DNA of 64,000 bases from Rubrivirga sp. SAORIC476 (lineage in GTDB: Bacteria > Bacteroidota > Rhodothermia > Rhodothermales > Rubricoccaceae): positions 186,001 through 250,000 of the forward strand of contig NZ_MVOI01000006.1 of NCBI RefSeq assembly GCF_002283555.1, given 5' to 3'. Shown here in pieces: positions 1 to 64,000 of the stretch. The notes beneath the pieces were generated by a model. The model did not search any database. It was not told where the DNA came from and saw only the letters and a program-made list of their open reading frames with translations. The position numbers and the translations under genes were made by a program. Positions within the stretch are counted from its first letter, which is position 1, and each line of letters starts with the position of its first letter.

Positions 1-251
1 ATCACGAAGCCCATGATGGTCTTCAGGACGGTGTTGAGACCCAGCACGTCGGGCATCACGAGCAGGTCCATCGCCAGCCCGGCCCCGAAGCCCGCCGTCG
101 CGCCCGCCACCCGGCCGCGCCGGAGGGCGATGTACGCGACGTAGAGCAGGACCACGTCCGGCCAGACATCCCAGAGCCGGAGGTTGCTCAGGAGCCACTG
201 GAGCAGGACCACGGCCAGGCCCACGGCGACCTGGCGGAGCACATACGGCAT
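1..251 (-). CDS. mreD: Rod shape-determining protein MreD, N-terminal part (runs off window)
   Basis: Reading down from the ATG at 249-251 gives 83 codons before the left edge. The product opens MPYVLRQVAVGLAVVLLQWL and has about three hydrophobic segments with short charged turns (RRGRVAG), followed by GLAMDLLVMPDVLGLNT, the small-residue/D-L/LG-N pattern typical of MreD second and third helices. MreD is a small inner-membrane subunit of the elongasome that guides lateral wall synthesis with MreB, MreC, RodA and PBP2. Known families place it after mreC, but here the upstream gene on the same strand is dacB, so mreBC must lie elsewhere, or this is a stand-alone copy. Identification rests on hydropathy and a short motif in a partial sequence. 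Confidence 0.6.
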   Translation of the reverse strand, partial: MPYVLRQVAVGLAVVLLQWLLSNLRLWDVWPDVVLLYVAYIALRRGRVAGATAGFGAGLAMDLLVMPDVLGLNTVLKTIMGFV

Positions 252-276
252 GCGGACGAACGAGGAGAGGGGGGGG

Positions 277-284
277 AGAAGCTA
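277..284 (-). promoter_or_regulatory. TAGCTTCT, possible -7 box of mreD
   Basis: One of seven TAG(G/C)TT elements found upstream of start codons in this window. It lies 25 bases before the mreD ATG and resembles the Bacteroidota -7 consensus TAnnTTTG. No convincing -33 partner is visible. Confidence 0.3.
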
Positions 285-410
285 CGGGAGTCCGCGCCTA
301 CTCTCGTGGGCCGTGTCCGGTCCCGCCGCACCGCGAAGCCGCTCGGGAGTCCGCCTCGGTGCGGCCACCGGCCCCCTGCGGGTGAGGGGTTCGCGGGGCC
401 TTCGTCGCGG

Positions 411-1877
411 CTACTCCTCGTCCGCCGGGACACGGCGGCCGGTGGCGAGGGCGCGCACGATGTCGTCCTGCGCCTGCGCGATCCGCCCGCCGCTGGTCGT
501 GTAGTTGTTCGCCATCAACACGAACACGTACGGCGTCCCGCTCGGCCCGTCGACGTAGCCCGCGAGGCAGCGGACGGCCAGCAGCGAGCCGGTCTTGGCG
601 CGGACCGGCACGCCTGAGAGCCGGTTGCGCAGCGTCGAGCCGGCGCCGCCGCCCTCGGGGAGCGACCGCCGGAACGCCCCGCTGGCGGGGTGGGCCCGCA
701 TCGCGCGGAGGACGGCGCCCAGCGAGGCCGGCGTCACCATGTCCTTGCGCGAGAGGCCCGAGCCGTCGGCGAGGTAGAGGTCGCCGCCGTCGACGCCCGC
801 CGCCGTCACGAACGCCTGCACGCGGTCCTCGGCGGTGTCCGTGTCGCCGCCGCCGATCGTGCGGAAGACCTGCTCGGCGTAGAGGTTGTCCGACTCGCGG
901 TTGATGCGCTCCACGATCTCGTCGAGCGTCGGCGAGACGTAGGCCTGCAGCGGCTCGGCGCCGTCATAGGACGGCTTCTGCTGCGAGTCGTCCACGTCGA
1001 CGCGCACGGCGCGGGACACGTCGATGCCCGCTTCCTCCAGGCGCAACGCGAAGGCGTGGACGGCGAAGAGGGTCGGGTTGGCGACCGGGACGCGGAGCGT
1101 GCCGCGGTAGTTGGAGGGGACGCCGCCGCGGAGCACGAACGTGTCCGTCCCCAGCGTCCGCTCGATGTCGATGCGGCCCCCGCCGGACCGCGTCACGGCG
1201 TCGCCAGTGACGGCCGCGAAGCCGGGCGGGTCGGACTCGAAGCGCGGCGCCTGGCCCGGGCTCGTCCCCTCGATGCGGATGGAGACGAGGTTGTCGCCCC
1301 AGACGAGGCCGCCCGCGGGCGGCGCGTAGCTCTCGGTCGCGATGTGGGTCACGTCCCAGCCCTCGCCGTAGCGCGCGTCCTCGAACGCGTCGTCGTCGCC
1401 GATGATGCGGCCGTCGATGCGGCGGACGCCCGCGGCCACGAGCGCCTCGGCCCAGGTCTCGAGCGGGTCGCCGTGGCCCTCACTGCCGAAGGTGGGGTCG
1501 CCGGAGCCGCGGATGACGAGGTCGCCCCGGAGCGTGCCGTCGGCCGAGACCTCGCCGAAGTGGTAGAGGCGCGTCGTGTAGCGGAACGTCGGGCCGAGGC
1601 GGTCGAGGGCGACGGCGGTCGTGAACAGCTTCAGGTTGGAGGCCGGGAGCAGGTTCTTGTCCGCGTTGCGGCTCAGCACCACGCGCCCGTCGCGGGCGTC
1701 GCGGACCTCGATGCCCCAGATGGCCGACGGCAGGTCGGCGTCGGCCAGGATCTCGTCGATGATGGCGAGGGTCTGGGCCTCCTGTCCGTCGGCGTCGGCC
1801 TGGGAGGGCGGGGCGAGCCAGAGGACGGCCGCGACGGCGAGGACGAGGGACAGGGCGAGCGGCCAGGCGCGGGACAT
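411..1877 (-). CDS. dacB: D-alanyl-D-alanine carboxypeptidase/endopeptidase, PBP4 family (S13)
   Basis: A 488-residue exported penicillin-binding protein that trims pentapeptide stems and cleaves peptide cross-links in the periplasm. A signal peptide (MSRAWPLALSLVLAVAAVLW) precedes all three active-site motifs of serine peptidase family S13: SxxK as S80-N-L-K83, SxN as S329-D-N, and KTG at K428-T-G. The long insert between the first two motifs is normal for PBP4. I chose the ATG at 1877 because it places the signal peptide at the N-terminus; a TTG at 1916 would add 13 non-hydrophobic residues. It is followed by mreD on the same strand after 159 bases, a sensible pairing of wall-remodelling genes. 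Confidence 0.92.
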   Translation of the reverse strand: MSRAWPLALSLVLAVAAVLWLAPPSQADADGQEAQTLAIIDEILADADLPSAIWGIEVRDARDGRVVLSRNADKNLLPASNLKLFTTAVALDRLGPTFRYTTRLYHFGEVSADGTLRGDLVIRGSGDPTFGSEGHGDPLETWAEALVAAGVRRIDGRIIGDDDAFEDARYGEGWDVTHIATESYAPPAGGLVWGDNLVSIRIEGTSPGQAPRFESDPPGFAAVTGDAVTRSGGGRIDIERTLGTDTFVLRGGVPSNYRGTLRVPVANPTLFAVHAFALRLEEAGIDVSRAVRVDVDDSQQKPSYDGAEPLQAYVSPTLDEIVERINRESDNLYAEQVFRTIGGGDTDTAEDRVQAFVTAAGVDGGDLYLADGSGLSRKDMVTPASLGAVLRAMRAHPASGAFRRSLPEGGGAGSTLRNRLSGVPVRAKTGSLLAVRCLAGYVDGPSGTPYVFVLMANNYTTSGGRIAQAQDDIVRALATGRRVPADEE

Positions 1878-1912
1878 CGGGGGACGGGTGGGGGGACCGG
1901 GAGCCAACGCGC

Positions 1913-1920
1913 CCAAGCTA
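1913..1920 (-). promoter_or_regulatory. TAGCTTGG, possible -7 box of dacB
   Basis: Lies 35 bases before the chosen dacB start, and overlaps the rejected upstream TTG start, which supports the downstream ATG. Same octamer as at 26138-26145. Confidence 0.35.
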
Positions 1921-1971
1921 CCCGTCGTGCGCGCCTCGCTCGCGGAAAGCGGGACGGCGTCTGGCCCTGCC

Positions 1972-1989
1972 CCCCTCGGCGCCGAGGGG
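1972..1989. terminator. Perfect 18-bp palindrome CCCCTCGGCGCCGAGGGG
   Basis: Lies 17 bases beyond the stop of the small membrane gene at 2007-2252. GC-rich stem without a U-tract; one of a set with the CCTCGG/CCGAGG core in this window. Confidence 0.45.
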
Positions 1990-2006
1990 AGCCGCCTCGC
2001 AGGGCG

Positions 2007-2252
2007 CTACGCCTGCTCGGTCACCCGCACGTCCGTCAGGTCCCCGTGGACATCCAGCTTGGCCTCCAGCGTCGCGCTCATCCGCAAGACGCGGCGGGCA
2101 AGGCCGTCCGGGTCGTCGGCGGTGCCCGTCAGCAGGTCCACGGCGAGGGCGGCGAACGACAGGGGGACCAGCAGGGTCGCCGCCAGGCCTGCCAGCCAGA
2201 CGCGGGCGTTGTACGTGACGACGTCGGAGATGAGGGCGGAGCGGGCGGACAC
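2007..2252 (-). CDS. Small membrane protein, function unknown
   Basis: An 81-residue product starting at GTG. One strong transmembrane segment (WLAGLAATLLVPLSFAALAV, about residues 19-38) follows a short N-terminal region; the C-terminal half is soluble and ends RVTEQA. Not recognised as a named family. Support for coding comes from the coherent amphipathic composition, high GC at third positions, a palindrome 17 bases past the stop, and 48-base spacing to the end of idi on the same strand. It could be co-transcribed with idi. Confidence 0.6.
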   Translation of the reverse strand: MSARSALISDVVTYNARVWLAGLAATLLVPLSFAALAVDLLTGTADDPDGLARRVLRMSATLEAKLDVHGDLTDVRVTEQA

Positions 2253-2300
2253 GGTCGGGAGGGTGTGTGTGCTCGCCCTACGGACCCGTGGTCCGCGGAG

Positions 2301-2846
2301 TTACGACGCCCCGAAGCCGCGTGCCGCCTCGGCGACCTCGTCGCGGAAGAGGCGGAACCACGGCGTGTAGCGGTCCGGCCGGGTGGCCATGTCCGCCCGG
2401 AGCACGTCGGCTTCGGCCCACTCCCAACTCGACACCTCCGCGGCGGCGGGCACCGGCGTCCCCTGGAAGCGGCCGACGAAGACGTGGTCCAACTCGTGCT
2501 CCACCAGCTTCTCGGGGCCGACGAGGTCGGCCCGGTAGACGCGCGAGAAGGCGGGCTGGAGGAGGCAGCGGACGCCCATCTCCTCGTCGAGGCGGCGGTG
2601 GGCCGCGGCGTCAGGCGTCTCGCCGGGGCGCGGGTGCGTGCAGGCCGTGTTCGACCAGAGGCCCGGCGAGTGGTACTTGCCGTCTGCGCGGCGCTGGAGG
2701 AGCCACCGGCCGCGGTCGTCGAACAGGAACACGGACACGGCGCGGTGCAGCCGCCCATCGCGGTGGACGGCCAGCTTTTCGGCCGTGCCCAGTTCGCGGT
2801 CGGCGGCGTCCACGAGGACGACGCGCTCGGTGAGGTCGGGAGTCAT
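2301..2846 (-). CDS. idi: Isopentenyl-diphosphate delta-isomerase, type I
   Basis: A 181-residue Nudix-fold enzyme interconverting isopentenyl and dimethylallyl diphosphate, feeding carotenoids, quinones and undecaprenol. The catalytic cysteine is C69 in NTACTHPRPGE, with metal ligands H28, H34 and H71; the glutamates E116 and E118 lie in VEHELDHVF, matching the E. coli layout. Length equals the usual type I enzyme (about 180). The start is the ATG at 2844-2846, which gives the standard N-terminus (MTPDLTERVVLVDAADRELG); a longer in-frame reading upstream has no family resemblance. Cytoplasmic. Confidence 0.93.
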   Translation of the reverse strand: MTPDLTERVVLVDAADRELGTAEKLAVHRDGRLHRAVSVFLFDDRGRWLLQRRADGKYHSPGLWSNTACTHPRPGETPDAAAHRRLDEEMGVRCLLQPAFSRVYRADLVGPEKLVEHELDHVFVGRFQGTPVPAAAEVSSWEWAEADVLRADMATRPDRYTPWFRLFRDEVAEAARGFGAS

Positions 2847-3011
2847 GGCACAAGAATGCGGCGCGGGCGGGGCCGTCGGCGTCGGGCGTCCCCGGAGAGC
2901 GCCCTCGCAGACAGCCCCAACGTACGCGAGGGGGGACCCGTTCGGTGTCCGTCGCCGCGGAGCGTCGGACGTAGAGGTTGGATTCCGTGGCGAGCGTCGA
3001 TATGCTTTGGT

Positions 3012-3977
3012 ATGCGAACGGCTTTCCTCTTCGTCCTCCTCGCCCTGTCCGCCTCGGTGGCCGTGTCGGCGCAGCCGGAGGGGGAGCCGATCCCGGACCC
3101 GACCCCTCCGCACCAGTACTACCCGCTGGCGGTCGGCAACGTCTGGGAATATGCCAACCAGGGTCTGCTGCCGCTGACCGAGGGGTATTTCCTGCGTCGA
3201 GAGATCCTCCGCGACACGGTCATCGAGGGACGGACCTACTTCGTCGAGGTGCGGTCGCGGAACGACGACGACGGCATGGGCTGGCACTCGTCCCGGACGA
3301 CGCTCGTCCGCTTCGACTCGACCTCCGCGCGGCCCGTTCAGTGGGGCGGCACGCGGGAGGGTGCATTCGAGTGCTCCTTCCGCGGAGACTTCGGAGCGGC
3401 CATCGTGTGCTGGGACGAGACGTTCCCCGACGGTGACACGTACGTCGGCGGGCAGGTGGACGCGGTCATCCCCTTTGGGGGCGGAGGGCGAGGCCTCCCC
3501 CCACCGGGCGAGATGGAGGTCGCGGCGACGAAGACGTTTTACCCGCTTGGGCCCGCTGATCCCGGCACCTTGCCGTACTACGCCGCGCCCATCGGCTACG
3601 CAGGGGAGACGCCCGGCTTCTGTACGGGCTGCTGGCGCAATTTGACCTACGCCCGCGTCCGTCTGGACGATGGCTCGGTCTACGAGGTTGGCGAGCGCTA
3701 CGCGGTCGCAGCCGACGCCGCGCCCGAGGCGGGCGGCCTGACGCTGGGGGGCGGCCCGAATCCCACCGCGGGCGCCCTCACCCTCCGCCTCGGCGGCGTG
3801 GCGGGCGAGGCGGTGACGCTGGAGGCGTTCGACGCGCGGGGGCGCCAGGTGTGGGCGAGGGAGGTTCTCGGCCAGCAGCCGGTCTCTGTGGACGCGTCGG
3901 GCTGGGCGCCGGGGCTCTACCTCGTCCGCGCGAGGACTGGCACTGAGGACGTCACGACGACGATCGTCCGGCGGTAA
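3012..3977 (+). CDS. Secreted protein with type IX secretion C-terminal sorting domain
   Basis: A 321-residue exported protein: signal peptide ending SVAVSAQ (residues 1-20), then a central domain opening PLAVGNVWEYANQG, a motif of unnamed secreted domains in Bacteroidota and Myxococcota, and a C-terminal region of about 75 residues with the Por sorting pattern (GGGPNPTAGALTLRL, then a VTLEAFDARGRQVW strand and a final GLYLVRARTGTEDVTTTIVRR). Four cysteines in the middle (ECSF, VCW, FCTGCW) could form disulfides. The ATG at 3012 gives a good signal peptide. The function of the central domain is unknown. Confidence 0.8.
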   Translation: MRTAFLFVLLALSASVAVSAQPEGEPIPDPTPPHQYYPLAVGNVWEYANQGLLPLTEGYFLRREILRDTVIEGRTYFVEVRSRNDDDGMGWHSSRTTLVRFDSTSARPVQWGGTREGAFECSFRGDFGAAIVCWDETFPDGDTYVGGQVDAVIPFGGGGRGLPPPGEMEVAATKTFYPLGPADPGTLPYYAAPIGYAGETPGFCTGCWRNLTYARVRLDDGSVYEVGERYAVAADAAPEAGGLTLGGGPNPTAGALTLRLGGVAGEAVTLEAFDARGRQVWAREVLGQQPVSVDASGWAPGLYLVRARTGTEDVTTTIVRR

Positions 3978-4401
3978 AGGCGGGGTCTGTGCGCGCCTCC
4001 CGGATCGCCTGGAGGACTTTCTCCTGAACAGACACCGTGCCCACGTGGGGCGTCCCGACCTGGAGCGCGTAGCTCGTCATCCACAGCACGGACCGCTTGC
4101 GCACGTCGACGATGTCCTCCCATGGGATGAGGAGGGGCGGGTGGCCGGGGCGGAACGGGAGCGGGACGCTCAGGTGGAGGCCCTCCGGCTCGATGGCCAC
4201 GTGGAGCGCGCTGTTGTAGTTCGACAGGCCGACGGCGCCACTCGTGAACCGAAAGCGGCGGCTCGTCGGCGGCGCGTCGGTCTGGTAGTGCCGGGCGAAT
4301 CGGGCCCAGCCCATCTGCGCGATGATCCACACGACCCCGCTCCAGAAGAGAGGGAAGACGACCAGGAAGGCGAGCGGGATGAGGATCCACCAGAGGGCCA
4401 T
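3952..4401 (-). CDS. Membrane-anchored PH-like domain protein, function unknown
   Basis: A 149-residue product from the ATG at 4399-4401. One or two N-terminal transmembrane segments (MALWWILIPLAFLVVFPLFW, then WSGVVWIIAQMGW) precede a soluble beta-rich domain in which PFRPGHPPLLIPWEDI and VDVRKRSVLW resemble the bacterial PH-like domains that face the cytoplasm. Its 3' end overlaps the end of the convergent secreted-protein gene by 26 bases. Homology to a specific family is not certain. Confidence 0.7.
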   Translation of the reverse strand: MALWWILIPLAFLVVFPLFWSGVVWIIAQMGWARFARHYQTDAPPTSRRFRFTSGAVGLSNYNSALHVAIEPEGLHLSVPLPFRPGHPPLLIPWEDIVDVRKRSVLWMTSYALQVGTPHVGTVSVQEKVLQAIREARTDPAFTAGRSSS

Positions 4402-4438
4402 GGTGGAGTCTACGGCTGCCACCGCTCGCCTCGGCAGG

Positions 4439-6631
4439 TCAGAGCGTCGCTTCCTCGGGCGCGCCGCTGTGGACGAGGAGCACAGTGCCCGCGGCGGCGG
4501 CCAGCCCGTCGAGGCCTTCGCCGTAGGCATCCGCCTCGCCCGCGTCGGGGCGCTGCATGCCGAGGACCGTCAGGTCGGCGTCGGCGGAGTGCTCGCGGAC
4601 GAGGTCCGCGAAGGGCCGGTCGCGGTCGGCCCGAACCAGGACCACCACCTCGGCCTCCACGCGGACTGCCTCCAGCAGGCGCTCGGTCTCGGCGCGAACG
4701 CCCGCGACGGCCTCCTCGCGGCCCACCATGCGCAGGACCCGGAGCGTGGCGCCGTCCCAGTCACGGTGGCGGCGGACGAGGTGGGCGAGCAGCAGCATCA
4801 GGTCGCCGTTGCCGCCGCGCCCGCCCCACCAGACCTGGATCGTCCGCCGCGCGCCGAAGCCTCGCGCGTCGTCGACGCGCAGGAAGAGGACGGCCTTGCC
4901 GAGGTCGGCGAGGTCGCGGAGGACGCGGAGCAGCAGGGCCCGCCCTCCCGCCGACCCGCTCCAGCCCATCAGCACCGCGTTGGCCTCCAGCCGCCCGACG
5001 CCGTGCGACTGGGCGACGGCCACGGCGCCCGAGGCGAAGTCGGACACGATCTGCGCCTCGGCGAACGCCGCCATCCGGTGGTCGCGGATGTAGGTCCGGA
5101 TCCGCTCGCGCGCCTGCCGCCGCAGCGCGGGTTTGTTGGGCTCGTCGATGGCCCCGGTGATGAGCTGGCTGAAGGTGACCACGCCGCGCCCGAGGCTGAG
5201 CCAGTTGGCCAGGGAAACCAGCCGCTCGCGGTTGTGGGGCTGACCGGTGAACACCATCAGGTTGGGCCGCCAGTTGCGCGGGTCGGGCGCCTTGCGCTCC
5301 AGCTTGAGGAGCGCGAACCGCGCCAGCGAGGTCCAGACGCCGCTCCGCACGTCGCCCCACGCCTCCACCGTCTCGCGGCGTCGCAGCGCGAAGTAGATGC
5401 CGTACGTGACCACGATGGCAGCCACGGTGGCGGGCGCGTTGATCAGGAACATGGCCCCGTAGCAGCCCAGCGCGCCCAGCGCGGGGACCAGCACCGGCAC
5501 GGCGAAGGTCGGCCGGAAGCTCGGGTTGCCGACGGCCTTCTCCAGCGCGGCCACCAGGTTCACCATGCCGTACGTGTTCAGGAAGAACATCGTGATGACC
5601 GGCGCGACGGCGTCGATGTCGCCCGCCCAGATCACGGCGACCGCCACGAGGCCCGTCAGCAACACCGCCGCGCGGGGCTCAGTCGGGCTGCCCATCCGCC
5701 CGGCCATCCAGCGCGGCACCACGCGGTCACTCGCGACGGCCTCCAGTGTCCGCGGGGCGGCGAGCACGCTGCCCAGTGCGCTCGACAGCGTGCTCGCGGC
5801 GACGCCCGCCAGGATCAGAATGGGCACGGCCGCCAGGTCGGACATGGCAGCGGTGTTGGAGATCAACTCCTCGGCCGTGAAGTGGGTCGCGAACCAGACC
5901 GCAGCGGCCACATAGACGACGGACGTCACCAGGATCGACGCGATGGTGCCGACGGGGATGCTCCGCGACGGGTCTTTGAGGTCGCCCGAGAGCGAGATGC
6001 CCACCTCGATGCCGGTCACGGCGGGGAAGAAGACCGCGAACACGACCCAGAACGAGACGCCCTCGCCGCTGGCCAGCCCGGCCGTCGGCGCGCTGATGTC
6101 GCCCCAGCCGCCCGCGAAGAACGACACCAGGGCGGCCACCAGGACTGCCAGGATGCCGAACTGGATCTTGAGCGCGAAGTCCGCCCCGACGTACGCGATC
6201 ACGACGAACGCGAGCGCCACGCCGGTCGCCAGAAGTTGCGGGTCCAGGCCGGCCATGAACGGCACGACGGACATCGCCTCCACGAAGCCGATGATGTAGA
6301 ACGCCACCGAGATCGCCTGCGAGAGGTACAGCGGGATCCCGATCGCGCCGCCGATCTCCAGCCCCAGCGACCGCGAGATGAGGTAGTAGTTGCCGCCCGC
6401 CCGTACGTCCATGCTCGTCGCGATGGACGAGAGCGAGAGCCCGGTCAGGAACGAGATCGCGTTCGCGAGCAGGATGATGACGAGCGCGCCCCACAGCCCC
6501 GCCTGCCCGACCACCCAGCCGGTGCGCAGGAAGAGGATGATGCCCAGGATCGTGAGCACGTTCGGCGTGAACACGCCGGCGAACGTGCCGAAACGGGCGG
6601 TGGACGCGGGAGCCTCGCGGTCGGCCATCAT
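4439..6631 (-). CDS. SLC12-type (cation-chloride cotransporter-like) APC permease with soluble C-terminal domain
   Basis: A 730-residue inner-membrane transporter. About twelve hydrophobic segments occupy residues 15-440, beginning GVFTPNVLTILGIILFLRTG, the hallmark first helix of the Na-K-Cl cotransporter (SLC12) branch, with GGNYYLISRSLG and FPAVTGIEVG further in. The remaining 290 residues are soluble: WRPNLMVFTGQP and the universal-stress-like stretches GRALLLRVLRDLADLG and ADLTVLGMQRPDAG match the regulatory C-terminus of that family. Substrate (K+, Cl- or amino acid) cannot be read from sequence. Adjacent ATGs at 6631 and 6628 are both possible starts. Confidence 0.85.
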   Translation of the reverse strand: MMADREAPASTARFGTFAGVFTPNVLTILGIILFLRTGWVVGQAGLWGALVIILLANAISFLTGLSLSSIATSMDVRAGGNYYLISRSLGLEIGGAIGIPLYLSQAISVAFYIIGFVEAMSVVPFMAGLDPQLLATGVALAFVVIAYVGADFALKIQFGILAVLVAALVSFFAGGWGDISAPTAGLASGEGVSFWVVFAVFFPAVTGIEVGISLSGDLKDPSRSIPVGTIASILVTSVVYVAAAVWFATHFTAEELISNTAAMSDLAAVPILILAGVAASTLSSALGSVLAAPRTLEAVASDRVVPRWMAGRMGSPTEPRAAVLLTGLVAVAVIWAGDIDAVAPVITMFFLNTYGMVNLVAALEKAVGNPSFRPTFAVPVLVPALGALGCYGAMFLINAPATVAAIVVTYGIYFALRRRETVEAWGDVRSGVWTSLARFALLKLERKAPDPRNWRPNLMVFTGQPHNRERLVSLANWLSLGRGVVTFSQLITGAIDEPNKPALRRQARERIRTYIRDHRMAAFAEAQIVSDFASGAVAVAQSHGVGRLEANAVLMGWSGSAGGRALLLRVLRDLADLGKAVLFLRVDDARGFGARRTIQVWWGGRGGNGDLMLLLAHLVRRHRDWDGATLRVLRMVGREEAVAGVRAETERLLEAVRVEAEVVVLVRADRDRPFADLVREHSADADLTVLGMQRPDAGEADAYGEGLDGLAAAAGTVLLVHSGAPEEATL

Positions 6632-6721
6632 GGGGAGTGGAGAGCGCCGGAGTGTAGCGCCGACTTCGCCCCGGTGCACCGCAGCACGCCCTGCGACGCG
6701 GCCATCGGCTCTCTGGCCTGA

Positions 6722-6934
6722 GTGGCCCCGCCCTTGCACCTCGCGACCCACCTCGCCGTCCTCACTCTGCTCGCCTCGGTCACCGCCTCGGCCCAGCCCG
6801 CGTTGGACGAGTTCGACGCCCACGTGAACCGGCTCTTGTTTCTCGACGGGGGGCTGGGGGGGGCGCGCCTGGGGCGATGTCAACGGAGACGCCTTCGTGG
6901 ATGGTCCTTCGTGTCGCGCACGATGAACGCGTGA
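6722..6934 (+). pseudogene. Remnant of a secreted FG-GAP/VCBS-type repeat protein
   Basis: A GTG-initiated reading frame begins with a clean signal peptide (VLTLLASVTASAQ) and runs into HVNRLLFLDGG, like the ANRLYRNDGG repeats of ASPIC/UnbV and FG-GAP proteins. After a G-rich tract at 6849-6867 that frame loses meaning, but the shifted frame reads WGDVNGDAFVDG, the calcium-binding core of an FG-GAP/VCBS repeat, before a stop at 6921-6923. This looks like a gene inactivated by slippage in the G tract and by loss of its 3' part. The fragment is too short for certainty. Confidence 0.35.
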
Positions 6935-7121
6935 TGCGGTGCGACGTAGGGCTGCCGGTCGGGGTCGGGCTGTGAGACGAATGCGAACGGTTGCGACAGT
7001 TGGATGGGCCCCTTGGTCCACGTCAGCCCTCCGGACCGTCCCGCTGACATGGGAAGCCCGCGGATGCTCGTCTTTCGAGGCAGGCGCTCGGGAGGCGATC
7101 TGGCCGGAGGACGGCCAGAAA
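6935..7121. other. No gene seen
   Basis: Together with the remnant this fills the 540-base gap between the transporter start and the M36 stop. I find no coding-like frame or repeat here beyond the terminator that follows. Confidence 0.5.
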
Positions 7122-7153
7122 ATGGGGCGGCCCTCCGAAGAGGACCGCCCCAT
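7122..7153 (-). terminator. Hairpin with C(UUCG)G loop, terminator of the M36 peptidase gene
   Basis: ATGGGGCGG at 7122-7130 pairs with CCGCCCCAT at 7145-7153; after one mismatch four more pairs close on a tetraloop that reads UUCG in the minus-strand RNA. The minus strand continues TTTC. It lies 20 bases past the stop at 7174. Confidence 0.75.
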
Positions 7154-7173
7154 GCTGCCGGGAGAGGGAGCGC

Positions 7174-9606
7174 TTAGCGCGTCACGACCAGACGGCCCGT
7201 CTGCACCTCGGCGCCCGTGCGGAGGCGGTAGAGGTAGACGCCGCTCGGCAGCGTCGTCGCGTCGAAGCGGACCTCGTGGTTGCCCTCGCCGAGCGGGCCG
7301 CTGGCGAGCACGGCGACGCGCTGGCCCAGGGCATTAAAGACCTCCAACTGCACGTCGGCGGCCTCTTCGAGACCGAACGTGACGCGCGCCGACGAGGCGA
7401 CCGGGTTCGGTGCGACGCGGAGTTCGGTGTCGATGGCTGCGCTCGACGCCGCCGAGGCGCTCGCGAGAGCGGCAGGCGCGAGGGAGGTCGAGTTCGAGCA
7501 GTCGCCCGAGTCGGTCTCGCAGACCTGGTAGACATCACCCGCGCCGCCATTGCGGTCGCTGTAGGAGCCGTCGTCCTTCGTGTTGGCGATGGACGATCCG
7601 TTCCGGTAGACCAGCACGCGGCCGCCGTCGGCCGGGCTCCAGCTGAGGTTGTTCTTCGGCCGACGCCCGCCCGTGCGGGTGACGGTCAGCGTGATCGCCG
7701 TCGGCGGCGGGGGCGGCTCGCTGCCCCACAGGTCGAAGGCCTCCTGGTTGTCGTTGGTACGAGTGGACGACCCCTGGTCGGCCGAGAAGCCGAGGCCGCG
7801 GCGCGCGAAGGCGGCCTGGAGGGTCGCGGTGTGAGCGCCCCCGTAGAGGGCCTGATCGGCCGCCAGGATGCCGTCGCGGCCGGTCACGAAGCCGGGCTGA
7901 CAGGGCTGCAGCTTCATGCCCTCGGTGACGAGGTTGAGCATGATCTGGTTGCCCGCCGTGCCGGACGCGTTGTAGAGGTCCGCCGAGAACCCGTGCGCGT
8001 CGATCATGTCCCAGGTGACCTCCCACAGGATGGTCGCCCAGACGAAGCCGATCTGGTGCACCGCCGACATCGAGGCCGTGTTGCCGTAGGTGTAGCCGTT
8101 GTCGGCGAAGTCGGTGTCGTAGGGCGCCAGCCGGATGCCGCCGCCGTTGACCCCGTAGTCGAACAGGTAGTTGCCCATGCCGCGCGAGTCGGTGCGGTCG
8201 TCGGCGCCGTCCATGGTGAACATCATGGCGTACCAGTCGCTCCATCCCTCGCCCATCTGCTCGGCGTTGCCGAGGCAACCTGCGAGGCTCGGGCCGCCCG
8301 TGAGGCGGTTCGAGATGCCGTGGCCGTACTCGTGGACCACGACGCCGTTGTCGAAGCTGCCGTCCACGTCCGGGTTGGAGTACGTGCCGATGTACATCTG
8401 CATCCGCGGGCGGGAGCCGTCGGCGGGGGTGGCGAAGTTGGCGTTGTTGGTGCCGCCGCCGTCCTGCGCCTCGGCGCGGACGTCGTCGTTGCCCGCACCG
8501 CCGCGGCCGTAGTTGTTGACCTGGAAGTTGCCGCTCGCCTCGTCGAAGCCGTACTGGTACATCACGTCGTGGATGACGTTGTTCCAGTAGAACAGGTTGG
8601 TGACCGAGGCGGGGCGGTAGGCGCTCGGCGCCTGGTTCAGGTCGACCGGGAAGTCGAACGACAGGCCCGCGCCGCCGTCAGGGCTGCTGCCCGTGTCGGG
8701 GCTGTTGTTGGCGTCGATGTCCGTGTATGCGTGGACGTTGTTGCCGCGCGTGATCGTGTACTCCGCCCCGGCCGACCCGTTGGTGTCGTGCCAGCCGAAC
8801 GGGGAGGCCGTCGCGTCGTCGGGGTCGGTGACGAGCACGCGGCCGGACGAGTAGATCGGCGCCTCGTCGGGCATCGCGTAGACGCGGTAGCCGCCGACGT
8901 TCGAGCGGGCGGCGACGAAGGGCGAGAGCGCCTCGGTGTGCTCGCGGACGGGCACGAGCGACAGGGGGGGCGCCTCGCCGAACGTGTCGTGGACCACGAG
9001 GTCCGTTTGCGAGAGGACGCGGCCGGAGCGGGCGTCCACGTAGGCGAGCCACCAGTGCTGGGCGTCAGCCTGGTAGAGGGAGACCTCCCAGGCGAGCTGG
9101 ACGCCCTTCAGCTCGTCGGCGTGCCACACGAGGCGGGCCGGGACGGGCTCAGCAGCGACCCCGCCGTCGCTCAGGACGACGGCCTGCGACGGTCCGCCGG
9201 TCCGCCCGGTGACGGTGAAGGCGCCGCCGCGGAGGCGGTTGTGGCGCGCGACCGCGTTGGCGGCGTCGGCGGCCGTGAGCGTCGGGGCGGCGGAGAGGGA
9301 GGCGCTCGGCGAAACGAGCCGCTCCAGCCCGACGGCGTGGAACACGTCGCCCGAGCGGCCGATGGCGAGGCTGGCCTCGGTGCCGACGACCTCCAGGCCG
9401 CTGATCGACTGGCGGAGGTAGACGTACTCGGCGCCGCTGCGCGCGGAGGGGACCGCGTCCGTGACGACGAAGTCGGCGCTGGCGAGGCCGTCGGCCGCCG
9501 CAGCGCGGCGGGCGTGGTCGAGGGCCGCGTCGGCGCGGAGGGACTGGGCCTGTGCACCCATCGGGAGGAGGCTCGCGATTACCGCGAGGCGTAACAGTCG
9601 GGACAT
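7174..9606 (-). CDS. Secreted M36 (fungalysin) zinc metallopeptidase with type IX sorting domain
   Basis: An 810-residue secreted endopeptidase. In order: signal peptide (ends GAQAQS), an FTP/PepSY-like propeptide (about 25-210), the M36 catalytic domain with zinc motif H425-E-Y-G-H429 inside VVHEYGHGISNRLTGG and the downstream GEGWSDWYAMMF glutamate motif, then a fibronectin-like linker (PTAITLTVTRTGG onward), and a Por C-terminal sorting domain (APNPVASSARVTF ... GVYLYRLRTG). The propeptide should keep the enzyme inactive until export. A long hairpin terminator follows the gene and a TAGGTTCG element precedes it. Likely role: extracellular protein degradation for nutrition. Confidence 0.93.
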   Translation of the reverse strand: MSRLLRLAVIASLLPMGAQAQSLRADAALDHARRAAAADGLASADFVVTDAVPSARSGAEYVYLRQSISGLEVVGTEASLAIGRSGDVFHAVGLERLVSPSASLSAAPTLTAADAANAVARHNRLRGGAFTVTGRTGGPSQAVVLSDGGVAAEPVPARLVWHADELKGVQLAWEVSLYQADAQHWWLAYVDARSGRVLSQTDLVVHDTFGEAPPLSLVPVREHTEALSPFVAARSNVGGYRVYAMPDEAPIYSSGRVLVTDPDDATASPFGWHDTNGSAGAEYTITRGNNVHAYTDIDANNSPDTGSSPDGGAGLSFDFPVDLNQAPSAYRPASVTNLFYWNNVIHDVMYQYGFDEASGNFQVNNYGRGGAGNDDVRAEAQDGGGTNNANFATPADGSRPRMQMYIGTYSNPDVDGSFDNGVVVHEYGHGISNRLTGGPSLAGCLGNAEQMGEGWSDWYAMMFTMDGADDRTDSRGMGNYLFDYGVNGGGIRLAPYDTDFADNGYTYGNTASMSAVHQIGFVWATILWEVTWDMIDAHGFSADLYNASGTAGNQIMLNLVTEGMKLQPCQPGFVTGRDGILAADQALYGGAHTATLQAAFARRGLGFSADQGSSTRTNDNQEAFDLWGSEPPPPPTAITLTVTRTGGRRPKNNLSWSPADGGRVLVYRNGSSIANTKDDGSYSDRNGGAGDVYQVCETDSGDCSNSTSLAPAALASASAASSAAIDTELRVAPNPVASSARVTFGLEEAADVQLEVFNALGQRVAVLASGPLGEGNHEVRFDATTLPSGVYLYRLRTGAEVQTGRLVVTR

Positions 9607-9658
9607 GTGAGAGGTGGGCTAGGGAGTCGCGCATCCTGTACCGCAGGGCGCGGGCGTC

Positions 9659-9666
9659 CGAACCTA
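9659..9666 (-). promoter_or_regulatory. TAGGTTCG, possible -7 box of the M36 gene
   Basis: Lies 52 bases before the start codon at 9606, leaving a modest 5' UTR. Member of the TAG(G/C)TT set. Confidence 0.3.
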
Positions 9667-9804
9667 GCTGCCGTCTCACTGTACGTTCACATTTTCATGA
9701 CCCTGTCTTCACAGGACCTGTGGGTCGCGGCAGTGGTGCCCCAGCACTACAGCGTTTCTCCTCCCAGTCCGCCTTGGCGCCGGGGTGGGCCGTACCAAGC
9801 GCGG

Positions 9805-9832
9805 GGGGCGAGTCTCCGAAGAGACCCGCCTC
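9805..9832 (-). terminator. Hairpin with C(UUCG)G loop after the coiled-coil gene
   Basis: A stem of up to 12 positions, one mismatched (9805-9816 with 9821-9832), closes on CGAA, which is UUCG in minus-strand RNA. It sits 26 bases beyond the stop at 9859. No U-tract. Confidence 0.6.
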
Positions 9833-9858
9833 GTACAGGCGCCCGTCGGCGAGCACCG

Positions 9859-10620
9859 CTACCAGTCGGAGGCGCGCTCACCCATCAGTTCGGCGCGGCG
9901 CGCATCGATGAGCGCCTGCCGACGCGAGGCGCGGTCGCGGGTCGCAGCGTCCAACTCGTCCGCCTCGGCCTGCAACGCGGCGGCCTGCTCGCGGAGGGCG
10001 GCCGCCTCCTCGCGACGGGCCTCGCCGCGAACCTCGAACAGCTCGCCCAGGACGTCGTCCAACTCGCGGAGCGCGTCCCGTCGGGCGTCGCCCTCGGCGG
10101 AGCGGGCGCGGCGGGCGAGTGACTGCGACTCCATCTCGAGGGCACGCATCCGCTGGCGGGTCTCCGAGGAGACGCCGGGGCGGGTCTGGAACTCGCGGAG
10201 CATCCGGGGGAGCAGGCCTGCGGGGCCGTCCGCGTCCATGCGCCATGTGGCGAGGCCGTCCAGCGATGGCATCCGCAAACGGACCACGTTGGCCTCGTCG
10301 CCATCGCCCTGGCGGACGATCATCTCGTCGCCGTCGCTCTCGATCCGGAGGCGGACCGCCCGGCCGTCGCCGCCGCTGCGATCGAGGATCACCTCGTCGT
10401 CCTCGATCACGACGTTCCGGCCGTCGTCCGAGAAGAAGGCCGCGCCGCCCCGCCGTTCGTCGAGGGTCGTGTCGCCGTTGACGATGATCATGCGGCGGAC
10501 CTGCGGGCCGTCGGCGTCGTCGCGTTCGATGATGATCTCGCGCTCGGTGCGGGTGTCGTCGGTCTGGGCGACGGCGGGGAGGGCGCCGAGGGCGAGGGCG
10601 GTGAGGAGCAGTCGTCGCAT
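9859..10620 (-). CDS. Exported coiled-coil protein, function unknown
   Basis: A 253-residue product with signal peptide (MRRLLLTALALGALPAVAQ). Residues 20-130 are beta-prone and acidic, with alternating charged strands (REIIIERDDADGPQVRRMII, then DDEVILD and IVRQGDGDE), and about residues 150-250 form a long Ala/Arg/Glu helix with strong coiled-coil character (REEAAALREQAAALQAEADE). The arrangement resembles periplasmic proteins tied to envelope stress (CpxP or zinc-resistance type) only in broad outline. I do not assign a family. The ATG at 10620 follows directly from the signal peptide. Confidence 0.75.
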   Translation of the reverse strand: MRRLLLTALALGALPAVAQTDDTRTEREIIIERDDADGPQVRRMIIVNGDTTLDERRGGAAFFSDDGRNVVIEDDEVILDRSGGDGRAVRLRIESDGDEMIVRQGDGDEANVVRLRMPSLDGLATWRMDADGPAGLLPRMLREFQTRPGVSSETRQRMRALEMESQSLARRARSAEGDARRDALRELDDVLGELFEVRGEARREEAAALREQAAALQAEADELDAATRDRASRRQALIDARRAELMGERASDW

Positions 10621-10782
10621 GTCGAACAGGGTGGAAGGGGTTGAGACCGTTCCGAACGAGCGCCGCCGCGGTCTCGTGCGCCGCCGGTTAAAAAAACAAC
10701 ACTCGGGCGAGACGGAGGCGCCGTTGACCTTCGGGGTGGGGCGCTCGCGTAGGTACGCACGACCCTTGCTCCCCGCGCTCCC

Positions 10783-11313
10783 ATGACCCGCCGCATCGAA
10801 CCCGTCGAGACCTACGCCAGCCTGTTCCGCTGGGCCGCCACCTACTCGTTGCTCCTGACCGACGACGTGCTCCACGTCGTCCGCCTCGGTCCCGCGATGG
10901 GTGGCGTCGGCGGGGCGGAGGGGTACCTGACCGGCGCCAGCCGCCAGCTCGACGCCGAGGCCCGGCGCGACCGCCTGGCGGGAAACGAGGACCTGGGCCA
11001 GGAGACCGGCGCGGCACTCGGGGTCGCGCTCGCGGCGCCCGTGCTGGAGCGCGTCGAGGCGCGGTACGGAGCGCAGGTGGCTGCGGGCGTCCGGCAGCTG
11101 GAGGCACGCGGCCACGAGGCGCTGTCGGCCGAGAAGGGCAGCTTTCGGTTCATGCTCTCCGAGATCCAGTCGTTCGGGCCCGGCAAGAAGGGGGCGCTCG
11201 ACACGATGGACTTGAAGACCTCCGGGCGCGACTTCCAGTTCAAGGTGGCCCCCGGCGGCGGCGACGACCTCCGCGCCTTCGCGGACGCCGTGATGGCCGC
11301 CCGCACGGCCTGA
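10783..11313 (+). CDS. Conserved-looking cytoplasmic protein, function unknown
   Basis: A 176-residue soluble product. The N-terminus (TYASLFRWAATYSLLLTDDV) suggests a helical start that could lie on the membrane; the middle is an Ala/Glu/Arg-rich helical region; the C-terminus SFRFMLSEIQSFGPGKKGAL then DLKTSGRDFQFKVAPGG looks like a PH/GRAM-like beta domain that reads out a lipid or regulates transport. No family recognised. It is convergent with mdh, with a long shared hairpin between them. Confidence 0.7.
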   Translation: MTRRIEPVETYASLFRWAATYSLLLTDDVLHVVRLGPAMGGVGGAEGYLTGASRQLDAEARRDRLAGNEDLGQETGAALGVALAAPVLERVEARYGAQVAAGVRQLEARGHEALSAEKGSFRFMLSEIQSFGPGKKGALDTMDLKTSGRDFQFKVAPGGGDDLRAFADAVMAARTA

Positions 11314-11318
11314 ACGAG

Positions 11319-11352
11319 CGCGGGGGACCCGCCGACTGGCGAGCCCCCCGCG
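11319..11352. terminator. Bidirectional hairpin between the unknown gene and mdh
   Basis: Fifteen stem positions with two mismatches (11319-11333 with 11338-11352), loop GACT. It lies 5 bases past the plus-strand stop and 22 past the minus-strand stop. Confidence 0.65.
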
Positions 11353-11374
11353 AGGACCGGTCCGAGACGGCGCG

Positions 11375-12313
11375 CTAGGCCTCGTCCGTGGGCAGGTTCT
11401 GGTACGCCTCGATGACCTCACGGACGTGGGCGCCGGACGACTGCATGTCGGACGACTCCTTCTCGTTGAGCGACAGCTCCACGATCTCCTCGACGCCGTT
11501 GCGGCCCAGGCGGACCGGCACGCCGATGAACATGTCCTCCAGGCCGTACTGGCCCGTGACCCAGGCCGCGGCCGGGAGCACGCGGTTGGAGTCCTTCACG
11601 ATGGCCTCGACCATCTCGGCGGCGCCGGCGCCCGGCGCGTACCACGCGCTCGTGCCCATCAGCTTGACGATCTCGCCGCCGCCCTTCTTGGTGCGCTCGA
11701 TGATCTCGTCGAGGCGGGCCTCCTCGATCAACTCCGTGACCGGCTGGCTGCCGACCGTCGTGAAGCGCGGCAGCGGCGTCATGGAGTCGCCGTGGCCGCC
11801 CAGCAGCATCGCGTTGATGTCGCGGATCGAGACGCCGAGCTCCATCTTCAGGAACGCCCGGTAGCGCGCCGTGTCCAGCACGCCCGCCATGCCCATGACG
11901 CGGTTGGACGGGAAGCCGCTCTCCATGTACGCGACGTACGTCATCACGTCGAGCGGGTTGGAGACGACGATGATGATGGTGTCGGGCGAGTGCTCGACGA
12001 CCTTCTGGGTGACGCTGGAGACGATGCCTGCGTTGACCTTTAGCAGGTCGTCGCGGCTCATGCCCTCCTTGCGGGGCAAGCCCGCCGTGATGACCGTCAC
12101 GTCCGACCCGGCCGAGATGGCGTAGTCGTCGCCGCCCTCGATGACGGTGTCGAACCCGTGGATCGGGGCGGACTCCATGAGGTCGAGCGCCTTGCCCTGG
12201 GCGACCCCGGCGTTGATGTCGATGAGGGCGATGTTCTGGACGATGTCCATGCGCGCGACACACTCGGCGACCGTTGCGCCGACGTTGCCCGCGCCTACCA
12301 CGGTGAGCTTCAT
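11375..12313 (-). CDS. mdh: Malate dehydrogenase, NAD-dependent, LDH-like type
   Basis: A 312-residue TCA-cycle enzyme oxidising malate to oxaloacetate in the cytoplasm. The Rossmann motif G7-A-G-N-V-G12 opens the protein, followed by ALIDINAGVAQGKALDL (NAD ribose-binding acidic residue), the substrate loop GLPRKEGMSRDDLL with its two arginines, VVSNPLDVMTY, and the catalytic histidine in LLGGHGDSM. Length and motifs match the LDH-like bacterial MDH group usual in Bacteroidota and Chloroflexi. It stands alone, with 289 bases separating it from the divergent phosphatase gene. Confidence 0.97.
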   Translation of the reverse strand: MKLTVVGAGNVGATVAECVARMDIVQNIALIDINAGVAQGKALDLMESAPIHGFDTVIEGGDDYAISAGSDVTVITAGLPRKEGMSRDDLLKVNAGIVSSVTQKVVEHSPDTIIIVVSNPLDVMTYVAYMESGFPSNRVMGMAGVLDTARYRAFLKMELGVSIRDINAMLLGGHGDSMTPLPRFTTVGSQPVTELIEEARLDEIIERTKKGGGEIVKLMGTSAWYAPGAGAAEMVEAIVKDSNRVLPAAAWVTGQYGLEDMFIGVPVRLGRNGVEEIVELSLNEKESSDMQSSGAHVREVIEAYQNLPTDEA

Positions 12314-12602
12314 AACTGGAGGGATGGGGAGGGAGGGATGAGGGAGGCGGTACGCGCCCGCTCCGCCGACGTTCGGCGCTCGCGTGTCAGCATAGGGGGA
12401 GCGGCCCCCGGAGGCGCTTCCGGCGCATCGGATTCGGCGCGAAGATCCACGGTATCACACGCCGGTTCACGGACGCCCGTTGGCCTGGCGTAGGATGCAT
12501 CGCGCGCGCATCCGGGCCTGGCTCTGCTTCTGCCCGCCCCCTGCGGCGTGCCGTGTGCGTCCGCCTCGTCCCTTCTCCTCCGCTGATCCTCTCCACCACA
12601 CC

Positions 12603-13901
12603 ATGATCCGGATCCTCGTCCTGCTGGCCTCCCTCCTCGTTGCCGGGTGCGCCGTCAGCCAGCCCGCCTCGGCGCCCGCGCCGGTGCCCTCGGCGCCCGC
12701 CTCACCGGAGCGTCCGCGCAACGTGATCCTGATGATCGCCGACGGCTTCGGCCCGGCGTCGGCCACGCTGGGAGCGGCGGCGAAGGGCGCGCCGCTGGCG
12801 TTCGACAGCCTGCTCGTGGGCTCGGTCGAGACCTCGGCCACCGACAGCCGGGTGACCGACTCGGCCGCGGGGGCGACGGCCTACGCCTGCGGCCTCAAGA
12901 CCTACAACGGCGCCATCGGCATGGACGCCGACCGCCAGCCGTGCCGAACCGTCCTCGAAGCCGCCGAGGCGCGTGGCATGGCGACCGGCCTCGTCGCCAC
13001 CAGTCGCATCACGCACGCCACGCCCGCCTCGTTCGCGGCCCACGTCGCGCTCCGCGCGGAGGAGGCGGAGATCGCATCCCAACTGGCAGCCTCCGACGTG
13101 GACGTGCTCTTCGGTGGCGGCCGGACGTTCTTCGCCGACCTCCTCGGTCCGATGGCCGAGGCGGCGTGGCACGTCGCCACGGACCGCGCCGGGTTCGACG
13201 CCCTCGACCGACTCCCCGCCGCCGCACTCCTGGCGGACGACCACCTCGCCTACGAGATCGACCGCGATGAAACGGCCCAGCCGTCGCTGGCCGAGATGAC
13301 GACGCGCGCCCTCGATCTGCTCGCGGCCTCGTCCGACGCACGGGCGAACGGCTTCTTCCTGATGATCGAAGGCTCGCGCGTCGACCACGCGGGCCACGGC
13401 AACGACCCGGCCGCCCACCTCGGCGACATCCTGGCCTACGACGCCGCCGTCGCCGCCGCGCTCGCCTGGGCCGCCGCCGACGGGGCCACGCTCGTGGTGT
13501 CCACGGCCGACCACGAGACGGGCGGCATGACGCTCGGCCGCGACGGCGTCTACCAGTGGGACCCCGCGCCGCTGCTCGCCACGACCGCCAGCCACGACGT
13601 GATCTTGAGCCGGGCCGAGGCTGCCTCGGACCCTGCCGAGGTGGTCCGCCTCGCGCTCGGGCTCGACGTGCTGCCCGAGGGCGCCGCGGACGCCCTCCGG
13701 GCCGCGCAGGCCACCCCGGCCGCGTTCCGTCTCCTCGTCCGCGACCTCCAGTCGGTGCCCGCCGGCGTCGCCTGGACCACCAGCGGCCACACGGCCGTCG
13801 ACGTGGGGCTCTACGCCTTCGGTCCGGGTGCCGCGCTCTTCCACGGTCGGATGGGGAACGACGCCGTCGGGCAGGCACTGTTCGAGGTGCTGGGGCTCTA
13901 G
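12603..13901 (+). CDS. Alkaline phosphatase family lipoprotein
   Basis: A 432-residue phosphomonoesterase anchored by a lipobox (LLVAGC, C16). Metal- and nucleophile-bearing motifs of the PhoA superfamily are present: NVILMIADGFGPAS (first aspartate), nucleophile S87 in VTDSAAGATAYACG, the zinc-ligand stretch EGSRVDHAGHGND, STADHETGG, and a late histidine in TTSGHTAVDV. It frees phosphate from organic esters in the periplasm or at the outer membrane. The ATG at 12603 sets the lipobox correctly; an upstream in-frame start at 12480 would bury it. No Pho box was recognised upstream. Confidence 0.93.
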   Translation: MIRILVLLASLLVAGCAVSQPASAPAPVPSAPASPERPRNVILMIADGFGPASATLGAAAKGAPLAFDSLLVGSVETSATDSRVTDSAAGATAYACGLKTYNGAIGMDADRQPCRTVLEAAEARGMATGLVATSRITHATPASFAAHVALRAEEAEIASQLAASDVDVLFGGGRTFFADLLGPMAEAAWHVATDRAGFDALDRLPAAALLADDHLAYEIDRDETAQPSLAEMTTRALDLLAASSDARANGFFLMIEGSRVDHAGHGNDPAAHLGDILAYDAAVAAALAWAAADGATLVVSTADHETGGMTLGRDGVYQWDPAPLLATTASHDVILSRAEAASDPAEVVRLALGLDVLPEGAADALRAAQATPAAFRLLVRDLQSVPAGVAWTTSGHTAVDVGLYAFGPGAALFHGRMGNDAVGQALFEVLGL

Positions 13902-13931
13902 GGAGCCTCTTCGCGTCTGCCGGTTCCTTGC

Positions 13932-16628
<2,697 letters not shown>

Positions 16629-16662
16629 CGCGCGCTCGGTGGGAAGCGTGCCGGGACCTCTC

Positions 16663-17385
16663 CTACCGGAGATGGGGCGGCGGACTGTCGCCAAACGTAC
16701 GCGTCCGCTGCAGCGCACGGAATACGAGCACGTGGCCGAGGAGCGCCACCTGCACGAGCCACGCGGGCAGCCAGACGCCGGGGAACGTGACCGGCAGCAG
16801 AACCTGCGGCTGCGTCGGCACGATGCCGAAGGCCGAGAGGGCCGCCGTCGCGACGACCCCGGCGAGCAGCGCCAGCCCGAGGACGTTCCACGCCACGACG
16901 GCCCACCGGGGCGGCGTGCCTCGCCACAGCCAGAGACCCAGCCCGACCGCCGTGAGGCCCGTCGCCACGTCGAGGTTGTAGCCGTGGTACGTGACTTCGG
17001 CCGGGACCACGCCCGCGTCGAAGGCCGCCGCGAGCCACACCTCCACCCCCACGCGGAACGCCTGCGCGCCGACCAGCCACGCCAGCGGCCACGCCAGCAG
17101 CCGGTCGCCGACGCGCGAGAGCCCGAGCGAGACGGTCGCCACGGAGAAGGCCAGCAGCATCAGCGCCGCCGCGGGCGGACGCGCCTGCACGTCGGCCAGG
17201 GTGCCGGAGGCGGCCAGGGCGGCCGAGAGGCTCAGGTAGCCCGCGACGAGGCCGAGGCCGAGGAGGAGCCAGCGACGCCGCGCGGGGCCGTCCGCCTCGG
17301 GGCACCAGAGGGCGAACACGAAGGCCGCCGCCATGGCGACCGTCAGCGTGACCAGGGCCACCGCGAGGAGGGGAGGAAGAGGCAT
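16663..17385 (-). CDS. Polytopic membrane protein, function unknown
   Basis: A 240-residue product with about seven transmembrane segments and few charged residues, first helix LLAVALVTLTVAMAAAFVFA and last WLPAWLVQVALLGHVLVFRAL. A mid-protein HGYNLDV between helices could be functional. It ends 34 bases before the kinase start on the same strand, so the two are probably one unit. Similar small membrane proteins of unknown role occur beside unrelated genes in Bacteroidota; I do not assign a family. Confidence 0.75.
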   Translation of the reverse strand: MPLPPLLAVALVTLTVAMAAAFVFALWCPEADGPARRRWLLLGLGLVAGYLSLSAALAASGTLADVQARPPAAALMLLAFSVATVSLGLSRVGDRLLAWPLAWLVGAQAFRVGVEVWLAAAFDAGVVPAEVTYHGYNLDVATGLTAVGLGLWLWRGTPPRWAVVAWNVLGLALLAGVVATAALSAFGIVPTQPQVLLPVTFPGVWLPAWLVQVALLGHVLVFRALQRTRTFGDSPPPHLR

Positions 17386-17505
17386 CGTGAACGGCGCGCT
17401 GATTCCGCACGGTACGACGCCCGGTGTGCGTCGAGAGGGTGTGCAGAGCGTGTGACACGGCGGGCGTCAGCGGGTGGGGGCATCCTGTCGCGATCTTCCG
17501 AAGCC

Positions 17506-19236
17506 ATGGACATCGACCGCGCCGAATTCGTCATCGTCGACACCGAGACCACCGGGTCGCGGGCGGGCGACGACCGCCTGATCGAGATCGGGGCCGCGCG
17601 GCTGGTCGGCGGGGAGATCGTAGACACCTTCCAGCAGCTCATCGACCCCGGCCGCCACGTGCCCAACCGGATCACGCGGCTGACGGGCATCTCGACGGCG
17701 ATGGTCTACGGCCAGCCGTCGGCCTCGGAGGTGATGCCGCGCTTCCTGGAGTTCCTGGGCGACGCCGTGCTCGTGGCCCACAACCTGCCGTTCGACGCAC
17801 GCTTCCTCGACGTGGCGCTCGCCGAGGCGGGCCTGCCGCCGCTCCAGAACCCGTCCGTCGATACCCTGCGGCTGGCCCGGCGCATGCTGTCGTCGCTGCC
17901 CTCGAAGGGGCTCTCCCAGCTGACGAAGCACTTCGGCATTGAGGTCCACGGCCGTCACCGCGCCCTGGGCGACGCCACCGCGACCGCCGAGTTGCTGGTG
18001 ATCCTGCTCGGCCGGATGCGGATCGAGTTCGGCGTCGAGACCGTGGACGACCTGCTCGGCTTCCAGCGGCGACGCTACAAGGACACCCGCCGCGAGCCGA
18101 CGCACCTCAAGAAGATCCGCGAGCAGATCCTGCCGCTGCTGCCCGACCGGCCGGGGGTTTACTTCATGCGCGACAGCCGCGGCTCGGTGATCTACGTCGG
18201 CAAGGCGAAGAGCCTCCGCAACCGCGTCCGGAGCTACTTCACCGGCGTCGAGAACCACGTCCCCAAGACGCGCAAGCTGGTGCGCGACGTGCGCGACGTG
18301 ACGTGGCGCGAGACCGGCACAGAACTGGCGGCGCTGCTGGAGGAGTCGAAGCTGATCAAGAACTACCTGCCGGTCTACAACCGCGCGCTCCGCCGCTACC
18401 GCGACTACCCCTTTATCCGCCTCGACACGACGCACGCGTACCCGACCATCTCGTGGACGCCGCGCATCGCCAACGACGGTGCCGAGTACTACGGCCCGCT
18501 CGGGCGGCGCGGGCAGGCCGAGGAACTGGTCGAGCTGATCGGGCGGCTGTTCATGCTCCGTGAGTGCGACGACAACGTGTTCGCGCTCGGGCGGCCGTGC
18601 CTCTACTCCGAGATGGGCCGCTGCGGCGCGCCCTGCGTCGGCGGGCCCGGTGCCGAGCAGTACGACCTGGAGGTGGAGCGCGTGCGCGCGTTCCTGACCG
18701 GCCAGGACATGGAGGCGGTCGACATGATCGAGGAGGCGATGCGGCAGGCCGCGGCGACGCGCGAGTACGAGGCTGCGGGCTGGTACCGGGACCAGCTCCA
18801 CCGCCTCCAGCGGACGTTCGGCCGCCAGCGCCGCATCGCGTCGGCCGTCCACGAGCACGACGCGGTGCTGGTGGAGCCGCTCGCCCCCGGCTACGAGGGG
18901 CTCGACGGCGGCGCCCAGCTCTTCCTGATCCGCCACGGCCGCCTCGCGGCGCGCGTCGAGATCCCGTCGGACCCCGGCCCCGACGAGGTCGCCGACCTCG
19001 GGGCCGCACTCGCCGAGACGTTCGACCCGGCCGTCTCGGCACCCAGCGCCCACGGCCGCCCCGACGTGGACGAGATGCGCATGCTCGCCAACTGGATGCG
19101 CCTCCACCCCGACGGCGCCCGGCAGGTCCGCTGGCGCCCCGACCTCGACGCGGACGCGTTCTTAGCCGGCGTCCTCGCCGCGGCCGAGGAGGCCGCCCCG
19201 ACGCCCGAGGCGGAGGTGGAGGAGACGGACGACTGA
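17506..19236 (+). CDS. DnaQ-like 3'-5' exonuclease fused to UvrC/Cho-like GIY-YIG endonuclease
   Basis: A 576-residue two-nuclease fusion. Residues 1-185 hold a DEDDh exonuclease domain: DTETTG (Exo I), HNLPFDARFLD (Exo II), HRALGDA (Exo III). From about 213 a GIY-YIG domain follows (PGVYFMRDSRGSVIYVGKA, G217), then the cysteine cluster LYSEMGRCGAPC and a UVR-type helix pair (EEAMRQAAATREYEAAGWYR) that in UvrC binds UvrB. The RNase H-like C-terminal half of UvrC is missing. This is the actinobacterial/Bacteroidota fusion akin to Cho, presumed to act in DNA repair by incising 3' of a lesion. The ATG at 17506 gives the DEDDh domain directly. Confidence 0.93.
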   Translation: MDIDRAEFVIVDTETTGSRAGDDRLIEIGAARLVGGEIVDTFQQLIDPGRHVPNRITRLTGISTAMVYGQPSASEVMPRFLEFLGDAVLVAHNLPFDARFLDVALAEAGLPPLQNPSVDTLRLARRMLSSLPSKGLSQLTKHFGIEVHGRHRALGDATATAELLVILLGRMRIEFGVETVDDLLGFQRRRYKDTRREPTHLKKIREQILPLLPDRPGVYFMRDSRGSVIYVGKAKSLRNRVRSYFTGVENHVPKTRKLVRDVRDVTWRETGTELAALLEESKLIKNYLPVYNRALRRYRDYPFIRLDTTHAYPTISWTPRIANDGAEYYGPLGRRGQAEELVELIGRLFMLRECDDNVFALGRPCLYSEMGRCGAPCVGGPGAEQYDLEVERVRAFLTGQDMEAVDMIEEAMRQAAATREYEAAGWYRDQLHRLQRTFGRQRRIASAVHEHDAVLVEPLAPGYEGLDGGAQLFLIRHGRLAARVEIPSDPGPDEVADLGAALAETFDPAVSAPSAHGRPDVDEMRMLANWMRLHPDGARQVRWRPDLDADAFLAGVLAAAEEAAPTPEAEVEETDD

Positions 19237-19962
19237 GCTGACCTCGCCTCGGAACCCGTTCGCCAGGGGTCGTGTCGTCTCCGTCCACTTGACGCCGACG
19301 TACCCCAGCCCGACGCACCCGACCAGCATCTCGACGACCTCCGAGGTCCACCGGACGCCCATGCGGACGGTAGCGGACGCGACGAAGCCGTCGGCGTAGA
19401 GCTTGACGAACCCGAAGAGAGTGATCGCGACGAGTGCGGTCACCAGGCTACTGGGTGTGGTGAGCGAGCGGAGCCAGTCGGGGGCGTCGTCCAGACGAGC
19501 GGGGAGCGTCAGCAGAAGCCCGACGGTGCCGGCGAGCAGGTAGAGGTACCCCGCGGTGCCCTGGACGCCGTGAAGGTTGTGGAGCGTCGTCTCTCCCTGA
19601 GCGTTGGCTTCGACCAAGAGGCCGGGGGTGGCAAAGTGGAGGAACTGCTGCCCCCAGCTGATCTCTTCCATGGCGACGAGCACCAGGGCGACGCCGAGCG
19701 CGCGTAGGGCGGCCGTCTGCGCGGTCGGCCGTCGCTGGTCGCGCCAGCGCCTCGCCAGGTCGAAGGCGAGGAGCCCACCCAGCAGCAACGTGAGAAACGT
19801 GGCCACCTCGACCACGTGATTCTCCTGCACCCACTGCGTGGCGAGGTCTCGCGTGGAGGGAGCGCCCTGGAGCAGGCCGTACCCGACCAGGAGCAGGAGA
19901 GGCAAGACGGTGCCACGTCGCGTCCGAGCGTCGGGAGCAGAAGTGGACAAATCCGTCGGCAT
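19162..19962 (-). CDS. Polytopic membrane protein, function unknown
   Basis: A 266-residue product with about six transmembrane segments (VLPLLLLVGYGLL, VATFLTLLLGGLLAFDL, ALGVALVLVAMEEISWGQQF, and others). The motif MEEISWGQQFLHFATP with nearby HNLHG is shared with unnamed Bacteroidota and cyanobacterial membrane proteins. The 3' end overlaps the convergent nuclease gene by 75 bases; the reading continues coherently until about residue 240, then becomes arginine- and glycine-rich where it overlaps. Function unknown. Confidence 0.72.
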   Translation of the reverse strand: MPTDLSTSAPDARTRRGTVLPLLLLVGYGLLQGAPSTRDLATQWVQENHVVEVATFLTLLLGGLLAFDLARRWRDQRRPTAQTAALRALGVALVLVAMEEISWGQQFLHFATPGLLVEANAQGETTLHNLHGVQGTAGYLYLLAGTVGLLLTLPARLDDAPDWLRSLTTPSSLVTALVAITLFGFVKLYADGFVASATVRMGVRWTSEVVEMLVGCVGLGYVGVKWTETTRPLANGFRGEVSSVVRLLHLRLGRRGGLLGRGEDAG

Positions 19963-20123
19963 CTCAGAACTCGGAGGGATGCGGGTATCGCCGCTCGCGG
20001 CGACCGGGTATAGTGCCGGTGGTCTCCGAGGCCGTGGAGACGGACGAGTGACGCACCCACCCGTGTGACACGACGGCGCCCGCCTCGCGCGTACCCTGGG
20101 CCCCTTCCCCGACCCCCCTCGTT

Positions 20124-20636
20124 TTGGCTGGCTACCGCGGACACCTCGTCGGCGCGACCGTCTTCTTCGCCGTCTACCTCGGCGTGCTGGTGCTCCTCTA
20201 CTCCGTCGACCAGGCGTACCGCCAGTTCACCGAGGTGGAGCTGATCGCGTACCCGCTCGGCCTGTTCGGCCTGTGCCTGCTATTCGGGCTCTGGCCCGAC
20301 GTGGACACCAACTCGAAGGGGCAGAACATCTTCTACAGCCTGTTCTTCGTCGTCGACGTGGGGCTGATCGTGGCGCGTGAGATCGAGGCGGCGGCGTACC
20401 TGGGCCTCTTCTGCATCCTGCCCGCGCTCGGTAAGCACCGCGGGTGGACGCACACGTTCTGGGCGATGCTGCTCATCCCGAGCCCGCTCCTGGTCATGCC
20501 CTACGTCCTGACGCCGGAGCGGCCGCTGGCCGGGCTGCCGTTCTACGGCGCCGCCGTCGTCGGCTACTTCAGCCACCTCGTGTTCGACGGGATGGTGGTC
20601 CGCCTGCCGAGGAGAAAACGGAAGACCGGGTGGTGA
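20124..20636 (+). CDS. YdjM-like membrane-bound metal-dependent hydrolase family
   Basis: A 170-residue membrane protein resembling the YdjM/DUF457 family of predicted metal-dependent hydrolases. Four or five hydrophobic segments are present, with the family histidine/aspartate motifs GLWPDVDT (about residue 56), KHRGWTHTFW and YFSHLVFDG. The start is a TTG at 20124 because no ATG or GTG occurs in frame upstream or for a long way in. Biological role unknown across the family. Thioredoxin-TPR gene 20667 is convergent, 30 bases away. Confidence 0.8.
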   Translation: MAGYRGHLVGATVFFAVYLGVLVLLYSVDQAYRQFTEVELIAYPLGLFGLCLLFGLWPDVDTNSKGQNIFYSLFFVVDVGLIVAREIEAAAYLGLFCILPALGKHRGWTHTFWAMLLIPSPLLVMPYVLTPERPLAGLPFYGAAVVGYFSHLVFDGMVVRLPRRKRKTGW

Positions 20637-20666
20637 GGAGGGGGCGCCTCCGTGCCCGGCCCTCGT

Positions 20667-21482
20667 TCAATACAGCGACATGTTGAACGCCGGGCGGTGG
20701 GCCTGCGAGACGCGGTGGCCCTCGCCGAGGGTCTGGAAGAGCGCCACGCCGAGCTTGCGGGCGCCGTCGTCGTCGTAGAAGCGGTCGGCGCGGATGGCCT
20801 CGATGAGGCGGTCGAGCGTCGTGTCGAGGTCGTTGGCGCGGAGGGCGGTCAGCGCCGCGACGACGTGGGCGCGGGGCGGGCCGTCGGGCAGCGAGTCGAG
20901 GTCGCGGTCGAGCGCCGTCAGGACGGTGCGGACGGCCTCCGCCTCGGGCGTGTGGAGGTCGCGGACCAGGTCGTGGGCGCGGTCGCGGTCGTCGAAGGCG
21001 AGGAGACGCGCGAGGCGGCTGCGGGCCGCCGCGGCCCAGGAGGCCGTCTCCGCCTCGGGATCGGCGAGCGCCGCCTCCAGTTCGGCGCGAGCGGTGGCGC
21101 GGTCGCCCGCTCCCCAGGCTACCTCCGCCGCCTTGGCGTGGGCGCGGGCGGGCGAGGGGAGGTGCTCGTCGAGCCACTGGCGGAGGATGTGCTCCGGGAG
21201 CGCCCCCGTGAACTCGGCCGCGACGGCGCCGCCGACGAACAGCTTGACGGCCGGGATGCCGCGGATGCCGTAGCGCTGCATCAGCCCCGGCGCCTCGTCG
21301 GTATTGACCTTGACGAGCGCCCACCGACCGGCGGCCTCGGCGGCGAGGCGGTCGAGGACCGGCCCGAGCACGCGGCACGGCCCGCACCACGGCGCCCAGA
21401 AGTCGACGAGGATGGGGCGGGCATGACTGGCCTCGACCACGTCGGCCTGGAAGTCGAGGGCGGGACTCGCAGCGTCGGGCAT
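20667..21482 (-). CDS. Thioredoxin-TPR chaperone (CnoX/YbbN family)
   Basis: A 271-residue cytoplasmic protein. Residues 10-110 form a thioredoxin domain with a complete WAPWCGPCRVLGP active site, followed by a helical TPR-like C-terminal region (AKAAEVAWGAGDRATARAEL, EAETASWAAAARSRLARLLA, and so on). The E. coli protein CnoX/YbbN protects unfolded proteins during oxidative stress and hands them to GroEL; it has SxxC, while here the CGPC dithiol is intact, so the protein may also be a reductase. It runs divergently from the TolB-like lipoprotein gene. Confidence 0.9.
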   Translation of the reverse strand: MPDAASPALDFQADVVEASHARPILVDFWAPWCGPCRVLGPVLDRLAAEAAGRWALVKVNTDEAPGLMQRYGIRGIPAVKLFVGGAVAAEFTGALPEHILRQWLDEHLPSPARAHAKAAEVAWGAGDRATARAELEAALADPEAETASWAAAARSRLARLLAFDDRDRAHDLVRDLHTPEAEAVRTVLTALDRDLDSLPDGPPRAHVVAALTALRANDLDTTLDRLIEAIRADRFYDDDGARKLGVALFQTLGEGHRVSQAHRPAFNMSLY

Positions 21483-21578
21483 GGCGTCGAAAATCGAGGG
21501 AAGGGGGAACGCGCCAGCAACACCGCAGGGCGTGCGGGGTTGGCCGCGATGTCACGGACGCTCTCCTTCCCGGTTCCC

Positions 21579-22778
21579 ATGTCGACCTCTCTGATCCCGC
21601 GTGCGGGACGCTCGCTCGCTCTGCTCGTCGCCGCCCTCGTTCTGCCAGCGTGCCAGACCGTCGGCGCCAACCTCGCCGAAGTGGAGAACGAGGCCGTCGC
21701 CGCAGCCTCCGCGGACCAGCCCATCACGGGCGCTCCGGTCGGCACGATGGCCGAGGCGGACCCCACCGATCCGCTCCGGTTCGAGGGCGAGACGCACCTC
21801 CGCAACATCCGCCAGTTGACCTTCGGTGGCAACAACGCCGAGGCGTACTGGAGCCCCGACGGCACCCAGCTGTCGTTCCAGAGCGACTGGGGCGCCATCA
21901 ACAGCCAGGGCTGCGACCAGCAGTTCGTGATGTCGGTCGCCGAGGGCGCGGGTGAGGATGGCGCGGGCGCCGACCTGGTCTCGACCGGCCAGGGACGCAC
22001 CACCTGCGGCTACTTCCTCACCGACGACCGCGTGGTCTATGCGTCCACCCACGCGGCGGGCCCCGAGTGCCCGACGACCGCCGCGCAGCGCACCGGCCGC
22101 TACGTCTGGGACGTGTTCGACTCGTTCGAGATCTACGTCGCCGACGCCGACGGCTCGAACCCGGAGGTCCTGATCGGCGGGCCCGGCTACGACGCCGAGG
22201 CGACCGTCAGCCCGGATGGCCGGTTCGTCATCTTCACGTCCACCCGCTCCGGCGACCTGGAGCTGTGGCGCTATGAGGTGGCCACGGGCGATCTCCTCCA
22301 GCTCACGGACGAGCTCGGGTACGACGGCGGTGCCTTCTTCTCGCCCGACGGCTCGCAGATCGTATGGCGGGCCTCCCGCCCGACGGGCGAGGCGGCCGAC
22401 CAGTACCGCGCCCTCCTCACCCAGAACGCGGTCCAGCCCGGCGCGCTCGACCTCTACGTGGCCGACGCCGACGGCTCCAACGCTCGTCAGGTGACCACGC
22501 TGCCCGGCGCCAACTGGGCACCGTTCTTCCACCCGTCCGGCGAGAAGCTGATCTTCGCGTCCAACCACCACACCCTCGATGAGGGCGGGCGCGAGTTCGA
22601 CCTTTTCCTCGTCGACCTCGACGGTGGCGATCTGGAGCGCGTCACCTTCAGCGGCACCTTCGACGCCTTCCCGATGTTCTCGCCCGACGGCACGAAGCTG
22701 GTCTTCGCGTCCAACCGCAACGTCGAGCGCACGCCGACCCGCGACACGAACGTCTTCGTCGCCGACTGGGTGGAGTAG
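21579..22778 (+). CDS. TolB-like beta-propeller lipoprotein (PD40 repeats)
   Basis: A 399-residue lipoprotein with lipobox VLPAC (C25) after the MSTSLIPRAGRS leader. Repeated PD40/WD40-like blades carry the signature SPDG: AYWSPDGTQLSFQSDWG, ATVSPDGRFVIFTSTRSG, AFFSPDGSQIVWRAS and PMFSPDGTKLVFASNRN. Six blades would form a TolB-type propeller that binds partner proteins or peptidoglycan-associated components. Two paired cysteines sit in GCDQQF and TTCGYF. I chose the ATG at 21579; a start at 21549 adds a second, poorer signal. No operon partner is evident. Confidence 0.88.
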   Translation: MSTSLIPRAGRSLALLVAALVLPACQTVGANLAEVENEAVAAASADQPITGAPVGTMAEADPTDPLRFEGETHLRNIRQLTFGGNNAEAYWSPDGTQLSFQSDWGAINSQGCDQQFVMSVAEGAGEDGAGADLVSTGQGRTTCGYFLTDDRVVYASTHAAGPECPTTAAQRTGRYVWDVFDSFEIYVADADGSNPEVLIGGPGYDAEATVSPDGRFVIFTSTRSGDLELWRYEVATGDLLQLTDELGYDGGAFFSPDGSQIVWRASRPTGEAADQYRALLTQNAVQPGALDLYVADADGSNARQVTTLPGANWAPFFHPSGEKLIFASNHHTLDEGGREFDLFLVDLDGGDLERVTFSGTFDAFPMFSPDGTKLVFASNRNVERTPTRDTNVFVADWVE

Positions 22779-22815
22779 AATGATGGCAGGAGCGCCCGCG
22801 CTCCAGAACGCAGAA

Positions 22816-22847
22816 AGAGCCCGGCTCGATGGCCGGGACGGCGCTCT
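22816..22847. terminator. Possible hairpin terminator after the propeller gene
   Basis: CCCGGC at 22820-22825 pairs with GCCGGG at 22832-22837, and AGAGC with GCTCT at the edges. It lies 38 bases past the stop; no U-tract. Confidence 0.4.
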
Positions 22848-22916
22848 CCGGGCCATGACGTGTGCTGGCGTCTGAGCCCGCAAGGGAGCACCTTGCGTTC
22901 CTGCATCCTGCGTTCC

Positions 22917-23291
22917 ATGTCGCCCGCCGCCGCCTATCTCCGCGTCCTCTCGGCCTTCGCCGACTTCGACGGACGCGCGTCGCGGGCCGAGTTCTGGGGC
23001 TTCGTCCTCGTCCACCTCGGCGTGACGGTGGTGCTGGCCGTGGCGTCCGCCGTCGTCGGCACCGTGACCGAGGCGGCCTGGGTGGCGGGCAGCGCCGTGT
23101 TCGCGCTCTACGCCGTCGGGACGTTCTTCCCGGCGCTCTCGGCCGTCGCGCGTCGGCTCCACGACACCGGGCGGAGCAGCCTGTTCGTGCTCGTCGGGCT
23201 GCTGCCGGTGATCGGCCTGGTGCTCGTCTACTGGCTGGCGCGGCCCGGCGACCCGGCACCCAACGCCTGGGGGCAGCCTGCGGACGGGTGA
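22917..23291 (+). CDS. DUF805 membrane protein
   Basis: A 124-residue inner-membrane protein. The family signature is clear: an N-terminal amphipathic segment FADFDGRASRAEFWGFVL, then three transmembrane segments, with AVARRLHDTGRSSLFVLVGL between the second and third. DUF805 proteins have no firm function; they are common in bacteria and often sit near phage-shock or envelope genes. The ATG at 22917 gives the standard N-terminus. Confidence 0.9.
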   Translation: MSPAAAYLRVLSAFADFDGRASRAEFWGFVLVHLGVTVVLAVASAVVGTVTEAAWVAGSAVFALYAVGTFFPALSAVARRLHDTGRSSLFVLVGLLPVIGLVLVYWLARPGDPAPNAWGQPADG

Positions 23292-23296
23292 AGAGG

Positions 23297-23330
23297 GAGG
23301 GGCGATGAGCCGTCTGGCCCTCCGCCCCTC
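23297..23330. terminator. Shared hairpin between convergent DUF805 and TonB-receptor genes
   Basis: GAGGGGCG at 23297-23304 pairs with CGCCCCTC at 23323-23330 across an 18-base loop. The position is between the two stops and it could end both transcripts. Confidence 0.45.
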
Positions 23331-23343
23331 ACCCTTCGCCTGC

Positions 23344-25887
23344 TCAGATGCCGAAGCCCTGGTCGACGCCGCCGCCCTGCGGCTGCTGCTGAGGCTGCGG
23401 ACGGTTCTGGTTCGAGCCGAACGTGTAGGTCAGCGTGAACGAGGCCTGCCGGATGGCGGGGTCGAACGACGTGTCGCGGAAGGTGACGCCGTTGTCCGAC
23501 TCGAACTCGAACTTGGCCAGCCCGAACGGGTCGTTGACACGCGCCGCCAGCGAGAGCTGCTCGCTCAGCTTCTGGTTGAGGCCGATGGTCGTGAAGGCGA
23601 AGCCGCTGCGGGTGCCGTCGACCGTCGTCTCGGGGCCGCGGTAGAACATGAAGCCCTGCAGGTCGGTGCCCTCGCGGACCTTCCACTGGAGGCTGGCCCG
23701 CGCGTTCCAGGTCAGGTTCTCCGTGGCCGCCTCGTCCGGGTCGGGGTCCGAGGTGACGGCCTGATAGACGCTGCTCGACACGAAGCCGCGCACCGGGCCG
23801 AGGGCGCCGAAGAGCGTCACGTCCGCGCCGAGGCTCGTCTGCGTGTCCAGGTTCTGCGCCGTGAACAGGTTGATGCCCGTCTCCTCATTGACGATGAATC
23901 GGCGCGAGATCACGTCGGTCGTCCGGCGGTAGAAGGGCGTCAACGTGGCGAAGAACTTGTACTGGAAGGTCAGCTCGTAGGAGTCGGTGTACTCGGGCCG
24001 GAGGCTCGGATTGCCGACGCGCACGAAGCGGTCGTTCGAGAGGTCCGGGAACGGGTTCAGGAAGAACGTCCGCGGGCGCTCGATGCGGCGCGAGTACGCG
24101 CCCTTGATGAGCGTGCCGGGGCCGAACGAGTAGGTCGCGAACGCGCTCGGGAAGAGGCTCTGGTAGGTCTGCTCGCCCGCCGCGTCGAGGTCGACGCCGG
24201 GGTCGTAGCCGTCGGGCAGGGGCGTCGCGAGGTCGAACGTGCGCCGGGCCGTCTCGGCACGGAGGCCGACCTGGACCTGGACGGGGCCGATGGGCCGCGC
24301 GCCCTGGAGGTAGGCCGCGTAGATCTGCCGCGTGTAGTCGAACGCGTTGGAGCGCGCCGCGTCGGGAGCCAGCGTCGCCTCGCTGTCGCCGGTCTCGAAG
24401 CCGGTCGCGCTGGTCACCCACTCGCCGTTGACCTTGCCGCCGACCTCCAGCTTCATGCCGCCGAGCGGGCGCGTGTAGTCGACTTGGGCCGACGCCTCGT
24501 CGGTGGCCTCGTCCGAGGTCTGGCGCTCGAACGGGAAGGGGTCGGTGGCCTCTACGAACAGGCCGAGGTTGTCGTTCTCGACGTGCGTGTAGCGCGTCTC
24601 CACCGCGATCTCGTGGTCCGACTGGGTGCCGCCGCCGCCCCGGGGGCCGCCGAAGCCACCTCGGAAGCCGCCGCGCCCGCCGCCGCCTCCACCGCTGCCC
24701 GCGTCGCCGCCCCCGCCGCCGGCACCGAACTGGCGGCGGAAGATGAGCGCCGCGTCGCCGTTGAGGCCGTCCGTGTCACTGTTCGAGTCGCGGATGGAGT
24801 TGACCGTGCCGCCGTTCGGGAAGGTGTCGAAAAAGGTCGTTGTGGACCCGTTCGCACCGCTCCGGAGGCCCAGCGAGCCCTCCGCCGAGAGCGTCGTGCC
24901 GGGCGCGAGGAGGTAGGCTGCCGAGCCGTTCAGGAAGTGCGACTGGTCCGAGTTGTCGTCGACGCCCGACTGGTCGGTCTCCGTGGGGATGCCGTCCGGG
25001 GGCGCCGTCAGGTAGCGGAAGAGCGAGCTGCGCTCCGTGTCGCGCTCGCCGTAGCGGTAGCCATACTGCCCGTTGAGGTCCCACGCGCCGCGCTGGTAGG
25101 CGAGGTTGGCGCCCGCCTGTCCGCTCAACTCGGTGCCTCCGCCGAACGTGAGGCCTCCCGAGAGGCCTCGGTCGGTCCCCTCCGCGAGGACGATGTTGAC
25201 GATGCCACCCATGCCGTCGGGCTCGTAGCGCGCCGACGGGTTCGGGATCACCTCCACGCGCTCCACCTTGTCGGCCGGAATCTGGCGCAGCAGCGCGGCC
25301 AGGAAGGCCCCCCGCACCGGCACCGGGCGGCCGTTGATCTGGATGACGACGTTCTGGTTGCCCCGCAGCGAGATGTTGCCGTCCGTGTCGACCTCCAGCG
25401 AGGGGAGCGTCTGGAGCGTTTCGATGGCGCTGCCGCCTGCCGTGACGGCCTGCTCTTGGACGTTGTAGACCGTCCGGTCGGCCTGCTGCTCGACGAACTC
25501 GCGCCGGGCGGTCACCTCGGCTTCGCCCAGGACCGCCGCGCTCTCGCCGAGGCGGATCTCCCCGAGTGCCGTCGGCGACCCAGCGGCGACGGTGAAGACG
25601 TCCAGCGGGCGGCTCTCGTAGCCGATGAAGCTGGCCCGCGCGAGGTAGTCGCCCGGCCGGATCGGGTCGATGCGGACTGCGCCGTCGGCATCGGCCGCGC
25701 CGCCGGTCACGAACGACGTGTCGCGGACTGCGAAGATGGACAGGGTCGCCGAGGGCAGCGGCGCGCCAGTCGCGTCGTCGACGATGGTGGCCGTCACGGC
25801 GCCCTGCGGACGGCCCGCGCCGGGCGTCTGGGCGAAGGACGGGGCAGCGGCCAGGAGGCCGACGAGGAAGGCGAACCGAAGGGACAT
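23344..25887 (-). CDS. TonB-dependent outer-membrane protein with CarboxypepD_reg-like and plug domains
   Basis: An 847-residue outer-membrane protein. In order: signal peptide (LLAAAPSFAQT), a carboxypeptidase regulatory-like Ig domain (residues 28-110, AVTATIVDDATGAPLPSATL), a TonB plug (about 125-230, with VERVEVIPNPSARYEPDG and GGIVNIVL), and a beta-barrel of about 600 residues ending VTFRDTSF then ASFTLTYTFGSN. A glycine-rich low-complexity loop lies at residues 389-420. This matches the Bacteroidota OMP_b-brl_3 branch rather than siderophore receptors, and no SusD-like gene is adjacent, so the ligand is unknown. Confidence 0.93.
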   Translation of the reverse strand: MSLRFAFLVGLLAAAPSFAQTPGAGRPQGAVTATIVDDATGAPLPSATLSIFAVRDTSFVTGGAADADGAVRIDPIRPGDYLARASFIGYESRPLDVFTVAAGSPTALGEIRLGESAAVLGEAEVTARREFVEQQADRTVYNVQEQAVTAGGSAIETLQTLPSLEVDTDGNISLRGNQNVVIQINGRPVPVRGAFLAALLRQIPADKVERVEVIPNPSARYEPDGMGGIVNIVLAEGTDRGLSGGLTFGGGTELSGQAGANLAYQRGAWDLNGQYGYRYGERDTERSSLFRYLTAPPDGIPTETDQSGVDDNSDQSHFLNGSAAYLLAPGTTLSAEGSLGLRSGANGSTTTFFDTFPNGGTVNSIRDSNSDTDGLNGDAALIFRRQFGAGGGGGDAGSGGGGGGRGGFRGGFGGPRGGGGTQSDHEIAVETRYTHVENDNLGLFVEATDPFPFERQTSDEATDEASAQVDYTRPLGGMKLEVGGKVNGEWVTSATGFETGDSEATLAPDAARSNAFDYTRQIYAAYLQGARPIGPVQVQVGLRAETARRTFDLATPLPDGYDPGVDLDAAGEQTYQSLFPSAFATYSFGPGTLIKGAYSRRIERPRTFFLNPFPDLSNDRFVRVGNPSLRPEYTDSYELTFQYKFFATLTPFYRRTTDVISRRFIVNEETGINLFTAQNLDTQTSLGADVTLFGALGPVRGFVSSSVYQAVTSDPDPDEAATENLTWNARASLQWKVREGTDLQGFMFYRGPETTVDGTRSGFAFTTIGLNQKLSEQLSLAARVNDPFGLAKFEFESDNGVTFRDTSFDPAIRQASFTLTYTFGSNQNRPQPQQQPQGGGVDQGFGI

Positions 25888-26137
25888 GATGTGGAGAGGA
25901 GCGGGGAGAGCGATAGCCGCTGCAACGGAAGCGGTGACAGAGAGTTGTGCCGATCCTGCGTCGGATGCACGAAGGCGTCATGAACGGCACCGGCGCCAGT
26001 ACGAGCGCGCCGGAGGGGAGGCGCTACGGAGATGGCGCCGCCGGGTTGCCCTCCGGTTCGGAGCCCAGCGAGCGCGGACGCGCCAGAGGCGGAGCACGGG
26101 GCGGGCTGGAGGGCCCCCGATCTCGGCCAGAGACTGC

Positions 26138-26145
26138 TAGCTTGG
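26138..26145 (+). promoter_or_regulatory. TAGCTTGG directly before a start codon
   Basis: The octamer ends 4 bases before the ATG at 26150. If it is a -7 box, the transcript from this gene would be essentially leaderless. Confidence 0.3.
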
Positions 26146-26149
26146 GCGC

Positions 26150-26824
26150 ATGGCCCGCGCACCTCGATCTCCGTTCTTGACCCTGCTGGCGCTCGCCGCG
26201 TCGGTGACGGTCGGGGCGAGCGGCTGCGTGCCCTACAGCGTCGGAGCGACCGCGGCGACGGTGGCGCCCCGCGAGATCGAGCCGAGCACCATCCTTCAGG
26301 TCACCTCCGGCCGCCGCGACCTGCTGGAGGATGACGAGCCGAAGGGCGCCGGGCTCATGCTCGGCAACGAGGCCCGCCTCGGGCTCGACGCCCGGTCGGA
26401 CGTCGGCGTCCGCATCGTGGGGCTGGGGAGCGTCACGGCGACCTACAAGCGTCGCCTGGCAGGCCTGCCCGGGCAAGACGCCGGGGTGTCGCTGCTCGTC
26501 GGTGCGGGCGTGGTCGGGGCCACCCACCTGCACGCCGAGGCCACCCTGGTTGCCTCGCCGGGACCGCTCGCCCCAGCGTCTCAGATCGTCCCGTATGGCG
26601 CCATCCGCCTCCAGGACCTGACCGCGTTCGCGCCGGACGCGCTGGGCAGCGCCCCGGCCCTCGGCCTCGTCATCGGGGGACGCTTCGGCTGGCCGGACCT
26701 CGCTGTGAGCCCGGAGTTGGGCGTGTTCTACAGCCCGTCGCCGTTCGCGGGGGACGACGACCTGATCCTCGTCCCGTCGGTGACCGTTCGCGGAGACCGA
26801 TTGCGGAAGGCGCTCGGGATCTGA
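26150..26824 (+). CDS. Lipoprotein with predicted beta-strand fold, function unknown
   Basis: A 224-residue SPII lipoprotein: MARAPRSPFLTLLALAASVT leads to the lipobox ASGC (C26). The rest alternates short beta strands and glycine turns (DVGVRIVGLGSVTATYKRRL, LVGAGVVGATHLHAEATL, ALGLVIGGRFGWPDLAV), a pattern like small outer-membrane or outer-leaflet beta proteins. Not recognised as a known family. Spaced 72 bases before the HEYGH lipoprotein gene on the same strand, so an operon is possible. Confidence 0.78.
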   Translation: MARAPRSPFLTLLALAASVTVGASGCVPYSVGATAATVAPREIEPSTILQVTSGRRDLLEDDEPKGAGLMLGNEARLGLDARSDVGVRIVGLGSVTATYKRRLAGLPGQDAGVSLLVGAGVVGATHLHAEATLVASPGPLAPASQIVPYGAIRLQDLTAFAPDALGSAPALGLVIGGRFGWPDLAVSPELGVFYSPSPFAGDDDLILVPSVTVRGDRLRKALGI

Positions 26825-26896
26825 GGGAGCGTGGACGCAGAACGGGCAGAGCGCGTAGAGCGGTCTCGTCGGTGCCAGTTTCCCTCGCGACACGCC

Positions 26897-28465
26897 ATGC
26901 TCCGTCTCGGTCTGCTCCTGGTCCTCCTCGCCATCGGCGGGTGCGCGGCGTCGGGAGACGAGGCCGTGGCACCGAGCGACGTGCGGACGGTCCACCTCGC
27001 GGGCCGCTTCGAGACGAGCTACCGCGGCAGGCCGCCACGGGGCGCGTACGGGCTCCGCGTCTACCTCCTGTTCCGGCGGTCCGACGGGACGGGCTGGGAG
27101 CACGCCGTGCCGCCGTCAGGCCGGTCACGGCGGCACCGGACGTTCGACGTGCTGGCCGAAGATGGGAGCTTCCGGTTCGATCTCGCCACTGCCGACGACC
27201 TCTCGGCCTACAACGAGGTCGCGGTCGTCCCCGCGCTGCAGTCAGATGCCGTCCGCCTCGTGCCGACGCCCGCGGGCGCGCGGACGCTCGACGACACGAC
27301 CACCGTCCTCCCCCTGGCCGACGCGATCCGGGTCCCTCTGTCCGCCTCGGGCCCGGTCCGGGCCGAGGCGCTCCACGCCGAGGTGCGCCCCGAGGTGGGC
27401 GTGATCGTGCGCTACGCGACGCTGAGCCGCGAGTTCGTGAGCGCGCTCTACGACGGCGCGCCGCCATTCGACCTGCCACCGGTGCGCGTCGAGCGGAGCC
27501 GGGGCGGCGGCTACGTGTTCCAGGCGCTCGACCCGGACGCGCTCGCGCTGGGCGGCCACGAGATCGAACTGAACGTCGCGCGGGGCCTCTCGGCCACGCT
27601 CGTCGGCCACGAGTACGGGCACTACGCGAGTTTCCAGATGTGGGGGGCGAACCCGCTCCGCTACACCCTCCGCAACCGGAATCTGCGCGAGGGCTGGGCC
27701 ATCTTCTTCTCGTTCGCCGTCCGTGCCTACGCGGCGGCCCAGTACGGCGACGTGGATCTCGCCTCGTCCAATCCGGAGCGGGCGGCGTTCACCGACGGCA
27801 TCGCCGGGCGGGCGCGCTACCAGGGCATCGTCTATGGCACGACGCACCCGGACTACGCCGCGATCGGGGCGCTGCTCTGGAGCCTCTACGACCGCGCCGC
27901 CCCGTCGCCGTTCGAGTACGAGGGGGACGACCTCGGCAGCCTCGCGGGCGACAACGACGACATCGCCGGGGGCGTCGCGTTGGTCGAGGCCGTCCGGACC
28001 ACGCGGACGCGCCTGCTCGCCGAGGCGGGCATCGCGGAGGTCGTCCAGACGTTCCGGGCGGCGATGCCGCCGGGCCTGAGGCCGTCCATCGACGGCGCGC
28101 AGGACTTCTTCCTCTGCCCCGCGTGGCCGCGCTGTGACGTGACCGCGTCCGCAGATGCCTCGTCGCGTACGGCGTCACGCACGCTCCGCCCCGTCGCCCC
28201 GGCGGATCTGGTCGCGCGCCGGGTGTCGGCGCAGGCCGTCGCGCTGTCGTGGAATCCGCAGACCGGCGCGGCGCCCTGGGCCAACCTGCCCGACGCCGTC
28301 CAGGTGCTCCGCAACGACGCCGTGGTGGCGACGCTGCCATGCCACACGGCCTCCTGGGTGGACGACGACGCGGGGCCGGGGCAAGTTCGGTATGAGGTCC
28401 GCGCGGTCGGGGGCGGCGGCGTGGCCCACGGCGGGGCCGAGGCGGAGGTGGAGGGGGTGCCGTAG
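26897..28465 (+). CDS. Lipoprotein with HEYGH zinc-protease-like motif and C-terminal fibronectin-like domain
   Basis: A 522-residue lipoprotein (lipobox AIGGC, C16). A central region contains LVGHEYGHYASFQMWG, with H238-E-Y-G-H242 forming the gluzincin-like HExxH zinc site, and REGWAIFFSFAVRAYAA some 40 residues on, supplying a possible third ligand. A Cys pair (FFLCPAWPRCDVT) and a fibronectin-like domain (ADLVARRVSAQAVALSWNPQ, about residues 435-520) follow. I do not recognise the family, and the motif order differs from M36. Probably a surface metallopeptidase. Confidence 0.8.
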   Translation: MLRLGLLLVLLAIGGCAASGDEAVAPSDVRTVHLAGRFETSYRGRPPRGAYGLRVYLLFRRSDGTGWEHAVPPSGRSRRHRTFDVLAEDGSFRFDLATADDLSAYNEVAVVPALQSDAVRLVPTPAGARTLDDTTTVLPLADAIRVPLSASGPVRAEALHAEVRPEVGVIVRYATLSREFVSALYDGAPPFDLPPVRVERSRGGGYVFQALDPDALALGGHEIELNVARGLSATLVGHEYGHYASFQMWGANPLRYTLRNRNLREGWAIFFSFAVRAYAAAQYGDVDLASSNPERAAFTDGIAGRARYQGIVYGTTHPDYAAIGALLWSLYDRAAPSPFEYEGDDLGSLAGDNDDIAGGVALVEAVRTTRTRLLAEAGIAEVVQTFRAAMPPGLRPSIDGAQDFFLCPAWPRCDVTASADASSRTASRTLRPVAPADLVARRVSAQAVALSWNPQTGAAPWANLPDAVQVLRNDAVVATLPCHTASWVDDDAGPGQVRYEVRAVGGGGVAHGGAEAEVEGVP

Positions 28466-28483
28466 CCGCGAGGCGTCGAGCGC

Positions 28484-28969
28484 TCAGCAGCCGCCGAGCC
28501 TCGGGCTCCGGATCTCTCGCGCCGACACGTCGCCGACGATCCGAGGCGTCACGACGAGATGCGCGGGGTAGGCGGTGGCGGACGCTCGCTCGGCATGCGT
28601 CACAGGCTGTGGCCCGTCGTACACCACGCAGGCGGTCAGCCGGTCTCCCCGGCGCCGGAGGTCGCTGATAAGGACGACGCCGCCCGACGCCGTCGCCGGG
28701 TAGACGACCCCCACCACCGAGGAGGTCTCATAGTCGATGTCGGGCAGTGGGGCCACGAGTCCGTAGTCGGTGGCGAACGCGGCCTCGTCCTCGTCTGAGC
28801 GCAGCACCACCATCTTCGACGACTGGGATTCGCTGAGCAGGGTGTCGGTCCGGGCGAGCGTCTCGAACGAGATCTGGTCGGACTCCGGGCCAACCAGCGA
28901 GCAGCCGATCAGCCCACTCGTGAGGAGCAGGGCACAGCAGAAAGAGACGACACGCGAAGAGCGACGCAA
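28484..28969 (-). CDS. Small lipoprotein, possibly PrcB-like
   Basis: A 161-residue lipoprotein from a TTG at 28969, with lipobox LIGC (C23). The body runs VVLRSDEDEAAFATDYGL, PDIDYETSSVVGVVYPATASGG and YPAHLVVTPR, which follows the order of strands in the PrcB C-terminal domain (bulky start, PxxDF-MVVGVF, then a late HLVxxPR), a family of protease-complex lipoproteins. The match is by pattern only. Convergent with the upstream lipoprotein gene, 18 bases apart. Confidence 0.65.
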   Translation of the reverse strand: MRRSSRVVSFCCALLLTSGLIGCSLVGPESDQISFETLARTDTLLSESQSSKMVVLRSDEDEAAFATDYGLVAPLPDIDYETSSVVGVVYPATASGGVVLISDLRRRGDRLTACVVYDGPQPVTHAERASATAYPAHLVVTPRIVGDVSAREIRSPRLGGC

Positions 28970-29086
28970 TGGCTTGGGGAGCGAGTGGGCGTAGCGTCTG
29001 GCGGGGTCTCTCGGGGGTGGGTGTGCCGGAGGATACCGGCCCGCCAGGCAGCGGTCAGGGCAAAACTGTCGGACCAGATCCAGGCC

Positions 29087-30283
29087 TCACTCCCCGGCCA
29101 GCTGCCGCGCCGCCAGCGCGGCCAGGAAGCCCGTGCCCGTCCGCAACGCCTCCTCGTCGACCGTCATGCGGGGCGTGTGCAGCCCGTGCGTGATGCCCGT
29201 CGCCTCGTTGCCGACGCCGAGCACCGAGAACGCTCCCGGGATCTGCTCGGTGTAGAAGGCGAAGTCCTCGGCCGCGTACCACATCGGAAGGTCGATCACG
29301 CGCTCGGCGCCGACGTAAGCGACCGCAGTCTCGCGAGCGAAGGCCGCCGCCGCCTCGTCGTTGTTCAGCACCGGGTAGCCGACGACGATGTCCACGTCGC
29401 ACGTCGCCCCGAACGCCTCGGCCGTCTTTTGCGCCGTCCGGCGGATGAGGTCGTGAGCCTGAAACCGCCAGTCCTCGTCCATCGCGCGGAAGGTGCCGAT
29501 CAGGCGGACGGTGTCCGGCAGGATGTTGGTCGCCCCGTCCGCCTCGACGCGTCCGAAGGACAGGAGCGACGGGATGCCGGGCGGCCGGTTGCGCGAGATC
29601 ACCGCCTGGAGCGCGGTCAGGATGTGTGCCTGCGTGAGCACCGCGTCCACCAGCAGATGCGGCGCCGCCGCGTGGCCGCCCTGGCCGTGGATGGTGAGGT
29701 ACACCTCGTCGGCCGACGCCATGAAGGTGCCGCCGCGGATGCCGATGGTGCCCGCAGGGAGTTCGGGAAACACGTGCTGGCCGAAGATGCGCGCGGGGCC
29801 ATCGTGGCCGCCCATCGGTCCGAGCACACCTTCCTCGATCATGACAGACGCCCCGCCCGGCGCCTTCTCCTCGCTCGGCTGGAACACGAGGCGGACCGTC
29901 CCGGCGAGGTCGGCGCGCATCGCCTGGAGCACCTGCGCCGCGCCGAGCAGCATCGCCGTGTGGGCGTCGTGCCCGCAGGCGTGCATCCGCCCCGGCGTCT
30001 CGCTGGCGAAGTCGAGGCCGGTGGCCTCGGTGATGGGCAGCGCGTCGATGTCGGCGCGGAGGGCGACCGTCGGGCCGGAGCGTGCGCCCTCGACGTGGGC
30101 CACGACGCCGGTCTTGGCCACGCCCTCGATGGGGTCGAGGCCGATGTCGCGCAGCGTCCGCGCGATGAGCGCGGCCGTCTCGTGCTCCTCGAAGGCCAGT
30201 TCGGGCCGCCGGTGGATCGCCCGTCGCAGGCGGACGACCTCGGGGAAGACGTCGTCGGTAAGGGCGTGGATGCGGTCGAGCAT
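29087..30283 (-). CDS. M20 family amidohydrolase
   Basis: A 398-residue cytoplasmic metallohydrolase of the M20D type (IAA-amino acid hydrolase, hippurate hydrolase, N-acetyldiaminopimelate deacetylase group). Metal-binding stretches: ALRADIDALPI, GRMHACGHDAHTAMLLGAA, PSEEKAPGGASVMIEEGVL and a C-terminal VVGYPVLNNDEAAAA, with the late histidine in GITHGLHTPRMTV. Members release amino acids from acyl or peptide conjugates. It is divergent from the penicillin-acylase gene, so a shared regulation of amide hydrolysis is possible. Confidence 0.9.
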   Translation of the reverse strand: MLDRIHALTDDVFPEVVRLRRAIHRRPELAFEEHETAALIARTLRDIGLDPIEGVAKTGVVAHVEGARSGPTVALRADIDALPITEATGLDFASETPGRMHACGHDAHTAMLLGAAQVLQAMRADLAGTVRLVFQPSEEKAPGGASVMIEEGVLGPMGGHDGPARIFGQHVFPELPAGTIGIRGGTFMASADEVYLTIHGQGGHAAAPHLLVDAVLTQAHILTALQAVISRNRPPGIPSLLSFGRVEADGATNILPDTVRLIGTFRAMDEDWRFQAHDLIRRTAQKTAEAFGATCDVDIVVGYPVLNNDEAAAAFARETAVAYVGAERVIDLPMWYAAEDFAFYTEQIPGAFSVLGVGNEATGITHGLHTPRMTVDEEALRTGTGFLAALAARQLAGE

Positions 30284-30384
30284 GGGGAGAGGGGAGAGGC
30301 TGAAAGTGTACCGCCACGGAACGCCGGGAGGGCGACCTCGATATGTGTGCATCGGAACCGCTTCCATCCTTGCCCCTCTCTCTC

Positions 30385-32625
30385 ATGCCTCTTCGCTCCG
30401 CCTTTCTGGCCGCTCTGCTGGCCGTCCCCCTCGTCGCCGCCGGCCAGACGGCGACCGACGTGACGCTCACCGCCTCCGACGGCAACACGGTCGCCATCGA
30501 CCGCGACGACTACGGCGTCCCCCACATCACCGCCGACACCGAGGCGGCCGTCTTCTTCGGCCAGGGCTTCGCCACGGCCCAGGACCGCCTCTTCCAGCTC
30601 GAAACGTTCTGGCGGACGGCGACGGGGCGCCTCGCCGAACTCCAGGGCTCGGCCGCGCTCGCGCAGGACCAGGGCATCCGGACGGTCTACTACACGCCCG
30701 CCGAGCGCGCGGCGCAGTTCACCCAGCTCACGCCGCGCCTCCAGACCATGATCTCGTCCTATGTGGACGGCATCAACGCGTACATCGACTCGACCTCGGC
30801 GAACCCGTCGGCCTACCTGCCGGGCGAGTACGCGGCGGGCGGCTTCCAGCCCGAGCCGTACTCCGTCGACAAGGCGATGGCGGTGATGCAGTTCTTCATC
30901 CGTCGCTTCGGCGAGATCGGCGGCGACGAGCTGGCGCGCCTCGCCGAGTTCCAGGCTCAGGGCGTCGACTGGTTCGAGGCCAACCGGCCGGTCAACGACC
31001 CGACGGCCTCGGTCACCATCGAGGCGTCGAGCCAGGTGCCCTCGCCTCCTGCCGGGGTGACCTACGACGGCCCCGAGGTGGACCCGGACGTGGCGGCGAC
31101 CGCGGCGGCTCAGCGCGAGGCGCTGACGGCGTCGCTCGTCGCGAACGGCGTGCCCCACAAGTTCGGCTCGTTCGCGGCCGTCATCTCGAGCGCGATGTCG
31201 GAGACGGGCCACGTGATGCTGCTCGGGGCACCCCAGATGGGCCAGCCGCGCGTCGACGCAAAGGCGGTCACGGCGGAGTACGAACTGCTGGTCGGCGATT
31301 CGCGAGGCGACGGGCTCCACGTGGCGGGCATGAGCGTGCCCGGCATCCCGGGCGTCATCATCGGGCGGACGCGCGGCCGGGCGTGGACGTTCACAACGGG
31401 CGCCACCGACAACACCGACACGTTCACGCTCACACTCGGGCCGCCCGGCCCCGGCGGCGTCCCGACCTACCTCTACGACGGCGCTTTCATCCCGGCCGAG
31501 CCCAACGTGCAGACCATCGGGGTCGCCGGCTCCGACCCGGTGACGTACACCAGCTTCCGCTCGGTCTACGGCCCGGTCTACGCCATCGACGCGGACAACG
31601 GGGTCGCCTACAGCTACCGCTACGCGTTCGAGAACCGCGAGCTGGACATGGCCGAGGCGCTCCTCGACGCCTGGGACGCGACCTCCATCGACGGCTTCCG
31701 CGCCGCCGCCGCCCGCATCCCGGTTTCGTTCAACATGTTCTATGCCGACAAGGAGCAGAACATCGCCTACTGGCACGTCGGCGACTACCCGATCCGGCCG
31801 GGCGACGCCGACCCCCGCCTGCCGCTCCGGGGCGACGGCACCCAGGAGTGGCTCGGGCTGACCCACTTCGCGCAGCAGCCGCAGTCCGAGAACCCGGCCC
31901 AGGGCTACTTCGCCAACTGGAATAACAAGCCGGTCGCGTGGTGGAACCAGGGCGACAACGTCCGCTGGACGGGCACCTCGCCCGGCGGCTACCACCGCTA
32001 CTACGACGGCGTCGAGGTCCTCAAGGACCACCTGGAGTCCGTGGCCCCGGTCGACTTCGAGGAGCTCCAGGAGCTGACTCGGGTGGTGCGCACGAACGCC
32101 CAGTACCCCGAGTACCCGGCGACCTACCAGCAGGTCATCGAGCTCTGGGTCTACGGTAGCCGAGGCGAGGGCGTGGGCTACCGGGCCGAGAACGTGATCC
32201 CGCCGGGCCAGAGCGGGTTCATCGACATCACGGGCACGCCGAGCGCCAACTTCGCCGACCAGTGGCCGCTCTACCAGTCGTCCGCGGGCGAGGGGCCGAT
32301 CGAGATGAAGCCGTTTACGTTCCTGGGCGAGGCCGACGTGGCCACGGCCGCCGGGCCGGACGCGGCGTTCGGCCTGGGCCTCCCGTTCCCGAACCCGGCG
32401 CCGAGCGCGAGCACCGTGGTCGTCCGCCTCGACGCGCCCGCCGAGGTGGAGGTGGCCGTGTACGACGCGCTCGGCCGCCGCGTGGCCGTCGCCGCCTCGG
32501 GCGCCTTCGCCGCCGGGGACCACCCGGTCCGCGTCGACGCGTCGGCGCTGGCGCCGGGCGTCTACGTGGTGCGGCTCGCGACCGACGGCGCCGTCCGCTC
32601 GCAGCGTCTCGTCGTGGCCCGCTGA
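30385..32625 (+). CDS. Secreted penicillin acylase family Ntn hydrolase with type IX sorting domain
   Basis: A 746-residue exported N-terminal-nucleophile hydrolase. After a signal peptide (MPLRSAFLAALLAVPLVAAG) the acylase opens VAIDRDDYGVPHITADT and FFGQGFATAQDRLFQLE, the family N-terminal block. The likely processing site and nucleophile is S262 in KFGSFAAVISSAM, preceding the catalytic chain ALLGAPQMGQPR. A Por sorting domain (LGLPFPNPAPSASTVVVRLD ... GVYVVRLATDG) ends the protein, so the enzyme is probably fixed to the cell surface. Substrates can include penicillins, acyl-homoserine lactones or cyclic lipopeptides; none can be chosen from the sequence. Confidence 0.92.
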   Translation: MPLRSAFLAALLAVPLVAAGQTATDVTLTASDGNTVAIDRDDYGVPHITADTEAAVFFGQGFATAQDRLFQLETFWRTATGRLAELQGSAALAQDQGIRTVYYTPAERAAQFTQLTPRLQTMISSYVDGINAYIDSTSANPSAYLPGEYAAGGFQPEPYSVDKAMAVMQFFIRRFGEIGGDELARLAEFQAQGVDWFEANRPVNDPTASVTIEASSQVPSPPAGVTYDGPEVDPDVAATAAAQREALTASLVANGVPHKFGSFAAVISSAMSETGHVMLLGAPQMGQPRVDAKAVTAEYELLVGDSRGDGLHVAGMSVPGIPGVIIGRTRGRAWTFTTGATDNTDTFTLTLGPPGPGGVPTYLYDGAFIPAEPNVQTIGVAGSDPVTYTSFRSVYGPVYAIDADNGVAYSYRYAFENRELDMAEALLDAWDATSIDGFRAAAARIPVSFNMFYADKEQNIAYWHVGDYPIRPGDADPRLPLRGDGTQEWLGLTHFAQQPQSENPAQGYFANWNNKPVAWWNQGDNVRWTGTSPGGYHRYYDGVEVLKDHLESVAPVDFEELQELTRVVRTNAQYPEYPATYQQVIELWVYGSRGEGVGYRAENVIPPGQSGFIDITGTPSANFADQWPLYQSSAGEGPIEMKPFTFLGEADVATAAGPDAAFGLGLPFPNPAPSASTVVVRLDAPAEVEVAVYDALGRRVAVAASGAFAAGDHPVRVDASALAPGVYVVRLATDGAVRSQRLVVAR

Positions 32626-32644
32626 CGGACCGCCCGACCAGACT

Positions 32645-32678
32645 GCGGCCCCGCTCCGGATGTCCGGGGCGGGGCCGC
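32645..32678. terminator. Very long GC hairpin shared by convergent acylase and M28 genes
   Basis: Fifteen consecutive stem pairs, one of them G-U (32645-32659 with 32664-32678), loop ATGT. It is 20 bases past the acylase stop and 25 past the minus-strand stop. Confidence 0.8.
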
Positions 32679-32702
32679 GTCGCGTTCAGCCAAGCCTTCA
32701 GG

Positions 32703-34283
32703 CTAGTTGAAGCCGACGCCCGAGACGGCGGGCCGCTCGTCGCGGTTGGCGAGCTCCCAGGCGGTGCCGAAGATCAGCCGACCGATCCGCGCCATGCGGT
32801 CGTAGTCGATCTTGTCAGCGCTGTCGCCGACGCCGTGGTAGTCCTCGTGCGTGCCCGTGAAGTAGAAGATGAAGGGCACGTCGTACTTGCCGAAGTTCCA
32901 GTGGTCTGAGCGGCGGAAGAACTGGTTCGGGTCGTCCGGCGAGTTGAAGCGGTCCGAGAGGAGCAGGTCCGTGCCCGTCGTCTCGTTGACGGCCTCGTTC
33001 CAGTCGTGGATGTCCTGGCTGATGAGGTCGCCGCCGATGATGTAGACGTAGTCGGTCCGCTCGAAGCCGCGCTCGGGGTCGTACCGACCGATCATGTCGA
33101 TGTTGAGGTTGGCGACCGTCTGCTCGATCGGGATGAGCGGCTCGCGGTCGGCGTAGTACTCGCTGCCGAGCAGGCCCTTCTCCTCACCGGAGACGTGGAG
33201 GAAGAGGATCGAGCGGCGCGGCCCGTCGCCCGCGTCGGCGGCAGCCTTGAACGCCTCCGCGATCTCGAGCATCGTCACCGTGCCCGAGCCATCGTCGTCG
33301 GCGCCGTTGTAGATCGTGTCGTCCCCGTCGCCGTCGTCGCCGACGTGGTCCAGGTGAGCCGAGATGACCACGACCTCGTCCTTCAGGTCGGTGCCCTCGA
33401 TGAAGGCGACGACGTTCTCCGACAGGACCTCGGTCTTGGTCATCTCCGCGGTGACCGAGAGGGTCAGGCCGGTGTCGCCGAGCGGGTAGGCGCCGTCGGC
33501 GTCGGCCGCGACGTTGGCCGCGCCCATGAGCGCGTCGAGCGCCTCGCGGCTGGTGATCAGGATCGCGGGCAGGCCCCCTTCGCTCTTCTCGGCGCCGTCG
33601 ACGGCGGGAAGGGCGAGGCGACCGGCCTGGAAGGCGCTCGCCGCGCGGCCCTGGAGGGCGGCGTTGGTCGGGGCCGTGGCGAGGAGGACGCCCTTCGCGC
33701 CCGCCGTGCCGAGGGCCCCGAGGGCGGCCCGCATGGCGCCCTGGTCGGCGCCCGGCGCGAGCACGGGGTACGTGCCGTCGAGGTCCATGCCGTCGAGGTC
33801 CGATCCGTCGCCGACGAAGACGAGGCGGCCGGGCGTGTCGTCCTCCACCTGCCCGTAGGCCGGGATGAGGAAGGCGGTCTCGGTGTCACCCTCGGCGAGC
33901 GTCGAGGTCAGCACCGGCGTGCCGGCCTGCTCCACGAGCCCCGTCAGGCTGACGAGCGTGGATTGCTCCAGCGCGAAGGGCTGCAGGTAGCCGTCGATGC
34001 CGTAGTTGCCGTTGTCCGGTCCGGTACCGCGCGCCGCGATGCCGAGCGTCGCGTACTGGCCCGCGAGATAGCGGGCGGCGAAGCGCTGGCCCGGCTCGCC
34101 GGTCTCGCGGCCCGCCAGGTAGTCGTCGGCGTAGACGTAGAGGTGGCCCGCCAACTCGGCGGGCGTGATGGTGGCCTGGTACCGGCCGACGAGGCCGGGG
34201 TCGGCGACGGCGGTCGCGGTCTGGGCGGAGGCCACGGGGGCGAGGGCGGTCAGCGCGGCGAGGGCCGCAGCGGGAAAGCGCAT
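32703..34283 (-). CDS. Secreted M28 family aminopeptidase
   Basis: A 526-residue exported di-zinc peptidase. After a signal peptide (MRFPAAALAALTALAPVASAQ) comes a protease-associated domain insert (ATAPTNAALQGRAASAFQAG), and the catalytic M28 domain with HLDHVGD, NGADDDGSGTVTMLE, GEEKGLLGSEYYAD and NLNIDMIGRYDPERG. A late RRSDHWNFGKYDVPFIFYF supplies the final histidine. No Por domain is visible, so it may stay in the periplasm or outer membrane. Two long stretches upstream in frame (from 34688) are not coding-like. Likely role: peptide trimming after larger extracellular proteases. Confidence 0.93.
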   Translation of the reverse strand: MRFPAAALAALTALAPVASAQTATAVADPGLVGRYQATITPAELAGHLYVYADDYLAGRETGEPGQRFAARYLAGQYATLGIAARGTGPDNGNYGIDGYLQPFALEQSTLVSLTGLVEQAGTPVLTSTLAEGDTETAFLIPAYGQVEDDTPGRLVFVGDGSDLDGMDLDGTYPVLAPGADQGAMRAALGALGTAGAKGVLLATAPTNAALQGRAASAFQAGRLALPAVDGAEKSEGGLPAILITSREALDALMGAANVAADADGAYPLGDTGLTLSVTAEMTKTEVLSENVVAFIEGTDLKDEVVVISAHLDHVGDDGDGDDTIYNGADDDGSGTVTMLEIAEAFKAAADAGDGPRRSILFLHVSGEEKGLLGSEYYADREPLIPIEQTVANLNIDMIGRYDPERGFERTDYVYIIGGDLISQDIHDWNEAVNETTGTDLLLSDRFNSPDDPNQFFRRSDHWNFGKYDVPFIFYFTGTHEDYHGVGDSADKIDYDRMARIGRLIFGTAWELANRDERPAVSGVGFN

Positions 34284-34327
34284 CGTGTCGGGAAAAGGGA
34301 AGAGAGGGGCCGGGAACGGCCGGACCG

Positions 34328-34335
34328 TCAACCTA
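34328..34335 (-). promoter_or_regulatory. TAGGTTGA, possible -7 box of the M28 gene
   Basis: Lies 44 bases before the start codon, leaving a short 5' UTR. Member of the TAG(G/C)TT set. Confidence 0.3.
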
Positions 34336-34387
34336 CGTGTCCGCGCGGAGAGGTTGCGCGCGTGCGGCGACGGGTCGGCTCCCCCCA

Positions 34388-34401
34388 CCTCGGCGCCGAG
34401 G
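34388..34401. repeat. Palindrome CCTCGGCGCCGAGG
   Basis: Member of the CCTCGG/CCGAGG hairpin family, here within the long gap between the DUF58 stop and the M28 start rather than directly after a gene. Confidence 0.5.
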
Positions 34402-34446
34402 CGGGCCTCACCAGCCCCGAGGCCTCGCACCGCCCTGCCGAGGCCC

Positions 34447-34582
34447 CAGACCGACGTGTCAGGCCTACCGACCGGCCTGTCGAGGTCGTCGGCCGGCTCG
34501 TCAGACTCGCCGACCGGCCCGTCGGGGCCACCAACCGGCCTGTCAGAGGCACCGACCCGCCCCTCAGAGGCACCAACCGGCA
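34447..34582. repeat. Degenerate 21-bp tandem repeat array
   Basis: Six and a half copies of a 21-base unit (best form CCAACCGGCCTGTCAGAGGC plus A), with unit starts at 34447, 34468, 34489, 34510, 34531, 34552 and 34573. Neighbouring copies match at most positions. It fills a third of the 417-base intergenic space between the DUF58 stop and the M28 start; the rest holds a palindrome and a promoter-like octamer only. No gene is seen in 34284-34700. Because 21 is a multiple of three the minus-strand frame stays open, which gives a false N-terminal extension of the M28 gene. Confidence 0.75.
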
Positions 34583-34700
34583 CTTTTGTAACGCCCCCCA
34601 CGTCCGCACCGAGGCGGGCCTCCTCGCTGACCCCTTGACGTTTCCTGGAGCGAATTGCAGGGTGGTGTGCCCGGTACCCCGTACCCACCCGAAGGACGGC

Positions 34701-35621
34701 CTAATACAGCCGCTTGCGCTTGTCGAGGTACGCGCGGAGTGCGTCCGCGTAGGGGCGGGCCGTGTCGAGCAACTCGTAGTCCACCCCCGCCTCGCGGCAG
34801 GCGCGGCGCACGGACGCGACGAACGCCCCGGACGCCTCCCGGTACGCCTCCCGGACCTGCGCGGGCTGGAGCGTCCGTTCCTCGCCCGTCTCCATGTCGC
34901 GCACGCGCACCGGCCGGTCGTCGAAGTCGAACCGCTGCTCCGTCGCCGCGTCGAGGACGTGGAACACGACGACCTCGTGACCGCGGTGCCGCAGGTGCCG
35001 CAGCGCGCGGACCGTGTCGTCGGCCCCGGCGGTCGACTCGAAGAGGTCCGAGATGACGACCACGAGAGCGCGGCGCGGGATCCGCTCGGCGATGTCCTGG
35101 AGCGCGGCGGCGGCGTTCGTGTCTGTGGCCCCTTCCGCCTCGGCGGAGAGGCGCGACAGGCGAGCCAGGAGCGTCCGCACGTGCGTGCGCGTGGCCTTCG
35201 GCGGGACGACCGTCTGCACGGTGCGGTCGAACGTGATCAGGCCCGTCGCGTCGCGCTGGCGCGCCATCAGCACGTGGAGGGCTCCCGCCAGCGTGGCGCC
35301 GTACTCCAGCTTCGAGATCCCCGCGTGCCCCGCGTACCGCATCGAGGCCGACGAGTCCAGCGCGATGTAGTGGCGCAGGTTCGTCTCCTCCTCGTAGCGC
35401 TTCACCACCAGCCGGTCGCTCCGCCCGTACACCTTCCAGTCGACGTGCCGGAGCTCGTCGCCGGGGCTGTAGGCGCGGTGCTCGGCGAACTCGACCGAGA
35501 AGCCGTGGAAGGGGCTCTTGTGGAGGCCCGTGATGAAGCCCTCGACGACCGTCCGCGCGCGCAGCTCGAACGACTCGATCTGTGCGAGCTCGGAGGGGGA
35601 GAGGAGGGTGGCGTCGGGCAT
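34701..35621 (-). CDS. DUF58 domain protein
   Basis: A 306-residue cytoplasmic protein with the DUF58 signature FHGFSVEFAEHRAYSPGDELRHVDW split by GHLHKS-like loops, then IALDSSASMRYAG, a von Willebrand A-like MIDAS (DxSxS), which binds a metal. DUF58 proteins usually pair with a MoxR AAA+ ATPase and von Willebrand proteins in chaperone-like complexes; no moxR gene is adjacent here. The ATG at 35621 was chosen over the one 17 codons upstream because family members begin near SPSELAQIESFELRAR. Confidence 0.88.
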   Translation of the reverse strand: MPDATLLSPSELAQIESFELRARTVVEGFITGLHKSPFHGFSVEFAEHRAYSPGDELRHVDWKVYGRSDRLVVKRYEEETNLRHYIALDSSASMRYAGHAGISKLEYGATLAGALHVLMARQRDATGLITFDRTVQTVVPPKATRTHVRTLLARLSRLSAEAEGATDTNAAAALQDIAERIPRRALVVVISDLFESTAGADDTVRALRHLRHRGHEVVVFHVLDAATEQRFDFDDRPVRVRDMETGEERTLQPAQVREAYREASGAFVASVRRACREAGVDYELLDTARPYADALRAYLDKRKRLY

Positions 35622-35698
35622 ACGGCAGGGTAACGCCGGGCGGGCGGCGTCGGTGCGCGAGCGCTTGAACACGGACCGGACCCGCCGATACCCTCTGC

Positions 35699-36217
35699 AT
35701 GGCGACGTTGAGCCTCCCGGAGCGACACCAGGTCACGCCGTACCTCTTCGGGGTGGCGATGCTGCCCCTGTGCGCGCTGTTCGCATTCGGCGAGTACACC
35801 TACGACCCGAACCCGCTCATCGTGCTGGTCCACGCCTTCGACCTGATCGTCCACGAGGCGGGCCATTTCATCTTCCGCTTCTTCGGGCAGACGATGATGG
35901 TGGCGGGTGGGTCGCTGCTCCAGATCCTCCTCCCGGCGCTGTTCGTTTACCAGGGGCTGTACTGGTCCAACCGCATCGGGACCCAACTGGCGCTGCTGCT
36001 GCTCGGGCAGAACTTCGTCGACGTGTCGATCTACGCCGCCGACGCCCAGGCGCGCGCGCTCCCGCTGCTCGGCGGCGACCGTGTCTTCCACGACTGGCAC
36101 CGCCTCCTCAGCCAGTTCGGCCTGCTGGAGGCAACGCCGATGATCGCGGGGACGCTCTTCGCGCTCGCCTTCGTGACGTGGGGCGTGATGCTGCTGGTGC
36201 CGCGCTGGATCCTGTAG
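35699..36217 (+). CDS. Membrane protein with HEAGH motif, possible M50-type zinc site
   Basis: A 172-residue polytopic protein. Four hydrophobic segments flank H52-E-A-G-H56 in AFDLIVHEAGHFIFRFF, placed inside a predicted helix as in the intramembrane site-2 proteases. The usual second motif (NPxPxxxLDGG) is not obvious: NFVDVSIYAADAQ follows, so this may be the HEAGH-only group rather than a true protease. The gene begins 78 bases from the divergent DUF58 gene and ends in a hairpin 10 bases past the stop. Function unknown. Confidence 0.72.
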   Translation: MATLSLPERHQVTPYLFGVAMLPLCALFAFGEYTYDPNPLIVLVHAFDLIVHEAGHFIFRFFGQTMMVAGGSLLQILLPALFVYQGLYWSNRIGTQLALLLLGQNFVDVSIYAADAQARALPLLGGDRVFHDWHRLLSQFGLLEATPMIAGTLFALAFVTWGVMLLVPRWIL

Positions 36218-36226
36218 CCGTCTCCG

Positions 36227-36240
36227 CCTCGGCGCCGAGG
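36227..36240. terminator. CCTCGGCGCCGAGG hairpin after the HEAGH gene
   Basis: Starts 10 bases past the stop codon; perfect dyad, no U-tract. Member of the CCTCGG/CCGAGG family. Confidence 0.5.
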
Positions 36241-36285
36241 GGGGCGGGGACGTGGTAGACTCGGGCGGCTCACTCCTTCTCCGTC

Positions 36286-37596
36286 ATGCGCCTCGCCCTC
36301 CTCGTCCTCGCCGCGCTCGTCGCGGCCTCCCCGGTCGCCGCCCAGCGGACCGTCGTTCACTGCGGCACGCTCCTCGACCCGGCCACCTCGATGGAGCCGC
36401 TCCTCGAACAGACCGTCGTGGTGATGGACGGGCGCGTCGCGGAGGTCGTGGCGGGGTTCACCACCGACGCCGACGCCATCGACCTGACCGGCGCGACATG
36501 CATGCCGGGGCTCATCGACAGCCACACCCACCTGACGGGCGAGAGCCGCTCCAACGGCTACATCGACCGCTTCCGCCTCACCCCGGCCGACCGCGTCCTC
36601 CAGGCCGTCGCCTTCGCGCGCTCGACGCTGATGGCCGGCTTCACGACGGTCCGTGACGTGGGCGCCGACGAGGGGGCGGACTACGCGCTCCGCGACGCCA
36701 TCAACCGCGGTGACGTGGACGGGCCGAGGATGTTCGTGGCAGGCAACAGCCTCTCCATCTCCGGCGGCCACGCCGACCGCAGCAACTCTTACCGCGAGGA
36801 CATCGTCGGCGTCCCGGACGAGACGCAGGGCGTGGTGGACGGCGTCGACGCGGCCGTCCGCGGCGTGCGGATCGCGATCCGGCGGGGGTCGGACCTGATC
36901 AAGTTCACGGCGACCGGCGGCGTGCTCTCGCTCCAGGGCGACGGCACCGGTGCGCACTTCTCCGAGGCCGAGATGCGGGCCATCATCGAGACCGCCAACG
37001 CGCGCGGGCTGACCGTCGCGGCCCACGCCCACGGCGACGAAGGGATGGCGACGGCCGTCCGCGCGGGCGTCTCGTCCATCGAGCACGGCACCTACATGTC
37101 CGACGCGACGATGGCGCTCATGCGCGAGCGCGGCACCTACCTCGTCCCGACGATCACCGCCGGTAAGTCCGTCGCCGACTCGGCGCGCATCGAGGGCTAC
37201 TACACGCCCGTCGTAACGCAGAAGTCGCTCACCATCGGGCCGCTCATCCAGGACACGTTCCGCCGCGCGTGGGAGGCGGGCGTGCCGATCGCGTTCGGCA
37301 CCGACGCGGGCGTCTTCCGCCACGGACGCAACGCCAACGAGTTCGTCTACATGGAGGAGGTGGGCGTGCCGTTCATGGAGGCGCTCCGCTTCGCGACCGT
37401 CAACGCGGCCGACCTGCTGGGGCGTGCCGAGACGCTCGGCGCGCTGCGGCCCGGCTACACCGCCGATCTCGTCGCGGTCACGGGCGACCCGCTCACCGAT
37501 GCCTCGGCGATGCGGGACGTGGCGTTCGTGATGCAGGCGGGCCGCGTCGTCAAGCAGGACGGTCAGTTCGTCCCCCGTCCCACCCGAGGCCGGTAG
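36286..37596 (+). CDS. Exported amidohydrolase family protein
   Basis: A 436-residue metallo-dependent hydrolase with a signal peptide (MRLALLVLAALVAASPVAAQ). The binuclear metal motif is H80-T-H82 in GLIDSHTHLTGE, then HAHGDEGMATAV and GVSSIEHGTYM carry later histidines, and FGTDAGVFRHGRN holds the catalytic aspartate; the C-terminus returns to the small beta domain (GYTADLVAVTGDPL). It belongs to the imidazolonepropionase-like/prolidase branch, which acts on amides, dipeptides or organophosphates. Secretion suggests peptide scavenging with the neighbouring peptidases. Confidence 0.9.
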   Translation: MRLALLVLAALVAASPVAAQRTVVHCGTLLDPATSMEPLLEQTVVVMDGRVAEVVAGFTTDADAIDLTGATCMPGLIDSHTHLTGESRSNGYIDRFRLTPADRVLQAVAFARSTLMAGFTTVRDVGADEGADYALRDAINRGDVDGPRMFVAGNSLSISGGHADRSNSYREDIVGVPDETQGVVDGVDAAVRGVRIAIRRGSDLIKFTATGGVLSLQGDGTGAHFSEAEMRAIIETANARGLTVAAHAHGDEGMATAVRAGVSSIEHGTYMSDATMALMRERGTYLVPTITAGKSVADSARIEGYYTPVVTQKSLTIGPLIQDTFRRAWEAGVPIAFGTDAGVFRHGRNANEFVYMEEVGVPFMEALRFATVNAADLLGRAETLGALRPGYTADLVAVTGDPLTDASAMRDVAFVMQAGRVVKQDGQFVPRPTRGR

Positions 37597-37637
37597 GCCC
37601 GCCTCGGCGGCGCCGTCGGGGGTGTCTCGCGGGGGCC

Positions 37638-38180
37638 TTAGCGGCGGGCTGCCAGCCGGGCGCGGCGCTCGGCGAGCGTCTGCCGCTCGTTGGCGAGCGC
37701 CGAGCGCTGGGCGGTCAGGCGCTGCCCCTGCGCCGCCGCCTCGCGGACGCGGTCGGCGTGGGCGCGGTAGCCCGCGTCGATCTCGGCCGTCCAGTCGTTG
37801 AGCATCTGGGCCTCGCCCTCCAACCGCTCGGCCTCGTCCTCCAGCGCGAAGCGGGCGTCGTCGTAGGCGCGGCGGTCGGCGTCGGAACCACCGTAGCGGG
37901 ACAGGTCATCGTACATCCGGCGGACACGGTCGGCCTGGCCGTGGTATGCGTACGTGTCGGCCCGGTAGTCGCGGATCTGCGCCTGGAAGCGGGCGCGCTC
38001 GTCGTCCAGCGCGGCCTCGTCGGCTCGGATGCGGGCGAGGTCGGCGCGGACCGAGGCGAGGTCGGCCTCGACGCGCCCGAGGTCGCGGTCGAGGGCTGCG
38101 ATCTGCCGGTCGAGGTCGGCGGGCTGGGCCGTGACGGACGCCGCGGCGAGCAGCAAGAGAGCGGGCAGGAGAACGCGCAT
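37638..38180 (-). CDS. Exported coiled-coil protein, function unknown
   Basis: A 180-residue product: signal peptide (MRVLLPALLLLAAASVTAQ), then one long helix rich in Arg, Asp, Glu and Ala (DLASVRADLARIRADEAALD, ARFALEDEAERLEGEAQML) with heptad-like spacing, over nearly the full length. It may pair with an outer-membrane or wall partner or act as a periplasmic chaperone. Family unassigned. Convergent with the amidohydrolase gene, 41 bases apart. Confidence 0.72.
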   Translation of the reverse strand: MRVLLPALLLLAAASVTAQPADLDRQIAALDRDLGRVEADLASVRADLARIRADEAALDDERARFQAQIRDYRADTYAYHGQADRVRRMYDDLSRYGGSDADRRAYDDARFALEDEAERLEGEAQMLNDWTAEIDAGYRAHADRVREAAAQGQRLTAQRSALANERQTLAERRARLAARR

Positions 38181-38238
38181 GGTCGGAGAGGGGAGAGAGG
38201 GGAGTCCAACGCCGCTCGGCCCGGTCCGGTCCAGTCCG

Positions 38239-39774
38239 CTACTGGCGGAAGAGGGCCGCGCCGTAGTAGCAGACCTCCGTCGAGCACTCGTACATGACCA
38301 CCTCGGCCGAGTAGCGGCCCGCGCCCGGCACGGTCACGATGGGCACGTCGTCGTCGAGCTGGTCGCTGTCGACGAGCGTGCCGGTGGCGTCGTACAGGAA
38401 GAGGTCCACGTCGGAGCAGTCCTGGTCGCAGACGCCGACGACGGTGCCCGCGCCGCTGGCCTCGAACGAGAAGCGCTCGCGCCCGCCCGCTGCGACGGTG
38501 CCGACCTGGTCCGTGCCGACTTGCTGGAGCCCCTCGGAGCGGTAGTGCTGTCGCGCCAGGTCGAGTTGCTCCGTGAGGGTTTGCGTGTAGGCGTTCGTGT
38601 TCGCCCCGCCCCCGTTGCCGAAGCGGTCGCCGCTGGGCGCTCGTCCACTGCGCCCCGCGGTGGGGCGCCCGCTGCCGTCCGCCGCCCGCGCCCAGGCGCC
38701 GATGCCGACGAAGCAGAACTCGGTCGCGCACTCGAACATGAGCCCTTCGAGCGCATACGTGCCCGAGCGCTGGGGCGTCACCGAGACCACCGGGATGTCA
38801 TCCGCGAGTTCGTCGCTGTCGACGAGCGCGCCCGACGGGTCGTAGAGGAAAAGGTCCACGTCGGTGCAGTCGTTGTCGCACGTGCCGACGATGCGGTACT
38901 CGGTGCCCGCCTCCAAGTCGATGGTGAAGCGCTCCCGGGCGTCGGCGTCGATGCGGGCGACGTGGGCGTCGACGGTGCGGGTGTAGCCCTCGCGGGCGAG
39001 CGTGCGGTCGAAGGCGTCGAGCTGGTAGCGGACCTGCCCCTCGTAGTCGCCGCCGTCCGGGATGCCGGAGGACGTGGGGACGGGCGGCGGGGCCGTCTCG
39101 CGGGGCGCGGTCCGGGGCGTCTCGCGGGGGGGGGGTCGGCGGGCGACGGGCGGCGGCTCGGTGGCGTCCGGCGGCGGGGTGGAGGGGGGCTGCCCGGAGA
39201 GCGTCTCGGAGTCGATGTAGCCGTTCGTGATGGCAGCCAGGCGGGCGCTGCGCGGCGGGTGCGTCCGCGAGCCCTCCTCGGTGGCGATGGCGCGCATGGC
39301 GCGGAGCGCGTCGTCGAGGGTGGCGCCCATGCGCTGGAGCACGAAGCCCGAGAACTGGTCGGCCTCCAGCTCGATGGACGGCCGCGAGCCGCCCGCCTGC
39401 AGCGTGTGGCCCTGGAGGTGATGGCCGAGCTCGTGGGCCAGGATCGAGACCTGGGACCAGTCCGAGTTGGTCCGCATGCGGACCGCTCGCATGAACTCCT
39501 GGTTGTAGAGGATCAGGCGCTCGCCCGTGGCCGCGTCGATCACCGCCGAGGCGTTGTCGACGTTGGCGGCGCGGATGGTGAAGTTGGGCCGCAGCCCCGT
39601 GTAGCGCGTCACCTCGCGCACGGCCGCCTCGGCGTCGTCGTCGGGGTCGAAGCCGAAGACGGTCGCCTCCATCGTCTCACCATCGAAGTTGCAGTACGAC
39701 CCGATGGCGATCGGCGTCTGCGCGGCGGCGGGCAGGGCCAGGGCGAGGAGCAGCAGCGGGAACGAGCGGAGCAT
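38239..39774 (-). CDS. Exported M48-like zinc protease with two PPC-like C-terminal repeats
   Basis: A 511-residue exported protein. After a signal peptide (MLRSFPLLLLALALPAAAQ) the catalytic region has VSILAHELGHHLQGH (H114-E-L-G-H118, HELGHHLQGH at 114-123), with ELEADQFSGFVLQRMG downstream as the third-ligand glutamate, in M48 order. A proline-rich linker follows, and then two related regions of about 120 residues, each with CDNDCTDVDLFLYDPSGALV and CDQDCSDVDLFLYDATGTLV, which resemble bacterial pre-peptidase C-terminal domains. Disulfides are likely in those repeats. A secreted protease on the cell surface or in the periplasm. Confidence 0.88.
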   Translation of the reverse strand: MLRSFPLLLLALALPAAAQTPIAIGSYCNFDGETMEATVFGFDPDDDAEAAVREVTRYTGLRPNFTIRAANVDNASAVIDAATGERLILYNQEFMRAVRMRTNSDWSQVSILAHELGHHLQGHTLQAGGSRPSIELEADQFSGFVLQRMGATLDDALRAMRAIATEEGSRTHPPRSARLAAITNGYIDSETLSGQPPSTPPPDATEPPPVARRPPPRETPRTAPRETAPPPVPTSSGIPDGGDYEGQVRYQLDAFDRTLAREGYTRTVDAHVARIDADARERFTIDLEAGTEYRIVGTCDNDCTDVDLFLYDPSGALVDSDELADDIPVVSVTPQRSGTYALEGLMFECATEFCFVGIGAWARAADGSGRPTAGRSGRAPSGDRFGNGGGANTNAYTQTLTEQLDLARQHYRSEGLQQVGTDQVGTVAAGGRERFSFEASGAGTVVGVCDQDCSDVDLFLYDATGTLVDSDQLDDDVPIVTVPGAGRYSAEVVMYECSTEVCYYGAALFRQ

Positions 39775-39866
39775 CGGAGCACGGGGAGAGTCGCCCCTCA
39801 TGGTACCCACCGTCGTCGGCCCAGACGCTCCCCGGAGGCGGGGAGAGGCGACGCACGCGCTCTGGG

Positions 39867-42800
39867 TCAGCGCACGACTGTGAACCGAGCGTGCCCACCG
39901 ACGACCCTGCCGCCGTCATCTGCGGAGATGCGGGCGACGTAGACACCCGCGGCCAGGCTCTCATGCGCCAGCGGGAGCCGGTGCCGCGCGGCCGACAACT
40001 CGACCGTCCGCTGGGTGACGCGGCGGCCCAGGGCGTCGTACACGGACAGCGTCACGGAGGCGGCTGCAGGCAGGTCCACCGCGACGGTCGCCGTCCCGTG
40101 CGACGGGTTCGGCGCAACGGCGCCGACTGCGAACGTCGACGGGGCCGTCTCGCCGTCCACGTTGCCGGGCACCGTGATCTCGGCGTCGGGCGTCTCGGGC
40201 GACGGTTCTTCGTACCCGACCCGGTCGCGAGCGACGGAGTAGAACGCGTACGTCATGCCCCGCGCGCCCGAGTACGTGGCCGAGGTCTCGGCCGTCGCCT
40301 CGAGCCACAGCACCGGGGTGTCGCCGTTGATGGCCACATAGACGTCGTAGGTCGCAATCCCGCTGCCCGGCGTCCCGGATGCGGCGTCGTCACCGCCCCA
40401 GATCACCTCGAACGCCTCGGCGTCGGCCGTGGGGGAGGGGAACGGCGCAACGGCGCTCTGGGGAGGCTCGGCATCGACGCCGACCGCCCACGGGTTGGTG
40501 TCGATGGCGGCGTTCGCGTCGAACACGATCCGGGCCGCGTCGGCGCTGGCCGCGTCCGTCGCGAGGTCCGGGAGGAGGCGCACGCGGTAGCCGACGTAGC
40601 CCTCGCCGTTCCCCGCCTCGTCGTTGGGTGGGAGGAAGCCCGCCAGGATGTCCGTCGGCTCCTCGCCCGTCTCCGGGTCGAGCGTCGAGAGGTCCCACCG
40701 GATGACGCCGGTCGCCGGGTCGAACTGGGCCTCGACGTGGGCGGCCACCTCCAGACGCGGGCGCAGGTCGAGGTCGAAGCTCGCCGTCTGGACCGACTCC
40801 GTCCCCGAGAGCCCGGCGTCGACGGTCGCAGACTGGTCGGCGACGCCGCCGTAGGCGAACGCGAACGTAGCCGGGTCGAAGACGGTCGTGTCGAGCGTGT
40901 CCGTCACGACGACGTCGCGGGCGGCCGCGGTCGCCGTCGCGAGGTTCTCGAAGAACACCGTGAAGAGGTGCGGCTCGGCCGTGTCGTCGGCGCCGAGCCA
41001 GTGGGTGGCGGCGAGGTCGCCCGCCTCGGTGCCCGGACCGAGCTTCTCGTTCGGGTCCTCCGACCCGTTGCACGAGGTCGTGGTGGTGCCCGCCGCGCCG
41101 CCCTCTCCCATCGGGGAGCCCCAGCCCGGCAGTCCGGCGCACGCCGCGAGCGTGCCGTCGGTGCCGTTGTAGATGCCCGCCAGCGTGTTCACGCCCTCGG
41201 CGATGCGGATGATCTTGGACGGCGGCACCAGGTCGATGCCGCACGAGACGGCGTTGATGGACGTGGCGACCGCGAACGCGTAGGCGTCCACGTTGGGGTC
41301 GGTCAGGGCGATGGCCGTCGAGACGGCCCCCTTGATGCACGCCCCCCCGGGCAGGAAGCCGACGAGCAGCCCGACGGCGTTGGCGGCGCACGAGAGCGAC
41401 TGATCCTCCGACGCGCCCGGCGAGGCCGTCGCACGGATCAGCAGGTCCTCGCCCTCCTCCGCGACCGCCGAGCAGGTCGGTCCGGCCACGCCGCCGAAGC
41501 CGCGTCCGGCGCTCGACCCGGTGCCGCCGCTGCTGGGGCCGAGGGCCAGCGTGAACCCGTCGAGCCCGCCCTCCGGCATCGGCTGGGGCGGCGGGATCGC
41601 GGGGTAGTCCGTGCCGTCCGGCGGCGGCGGCAACAGGGCGGGGTCGTAGATGCGCGTCCGGCAGCGGATCTCGTCGTAGTTGGGCGTCGCCGAGGGCGGG
41701 AGGCCCTGGCACCGCGCGGGATCGCGGGGGCCGAGGCGGTCGGCCTGCCTCTCCGCACCGGTTTCGGTGTTCCGGACGAAGACGTCCACCTGGACCGTGG
41801 TGTAGGCCCCGTCGTCGTTCCCGCTCCGGGCCAGGACGCCCACCGGCAGGTCGCGGCCTCGGCGCCATGCGCGCGGTGCGGAGATCTGAATGGCGACCGG
41901 CGTTGCGCCCGGCGGCGGGGTCGGGTCCACGACCAGCAACGATGCGACCGTGCCGTCGCCCTCGACCGTCGGGTCGACGGCCAGGCTGGCCGCGAGGCCG
42001 GCGGCCTCGACATCGGGCGCCTCGACGGTGTCCGGCAGCGCGATCAACCCGGCTGCGGTCTGGGCGATGGACGCGAAGTCGTTGACGGCGGGCGTGACGC
42101 CCTCAGCGTAGAGGACCCGGAGCGTCCCGGCGAGGGACACGGTCCCCGAGGCCACGACCTGCCCGGCGAGCGCGCCGCCGGCCTCGCGCCCCACGATGGT
42201 TTCGAGCACGCCGCCCGCTACGTCGAGGCACTGCTGGGTCCCTTCCAGCACGAGCGAGCCCGACAGCCGGATCGTGCCGTCCGGGAAGGTCAGGCAGTCG
42301 GGGGCGCGGAACCGCGTCAGCGCGGCCGAGGCCACCTCGAAGACGCCGGTCCCTGCGAGCGCCCAGTCGAACGCGATCAGGTCCTCGTTGAAGATGTCGA
42401 TCACGAGCGTCCCGTCGACCGTCACGCGCGGCTGCGCCGTCGACTCGGTCGGCTCGTAGAACGCGCGGTAGTTCTCCAGCACGGTCGCGGTCGCCCCCGC
42501 CTCGATCACCCACTCGGCCCCGTCGAGGCCGTAGAGGTAGGCCCCGTTCATCGTGGCCGTCTGCCCGGTCGGCAGCACCAGCCGCGTGCCGACGAGTCGC
42601 TTTTCGTTGCTCGCCGAGCCGGCGCCGCCCGTCGTGGCGAGTCCGCCGGCGGCCGTCACTGTGCCGCCGCCCTCCAGCGTGCCGCCGCGCCACGAGAGCA
42701 GCCCTCCGACCGTGATCCCGCTGGGCGCCCAGACCGACGCGCCTCGGTTGTCGAGGGCCAGCGGGCCCGTCACCGTCAGGGGACCGGTCAGTTCGAGGCG

Positions 42801-43880
42801 GTCGTTTAGGTCGAGAGAGAGGCTGGCGAGCGTCAGCGGCGCAGCGTCCTCGACGGTCACCCGGCCGCCGCCCGTGACAGACAGGGTCAGGTGACCGATG
42901 GAGACGGTCGAGAGGGACGGCACCACCACCGCGGTCTCGCCCGACGACAGCGCGCGGCTCACGACGAGGCTGTCGACGGCCAACTCGCCCTCGACGCGCG
43001 TCGGGCCCCCGCCGAAGCGGACGGCGGCCCCAGCGGCGCCCTCGATCCGCGAGGCGAGGCCGAAGGTGACGGCGCCGGTCTGGTGTGCCAGCGAGAGCGT
43101 CCCCGCGGTGGCGCGGTAGGTCGCGCCCCGGTCGGTGATCGGCCCGGCGAACGTGACCTCGCCGCCGAACCGAGCGTCCGAGGTCTGTTCGACCGTGCCC
43201 GAGGCGTCCAGGCCCCAGTCGATGCGCGGGTTGCCGCCGTCGCGAACGTCGAACCGGAGCGTCCCATCCACGACGATCGTTGGTGTGGCCGTGGACTCGG
43301 TGGGGATCTCAAACGACTCGACGGATTCGGTGACGGTGAGCGTCGCGCCCGCCTCGACCACCAACTCGGACCCGTTGAGCGCGCGGAAGTACCAGCCGTC
43401 GAGCGAGCCGGTCTGCCCGGCCGGGAGCACCAGCCGCCCGCCGTCGAGCCGCTTGATGTTGCCCGACGACGCCGAGGCGCCGGTCGTCCGCAGCCCGCCG
43501 CCCGCCGTGACGGTCCCCCCCAGGAGTACGCCGCTCGCCCAGGTCATCCGCCCGCCCACGTCGAGCGTGGACCCGACGGCGAGCGTCGAGGTGGACTGGC
43601 TGAACTGGAGCCCTCCAGTGACCGTGAGTGCGGCGTCGAGCGTGAGCGCGCCACGAAACGCGGCGAACTGGAGCCCGGCGACCGTGGTAGGTGCCGTGAG
43701 CCGGACGGACGCGTCGGTCTGGGTGATGAGGACCGAGTCGGTCGCGGCCGGGACGCGGTCGAGGTCCCAGTTGTCGGCGGTCTCCCACAGGCCGTCGCCG
43801 CCGTCGCCCGTCCAGGCGATGGGCGTCTGCGCGTGCGCGATGGGGATCAGCAGGACGAGGACGAGGAAACGAAGCGGCAT
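39867..43880 (-). CDS. 1337-residue secreted surface protein with internal duplication and type IX sorting domain
   Basis: A giant exported protein. Signal peptide (ends AHAQ), then a beta-helix/adhesin-like region opening WTGDGGDGLWETADNWDLDR, in which a unit near residues 140-250 (RLVLPAGQTGSLDGWYFRAL) recurs near 425-535 (RLVLPTGQTATMNGAYLYGL), so about 285 residues are duplicated. A middle region with many cysteines (GPTCSAVAEEG, SCAANAVG, ACAGLPGWG) precedes a conserved repeat (PHLFTVFFENLATATAAARD), the DUF7619-like domain of bacteroidotal secreted proteins, then an FN3-like region (PPQSAVAPFPSPTADAEAFE) and the Por sorting domain (PNPSHGTATVAVDLP ... GVYVARISADDGG). Likely surface matrix or adhesin. 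Confidence 0.88.
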   Translation of the reverse strand: MPLRFLVLVLLIPIAHAQTPIAWTGDGGDGLWETADNWDLDRVPAATDSVLITQTDASVRLTAPTTVAGLQFAAFRGALTLDAALTVTGGLQFSQSTSTLAVGSTLDVGGRMTWASGVLLGGTVTAGGGLRTTGASASSGNIKRLDGGRLVLPAGQTGSLDGWYFRALNGSELVVEAGATLTVTESVESFEIPTESTATPTIVVDGTLRFDVRDGGNPRIDWGLDASGTVEQTSDARFGGEVTFAGPITDRGATYRATAGTLSLAHQTGAVTFGLASRIEGAAGAAVRFGGGPTRVEGELAVDSLVVSRALSSGETAVVVPSLSTVSIGHLTLSVTGGGRVTVEDAAPLTLASLSLDLNDRLELTGPLTVTGPLALDNRGASVWAPSGITVGGLLSWRGGTLEGGGTVTAAGGLATTGGAGSASNEKRLVGTRLVLPTGQTATMNGAYLYGLDGAEWVIEAGATATVLENYRAFYEPTESTAQPRVTVDGTLVIDIFNEDLIAFDWALAGTGVFEVASAALTRFRAPDCLTFPDGTIRLSGSLVLEGTQQCLDVAGGVLETIVGREAGGALAGQVVASGTVSLAGTLRVLYAEGVTPAVNDFASIAQTAAGLIALPDTVEAPDVEAAGLAASLAVDPTVEGDGTVASLLVVDPTPPPGATPVAIQISAPRAWRRGRDLPVGVLARSGNDDGAYTTVQVDVFVRNTETGAERQADRLGPRDPARCQGLPPSATPNYDEIRCRTRIYDPALLPPPPDGTDYPAIPPPQPMPEGGLDGFTLALGPSSGGTGSSAGRGFGGVAGPTCSAVAEEGEDLLIRATASPGASEDQSLSCAANAVGLLVGFLPGGACIKGAVSTAIALTDPNVDAYAFAVATSINAVSCGIDLVPPSKIIRIAEGVNTLAGIYNGTDGTLAACAGLPGWGSPMGEGGAAGTTTTSCNGSEDPNEKLGPGTEAGDLAATHWLGADDTAEPHLFTVFFENLATATAAARDVVVTDTLDTTVFDPATFAFAYGGVADQSATVDAGLSGTESVQTASFDLDLRPRLEVAAHVEAQFDPATGVIRWDLSTLDPETGEEPTDILAGFLPPNDEAGNGEGYVGYRVRLLPDLATDAASADAARIVFDANAAIDTNPWAVGVDAEPPQSAVAPFPSPTADAEAFEVIWGGDDAASGTPGSGIATYDVYVAINGDTPVLWLEATAETSATYSGARGMTYAFYSVARDRVGYEEPSPETPDAEITVPGNVDGETAPSTFAVGAVAPNPSHGTATVAVDLPAAASVTLSVYDALGRRVTQRTVELSAARHRLPLAHESLAAGVYVARISADDGGRVVGGHARFTVVR

Positions 43881-43970
43881 GTGGTGTCAGAGTTAGGTCT
43901 GCCTCCCCCACAAGAAAGCACGCGTCGGGCTGTCATCCCGGGCGACACGCCGCTGTCGGCCGGGGCGTCC

Positions 43971-43978
43971 TAGCTTTC
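43971..43978 (+). promoter_or_regulatory. TAGCTTTC, possible -7 box of recG
   Basis: Lies 25 bases before the recG ATG; the closest of the seven to the Bacteroidota TAnnTTTG box. Confidence 0.35.
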
Positions 43979-44003
43979 CGGCCCCCCGACCCGACCGCTC
44001 CGC

Positions 44004-46121
44004 ATGGCCGAGACCGACCCCTCGGTGCTCGACACCGACATCGAACACCTGCCCGGCGTGGGCGAGCGCCGCGCCGAGCCCCTCCGCAAGGCGGGCGTCA
44101 AGACGTACCGCGACCTGCTGCGGTACTACCCGCGCCGCTACCTCGACCGGAGCACGGTCACGCCCATCCGCGACCTCGCCGAGGGCATGGGCGCGGTCAC
44201 GGTCGTCGGCACGGTGACCGCCAAGGGGCTGGTGCCGGGGCGCGGCGGGCGGAGCCGCTTCGAGCTGCGCGTGATGGACGAGTCCGGCGGGACGCTCAAG
44301 TGCGTCTGGTTTCGCGGGGCCAACTGGATCCACCGGCTCTACAACAAGGGCGACACGTACGCCTTCCACGGCAAGGCCGAAAAGTACGGGTCCCAGTTCT
44401 CGATGGCCCACCCCGAGGCCGACAAGCTGGACGACGCGAGCGCGGCGCTGACGACCGGCCGCATCGTGCCGCTCTACCCCGGCGGCGCGGCGCTGGAGAA
44501 AGTCGGCCTGAACAGCCGCGTTTTCCGCAAGCTGATCTACGGGCTCATCAAGGCGCACGGGCTGGCGATCCCGGAGGTGCTGCCCGCCTCGGTGCGCGAG
44601 CGGTACAACCTGATCCCGGGCAACGTGGCGCTGCGGGCGGTCCACTTTCCGCGAGACACCGCCGAGCGCGGGCGGGCCGTGCGGCGGCTCATCTTCGAGG
44701 AGTTCTTCTTCCTGCAACTGCTGCTGGCGCTGACGAAGGGCCGGCAGGAGAAGCGCGCGGGCGTCGTGCTGGACGGGCTGGGCGGGCACGCACGACGCTT
44801 CCTGGACGAGGTGCTGCCGTTCGAGCTGACCGGCGCGCAGCAGCGGGTGCTGGACGTGATCGCGCGCGACACAGCGTCCGGCCACCAGATGAACCGACTC
44901 GTGCAGGGCGACGTGGGCTCGGGCAAGACCGTCGTGGGCGTGGCGGCCATGCTGATGGCCGTCGACGCGGGCCATCAGGCGGCGTTCATGGCCCCGACCG
45001 AGATCCTGACCGAGCAGCACTACGCCAACATCCAGCGCTTCCTCGACCCGCTCGGGCTCACGACGCGCCTGCTGATCGGCGGGCAGCGGAAGGCGTTGCG
45101 CGACGAGATCCTGGCCGAGATCGCCGACGGGACGGCCGACGTGGTCGTCGGCACGCACGCCATCATCGAGGACAAGGTGGCCTTCCAGAAGCTGGGCCTG
45201 GCGGTGGTCGACGAGCAGCACCGCTTCGGGGTCGTCCAGCGGGCCAAGATGTTCAAGAAGGGCCAGCGGCCGCACGTGCTGATGATGACGGCGACGCCCA
45301 TCCCGCGCTCGCTCGCGATGACGGTCTACGGCGACCTCGACGTGTCGGCCATCGACGAGCTGCCCGCGGGCCGCAAGCCCATCGACACGCGCGTCTACAC
45401 GGACAAGCGGCGCGACGAGATGCTGGACTTCGTCAAGGGCCAGCTCCGCGAGGGGCGGCAGGCCTACGTCGTCTTCCCCCTGGTGGAGGAGTCGGAGTCC
45501 GAGACGCTGGCGGACGTGAAGGACGCCGAGACGGGCGCTGCGGAGCTGATGGAGGCGATCCGCCCGTATCGCGTGGACCTGGTCCACGGGCGGATGCTGG
45601 CCTACGAGAAGGAGGAGGCGATGGACCGCTTCAAGGCGGGCGAGACCGACGTGCTGGTCGCGACGACGGTAATCGAGGTGGGCGTGGACGTGCCCAACGC
45701 GACGGTCATGGTGATCGAGCACGCCGAGCGGTTCGGCCTGAGCCAGCTGCACCAGCTGCGTGGCCGCGTCGGCCGCGGGGCCGATCAGAGCTACTGCTTC
45801 CTGATGACCTCGTACAAGCGGACCTCGGAGGCCGAGGAGCGGCTGGCGACGATGGAGGCGACGACGGACGGCTTCGAGATCTCGGAGGCGGACCTGCGCC
45901 TGCGCGGCGCGGGCGACTTCTTCGGGACCCGCCAGTCGGGCCTGCCGGACTTGAAGATCGCGGACCTGGTCCGCGACGCGGAGATCCTGGGGGAGGCGCG
46001 CGAGGCGGCGTTCACCATCGCCGAGGCGGACCCCCAGCTGGCGGCGCCGGACCTGGCGGGCACGCGCGAGCACTTCGGACGGACGGCCCCGAAGAGCCTG
46101 GGCTTCGCGCGGGTGGGGTGA
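44004..46121 (+). CDS. recG: ATP-dependent DNA helicase RecG
   Basis: A 705-residue SF2 branch-migration helicase that regresses stalled replication forks. The N-terminal wedge OB-domain occupies about residues 60-170. Motor motifs: Walker A GDVGSGKT with K308, DEQH box at 403-406, motif [13 protein letters not shown], motif [18 protein letters not shown], and motif [11 protein letters not shown] near residue 586. The C-terminal [19 protein letters not shown] is the family TRG region. Full length is intact for the family. A TAGCTTTC element precedes it. Confidence 0.98.
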
Positions 46122-46145
46122 TTGTGAAGAGGTTCGAGGAGGGCG

Positions 46146-46161
46146 GCCTCGGGACTGAGGC
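46146..46161. terminator. Weak hairpin after recG
   Basis: GCCTC at 46146-46150 pairs with GAGGC at 46157-46161, 24 bases past the recG stop. Only 5 pairs, so this is tentative. Confidence 0.3.
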
Positions 46162-46174
46162 GGAGAGAGTGGGG

Positions 46175-46182
46175 TAGGTTGG
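46175..46182 (+). promoter_or_regulatory. TAGGTTGG, possible -7 box
   Basis: Lies 63 bases before the GTG of the L7/L12-like gene, downstream of the recG hairpin. Member of the TAG(G/C)TT set. Confidence 0.3.
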
Positions 46183-46245
46183 CCGGATGCGCCCGCTTCC
46201 TCTCGTTCTGCAGGCTCCTTCGCTCCTGGGCGAGCCGGGGACATC

Positions 46246-46839
46246 GTGAGGTCCCGGCTCGTTCGATGGCTGCGCGCGCTCGTGGCGCCGGGGCCTCGCC
46301 TGACGCTCGTCGGTGCCCTCTCGGAGGTGCACAAGATCGAGGCGATCAAGGAGGTGCGTCGCGTCTCGGGCTGGGGACTGAAAGCGGCGAAGGAGACGGT
46401 GGACGCGGTGCTGACCGGCCACACTCGGACGATCCCTCTGGTGACGGATGAGCGGGCCGAGGCGGTCGCGCAGCGGTTGGTCTCGCTAGGGCTCGTCGTG
46501 GAGGTGAACGGGCGCCGCGTCGCGCCGCCGGCGGGTTGGGTGCCGCGTGTATCGTGGGCCGACCGTCAGCGGGGGGAGGTCGAGGTGCGGTCGGCAGCGT
46601 CTGGGGCGGGGGTGCTTTGCGTCGAGGGTCGGATGGTGTCCGGCGAGGTGGAGAGAGGAGACGAGCTGGGGCTGCCGATCCACTCATCGCTGATGTTCAC
46701 GCTGCCGGTGGAGCGTGTCGAGCGCCAGGGGGACACGGTGCGGATCGAGGCGACGGCGACGGCGGAGGACGTCGAGTTGTGGGTCCAGATGGGCGTGGTC
46801 GGTGATGTGCTCCCGGTCCTGCGTTCCGAGACCGCGTGA
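46246..46839 (+). CDS. Protein with ribosomal L7/L12 C-terminal-like domain and a beta-barrel domain
   Basis: A 197-residue protein from a GTG. Residues 29-90 match the L7/L12 C-terminal fold in order: KIEAIKEVRRVSGWGLKAAK aligns with the KIxVIKxVRExTGLGLKEAK helix, and RAEAVAQRLVSLGLVVEV with the second helix and closing strand. Ribosomal L12 uses this surface to bind translation factors. The second region (VLCVEGRMVSGEVERGDELG, then LPVERVERQGDTVRI) looks like the domain-2 barrel of translational GTPases. The N-terminal hinge and dimer part of L12 is absent, so this is not the ribosomal protein itself. Function unknown. Confidence 0.75.
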   Translation: MRSRLVRWLRALVAPGPRLTLVGALSEVHKIEAIKEVRRVSGWGLKAAKETVDAVLTGHTRTIPLVTDERAEAVAQRLVSLGLVVEVNGRRVAPPAGWVPRVSWADRQRGEVEVRSAASGAGVLCVEGRMVSGEVERGDELGLPIHSSLMFTLPVERVERQGDTVRIEATATAEDVELWVQMGVVGDVLPVLRSETA

Positions 46840-46946
46840 GGACTCTCGCACGCGGGCGCCGGGTGGCTACGGAATCTCCCCGCCTCCGCTTCGGCCGGAT
46901 CGTGGGGCGAGTCGCCTCGTAGGTCGGGCGCTTCCCCCGATCCGCC

Positions 46947-48419
46947 ATGCCGACCGCCCTCCTCTGGCTCCGCAACGACCTCCGCCTCCACGACCACGCC
47001 CCCCTCGGCGACGCCATCGAGGCGGCCGGGCCGTCTGGACGGCTGCTGGCGGTCTACTGTCTCGACCCCCGGCACGTCGCCGAGACGCCGTGGGGCTTCC
47101 GCAAGACGGAGGGCTACCGGGCGGCGTTCGTGCTGGAGGCGCTGCACGACCTGCGCGGGCGGATGCGGGCGCTCGGCGGCGACCTCGTCGTTCGGCAGGG
47201 GCGGCCGGAGGACGTGTTGCCGAACCTGGCGCGGCAGACCGAGGCGGCCTCGGTCCACCTCCACGCCGAGCCGATGCAGGAGGAGGCCGACACCGAGGCG
47301 GCGGTCCGCGCCGCGCTGCCGGACCTCGACTGGCAGGTCGTCTGGGGGCACACGCTGGTCGAGCCGGACGACCTGCCGTTCGCCATCGAGGACGTGCCGG
47401 ACGTGTTCACGACGTTCCGCAAGGCGGTCGAGAAGGCACCCGAGGCGGACCGGTACCGCGCGCCGCGCCCGGCACCGGAGGCGCTGCCTGCGCGGCCCGA
47501 CGGCGTGGACCCGGGCGAGATCCCTACGTCGGTGGCGGCGCTCGGCGTCGAGCCGCGCGAGGCGGACACGCGGCTGGGCTTCGTGATCCGCGGCGGCGAG
47601 ACGGCCGGGCTGGAGCGCCTCCAGGCCTACCTCTGGGAGCGCGACCGGCTGAAGGTCTACAAGGAAACGCGCAACGGAATGCTCGACCCCGACGACTCGT
47701 CCAGGCTGTCGCCCTGGCTGTCGCATGGGTGCCTGTCGCCGCGCCGCGTCCAGGCCGAGGTCGTCCGCTACGAGGCCGAGCGGACGAAGAACCAGAGCAC
47801 CTACTGGCTCACGTTCGAACTCCTCTGGCGCGACTTCTTCCGTCTCTACGGCGCCAGGCATGGTGACCGCCTGTTCTGGCCGTCCGGCCCGGCGGACGTG
47901 GCGGGGATGCCGGACCGCCTCGACGAGGGACTGTTCGCGGCGTGGCGCGAGGGCCGCACCGGGCTGCCGCTCGTGGACGCGTCGATGCGGGAGCTGGCCG
48001 CGACCGGCTTCATGTCTAACCGCGGGCGGCAGAACGCGGCGTCGTTCTGGGCCAAGCACCTCCGCCAGCCGTGGTGGGTCGGCGCGGCGTGGTACGAGGC
48101 GCTGCTGGTGGACTACGACGTGACGAGCAACTGGGGCAACTGGGCCTACGCGGCGGGCGTGGGGAGCGACCCGCGCGACCGCTACTTCGACGTGGAGCTG
48201 CAGGCGAAGAAGTACGACGAGGACGCCGCCTTCATCGGCCACTGGCTGCCCGCTCTCGCCGACCTGCCGCCCAAGAAGGCGCGCGAGCCGTACCGGATGA
48301 GCGAAGCCGAGCAGGACCGGCACGGGGTCCGCGTCGGGGAGGACTACCCGGCGCCGGTCATCGACTACGACCGGGTGACGGATGCGCTGCGGTCGGGCTC
48401 GCGGCCGGGGCGCCACTGA
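46947..48419 (+). CDS. DASH-type cryptochrome / DNA photolyase
   Basis: A 490-residue flavoprotein. The N-terminal alpha/beta photolyase domain (ALLWLRNDLRLHDHAPLGDA) would hold the antenna chromophore; the C-terminal FAD domain includes STYWLTFELLWRDFFRLYG, GLPLVDASMRELAATGFMSN, GRQNAASFWAKHL and NWGNWAYAAGVGSDPRDRY, with the signature AGVGSDPR. DASH enzymes repair cyclobutane dimers in single-stranded or looped DNA, and are used here to cope with light in the surface sea. The N-terminal WLRNDLRLHDH supports the ATG at 46947. Confidence 0.95.
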   Translation: MPTALLWLRNDLRLHDHAPLGDAIEAAGPSGRLLAVYCLDPRHVAETPWGFRKTEGYRAAFVLEALHDLRGRMRALGGDLVVRQGRPEDVLPNLARQTEAASVHLHAEPMQEEADTEAAVRAALPDLDWQVVWGHTLVEPDDLPFAIEDVPDVFTTFRKAVEKAPEADRYRAPRPAPEALPARPDGVDPGEIPTSVAALGVEPREADTRLGFVIRGGETAGLERLQAYLWERDRLKVYKETRNGMLDPDDSSRLSPWLSHGCLSPRRVQAEVVRYEAERTKNQSTYWLTFELLWRDFFRLYGARHGDRLFWPSGPADVAGMPDRLDEGLFAAWREGRTGLPLVDASMRELAATGFMSNRGRQNAASFWAKHLRQPWWVGAAWYEALLVDYDVTSNWGNWAYAAGVGSDPRDRYFDVELQAKKYDEDAAFIGHWLPALADLPPKKAREPYRMSEAEQDRHGVRVGEDYPAPVIDYDRVTDALRSGSRPGRH

Positions 48420-48455
48420 GTCGAGCCGCCTCGGGCATCGTGCCGAGCGGGACGC

Positions 48456-48722
48456 TCAGCGCCTCGCGGCCTCGGCCCACTCCGCCAGCGCGCGGTGCTT
48501 GACGGCCTCGCCGAACAGGCACAGCCCGGCGTTGATGACGCACAGTGCCGCCGTCCCGTAGAGCACGAACGGCTCGTCGCGGCCCTTCCGCAGCGTCGCC
48601 TCGCCGACGAGCGACAGTCCGAAGCCGACCGACGCGAGCCCCAGCGGCGCGAACCGCCGCCACGTCCGCAGGTGGGTCGAGGCGGACGAAGTCGAACGGG
48701 GGGAGGAGACGAGGTCGGGCAT
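48456..48722 (-). CDS. Small membrane protein, function unknown
   Basis: An 88-residue product with two transmembrane segments ([19 protein letters not shown] and [20 protein letters not shown]). It is divergent from pdxH, 54 bases apart. No family recognised, but the position matches a pattern of small membrane genes beside other open genes. Confidence 0.68.
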
Positions 48723-48776
48723 CGAACCGGGGCGGGGGCGCGTCGTCCTAGACGGCCCCCTCGCCTCCCCGTTCCC

Positions 48777-49421
48777 ATGCCGGACGCCCCCTCCGTCGCC
48801 GACCTCCGCGAGTCCTACGAGCGCGACACGCTCGACGCCGCCGACCTCCCCGCCGACCCGTTCGCGCTCTTCGCCGACTGGTTCGCCGAGGCGCAGGCCG
48901 CCGCCACGCGTGAGCCCAACGCGATGACGCTCGCCACGGCCACGCCCGACGGCACGCCGTCCGCGCGGATCGTGCTGCTGAAGGGCGTCGACCACGGGTT
49001 CTGTTTCTACACCAATCACGAGAGCCGCAAGGGGCGCGAGCTGGACGCGACGCACCGCGCCGCGCTCGTGTTCTGGTGGCCCGAGCTGGAGCGGCAGGTC
49101 CGCGTCGAGGGAACGGTCGAGCGCGTCGAGGCGGAGACGGCAGACGCGTACTACGCCAGCCGTCCGCGTGGCTCGCAGCTGGGCGCGTGGGCGAGCCCGC
49201 AGAGCCGCCCCGTGCCCGACCGCCGCACGCTGGAGGCGCTGGCCGACGAGATCGCGGACGAGTTCGCCGACCGCGCCATCTCCCGGCCGGGCTTCTGGGG
49301 CGGCTACCGCGTCGTGCCGGAGGCGGTCGAGTTCTGGCAGGGGCGTCCGAGCCGTCTCCACGACCGCCACGTGTACCGGCGCGACGGCGACGGCTGGACG
49401 ACCGAGCGGCTGGCGCCGTAG
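48777..49421 (+). CDS. pdxH: Pyridoxamine 5'-phosphate oxidase
   Basis: A 214-residue FMN enzyme that oxidises pyridoxine and pyridoxamine phosphate to PLP. FMN/phosphate-binding blocks are present: [48 protein letters not shown] and the C-terminal [20 protein letters not shown]. The last part [10 protein letters not shown] closes the active site. Full length. The ATG at 48777 is the family start ([20 protein letters not shown]). Cytoplasmic, final step of vitamin B6 salvage. Confidence 0.97.
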
Positions 49422-49440
49422 CCGTCTCTCTCCCGATGGC

Positions 49441-49680
49441 CTAGGCCTCTCGGTCCCGGTTGTCCACCACCCCTCGGACGTTGGTGAGGACGAGCGTGCC
49501 CTGGAGGGCGACGAGCGCCCAGGCCGCGTCGTGCCAGCCCCAGGCGATCCAGAGGGCGTTCGAAACCAGGAACAGGAGGAAGCCCCAGAGCCGCCGCCGC
49601 GTGGCCTCGGAGGCGACGAGCCACGCCGCCACGACGGTGACGGCGAAGGCGGGCCATTGCAGGAAGTCGAGCCAGTCCAC
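49441..49680 (-). CDS. Small membrane protein of about 80 residues
   Basis: A 79-residue product from a GTG at 49680, with three hydrophobic segments (AFAVTVVAAWLVASEATRRR, WGFLLFLVSNALWIAWGWH, ALVALQGTLVLTNVRG). The pattern W-G-F-x-x-F-L-x-S-N-x-L-W-x-x-W-G and NxRG near the end is that of a widespread unnamed family in which each unit resembles half of a SWEET-like transporter. Convergent with pdxH (19 bases). Confidence 0.7.
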   Translation of the reverse strand: MDWLDFLQWPAFAVTVVAAWLVASEATRRRLWGFLLFLVSNALWIAWGWHDAAWALVALQGTLVLTNVRGVVDNRDREA

Positions 49681-49760
49681 GAGGCATCTCGGAAAGGAAG
49701 GCTGCCAACAACGGGCGGCCCGCCGCGCTCCGGGCCGTCCGCCGTTCGGGGGTCTCCCGA

Positions 49761-49792
49761 CCCCGCCCACCTCGGTGCCGAGGCGGGCGGGG
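49761..49792 (-). terminator. Long GC hairpin after the creD-like gene
   Basis: Fifteen stem positions with one mismatch (49761-49775 with 49778-49792), containing CCTCGG/CCGAGG. It begins 7 bases past the stop at 49799 on the minus strand, and probably closes the five-gene cluster. No U-tract. Confidence 0.65.
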
Positions 49793-49798
49793 TGGAGA

Positions 49799-51244
49799 CT
49801 AGACCGCGACGGCAGGCTGGTCGCGCCGGGCGAGGTCGATGTCGGCGTCCGGCTTGGCGAGCACGGCCTCCCAGTCGAGGCGACCGGTGGCCTGCATCAC
49901 CACGAACAGCGTCGCCACGGAGAGCAGCGTGACGGCCAGCCCGGTGACGCCCTCCAGAAAGAACGTCCCCGCGAACGCGATCAGGTAGATGACCTGCGCG
50001 CCGCCGACCTCCAGCAGCGCGAACCGCAGCCCGGCCACCAGCCGCACGTACGACACCACCAGCCCGACGCTCACCACCGACGCGACCGCCATCGCCTGCG
50101 GCACCGACACCACGTCGACGAGGTAGGCCAGCAGCAGGTGGAACGCGAAGCAGGCCGCGCCGAGGAAGAAGTAGTGCATCGGGTGGAGGCGCACGCCGCG
50201 CAGCACCGACAGCACGAACACGGCGAAGAAGAACAGGAACAGGCTCACCGGTGCGAAGAACGTCACCCGGCTCACCCACGGGCCGGGGTTGAGGCGCTGC
50301 GGCATCTCGACGCCCACATCCGCGGAGGCGACCAGCGTGCCGTGGTCCCAGAGCAGCCGCCAGCCGTCGTCGGTCTTCTCCTTGCCCGTCGGCGAGAGCG
50401 TGCCCTCGGGGAAGTCGACGCCGCGGAAATCGGTCGTGACGGCCAGCTTCACGTCGCGGGCGGTCCGCACGCCCGTGCCGCCCGCGGCGCCGCTGAAGGC
50501 GTAGCGCCACGTCGAGACGCCCTGCGAGCCGTAGCGGACGCGGACGCGGGTGGCCTGCCCGGCGGCCAGGTCCATCTCGTGGCGGAGGGTGCCGCCCTCG
50601 GCGTCCACGTCGACCGACTTGCCGTCGACCTCCAGCGTCAGGCTGGAGAACACGGACGAGCCCTCGGGGAGCGGGAACGCGAACTCGAAGCGCCCAGCCT
50701 CGCCGTCGTTCTCGATCCGGTACGTGCCCTCGACGGTGGCGGCATAGGTCGGGTACCACATCAGCCCCTTCTTGCGGTGGTCGAGCTGGAGGTCGGCGGA
50801 CACGTCCGTGCTGGCGAGGGGGACGTTCGCGCGGGTGACCTCGCTGACGGCCTCGGCGACCGGGCGGAACGAGCCGTCGGCGTCGCCGGTGGGCTCCTGG
50901 CGGGTGACGGTGCGCGTGCGGCGTCCGAGGCGCGAGACCGTCGGCGCGTGCTGCACCTGGGGGCCGCCCCAGAGCGAGCCGACGGCGTCGTAGGTGGACG
51001 CGCCCGAGGCCTCGGTGCGGTGGACGACGGTGCCGCCCAGGATCATCCAGGCGACGGAGCAGCAGCCGAAGATGAAGGCGATGGCGAAGAGGCGTTTGAT
51101 CATGGGAGTGTGGGAACTGCGGGAGGACGGGACTTGAGGACCGGATGTCGCCGGTCCGATCCAGTGGATCAGCCCGACGAGCAGGCGGTAGCCGGTGTAG
51201 AGGGCCGACAGGAGGACGAAGAGCGCGATCAGGGCGAAGAGCAT
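49799..51244 (-). CDS. creD: CreD-like inner-membrane protein
   Basis: A 481-residue membrane protein of the CreD family (named from colicin E2 tolerance in E. coli). A short N-terminal membrane segment (MLFALIALFVLLSALYTGYR) leads to the family start MIKRLFAIAFIFGCCSVAWM at residue 48, a large periplasmic region (YRIENDGEAGRFEFAFPLPE, GVSTWRYAFSG) and then seven transmembrane helices ending TLLSVATLFVVMQATGRLDW, the family C-terminus. If the ATG at 51103 is the true start the protein is 434 residues. It closes the cluster of five minus-strand genes and ends in a long hairpin. Envelope stress is the usual setting for CreD. Confidence 0.85.
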   Translation of the reverse strand: MLFALIALFVLLSALYTGYRLLVGLIHWIGPATSGPQVPSSRSSHTPMIKRLFAIAFIFGCCSVAWMILGGTVVHRTEASGASTYDAVGSLWGGPQVQHAPTVSRLGRRTRTVTRQEPTGDADGSFRPVAEAVSEVTRANVPLASTDVSADLQLDHRKKGLMWYPTYAATVEGTYRIENDGEAGRFEFAFPLPEGSSVFSSLTLEVDGKSVDVDAEGGTLRHEMDLAAGQATRVRVRYGSQGVSTWRYAFSGAAGGTGVRTARDVKLAVTTDFRGVDFPEGTLSPTGKEKTDDGWRLLWDHGTLVASADVGVEMPQRLNPGPWVSRVTFFAPVSLFLFFFAVFVLSVLRGVRLHPMHYFFLGAACFAFHLLLAYLVDVVSVPQAMAVASVVSVGLVVSYVRLVAGLRFALLEVGGAQVIYLIAFAGTFFLEGVTGLAVTLLSVATLFVVMQATGRLDWEAVLAKPDADIDLARRDQPAVAV

Positions 51245-51271
51245 GGACTGGGAGGGCGCCGTGGTGCCCGG

Positions 51272-52006
51272 TCAGGCCGCGACGAGGCCACCGAAGCGGC
51301 GCGTCCGGGTGTGGAAGTCAGCGATGGCGCCAGCGAGGGCGGCGCCGGTCATGTCGGGCCACATCGTGTCGAGGAAGAGCAACTCGGCGTAGGCGCTCTC
51401 CCAGAGGAGGAAGTCGCTCAGCCGCTGCTCGCCGCCGGTGCGGAGGAAGAGGTCCACGGGCGGCGCGGGCGCACCGTCGGGATGGAGGACGGTCGCGAGC
51501 GCGGCCTCGAACCGGCGGTCCGGGTCGGTGTCGTCCGCCTCGGGGCCGAGGCGAGCGAGGTGGGCGGCGGCGGCGCGGAGCGCCCAGCGCGCGGAGTAGT
51601 CGACGGCCACGCGAAGCGTCAGGCGGGTGCCGCCGCGCGTCTCCCACTCGGCCCGCGCGGCGGCATTCCGCAGCGACACCGGCAGGCGGTCGCGGCGCCC
51701 GATCAGCTGGAGGCGGACCCCCGCGCGCTTCAGCCGGGAGGTCTCGGACCGCAGGTAGCCGCCCAGCAGCGCCATCAGCGCCGACACCTCGCCAGAGGGC
51801 CGCGACCAGTTGTCGGCCGAGAACGCGTACACGGTCAGCGTGCCGACGCCGAGCGCGGGCGCGGCCTCGACGACGTGGCGGAGGGCCTCGGCACCGGCGC
51901 GGTGACCGGCAGCGCGGGGCAGCCCACGCGCAGTGGCCCAGCGGCCGTTGCCGTCCATCACGCAGGCAACGTGCAGGAGATCGTTGGGGCAGAGAGTTCT
52001 TTGCAT
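51272..52006 (-). CDS. uppS: Isoprenyl (undecaprenyl) diphosphate synthase, cis-prenyltransferase
   Basis: A 244-residue enzyme that extends farnesyl diphosphate in cis to the undecaprenyl lipid carrier of wall synthesis. HVACVMDGNGRWA carries the catalytic aspartate D18; SADNWSRPSGEV and RTGGEQRLSDFLLWESAYAE match the conserved C-terminal blocks, although GNGRW and RTGGEQ replace the more usual GNRRW and RTSGEQ. The ATG codon (ATGCAAAG) lies inside a 15-base palindrome. Its place within a regulator/creD cluster is unusual for uppS, and it may be a second, regulated copy; whether another exists outside the window cannot be seen. Confidence 0.93.
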   Translation of the reverse strand: MQRTLCPNDLLHVACVMDGNGRWATARGLPRAAGHRAGAEALRHVVEAAPALGVGTLTVYAFSADNWSRPSGEVSALMALLGGYLRSETSRLKRAGVRLQLIGRRDRLPVSLRNAAARAEWETRGGTRLTLRVAVDYSARWALRAAAAHLARLGPEADDTDPDRRFEAALATVLHPDGAPAPPVDLFLRTGGEQRLSDFLLWESAYAELLFLDTMWPDMTGAALAGAIADFHTRTRRFGGLVAA

Positions 52007-52013
52007 GTCAAAG
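51999..52013 (-). promoter_or_regulatory. Operator-like palindrome CTTTG-N5-CAAAG on the uppS start codon
   Basis: On the minus strand CTTTGACATGCAAAG, with the uppS ATG inside the central spacer. Five-base arms, same spacing as two other sites in this cluster. Suggests binding of a dimeric winged-helix regulator. Confidence 0.55.
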
Positions 52014-52054
52014 TTTGGGGGCGTGCGGCGGTCCGGAGCGGCCGGTCGCCGGGG

Positions 52055-53344
52055 TCAGAAGAGGAACGGCAGGACGAAGACGACGAAGGCGGCCCAGGCC
52101 GTGTAGACGGTCAGGCAGCGGGCCGTCCACCCGTCTCCGGGCCACTCGCCGCGTCCGAGAGCCCGGCGTCCGAGGGGGACCACGAGGCCGGCGAGGTGGA
52201 CGGCGACGAGGGCGTTCAGCCCGACGACGGCGAGCCGGTTCGGCGTCAGCCCGCCCGCCAGGCGCCCGGTGATCGAGCCGAGGGCGGCGAGGTCGGCCAC
52301 GAGGGCCAGCGCGACGAGCGCGAAGGCGACGCCGTCGGTCCAGTGCCGGGCCACGTCGGGCCGCTCGGCCTGCATCAGGATGACGAGAGCCAGCACGGCC
52401 ACCAGCGTCACGTTGAGGGCGAGGAGCGAGTCGCGGTCGGCGAGGCCGCCGCTGGCGACGAGGAGCGGCAGGTACACGGCCAGCACGGCGAGCGCCATCG
52501 GCCCGAACACGCGCGCCACCAGCGGCGCCACCCGGCCCGACTCCGCGCGCTGGCTCGCCACGAGCGCAGCCACCGGCATCGCCCCGAGGGCGCCATAGAC
52601 GGCGACCCACTCGATCACGACCTGCGGAGACATGCCGATGGCGGCGAACAACGACGCCGTGATGCCCACCAGCGCGACACCGCCCATCATCAGCAACGCC
52701 GTGAAGGCCGCCGTCTCGCCCGCGAACTGGAGCACGCCGATCCGCGCGCCGACCTCGCGCCACCGCGCGCCCATGGCGACCACGCTGGCGAATGCGACCA
52801 GCAGAAGCGGCGTGTGGATGGTCGACAGGATGCCCGCGTCGGTGTCGATGGGCCGGAGGGCCTGCGTCATCAGCAGCACGCCCACCCCGCCTGCGACCGC
52901 GAGGAGGACCTGCCGCGAGGGACGGTACCGGAGCGCGAACAGCGCGATCAGCGGGAGGGCGGCGAAGAACGGCGTGTAGCGCGCGTAGAAGGCCTCGTAG
53001 CTCGGCGAGTCGAGGTCGCCCGTCCACCCGAGCAGCGTCGGGAGCTTGGCCCACGTCCCGGCCAGCGCGATCAGGCCGACGGTCGCCCACAGCAGCGTCC
53101 GCGCACGCTCGGGTGTCAGGGCGTTGGCCCAGGCCCAGCGGGGCTCGGCGTGGCCTGCGCCCACCTCGGCGAGCGCGAGGTCGAGGCGGGCGGCCCAGAT
53201 GCGGAGCGCGAGGCTCTCGGGGTCGCGATCGAGAGCGACCGAGAGCGCGCGGGCGAACGCATCGGGCTGCTCGCGGTAGGTCGTCTCCAGCCCGTGGGGG
53301 TCGTGCTGGAGCGAGAGGAGAGTCTCAGGAATGATGCTTTGCAT
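52055..53344 (-). CDS. Large polytopic membrane protein (DUF4153-like), function unknown
   Basis: A 429-residue protein. Residues 1-80 are soluble and helical, with EPRWAWANALTPERARTLLW before the first of about ten transmembrane segments. The pattern (soluble start, then evenly spaced helices such as VLLAVAGGVGVLLMTQALRP and ALVILMQAERPDVARHWTDG) is like the DUF4153 family found next to winged-helix regulators. Its ATG is within the second palindrome. It lies between the winged-helix regulator (47 bases upstream) and uppS (49 bases downstream). Confidence 0.75.
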   Translation of the reverse strand: MQSIIPETLLSLQHDPHGLETTYREQPDAFARALSVALDRDPESLALRIWAARLDLALAEVGAGHAEPRWAWANALTPERARTLLWATVGLIALAGTWAKLPTLLGWTGDLDSPSYEAFYARYTPFFAALPLIALFALRYRPSRQVLLAVAGGVGVLLMTQALRPIDTDAGILSTIHTPLLLVAFASVVAMGARWREVGARIGVLQFAGETAAFTALLMMGGVALVGITASLFAAIGMSPQVVIEWVAVYGALGAMPVAALVASQRAESGRVAPLVARVFGPMALAVLAVYLPLLVASGGLADRDSLLALNVTLVAVLALVILMQAERPDVARHWTDGVAFALVALALVADLAALGSITGRLAGGLTPNRLAVVGLNALVAVHLAGLVVPLGRRALGRGEWPGDGWTARCLTVYTAWAAFVVFVLPFLF

Positions 53345-53351
53345 TGCAAAG
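53337..53351 (-). promoter_or_regulatory. Operator-like palindrome CTTTGC-N3-GCAAAG on a start codon
   Basis: Minus strand CTTTGCAATGCAAAG with the ATG of the membrane protein gene in the centre; arms of six bases here. It is preceded on that strand by CTCTA, as is the site at 54423-54437, giving TACTTTG in both. Confidence 0.6.
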
Positions 53352-53390
53352 TAGAGAGGTGTGCGGGGGCCTCGGAGAGGCAGGGTGGGA

Positions 53391-53729
53391 CTACGGACGG
53401 GCGGCCGCGATGACGGCCTCCATCGCATCGAGGTAAGCGACCAGCGCGGTGCGGCCTGCCTCGGTGAGCGCGTACTCGGTCAGCGGCACGCGGTCGGCGA
53501 ACGACTTGGAGACGGACACGTAGCCCGCGTCCTCCAGCTTGCGGGCGTGCACGGAGAGGTTGCCGTCGGTCAGGTCGAGGACCGTCTTGAGGTCGGTGAA
53601 CGAGGTCGCGCCGCCCGCCGCGAGCGCGCTCAGGATGCCCAGCCGCACGCGCTGGTGGATGACCGGGTCGAGGTCAGGGACGCTCGGCGCGGGGCGTGCG
53701 GCACGTCGGGTAGAAGATCGGAGAGCCAT
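53391..53729 (-). CDS. Winged-helix transcriptional regulator
   Basis: A 112-residue DNA-binding protein of the winged-helix type (PF13601-like, MarR/ArsR-related fold). After a basic N-terminal tail, DPVIHQRVRLGILSALAAGG begins helix 1, SFTDLKTVLDLTDGNLSVHA is the turn plus recognition helix, and the wing runs VSVSKSFADRVPLTEYALTE. No metal-binding cysteines are present. It lies 17 bases after the preceding membrane gene, between two genes whose upstream DNA carries CTTTG-N5-CAAAG palindromes; a dimer of it is the natural ligand of those sites. Confidence 0.85.
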   Translation of the reverse strand: MALRSSTRRAARPAPSVPDLDPVIHQRVRLGILSALAAGGATSFTDLKTVLDLTDGNLSVHARKLEDAGYVSVSKSFADRVPLTEYALTEAGRTALVAYLDAMEAVIAAARP

Positions 53730-53745
53730 CGGGAGAGAGGGGAGG

Positions 53746-54411
53746 TCAGCCGCCGTGGCCGCGAGCGATCAGGACGCCGAACACGATGTGGAGGCCGCCG
53801 AACCCGGCCGCCATGTAGGCGTCGCCCCAGCCGGCGGGCGAGAGCAGCGCGAGCACGCCCGCGAGCATGAACAGGGTGCCCATCATGGGGACGAGGCGGA
53901 TGGAGAACATGCCCGCCCCGGCGACACCGGCACCGTAGAGGAGCAGCCACAGGCCGGGCAGGATCTGGCGGCTCGCGGTGAGCAGCTGCGCCCGCCGCGC
54001 GAAGTACTCGCCTCCGGCGCCGATCTCGTAGCCGGAGATCGCGATCGTGAGCACGAGCCCGGCCAGGAGGGCGGGGAGGAGGCCGAGCACGAACTTCCGC
54101 CCGGCCCCGCTCAGGAGCGGCGCGCCGCCCTGGCGCGCCTTCGCCCACGTCGTCCACACGCCCACCACGACGGCGACGCACGCGGCGGCGGTCCACACCA
54201 TCGTCCACTCCCAGACGGTGCCCTGGCGGCTGGCGACGAACGCGGCGACGAGCGCGGTGACGCCCATCGCGACCCCGCCCCAGCCGGGGACCGAGGTGAA
54301 GGTGCCCGTGCGCGCCATCGTCTCGCGGATGAAGCGGAGGCTGGAGGCGGCCGCGGCGTCGGGCGCCGTGGCGGGCTCGTGGCGGCGGAGAGCGGGGCGG
54401 TCGGAGGGCAT
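53746..54411 (-). CDS. Polytopic membrane protein heading the cluster, function unknown
   Basis: A 221-residue protein from the ATG at 54411: a soluble N-terminal stretch (PATAPDAAAASSLRFIRETM), then about six transmembrane segments (VAMGVTALVAAFVASRQGTV, ACVAVVVGVWTTWAKARQGG, FVLGLLPALLAGLVLTIAIS and others). The TFTSVPGWGG entry to the first helix and GGLHIVFGVLIARGHGG at the end recur in such proteins of Bacteroidota next to winged-helix regulators. A TTGACA-17-TACTTT promoter and the strongest operator copy precede it. Function unknown, apparently part of an envelope-related unit. Confidence 0.75.
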   Translation of the reverse strand: MPSDRPALRRHEPATAPDAAAASSLRFIRETMARTGTFTSVPGWGGVAMGVTALVAAFVASRQGTVWEWTMVWTAAACVAVVVGVWTTWAKARQGGAPLLSGAGRKFVLGLLPALLAGLVLTIAISGYEIGAGGEYFARRAQLLTASRQILPGLWLLLYGAGVAGAGMFSIRLVPMMGTLFMLAGVLALLSPAGWGDAYMAAGFGGLHIVFGVLIARGHGG

Positions 54412-54422
54412 CGGGCGGAGTT

Positions 54423-54437
54423 CTTTGTGATCCAAAG
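54423..54437 (-). promoter_or_regulatory. Operator-like palindrome CTTTG-N5-CAAAG over the cluster promoter
   Basis: Minus strand CTTTGGATCACAAAG. It overlaps the -10 hexamer TACTTT and the expected transcription start of the first cluster gene, the normal place for a repressor site. Confidence 0.6.
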
Positions 54438-54462
54438 TAGAGTCTGCACTTTGCGGTGTCAA
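54434..54462 (-). promoter_or_regulatory. Promoter TTGACA-17-TACTTT of the envelope cluster
   Basis: On the minus strand TTGACA at 54462-54457 and TACTTT at 54439-54434 are separated by exactly 17 bases. The start site would be near 54427, giving a short 5' UTR to the ATG at 54411. GCACTT/AAGTGC at 54446-54451 and 54461-54466 form a further dyad around the -35. Confidence 0.6.
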
Positions 54463-54486
54463 GTGCCTGATGCGATTCGGCTCCCT

Positions 54487-54506
54487 CCGCCTCGGGCCCG
54501 AGGCGG
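54487..54506. terminator. Perfect 20-bp palindrome after the SIMPL gene
   Basis: CCGCCTCGGG followed by its exact complement, 6 bases past the stop at 54513. Contains the CCTCGG/CCGAGG core; no U-tract. Confidence 0.55.
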
Positions 54507-54512
54507 GGCGGG

Positions 54513-55259
54513 TCAGTCGGCCAGTGCGAACGTGACGGCCACCCGGGCGCGGACCGCGATCTCGCCAGGGCTCGTCACGCCGCCGCCGCCGTCACCGGGG
54601 GCCGACTGGACGACGTTCTGGAACGCGCCGCCGCCGCCCGCGCCCCAGCCCGCCCCGTAGCTGGCGCCCCACCACTCCGGCTCCTCGACGATCAGGGTCG
54701 GCGGGCCGAGGCGCTGCCCCAGCCGCTCGGTCATCGCCTCGGCCTTCTCGCGCGCCGCGTCCACGGCCAGCGCGCGGGCCTCGTCGCGGTGCGCCCGGAG
54801 GTCGGTCGTCTGGAAGGCGACCCCGTGGACGTGCGTCGCCCCGGCCGCGATGGCGTCGCGGAGGAGCGCGTCGAACCGGTCGAGGTCGCGGAGCGTGACC
54901 ACGATGGTCCGCCGGACGCGGTAGCCGTACACTTCGTAGACCGCCTGCCCGTTGTTCCGCCGGTTGTCGACGAGCGGCTCGACGGCGAGGTGGTCGGTCT
55001 GGATCTGAGCAGCCTCGACCCCCTGCGCGCGGGCGGCGGCCGTGACGGCGGCGATGGTCGTCTCGTTGGCGCTGGTGGTCTGCTCCAGCGCTTCGTCGAA
55101 CGTCTCGACGCCGAACCGGAGCACGACCTCGTCCGGGACGACGCGGATCTCGGCGTTGCCGGTCACCCGGATCGTGCCCGGCGTGCCGAGGCCGACGACG
55201 GGCTGGGCAGACGCGGTCAGGCACAGGGCGAGCAGGGAGAGCAGGGAGACGATGCGCAT
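54513..55259 (-). CDS. SIMPL (DUF541) domain protein, exported
   Basis: A 248-residue periplasmic protein: signal peptide (MRIVSLLSLLALCLTASAQ), then the SIMPL fold: RVTGNAEIRVVPDEVVLRFG, TIAAVTAAARAQGVEAAQIQ, VRRTIVVTLRDLDRFDALLR and AREKAEAMTERLGQRLGPP. Members assemble into rings in Gram-negative and Mycoplasma species; the function (oxidative stress, envelope) is unclear. A glycine-rich tail segment (GAGWGAGGGGAF) precedes the last strand. The ATG at 55259 begins the signal peptide. Confidence 0.9.
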   Translation of the reverse strand: MRIVSLLSLLALCLTASAQPVVGLGTPGTIRVTGNAEIRVVPDEVVLRFGVETFDEALEQTTSANETTIAAVTAAARAQGVEAAQIQTDHLAVEPLVDNRRNNGQAVYEVYGYRVRRTIVVTLRDLDRFDALLRDAIAAGATHVHGVAFQTTDLRAHRDEARALAVDAAREKAEAMTERLGQRLGPPTLIVEEPEWWGASYGAGWGAGGGGAFQNVVQSAPGDGGGGVTSPGEIAVRARVAVTFALAD

Positions 55260-55309
55260 CGCGGCGGGGGGCGGGGAGACCCGAGTATCGCCACGGCAGG
55301 CCAACCGGG

Positions 55310-56104
55310 TCAGCCGTCGCCCAGACGGTCCGGCGCGAAGCGGCGCGCGAGGAGGCCTGTCGCCCGGCCCAGGTCAAGGTCGGCCACGAGCACGCCCGGC
55401 TCGCCGTACGGCAGGCTCGCCACGCACCCTCCCGACGGGTCGATCACGGCCGTCGCCGATTCCTGGAACTGCGTCGTAACGGTCACGCTGGCGACGTAGA
55501 TCGTGTTTTCCAGCGCCCGGCACATCACGGCGCGCTCGTAGTAGGGCGCCTCCGGTGAGCCCCACGTGGCGAGCGTCACGCCCTCGCGGTCGCTCCCTGT
55601 CCAGTGGGGATGGAACACGACGTGCGCCCCGCACCGCGCCGCCCAGCGGACGGTCTCGGGGTACCGGAAGCCCTCGTGGCAGATGGCGACCCCGAACCGC
55701 AGCCCCTCCACCTCGAACAGCCGCCGCGACGTGCCGGGGACGTACGGGCCCTCCTCGGTCGGGTCGAGCTGGGTCTTGAGCTGGACGCCCTGGAGGTCGC
55801 CGGCCGGGTCGAACACGGCGGCTGCGATGTGGCGCCCGGTGTCGGCGATCCACTCCATCCCCAGGACGACCGCGATCCCGTGCGCCCGCGCCCACCCGCC
55901 CACTGACTCCACCACGTGCGCCTGATCGGCCGCGGAAAACGGCGGCACGTCCACGCCGACGCCGCGGAGGCCGGGCACGTAGGCCTCGGGGAAGCACACC
56001 ACGCGCGCCCCGAGGCGGGCCGCCTCGGCGATGTGGTGGTCGACCTGCGCGAGGGCGTCGCCGAGGGAGGAGGCCACGCGGGGCGCGGCGAGCGCGATGG
56101 TCAC
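55310..56104 (-). CDS. Carbon-nitrogen hydrolase (nitrilase superfamily)
   Basis: A 264-residue cytoplasmic hydrolase from a GTG at 56104. The Glu-Lys-Cys triad is complete: E40 in VVCFPEAYVPG, K110 in GVQLKTQLDPTEEG, C142 in GVAICHEGFRYPE, with spacing typical of the family. Substrates range from amides and carbamoyl groups to nitriles; the sequence does not single one out. The downstream DNA is occupied by the SIMPL gene on the same strand; fetB lies 51 bases upstream. Confidence 0.9.
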   Translation of the reverse strand: MTIALAAPRVASSLGDALAQVDHHIAEAARLGARVVCFPEAYVPGLRGVGVDVPPFSAADQAHVVESVGGWARAHGIAVVLGMEWIADTGRHIAAAVFDPAGDLQGVQLKTQLDPTEEGPYVPGTSRRLFEVEGLRFGVAICHEGFRYPETVRWAARCGAHVVFHPHWTGSDREGVTLATWGSPEAPYYERAVMCRALENTIYVASVTVTTQFQESATAVIDPSGGCVASLPYGEPGVLVADLDLGRATGLLARRFAPDRLGDG

Positions 56105-56155
56105 GAAGAGAGGGGAGAGCGGACGCGACAGGCTACGGCCGACGGCCTCGCCGCG

Positions 56156-56950
56156 TCACGCGTCGGTCAGCCGCTCGGGGTGGAAACGGTGGTCGGCCGT
56201 GAACAGCCGCCGGTACGCCAGCCCGACCACGCCGAGCGCCGCCAGCGCCACGCACGCCGCGATCATGAACACGATCAGGATCTGGTAGCGGACCGCCTCG
56301 CCCGGCGCTGCGCCCGCCAGGATCTGCCCCGTCATCATGCCCGGCAGGCTGACGACGCCCATCACGGCCATCGAGTTGGTGATCGGCACGAGCCCCGTCC
56401 GCACCGCGTCGCGGACGAGGGGTTTGGCGGCCTCCCAGCGCGTCGCCCCGAGCGCCAGCCGCGCCTCGACGAGGCCGCGCCCGCGCCCGGCCCCCTCCAT
56501 GAAGCGGTCGAGCGACAGCGAGATGCCCGTCAGCGCGTTGCCCAGCAGCATGCCGTGGAGCGGGATCACGTACTGCGGGTCGTACCACGGGTCGATGCGC
56601 AGGATGCCGAGCACCGCCGCGCCGGTCACGACGAACGACGCGCCGAGGACGCTCACAAGGGCGTCGAGGTAGATCCCCCGGAAGCGCCGCGCCGTCCGGC
56701 GGACGGCCGCATGACCGGCCAGCAGCGCCATCCCGACCGCTAGGACCACGACGAGCGGCCAGCTTTCGGTCGAGAACACCCATTCCAGCACCAGCCCCAC
56801 GAGGAAGAGCTGCACCACCATCCGTGTCGCCGCGACGGCCAATCCCTTCGTCAGCCCCAGCCTGAGGGCGACCGACAGGCCGATGGCGACCAGCAGCAGG
56901 CCGGACGCCAGCGCGAGCTGCCACAGCGAAATGTCGACGGCGCCGTTCAC
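56156..56950 (-). CDS. fetB: FetB-like ABC transporter permease (iron export, UPF0014)
   Basis: A 264-residue permease with about seven transmembrane segments. VISLWQLALASGLLLVAIG-like first helix, then RMVVQLFLVGLVLEWVF, PLHGMLLGNALTGISLSLDR and VSLPGMMTGQILAGAAPGEA are the conserved blocks of the YbbM/FetB family, which with FetA exports iron under oxidative stress in E. coli. It begins with GTG at 56950, overlapping the fetA stop (GTGA), so the two are translationally coupled. Iron as substrate comes from the family, not the sequence. Confidence 0.88.
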   Translation of the reverse strand: MNGAVDISLWQLALASGLLLVAIGLSVALRLGLTKGLAVAATRMVVQLFLVGLVLEWVFSTESWPLVVVLAVGMALLAGHAAVRRTARRFRGIYLDALVSVLGASFVVTGAAVLGILRIDPWYDPQYVIPLHGMLLGNALTGISLSLDRFMEGAGRGRGLVEARLALGATRWEAAKPLVRDAVRTGLVPITNSMAVMGVVSLPGMMTGQILAGAAPGEAVRYQILIVFMIAACVALAALGVVGLAYRRLFTADHRFHPERLTDA

Positions 56951-57585
56951 AGGTCGAGAGATCGGGTGGTGACGCGGTCGAGTTGGGCGGCGTCGTGGCT
57001 CGTCCAGACTGCGGCGTGCGAGGCGTCGGAGGCGAGAAAGTCGGCCACGGCGGCCTCGACCGCCTCGGCGCGCTCGGGGTCCAGCCCGGCCGTCGGCTCG
57101 TCGAGCAGCAGCATGGAGGGGGCCGTGAGGAGCGCCCGCAGCAGCCCCACCGTCTGCGCCTCGCCGCCCGAGAGCCCGTCGACCGACTGGCCGAGCATCT
57201 CGGCCTCGCGTCCGAGGCGGGCGAGGAGGCCGGCTGCGCGGGCCTCGTCGTAGGCCGACCCGTCGTGGACGCCGAAGGCGAACGGGGCCTGCAGGTTGTC
57301 GCGGACGGTCCCGTCGAACAGCGCCGGTCGCTGGGCGACGTGGGCGACGGCGGCGCGGTGGCGGGGGAGGCTGGCGACCGGCTCGGCGTGAGACAGCAGG
57401 TCGCCTTCGTCGAGCGCGTCCAGCCCAGCCAGGGCGCGGAGCAAGAGCGTCTTGCCCGCCCCGGAGGCGCCGCGTACCGCCAGCCGGTCGCCCGGGTGCA
57501 CGGCCACATCGAGCCCGCGCCACACCCAGCGGCCGCCGACCTGGCGGCCTGCGTTGCGGAGAGAGACGAGGGGCGGCGTCGGCAT
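56947..57585 (-). CDS. fetA: FetA-like ABC transporter ATP-binding protein
   Basis: A 212-residue ATPase. Walker A GASGAGKT (39-46, K45), Q-loop in AHVAQRPALFDG, signature LSGGEAQTV, Walker B MLLLDEPTAGLD and the switch histidine in TSHDAAQ are all intact. The next gene encodes FetB, and the two overlap by four bases. FetA dimers drive FetB. The start at 57585 (MPTPPLVSLRNAGRQVGGRW) follows a short intergenic stretch that also serves the divergent aromatic leader. Confidence 0.9.
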   Translation of the reverse strand: MPTPPLVSLRNAGRQVGGRWVWRGLDVAVHPGDRLAVRGASGAGKTLLLRALAGLDALDEGDLLSHAEPVASLPRHRAAVAHVAQRPALFDGTVRDNLQAPFAFGVHDGSAYDEARAAGLLARLGREAEMLGQSVDGLSGGEAQTVGLLRALLTAPSMLLLDEPTAGLDPERAEAVEAAVADFLASDASHAAVWTSHDAAQLDRVTTRSLDL

Positions 57586-57769
57586 GGGCGGCGGACCGGC
57601 AGGGGCCGGACGAGGTTTCCGGTGGATCGCCCGCTCGCGCCCGCGCCCGTCTCGGCGCCGAATCGGACACCGTCCTCCCAAAAGAAGAAAAGCGCTTCCG
57701 GAGGCCGAATCAGACCTGGTCTCGGGTGTGCCCTTGCGCGCGGCGCGGTCGGGCGGGTACCATCGGGGC

Positions 57770-57856
57770 ATGACCTCCCTCCGCCCCGCGCTCGCCTCCA
57801 CCCCCTATTCCGGGTATTGGTTTATGCGTTCGGCGGGCCGGAGGCACTCGGGATAG
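57770..57856 (+). CDS. Aromatic leader peptide of 28 residues
   Basis: A short reading frame with ATG at 57770, encoding [20 protein letters not shown] and eight more residues to a stop at 57854-57856. Four aromatic codons fall within six: Y13 (57806-57808), then Y16-W17-F18 in a row (57815-57823), a striking over-representation in a 28-residue product. It lies directly before an intrinsic terminator and the aromatic-biosynthesis fusion gene. This fits a leader peptide whose translation senses charged tRNA-Tyr, tRNA-Trp and tRNA-Phe. Being in the RNA upstream of the enzyme, it need not act as a protein. Confidence 0.75.
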
Positions 57857-57909
57857 CGCACGCTCCCGACAGCCCCTTCGACAGCCCGCCCTCCCCGGCG
57901 GGCTTTTTT
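57832..57909 (+). promoter_or_regulatory. Transcription attenuator: antiterminator arm and intrinsic terminator
   Basis: GCCCGCC at 57884-57890 pairs with GGCGGGC at 57897-57903 and is followed by TTTTTT at 57904-57909, a classic intrinsic terminator 14 bases before the enzyme ATG. The identical GGCGGGC also occurs at 57832-57838 and can pair with 57884-57890 instead, giving a mutually exclusive antiterminator. In addition 57779-57789 can pair with 57833-57843 with one mismatch, a possible protector. This is the trp-like four-segment layout. Ribosome stalling at the aromatic codons would expose the antiterminator arm; a ribosome at the stop would cover it. Confidence 0.75.
57884..57909 (+). 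terminator. Intrinsic terminator of the aromatic leader
   Basis: Seven-pair GC stem (8 with an A-T pair), loop CTCCCC, six T residues. The only U-tract terminator of this quality in the window, and it sits before, not after, a gene. Confidence 0.85.
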
Positions 57910-57923
57910 GTTGCCCCCCGCTC

Positions 57924-59939
57924 ATGTCCGACCTCTCCACCCTCCGCGACGACCTCGACGCCGTCGACCGCAAACTCGTCGACGCGCTCGCCGAGCGTCA
58001 GCGCCTCGTCGCCGATGTCGCTGCCGTCAAGGCCGCCGACGGCGCGCTGCCCATCCAGGACCCCGACCGCGAGCAGGACCTGTTGTCTCGCGTCCACGCG
58101 CTCGCCGAGGACGCGGGCCTCGACGGCTACTTCGCGAGCCAGCTGTACCGCCAGATCCTGCGCCACTCGGTCCGCTACCAGGCCGTCCGGCAGACCGGCG
58201 GCGACGCGCCCGTCCGCGTGGCGTACCAGGGCGTGGAGGGCTGCTACAGCCACTCTGCCGCGCGGCACCACTTCGCGGCCGTCGCGGACGTGGGCTACCT
58301 CGGGCAGAGCACCTTCGGAGGCACCATCGAGGCGCTCAAGCGCGGCGACGCGGACCGGGCACTGCTGCCGGTCGAGAACACGACGGCCGGCCCCATCTCG
58401 GGCGTCTACGACCTGCTGGTCGAGCCCGGCCTCCACATCGTCGGCGAGGAGGTGCTGAAGGTCGAGCACTGCCTGCTGGGCCTCCCCGGCGCCACCCTGG
58501 CCGACATCCGGCACATCGGCACCCACCCGCAGGCGATCCGCCAGAGCAGCCTCTTCCTGGATGCCTTCAAGAGTGACGGCGGCCACGTGGAGGACGAGGG
58601 CGACACGGCTGGGGCCGCCAAGGCAGTCGCTGAGAAGGGGGACAAAACGCGCGCCGCCATCGCCGGCGAGGACGCCGCCGAGCGCTACGGCCTCCACGTC
58701 CTCAAGCGCAACATCGCCAACCGGAAGGACAACTTCACGCGCTTCCTGATCGTGGCGACCGAGCCGCTGACGCACGATGCGCGTCTGCCGCACAAGACCT
58801 CGCTCGTGCTCTCGACGGCCCACGAGACGGGCGCCCTCGCCAAGGTGCTCCAGACGCTCGCCGAGGCCGAGGTCAACCTGACCAAGCTGGAGAGCCGCCC
58901 CTCCCCGACGACGCCGTTCGAAAGCCTCTTCTACCTCGACATCGAAGGGGGGACGCACGAGGAGGCGGTCGCCGACGCGATCGAGGCGGCCAGGGCCCAC
59001 ACCCGGACGCTCCGCGTGCTCGGCTCGTACCCCGTCTTCCGCGCCGAGACGCCCCGCGCGGCCGTGGCGTCGGCCGCCAGCGGCGACGGCGCGGCGGTCC
59101 GCCCCAAGGCGACCGCGCCGCCGAGCGTCAAGGCGAGCCGCCGCAAGCTCGTCGACCGCGGCGACCGGCCGGACTCGGTGGTCGAGATCGCAGGCGTCCG
59201 TATCGGCGGCGACGAGCCGCCGGTGCTCATCGCTGGGCCATGCTCCGTCGAGAGCCACGACCAGATCTTCGCCTCCGCCCGCGCGGTCCGCGAGGCGGGC
59301 GGGCTGATGCTGCGCGGCGGCTGCTTCAAGCCCCGCACGCTGCCCTACGACTTCCAGGGGCTCGGCTACGAAGGGCTGACCATGATGCACGACGCAGGCC
59401 GCGAGAACGGCCTGCCCATCGTGACGGAGGTGGTCCACCCCCGCGACGTGGAGGCGGTCTCCCGCGAGGCCGACGTGATCCAGATCGGCGCGCGCAACAT
59501 GCAGAACTTCGAGTTGCTCAAGGAGGTCGGCAAGAGCCACGCGGCGGTGCTGCTCAAGCGCGGCATGTCGTCGTCCATCGACGAGTGGCTGGCCGCGGCC
59601 GAGTACGTGATGGCGGGCGGCAACGACCGCGTCATCCTGTGCGAGCGCGGCATCCGGACGTTCGAGACGGCGACGCGCAACACGCTCGACCTGTCGGCGG
59701 TGATCGTCGCCCGGGAGCGGACCCACCTGCCGGTGATCGTGGACCCGAGCCACGCCGCCGGCCTGCGGCGCTGGGTCCCGGCCCTCGCCAAGGCGGCCAT
59801 CGCGGCGGGCGCCCACGGCCTGATCGTGGAGGCCCACCCCGACCCGGACCACGCGCTCTCCGACGGCCCGCAGTCGCTCACGTTCGACCAGCTCCGCCAG
59901 CTGGCCGAGGAGATCGGCGTGGCGCCGGTGGCGGCCTAG
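57924..59939 (+). CDS. pheA: Chorismate mutase - prephenate dehydratase - ACT - DAHP synthase fusion
   Basis: A 671-residue cytoplasmic enzyme with four domains. Residues 1-88: chorismate mutase of the AroQ type ([20 protein letters not shown]). About 98-285: prephenate dehydratase, [19 protein letters not shown] and T272-R-F. About 290-365: ACT domain with GALAKVL and E323-S-R-P, the Phe-binding motif. About 415-671: DAHP synthase of the AroF/KDPG-like type (AGPCSVES at 437, [48 protein letters not shown]). It would make the first shikimate intermediate and also phenylpyruvate, with Phe feedback through ACT. The leader peptide and attenuator lie immediately upstream. Confidence 0.93.
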
Positions 59940-59946
59940 ACCGCTT

Positions 59947-59978
59947 CGCCCGCCTCGGTGACGGCACCGAGGCGGGCG
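59947..59978 (+). terminator. 14-bp perfect hairpin after the fusion gene
   Basis: 59947-59960 pairs exactly with 59965-59978, loop ACGG, starting 8 bases past the stop. Contains CCTCGG/CCGAGG; no U-tract. Confidence 0.75.
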
Positions 59979-60038
59979 TGGAGACGGGGAACCGGCGGAC
60001 GGGGTCGGGCTTTGCTTCGGCATCTTCCCCCGCCCGCC

Positions 60039-61220
60039 ATGCGCGTCTCCGTCCCGCTCGTCGTCGCCTTCGCAGTCCTGAGCGGCTGCGCCACCACGCC
60101 GACGCCGTCCACCCCCGCACCGCTCGCCGAGACCGGCGCGTTCGTCACCGTCCTGGGCGACGACACGCTCGCCGTCGAGCGCTTCACGCGCACGACGAAC
60201 GGCATGGAGGCGACCGTCGCCCTCCGCGCGCCGCGCACGACGCTGATCTCCTACCGCCTCGACCTGGACGACGCCGGGGGGCTGGAGCACTATGACGCCA
60301 CCGTCAGTCAGCCGCTCACGGGCGAGGTGCTGCGCCGCACATCCGCCGAGCCGGTGGGCGACAGCCTGCGCGTGACCGTCGCCGAAACGATGGGCGAGAC
60401 GACGGTCCGGATGGTGCCGGGGGCCGCGCGGCCGCTGCCGTTCATCGACATGGTGCACTGGCCGTTCGAGCTGATGGTGGCGCGGGCGGTCGAAGCGGGC
60501 GGGCCGCTCGACCAGCCGCTGTTCACCGAGCGTGGCGTGGTCGCCTTCACCAGCGACGTCGCGCCCGACGGGGCCGTCACTGTGCGCCACCCCTTCCGCG
60601 GCCCGATGTCCGTCGACGCCGACGCGGACGGCCGCCTGCTGATGCTCGACGCAGGCGCCACGACGCGCAAGCTGGTCGTCCGACGCGTAGCCGACGTGGA
60701 TGTAGAGGCGGCCGCGACCCGCTATGCAGAGCACGACGCGGCGGGGAGGTCGGTAGGCGATCTCTCGGGCCGGGGCGAGACCGTCGCCACCATCGCCGGC
60801 GCGACGATCGCCGTCGACTACGGGCAGCCGCAGATGCGCGGCCGTGAGATCTGGGGCGCGCTCGTCCCCTGGGGCGAGCTCTGGCGGACCGGCGCCAACC
60901 GGGCCACGCACCTCACCACCGACCGGGCGCTCGTCCTCGACCCGGACGGCGCCGCGCTGGCCGTCCCGGCGGGCGAGTACACGCTCTACTCGATTCCCGA
61001 AGCGGAGGGTGGCCTGCTGATCGTGAACCGCCAGACGGGCCAGGGGGGGACCACCTACGAGGCCACGCGCGACCTCGGCCGGGTGCCCCTGACTCGAAGC
61101 TCGCTGACCGAGGCCGTGGAGGTGTTCACCATCGGCGTCGAGGCTGAGGGACGAGGGGGGCGGCTCGCGCTCCGCTGGGCCAGCGACGCGTTCTCCGTCC
61201 CTTTCGCCGTCGCGGAGTAG
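60039..61220 (+). CDS. DUF2911 domain lipoprotein
   Basis: A 393-residue lipoprotein (lipobox VLSGC, C17). Its C-terminal 170 residues match DUF2911: ATIAGATIAVDYGQPQMRGR, WGALVPWGELWRTGANRATH, ALAVPAGEYTLYSIPEAEGG and FAVAE-type end. The upstream region is beta-rich with no identified domain. DUF2911 proteins are common, secreted or lipid-anchored in Bacteroidota, without a defined activity. The ATG at 60039 sets the lipobox. It follows the fusion gene after a hairpin, so it is probably a separate unit. Confidence 0.88.
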   Translation: MRVSVPLVVAFAVLSGCATTPTPSTPAPLAETGAFVTVLGDDTLAVERFTRTTNGMEATVALRAPRTTLISYRLDLDDAGGLEHYDATVSQPLTGEVLRRTSAEPVGDSLRVTVAETMGETTVRMVPGAARPLPFIDMVHWPFELMVARAVEAGGPLDQPLFTERGVVAFTSDVAPDGAVTVRHPFRGPMSVDADADGRLLMLDAGATTRKLVVRRVADVDVEAAATRYAEHDAAGRSVGDLSGRGETVATIAGATIAVDYGQPQMRGREIWGALVPWGELWRTGANRATHLTTDRALVLDPDGAALAVPAGEYTLYSIPEAEGGLLIVNRQTGQGGTTYEATRDLGRVPLTRSSLTEAVEVFTIGVEAEGRGGRLALRWASDAFSVPFAVAE

Positions 61221-61247
61221 GCCACGTCGCCCCGGGGACCCGGAGCG

Positions 61248-62318
61248 TCAGCCCGCCCGCTCCCGGATGCGTTCGGCGGCGGCGCGGCCTTCCTCCATCG
61301 CGAGGTGGACGCGCCCCTTGCCCGCCGTGAAGTCGCCCGCGAAGTAGAGGCCGAGGTCGGCCGCCTCGGCGAGCGTGTCGCCGTCCGCGGCACCGTCGGG
61401 CAGGGAGTAGCGCCAGCGCTGGGTGTCGGTCCAGATCGGCTCCGGGAGCGGGCCCCACACAGTCTCCACAGCCTCCGTGGCCGCGGCGACCAGCGAGGCG
61501 CGGTCGTCGTCGTAGTGGGCCTCCGTCCACATGTCCGACATCTGGGCGAGCAGGATCGAGGCGCCCTCGGGCGCGCGGCCCGGCTTGTCGCTCTCGACGG
61601 CGAGCCAGGCCACGTCGTGCGCTCCGCGGCCGTTCTCGCTCGCCGCATTCACGAACGCATACGCGTTCGCCGGACGCTCGATGGGGTGGTCGAAACCCCA
61701 CACGATGGTGAACTGGGAGCGGTAGGACACGCTGCCGAGCGCGTCGGCCAGGGCGTCGGGGAGGGAGCTGGCGCGGAGGAGCTCGGCCGTTTGCGGAGCC
61801 GGAGGCGTGAGCAGGACCGCGTCGAAGCGGTCGTGGCGGGCGCCGTCGTCGGTGAGGACCGACCAGCTGGCAGCCTGCCGGTCGAGGCGCACGACGCGCG
61901 CCTTCTGCACCCGCGTGAGGTCCGGCGTCGCGTCGATCAGGAGGTGGCCCAGGCTGGCGATGCCGTCTGCGAGCGTCCAGCGGGCGCCGCCCTCCCGGGC
62001 TTCGTCGGGCCGCAGCACGCCCTCGTCGTCGAACGGCCAGACGGCGCCCTCGATCTCGGCGAGGTCGTCACCCAGGAGGTCGCGGAGCACGCCCGCGATG
62101 GGGCTGCCGGGGTCCGGGCCGAGGTACTGCGCGCCGTGGTCGAAGCGCCAGCGGACCGTCTCGCCATCCGGGCCCGGCACGTCGCGCCAGCGGGTGGCCG
62201 CGCGACCAGAGACGCCGCGGCTCTTCTCGAAGACCGTGGTGTGGATGCCCGCCGCGTTGCGGAGGGCGTGGGCGGCGGCGAGCCCGGCAGGACCGGCACC
62301 GACGATGGCGAGGCGCAT
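61248..62318 (-). CDS. FAD-dependent oxidoreductase, renalase-like
   Basis: A 356-residue flavoenzyme. The dinucleotide fold opens MRLAIVGAGPAGLAAAHAL, GxGxxG, then VFEKSRGVSGRAATRW places the ribose-binding acidic residue and the arginine block found in bacterial renalase and amine oxidase relatives. RFDHGAQYLG precedes the substrate cavity, and the C-terminal YFAGDFTAGKGRVHLAMEEG is the FAD-closing motif. Renalases oxidise misreduced NAD isomers; the assignment within the family is not secure. Confidence 0.88.
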   Translation of the reverse strand: MRLAIVGAGPAGLAAAHALRNAAGIHTTVFEKSRGVSGRAATRWRDVPGPDGETVRWRFDHGAQYLGPDPGSPIAGVLRDLLGDDLAEIEGAVWPFDDEGVLRPDEAREGGARWTLADGIASLGHLLIDATPDLTRVQKARVVRLDRQAASWSVLTDDGARHDRFDAVLLTPPAPQTAELLRASSLPDALADALGSVSYRSQFTIVWGFDHPIERPANAYAFVNAASENGRGAHDVAWLAVESDKPGRAPEGASILLAQMSDMWTEAHYDDDRASLVAAATEAVETVWGPLPEPIWTDTQRWRYSLPDGAADGDTLAEAADLGLYFAGDFTAGKGRVHLAMEEGRAAAERIRERAG

Positions 62319-62369
62319 GGAAAGCCGTGGGGTGTCCGTCGTCCACCCAGCGCCGTCGTCCCGGTTCCG

Positions 62370-64000
62370 TCAGGGGGTCGAGTCCAGGACCGGGGGCCGC
62401 GGCGCCATCGACCCCGACGGCTTCTCGACCGGGCGGGAGACGAACGTGCCGCCGCCGGGTGCCGCCAGGCTCGGCGTGCGCGTCGCGATGGCCGCCGCGA
62501 TGGCGTCGCGGAGGTCGTTTCGTCCGAACGGCTTGGTGAGGTAGGCGTCGAAGCCCGCGGCGAGGAACCGCTCGCGGTCGCCGGGGAGCCCGTAGGCGGT
62601 CACGGCGACGAGGGGGAGCCCCGAGAAGGCCGCCGACGAGCGCAGGTGGCGCATCACGTCCTCGCCCGAGAGCGAGAGCCCGAGGTGGATGTCCAGCAGC
62701 ACGGCGTCGGGCCGCTCGGCGTGGATCGAGCGGAGCGCGTCGTCGCCGCCGGTGGCCGTCGACACTCGGAAGGTGTCGGCGAGCGAGTGGACGGCGATCT
62801 CTCGCGCCTGGACGTTGTCGTCGACGATGAGAACGAGGGGCCGCTGGTCGGGCGCGACCTCCGCGGGGCCGCCCCGGGGCAGCGAGACCGTGAAGGTGGT
62901 GCCGACCCCCTTCTGGCTTTCGACGGTGATCGTGCCGTTCATGCGGTCGAGTAGCTGACGCGTGAGCGCCAGCCCCAGCCCGGCGCCCTCGTACTTCCGG
63001 ATGGACCCGCTCGACTCCTGCTCGAACTCGCCGAACATGCGGGGGATGAACGCCTCCTCGACCCCGATGCCCGTGTCGCGAACGACCAGTTCCACCCGCG
63101 TACCGGCCGGGCGGACGCTGACCGTGACGCCGCCCGCCTCGGTGAACTTGATGGCGTTGCCGACGAGGTTGTGGAGCACCCGCACGAGGGCGGGCTCGTC
63201 GGCCGTGGCGAGGTGGGTGCCCGGGGCCACGTCGGCGAGGACGTCGAGTCCCTGCTCGGTCGCGGCGGGCTGGAACATCTCGACGGCCTCTCGCACCAGG
63301 TCCCCCAGGTCGACCCGCTCCAGCGCGATCCCGTCGCGACCCGCCTCCAGACGGGCGAGGTCCAGCACCGAGTTGAGGGTGTCCATGAGGCGCCGCCCGC
63401 TGCGCGCGATCAGATCCACGAACTCGACCTGCGTCTCGTCGGTGACCTCCTCCGACAGCACGTCGGCGAAGCCGAGGATGGCCGTCAGCGGGGTCCGGAT
63501 CTCGTGGCTCATGTTGGCCAGGAAGGTGCTCTTGAGCGCCGCCACCTCCTCGGCCTGGCGCTTGGCCTGGATGAGGACTGCCTGCGCCCGCTTCCGCTCG
63601 GTGACGTCGCGGAGGTTGAGCACCAGGCCCTCCACGGCGGGGTCGTCGTAGAGGGCGGTCGCGGCGCCTTCCACGAACACGTCGTGTCCGTCGGCGTGGA
63701 GGAACCGGAGTTCGACCTGCGACGAGGGCACGCCCGCGCTGGCCTCCGCCAGGAAGGTCGCCGCGCGCTCCTGATCCTCGGGGTGGACGAGCGCCAGCAG
63801 GGACGTGTGCTGGAGCGTGTCGGGCGTGTGCCCCAGCAGCAGCTCCACGGCCGGGCTGACGTACGTGAACCGGTCGGCGCGGTCCGCCACGACCACCACG
63901 TCGGAGGACCGCTGGACGAGCGCTCGGAAGCGAGCCTCGCTGTGGTTGAGCGCGAGACGAGCCTCCCGCTCCGTGGTGACGTCCTCGACGGCGCCCTCGT
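62370..64000 (-). CDS. Hybrid sensor histidine kinase with PAS domains and response-regulator receiver (N-terminus beyond window)
   Basis: The last 543 residues of a larger protein that continues past the right edge. In order: the end of a PAS or linker (EGAVEDVTTEREARLALNHS), a complete PAS domain (SDVVVVADRADRFTYVSPAV, with the PAC end LNLRDVTERKRAQAVL), a HisKA dimerisation domain with its histidine in LANMSHEIRTPLTAILGF, an HATPase with N, G1 and G2 boxes (LVGNAIKFTEAGG, RDTGIGVEEAF, EGAGLGLAL), and a receiver domain (LVLIVDDNVQAREI, DAVLLDIHLGLSL). Receiver and kinase on one chain allow intramolecular phosphorelay. Output partner not seen. Confidence 0.95.
   Translation of the reverse strand, partial: EGAVEDVTTEREARLALNHSEARFRALVQRSSDVVVVADRADRFTYVSPAVELLLGHTPDTLQHTSLLALVHPEDQERAATFLAEASAGVPSSQVELRFLHADGHDVFVEGAATALYDDPAVEGLVLNLRDVTERKRAQAVLIQAKRQAEEVAALKSTFLANMSHEIRTPLTAILGFADVLSEEVTDETQVEFVDLIARSGRRLMDTLNSVLDLARLEAGRDGIALERVDLGDLVREAVEMFQPAATEQGLDVLADVAPGTHLATADEPALVRVLHNLVGNAIKFTEAGGVTVSVRPAGTRVELVVRDTGIGVEEAFIPRMFGEFEQESSGSIRKYEGAGLGLALTRQLLDRMNGTITVESQKGVGTTFTVSLPRGGPAEVAPDQRPLVLIVDDNVQAREIAVHSLADTFRVSTATGGDDALRSIHAERPDAVLLDIHLGLSLSGEDVMRHLRSSAAFSGLPLVAVTAYGLPGDRERFLAAGFDAYLTKPFGRNDLRDAIAAAIATRTPSLAAPGGGTFVSRPVEKPSGSMAPRPPVLDSTP

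Follow-up and report, generated by a model that had tools for sequence, protein, structure and literature searches.

The gene for a fusion enzyme of the aromatic pathway in Rubrivirga sp. SAORIC476 is very probably preceded by a ribosome-mediated transcription attenuator of the trp/phe type, as judged from the sequence of the locus and of its relatives. The locus lies in the window, by which we mean the whole stretch of 64,000 nucleotides that was analysed. A classic leader-peptide attenuator before an aromatic fusion enzyme had been proposed in the first-pass annotation, and we arrive at the same reading, with leader, terminator and alternative stem all kept in related genomes. The structural gene encodes a fusion of chorismate mutase II (CM), prephenate dehydratase (PDT), ACT and DAHP synthase I (DAHPS) domains (Pfam PF01817, PF00800, PF01842 and PF00793), and both DAHP synthase and prephenate dehydratase relatives of the protein were found among solved structures. 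Its place in the aromatic pathway matches the codons of the leader, and the ACT domain presumably provides a second, allosteric feedback that acts on the protein. The features of the locus are as follows.

57734..57736, + strand: TTG of the predicted -33 element
57758..57765, + strand: predicted -7 element TACCATCG
57770..57856, + strand: leader peptide ORF, 28 codons, with ATG at 57770 and stop codon at 57854-57856
57771..57785, + strand: region 1, predicted to pair with region 2 (anti-antiterminator) and extending into the start codon
57806..57823, + strand: control codons TAT (57806-57808), TAT (57815-57817), TGG (57818-57820) and TTT (57821-57823)
57832..57846, + strand: region 2 (GGCGGGCCGGAGG...), within the leader ORF, predicted partner of region 3 (antiterminator) or of region 1
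57848..57869, + strand: small hairpin across the leader stop codon, nested in the predicted antiterminator fold (seen in the fold of this locus)
57883..57890, + strand: region 3, the terminator 5' arm AGCCCGCC
57897..57909, + strand: region 4, the terminator 3' arm GGCGGGCT with U tract
57924..59939, + strand: CM-PDT-ACT-DAHPS fusion gene, 671 aa

The leader had been described as 28 codons long, with a Tyr codon followed by a Tyr-Trp-Phe run, and this is borne out at 57770-57856. Four aromatic residues fall within eight codons, a density reached by 0 of 1000 dinucleotide shuffles (300 nt ahead of the terminator). When both strands of the 64-kb window were scanned for ORFs with at least four F/Y/W residues in eight codons and a terminator no more than 130 nt from the ORF stop, the leader at 57770 was the single match. 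Its reading frame is open further upstream, with alternative starts at 57728 and 57734; we take the ATG at 57770 as the start because of the position of the promoter and of conservation, as the leader start, the GGGTA..GGTTTA stretch and the region 2 stretch are conserved across five aligned genomes. Tyr and Phe codons end in T in 27 of 43 cases in eight leaders, compared to 15 of 238 in the downstream genes, and 23 of 186 other codons of these leaders (Met and Trp excluded) end in A or T; the leaders are related and not independent, and P-values from such counts should be read with reserve. Within the genus (n = 4), the T-ending fractions of Tyr and Phe codons are 3/3, 3/5, 3/5 and 4/5 for the leaders and 0/29, 1/29, 0/30 and 1/30 for the genes. 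In a GC-rich genome, these wobble-read codons would probably heighten the sensitivity of the ribosome to poorly charged tRNA. Neither the T-ending codons nor the probably leaderless start discussed below figured in the first-pass annotation.

The terminator is composed of AGCCCGCC, the loop CTCCCC and GGCGGGCT, spanning 57883-57904, and is followed by a run of six T at 57904-57909. The fold of 57879-57910 has an energy of -17 kcal/mol (z -4.7). A U6 terminator had been placed at 57884-57909; the assignment as a terminator stands, and its start moves by one base to 57883. Upstream, the coding-looking ORFs are on the opposite strand (by eye), so that the terminator serves no other visible gene of the + strand. 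The sequence GGCGGGC at 57832-57838 repeats the terminator 3' arm exactly, as had been noted. However, the GGCGGGC/GCCCGCC complementarity by itself is not beyond chance in such a GC-rich stretch (P = 0.14), and support for the region 2/3 pairing of the window therefore comes from relatives. Region 1 was placed by the minimum free energy fold of 57770-57860, which contains the 1:2 hairpin at an energy no lower than that of shuffles (z -0.5); a perfect GCCCGCC is found in G001 and G008, and region 1 candidates are listed, without a significance test, in seven of the eight full-fusion loci (G003 excluded). The leader stop begins 16 nt past the end of the GGCGGGC repeat, and a ribosome at the stop would thus mask region 2 only in part.

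Upstream of the leader, the T of the predicted -7 element is located 12 nt before the ATG. The motif TAnnnT is found at -11 to -13 from the leader start in all eight full-fusion leaders (G007 by eye), with a TTG 20-21 nt from the -7 box in seven of these loci (G007 being without), and it is also found at -11 to -13 in 5/5 leaders of trp genes, there too with TTG (by eye). These eight and five leaders belong to families f1, f4 and f9. In three CM-DAHPS loci of family f12 the -7 box is farther from the start, at 15 or 16 nt (by eye), and no clear -7 box precedes the leader start of G060. The pattern TTG-N20-22-TAnnnT(n)G occurs twice on the two strands of the window, once here and once at a site whose ATG is 28 nt away, and a looser promoter pattern ending in a start codon has three occurrences in the window, the leader promoter among them. 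The TTG and TAnnnT elements make up a promoter of Bacteroidota type, for which a passage of PMC9723704 gives the -7 consensus TAnnTTTG. In two Bacteroidota, mRNAs that are leaderless or have very short 5' UTRs account for a few per cent of the total, according to passages of PMC9723704 and PMC7366714. Because the -7 box stands at -11 to -13 from the start, transcription probably begins at the leader ATG or within 1-2 nt of it, which would make the leader mRNA leaderless; the promoter spacing alone is only suggestive of such a start.

A further element, GAAAAGCGCTTCCGG with the palindromic core AAGCGCTT, is located at 57687-57701 of the window, upstream of the leader promoter. It recurs at the same place in G001 and G002, is changed in G003 and is absent from the G007 and G008 stretches inspected. 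We take it to resemble a LacI-family operator, and the palindrome could serve the divergent gene. On the minus strand, at about 56156-57585 of the window, divergent ORFs resemble an ABC-transporter ATP-binding protein and a permease (by eye).

While the elements can be read directly from the DNA, the order in which they would act is taken from known attenuators. Transcription would begin at or beside the leader ATG, and the ribosome would load on the 5'-terminal codon. With charged Tyr and Phe tRNAs plentiful (Trp tRNA too in the own genus and some relatives), the ribosome would travel over region 2 and reach the stop at 57854; with the ribosome over region 2, no antiterminator would form, and the terminator at 57883-57909 would end transcription. 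If one such tRNA were uncharged, the ribosome would stall at 57806-57823, in the loop of the 1:2 hairpin, and part region 1 from region 2, so that regions 2 and 3 could pair and the polymerase could enter the CM-PDT-ACT-DAHPS gene. If there were no translation at all, the 1:2 hairpin, which holds part of the start codon, would keep the gene off.

Of 114 genomes from the order, at least eight carry the full fusion, six of them among the nine genomes of the own family; the other family members gave no match (G004) or a match to DAHPS only (G005, G006). A leader and a terminator, with T-rich tracts after the stem, lie upstream in all eight full-fusion loci listed, and the same arrangement precedes three CM-DAHPS genes (G051, G052, G057) and one CM-PDT-ACT gene (G060). 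Among the matches listed, therefore, every one of the 12 CM-fused PDT or DAHPS genes has a leader and a terminator, G060 being weak on codons. The aromatic density was reached by 388 of 1000 shuffles in G060, where it is thus not beyond chance while the region 2/3 pairing is strong, by 34 of 1000 in G007 and by 12 of 1000 in G051, the last two densities being modest. By comparison, the scanner returned a leader with terminator at none of 24 loci where the match covers DAHPS only (L012-L015, L018-L021, L027-L038, L040-L043), at a threshold of 4, below which the leaders of G007 and G060 themselves fall, so that others of similar weakness would escape it. Of 30 CM loci scanned, 27 gave no match, one (L197) is the CM-DAHPS fusion of G057, and L183 and L186 matched, both counted irrespective of the relation of the match to the CM gene. 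At L165, the one scanner match is on the strand opposite the DAHPS gene. CM genes of G059, G060 (C54) and G029 lie in a fusion-like open frame but match in the CM part only, and L202, L211 and L212 have no match to the fusion protein; none of these six has a leader, save for a weak ORF with terminator in L212. Nor did the scanner match anything in another sixteen stretches (L208-L223).

The predicted antiterminator pairing is kept between families even where the sequence has changed. Compared with shuffles, the region 2/3 duplex has P = 0.002, the lowest value that 500 shuffles allow, in each of the four f12 loci (G052, G051, G057, G060), and P = 0.006 in G027. For eight loci combined (own, G007, G040, G027, G052, G051, G057, G060), Fisher's method gives 5.6e-9, with the own locus used and not G001 or G002, which score better. 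In the own family the values range from 0.02 to 0.26, and the own locus, G003, G007, G008 and G040 (of another family) are not individually beyond shuffles (P 0.10 to 0.26); the pairing is unremarkable in most genomes of the own family because their GC content is so high. In G003, an exact-match search returned no region 2, and by eye GGTGGGC can be placed there with one G-U pair. The sequence of G027 differs in all regions, with GCCGGTGCCG as region 1 and GCGGCACCG as region 2, and complementarity to region 3 is maintained. The antiterminator pairing is thus retained in G027 despite sequence change, the kind of evidence that had been sought from relatives.

The leader peptides allow the role of each amino acid to be weighed. 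Those of G001 (MIVARPTLSSTSFYYGYWFMRPAGRKR), G002 (MIATRPVFAATSFYGYWFTRPAGRKR), G003 (MTPARPVFAAAYPFCGYRFTQPVGRRL), G007 (MPFAAPSYSFTAPAYFDARAGSDGPWPAS), G040 (VTHRVPHIDLRASFYFYGFAFSQPTAGRRIGD) and G027 (VKQPSLHTAPSAPLSEAGAETRRFSFYFYFYFGYRGSGTGGPGAATG), together with the remaining full-fusion leaders, keep Tyr and Phe in 8/8 cases, while the Tyr-Trp-Phe run is present in 4/8. The aromatic codons for which conservation had been anticipated are therefore constant for Tyr and Phe, and not for Trp: G003 has Tyr-Arg-Phe, G040 and G027 lack Trp, and the sole Trp of G007 is near the stop. It is quite possible, if somewhat doubtful, that the attenuator answers to Phe and Tyr alone in practice, the Trp codon being incidental. 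Apart from the loss of Trp from the control run in half of these leaders, with Arg instead in G003, this would agree with the separate Trp leader (WPWW) of the own trp operon and with the aroF leader of C. glutamicum, where a Phe-Tyr-Phe run is reported and Tyr availability is nevertheless without effect, according to a passage of PMC11802643. On the other hand, GGGTATTGGTTT, with TGG at its middle, is common to the own locus, G001, G002 and G008, and Trp recurs in the DAHPS leaders of other phyla.

Two other readings were also considered. Control at the level of translation, or mixed control, in which the hairpin or ribosome traffic would affect initiation at 57924 and not termination, would be in keeping with a hairpin that ends ~20 nt from the start codon and with the lack of a Shine-Dalgarno-like sequence before 57924 (by eye). 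Yet the six-T run abuts the stem, and the T-rich tracts of the eight full-fusion loci have the design of intrinsic terminators, which renders this reading improbable. It is even harder to see the element as another RNA sensor (a T-box, riboswitch or protein-binding leader) or as a free small RNA that has its end at the terminator. Rfam returned weak scores to small RNAs of Burkholderia and Pseudomonas (E 0.55 to 2.2), far under the gathering score, but T-boxes and riboswitches were absent from its matches over 57500-58100 up to E = 5, and the aromatic codons fit the pathway of the gene and are also enriched upstream of DAHPS genes elsewhere. The Rfam leader families (Trp, Phe, His, Leu, Thr and others) gave no match in the window stretch either.

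Leader-peptide attenuation of the same design appears to act on trp genes of the order. A Trp leader with terminator precedes trpE in five of six TrpE loci (own, G001, G003, G007, G027), the own leader being MTHRAPHSVWPWWHPLTSVGRRTVA; in that locus (L126) the start codon of the leader with SVWPWWHP lies 312 nt ahead of the TrpE match, and the leader is followed by a terminator. No leader was found at the TrpE locus of G008, whose match starts at profile position 68, and no Ile/Leu/Val leader with terminator was found at five ilvB loci scanned. The own trpE leader probably starts leaderless, and the situation is similar in G001, G003, G007 and G027. By sequence, trp operons in at least five genomes of this Rhodothermota-like order would thus be under the same design, probably on leaderless mRNAs.

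Beyond the order, we analysed 80 DAHPS loci, the best 80 of 584 relatives from a scan of genome contigs, a set that is no census. An F/Y/W-rich ORF with a terminator lies no more than 800 nt before the DAHPS match in 28 of the 80, where the frequency of such matches in the rest of these loci would predict 1.1. The scanner placed an upstream terminator in 34 loci and none in 46. At least five aromatic residues in eight codons were found in 25 of the 34 terminator-bearing loci (0.98 expected from shuffles of the same upstream stretches); 27 were observed and 4.55 expected with four in eight, and 18 and 0.15 with a threshold of six. L054 is among the 28 matches and missing from the shuffle comparison, probably because its terminator is at the edge of the stretch examined. 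Leaving out L078, whose leader is identical to that of L072, 27 runs remain, not all of them independent (some are close relatives, such as four from Clostridium), and 11 of these 27 combine Phe, Tyr and Trp in a span of 12 residues. Complementarity of regions 2 and 3 has P < 0.05 in 10 of the 27 loci (Fisher 3e-8), and in L065, L083, L084, L085 and L101 it is not beyond chance (P 0.40 to 0.89). By record title, with many records being metagenome bins and possibly mislabelled, the lineages are Clostridia, Negativicutes and other Bacillota, Synergistaceae, Spirochaetes, Planctomycetes, Acidobacteria, Gemmatimonadales, Lentisphaerae, Desulfarculus/Desulfurellaceae and Bacteroidota. Fusion or near-fusion genes of Planctomycetota, Ignavibacteria, Calditrichota and others (L044-L047, L049-L053, L055-L058) have no aromatic leader with terminator, three having an ORF without terminator.

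The leaders share no sequence between phyla (by eye), and they have therefore probably arisen repeatedly. The survey suggests aromatic-leader attenuation of DAHP synthase in many phyla, and we consider it likely that attenuation keyed to Phe, Tyr and Trp is a widespread form of control of this enzyme, in perhaps nine or more phyla and with some leaders reading all three amino acids, of which the window would represent a leaderless, Rhodothermota-like branch. The novelty initially claimed, a single leader that reads all three aromatics in this lineage, finds no support in that form: the run with Trp is found in half of the full-fusion leaders, and all three aromatics occur together in those leaders of other lineages that are counted above. 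Rfam over 14 of the other loci returned no leader family, the only matches, an FMN riboswitch and a tRNA, being at other places in these loci. Such leaders would easily escape RNA-family searches because their signal is carried by the codons of a peptide and not by conserved RNA. DAHP synthase is the entry to a pathway that is exploited in making dyes, drugs and amino acids for food.

Three further observations were made in this set. The Clostridium DAHPS leaders (L061, L064, L065, L083) read FWGF(F/Y)FSAGYLFCKK or near variants, a likeness that exceeds what a run of codons needs. In a deltaproteobacterial bin, a DYYFFYYTWRG leader with terminator (L060, 860-1037) precedes a shikimate kinase-like gene (by eye). 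In a metagenome bin, tandem units of a Trp-rich ORF and a terminator, RYWWRNW and GVYGWRWW (L096, 5780-6130), precede a trpD-like gene (by eye).

In the literature searched, which covered few subscription papers, we found no description of such leaders in Rhodothermota-like bacteria, nor of a class of DAHPS leaders that crosses phyla. That leader-peptide attenuation is rarely described in Rhodothermota or Bacteroidota, as first stated, is a fair account of this literature. A clue there comes from Flavobacterium psychrophilum, for which a passage of PMC9723704 mentions clues to leader-peptide attenuation at amino-acid operons; this is the same general mechanism in a member of the Bacteroidota, and the passage names no aromatic gene and no leader sequence. 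According to part of a 2010 survey, no amino-acid leader-peptide system was known beyond Proteobacteria and Actinobacteria before its find in Firmicutes (PMC2965389).

The mechanism itself is known, and the window element looks like a member of a seemingly widespread, uncatalogued class. In E. coli, trpL and pheL combine control codons, mutually exclusive 1:2, 2:3 and 3:4 pairings and an intrinsic terminator. The window resembles this layout in its control codons, predicted alternative pairings and terminator. In contrast, region 2 lies here inside the leader ORF, the codons are of mixed aromatic type, the start is predicted to be 5'-terminal, and the control codons are in the predicted 1:2 loop, which would put a stalled ribosome between these two regions. 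The pheA gene, which encodes CM-PDT, likewise has a leader, as noted in a passage of PMC11802643. For C. glutamicum aroF, passages of PMC4046766 and PMC11802643 describe a leader peptide with Phe and Tyr codons and attenuation before a DAHPS gene. The aroR-aroF arrangement is the same in both respects as that of the window, but it belongs to another phylum, its reported run is without Trp, and the likeness concerns the arrangement as described. The aroF DAHPS of C. glutamicum is not known to be fused to CM and PDT. Neshat and colleagues are said to have found, in 2014, that this aroF leader is leaderless as well. In Acholeplasma, uORFC-13-1 is an upstream ORF with one or more Phe codons beside a terminator before aroF; the passage on it in PMC8632094, which also cites an earlier hypothesis for E. 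coli aroF, gives 24 representatives from one genus and environmental sequences, with at least one Phe and a ribosome-binding site. An ORF with aromatic codons and a terminator before a DAHPS gene is thus common to both, whereas the ribosome-binding site and the minimum of one Phe set uORFC-13-1 apart. Finally, the ilvBNC operon of C. glutamicum has its start codon 1 nt from the transcription start and a hairpin, H1, described as shielding the site of initiation, according to passages of PMC11857589. This system responds to branched-chain amino acids and belongs to the Actinobacteria, but it shares with the window a start codon at or next to the transcription start and a hairpin over the initiation site, both predicted in our case.
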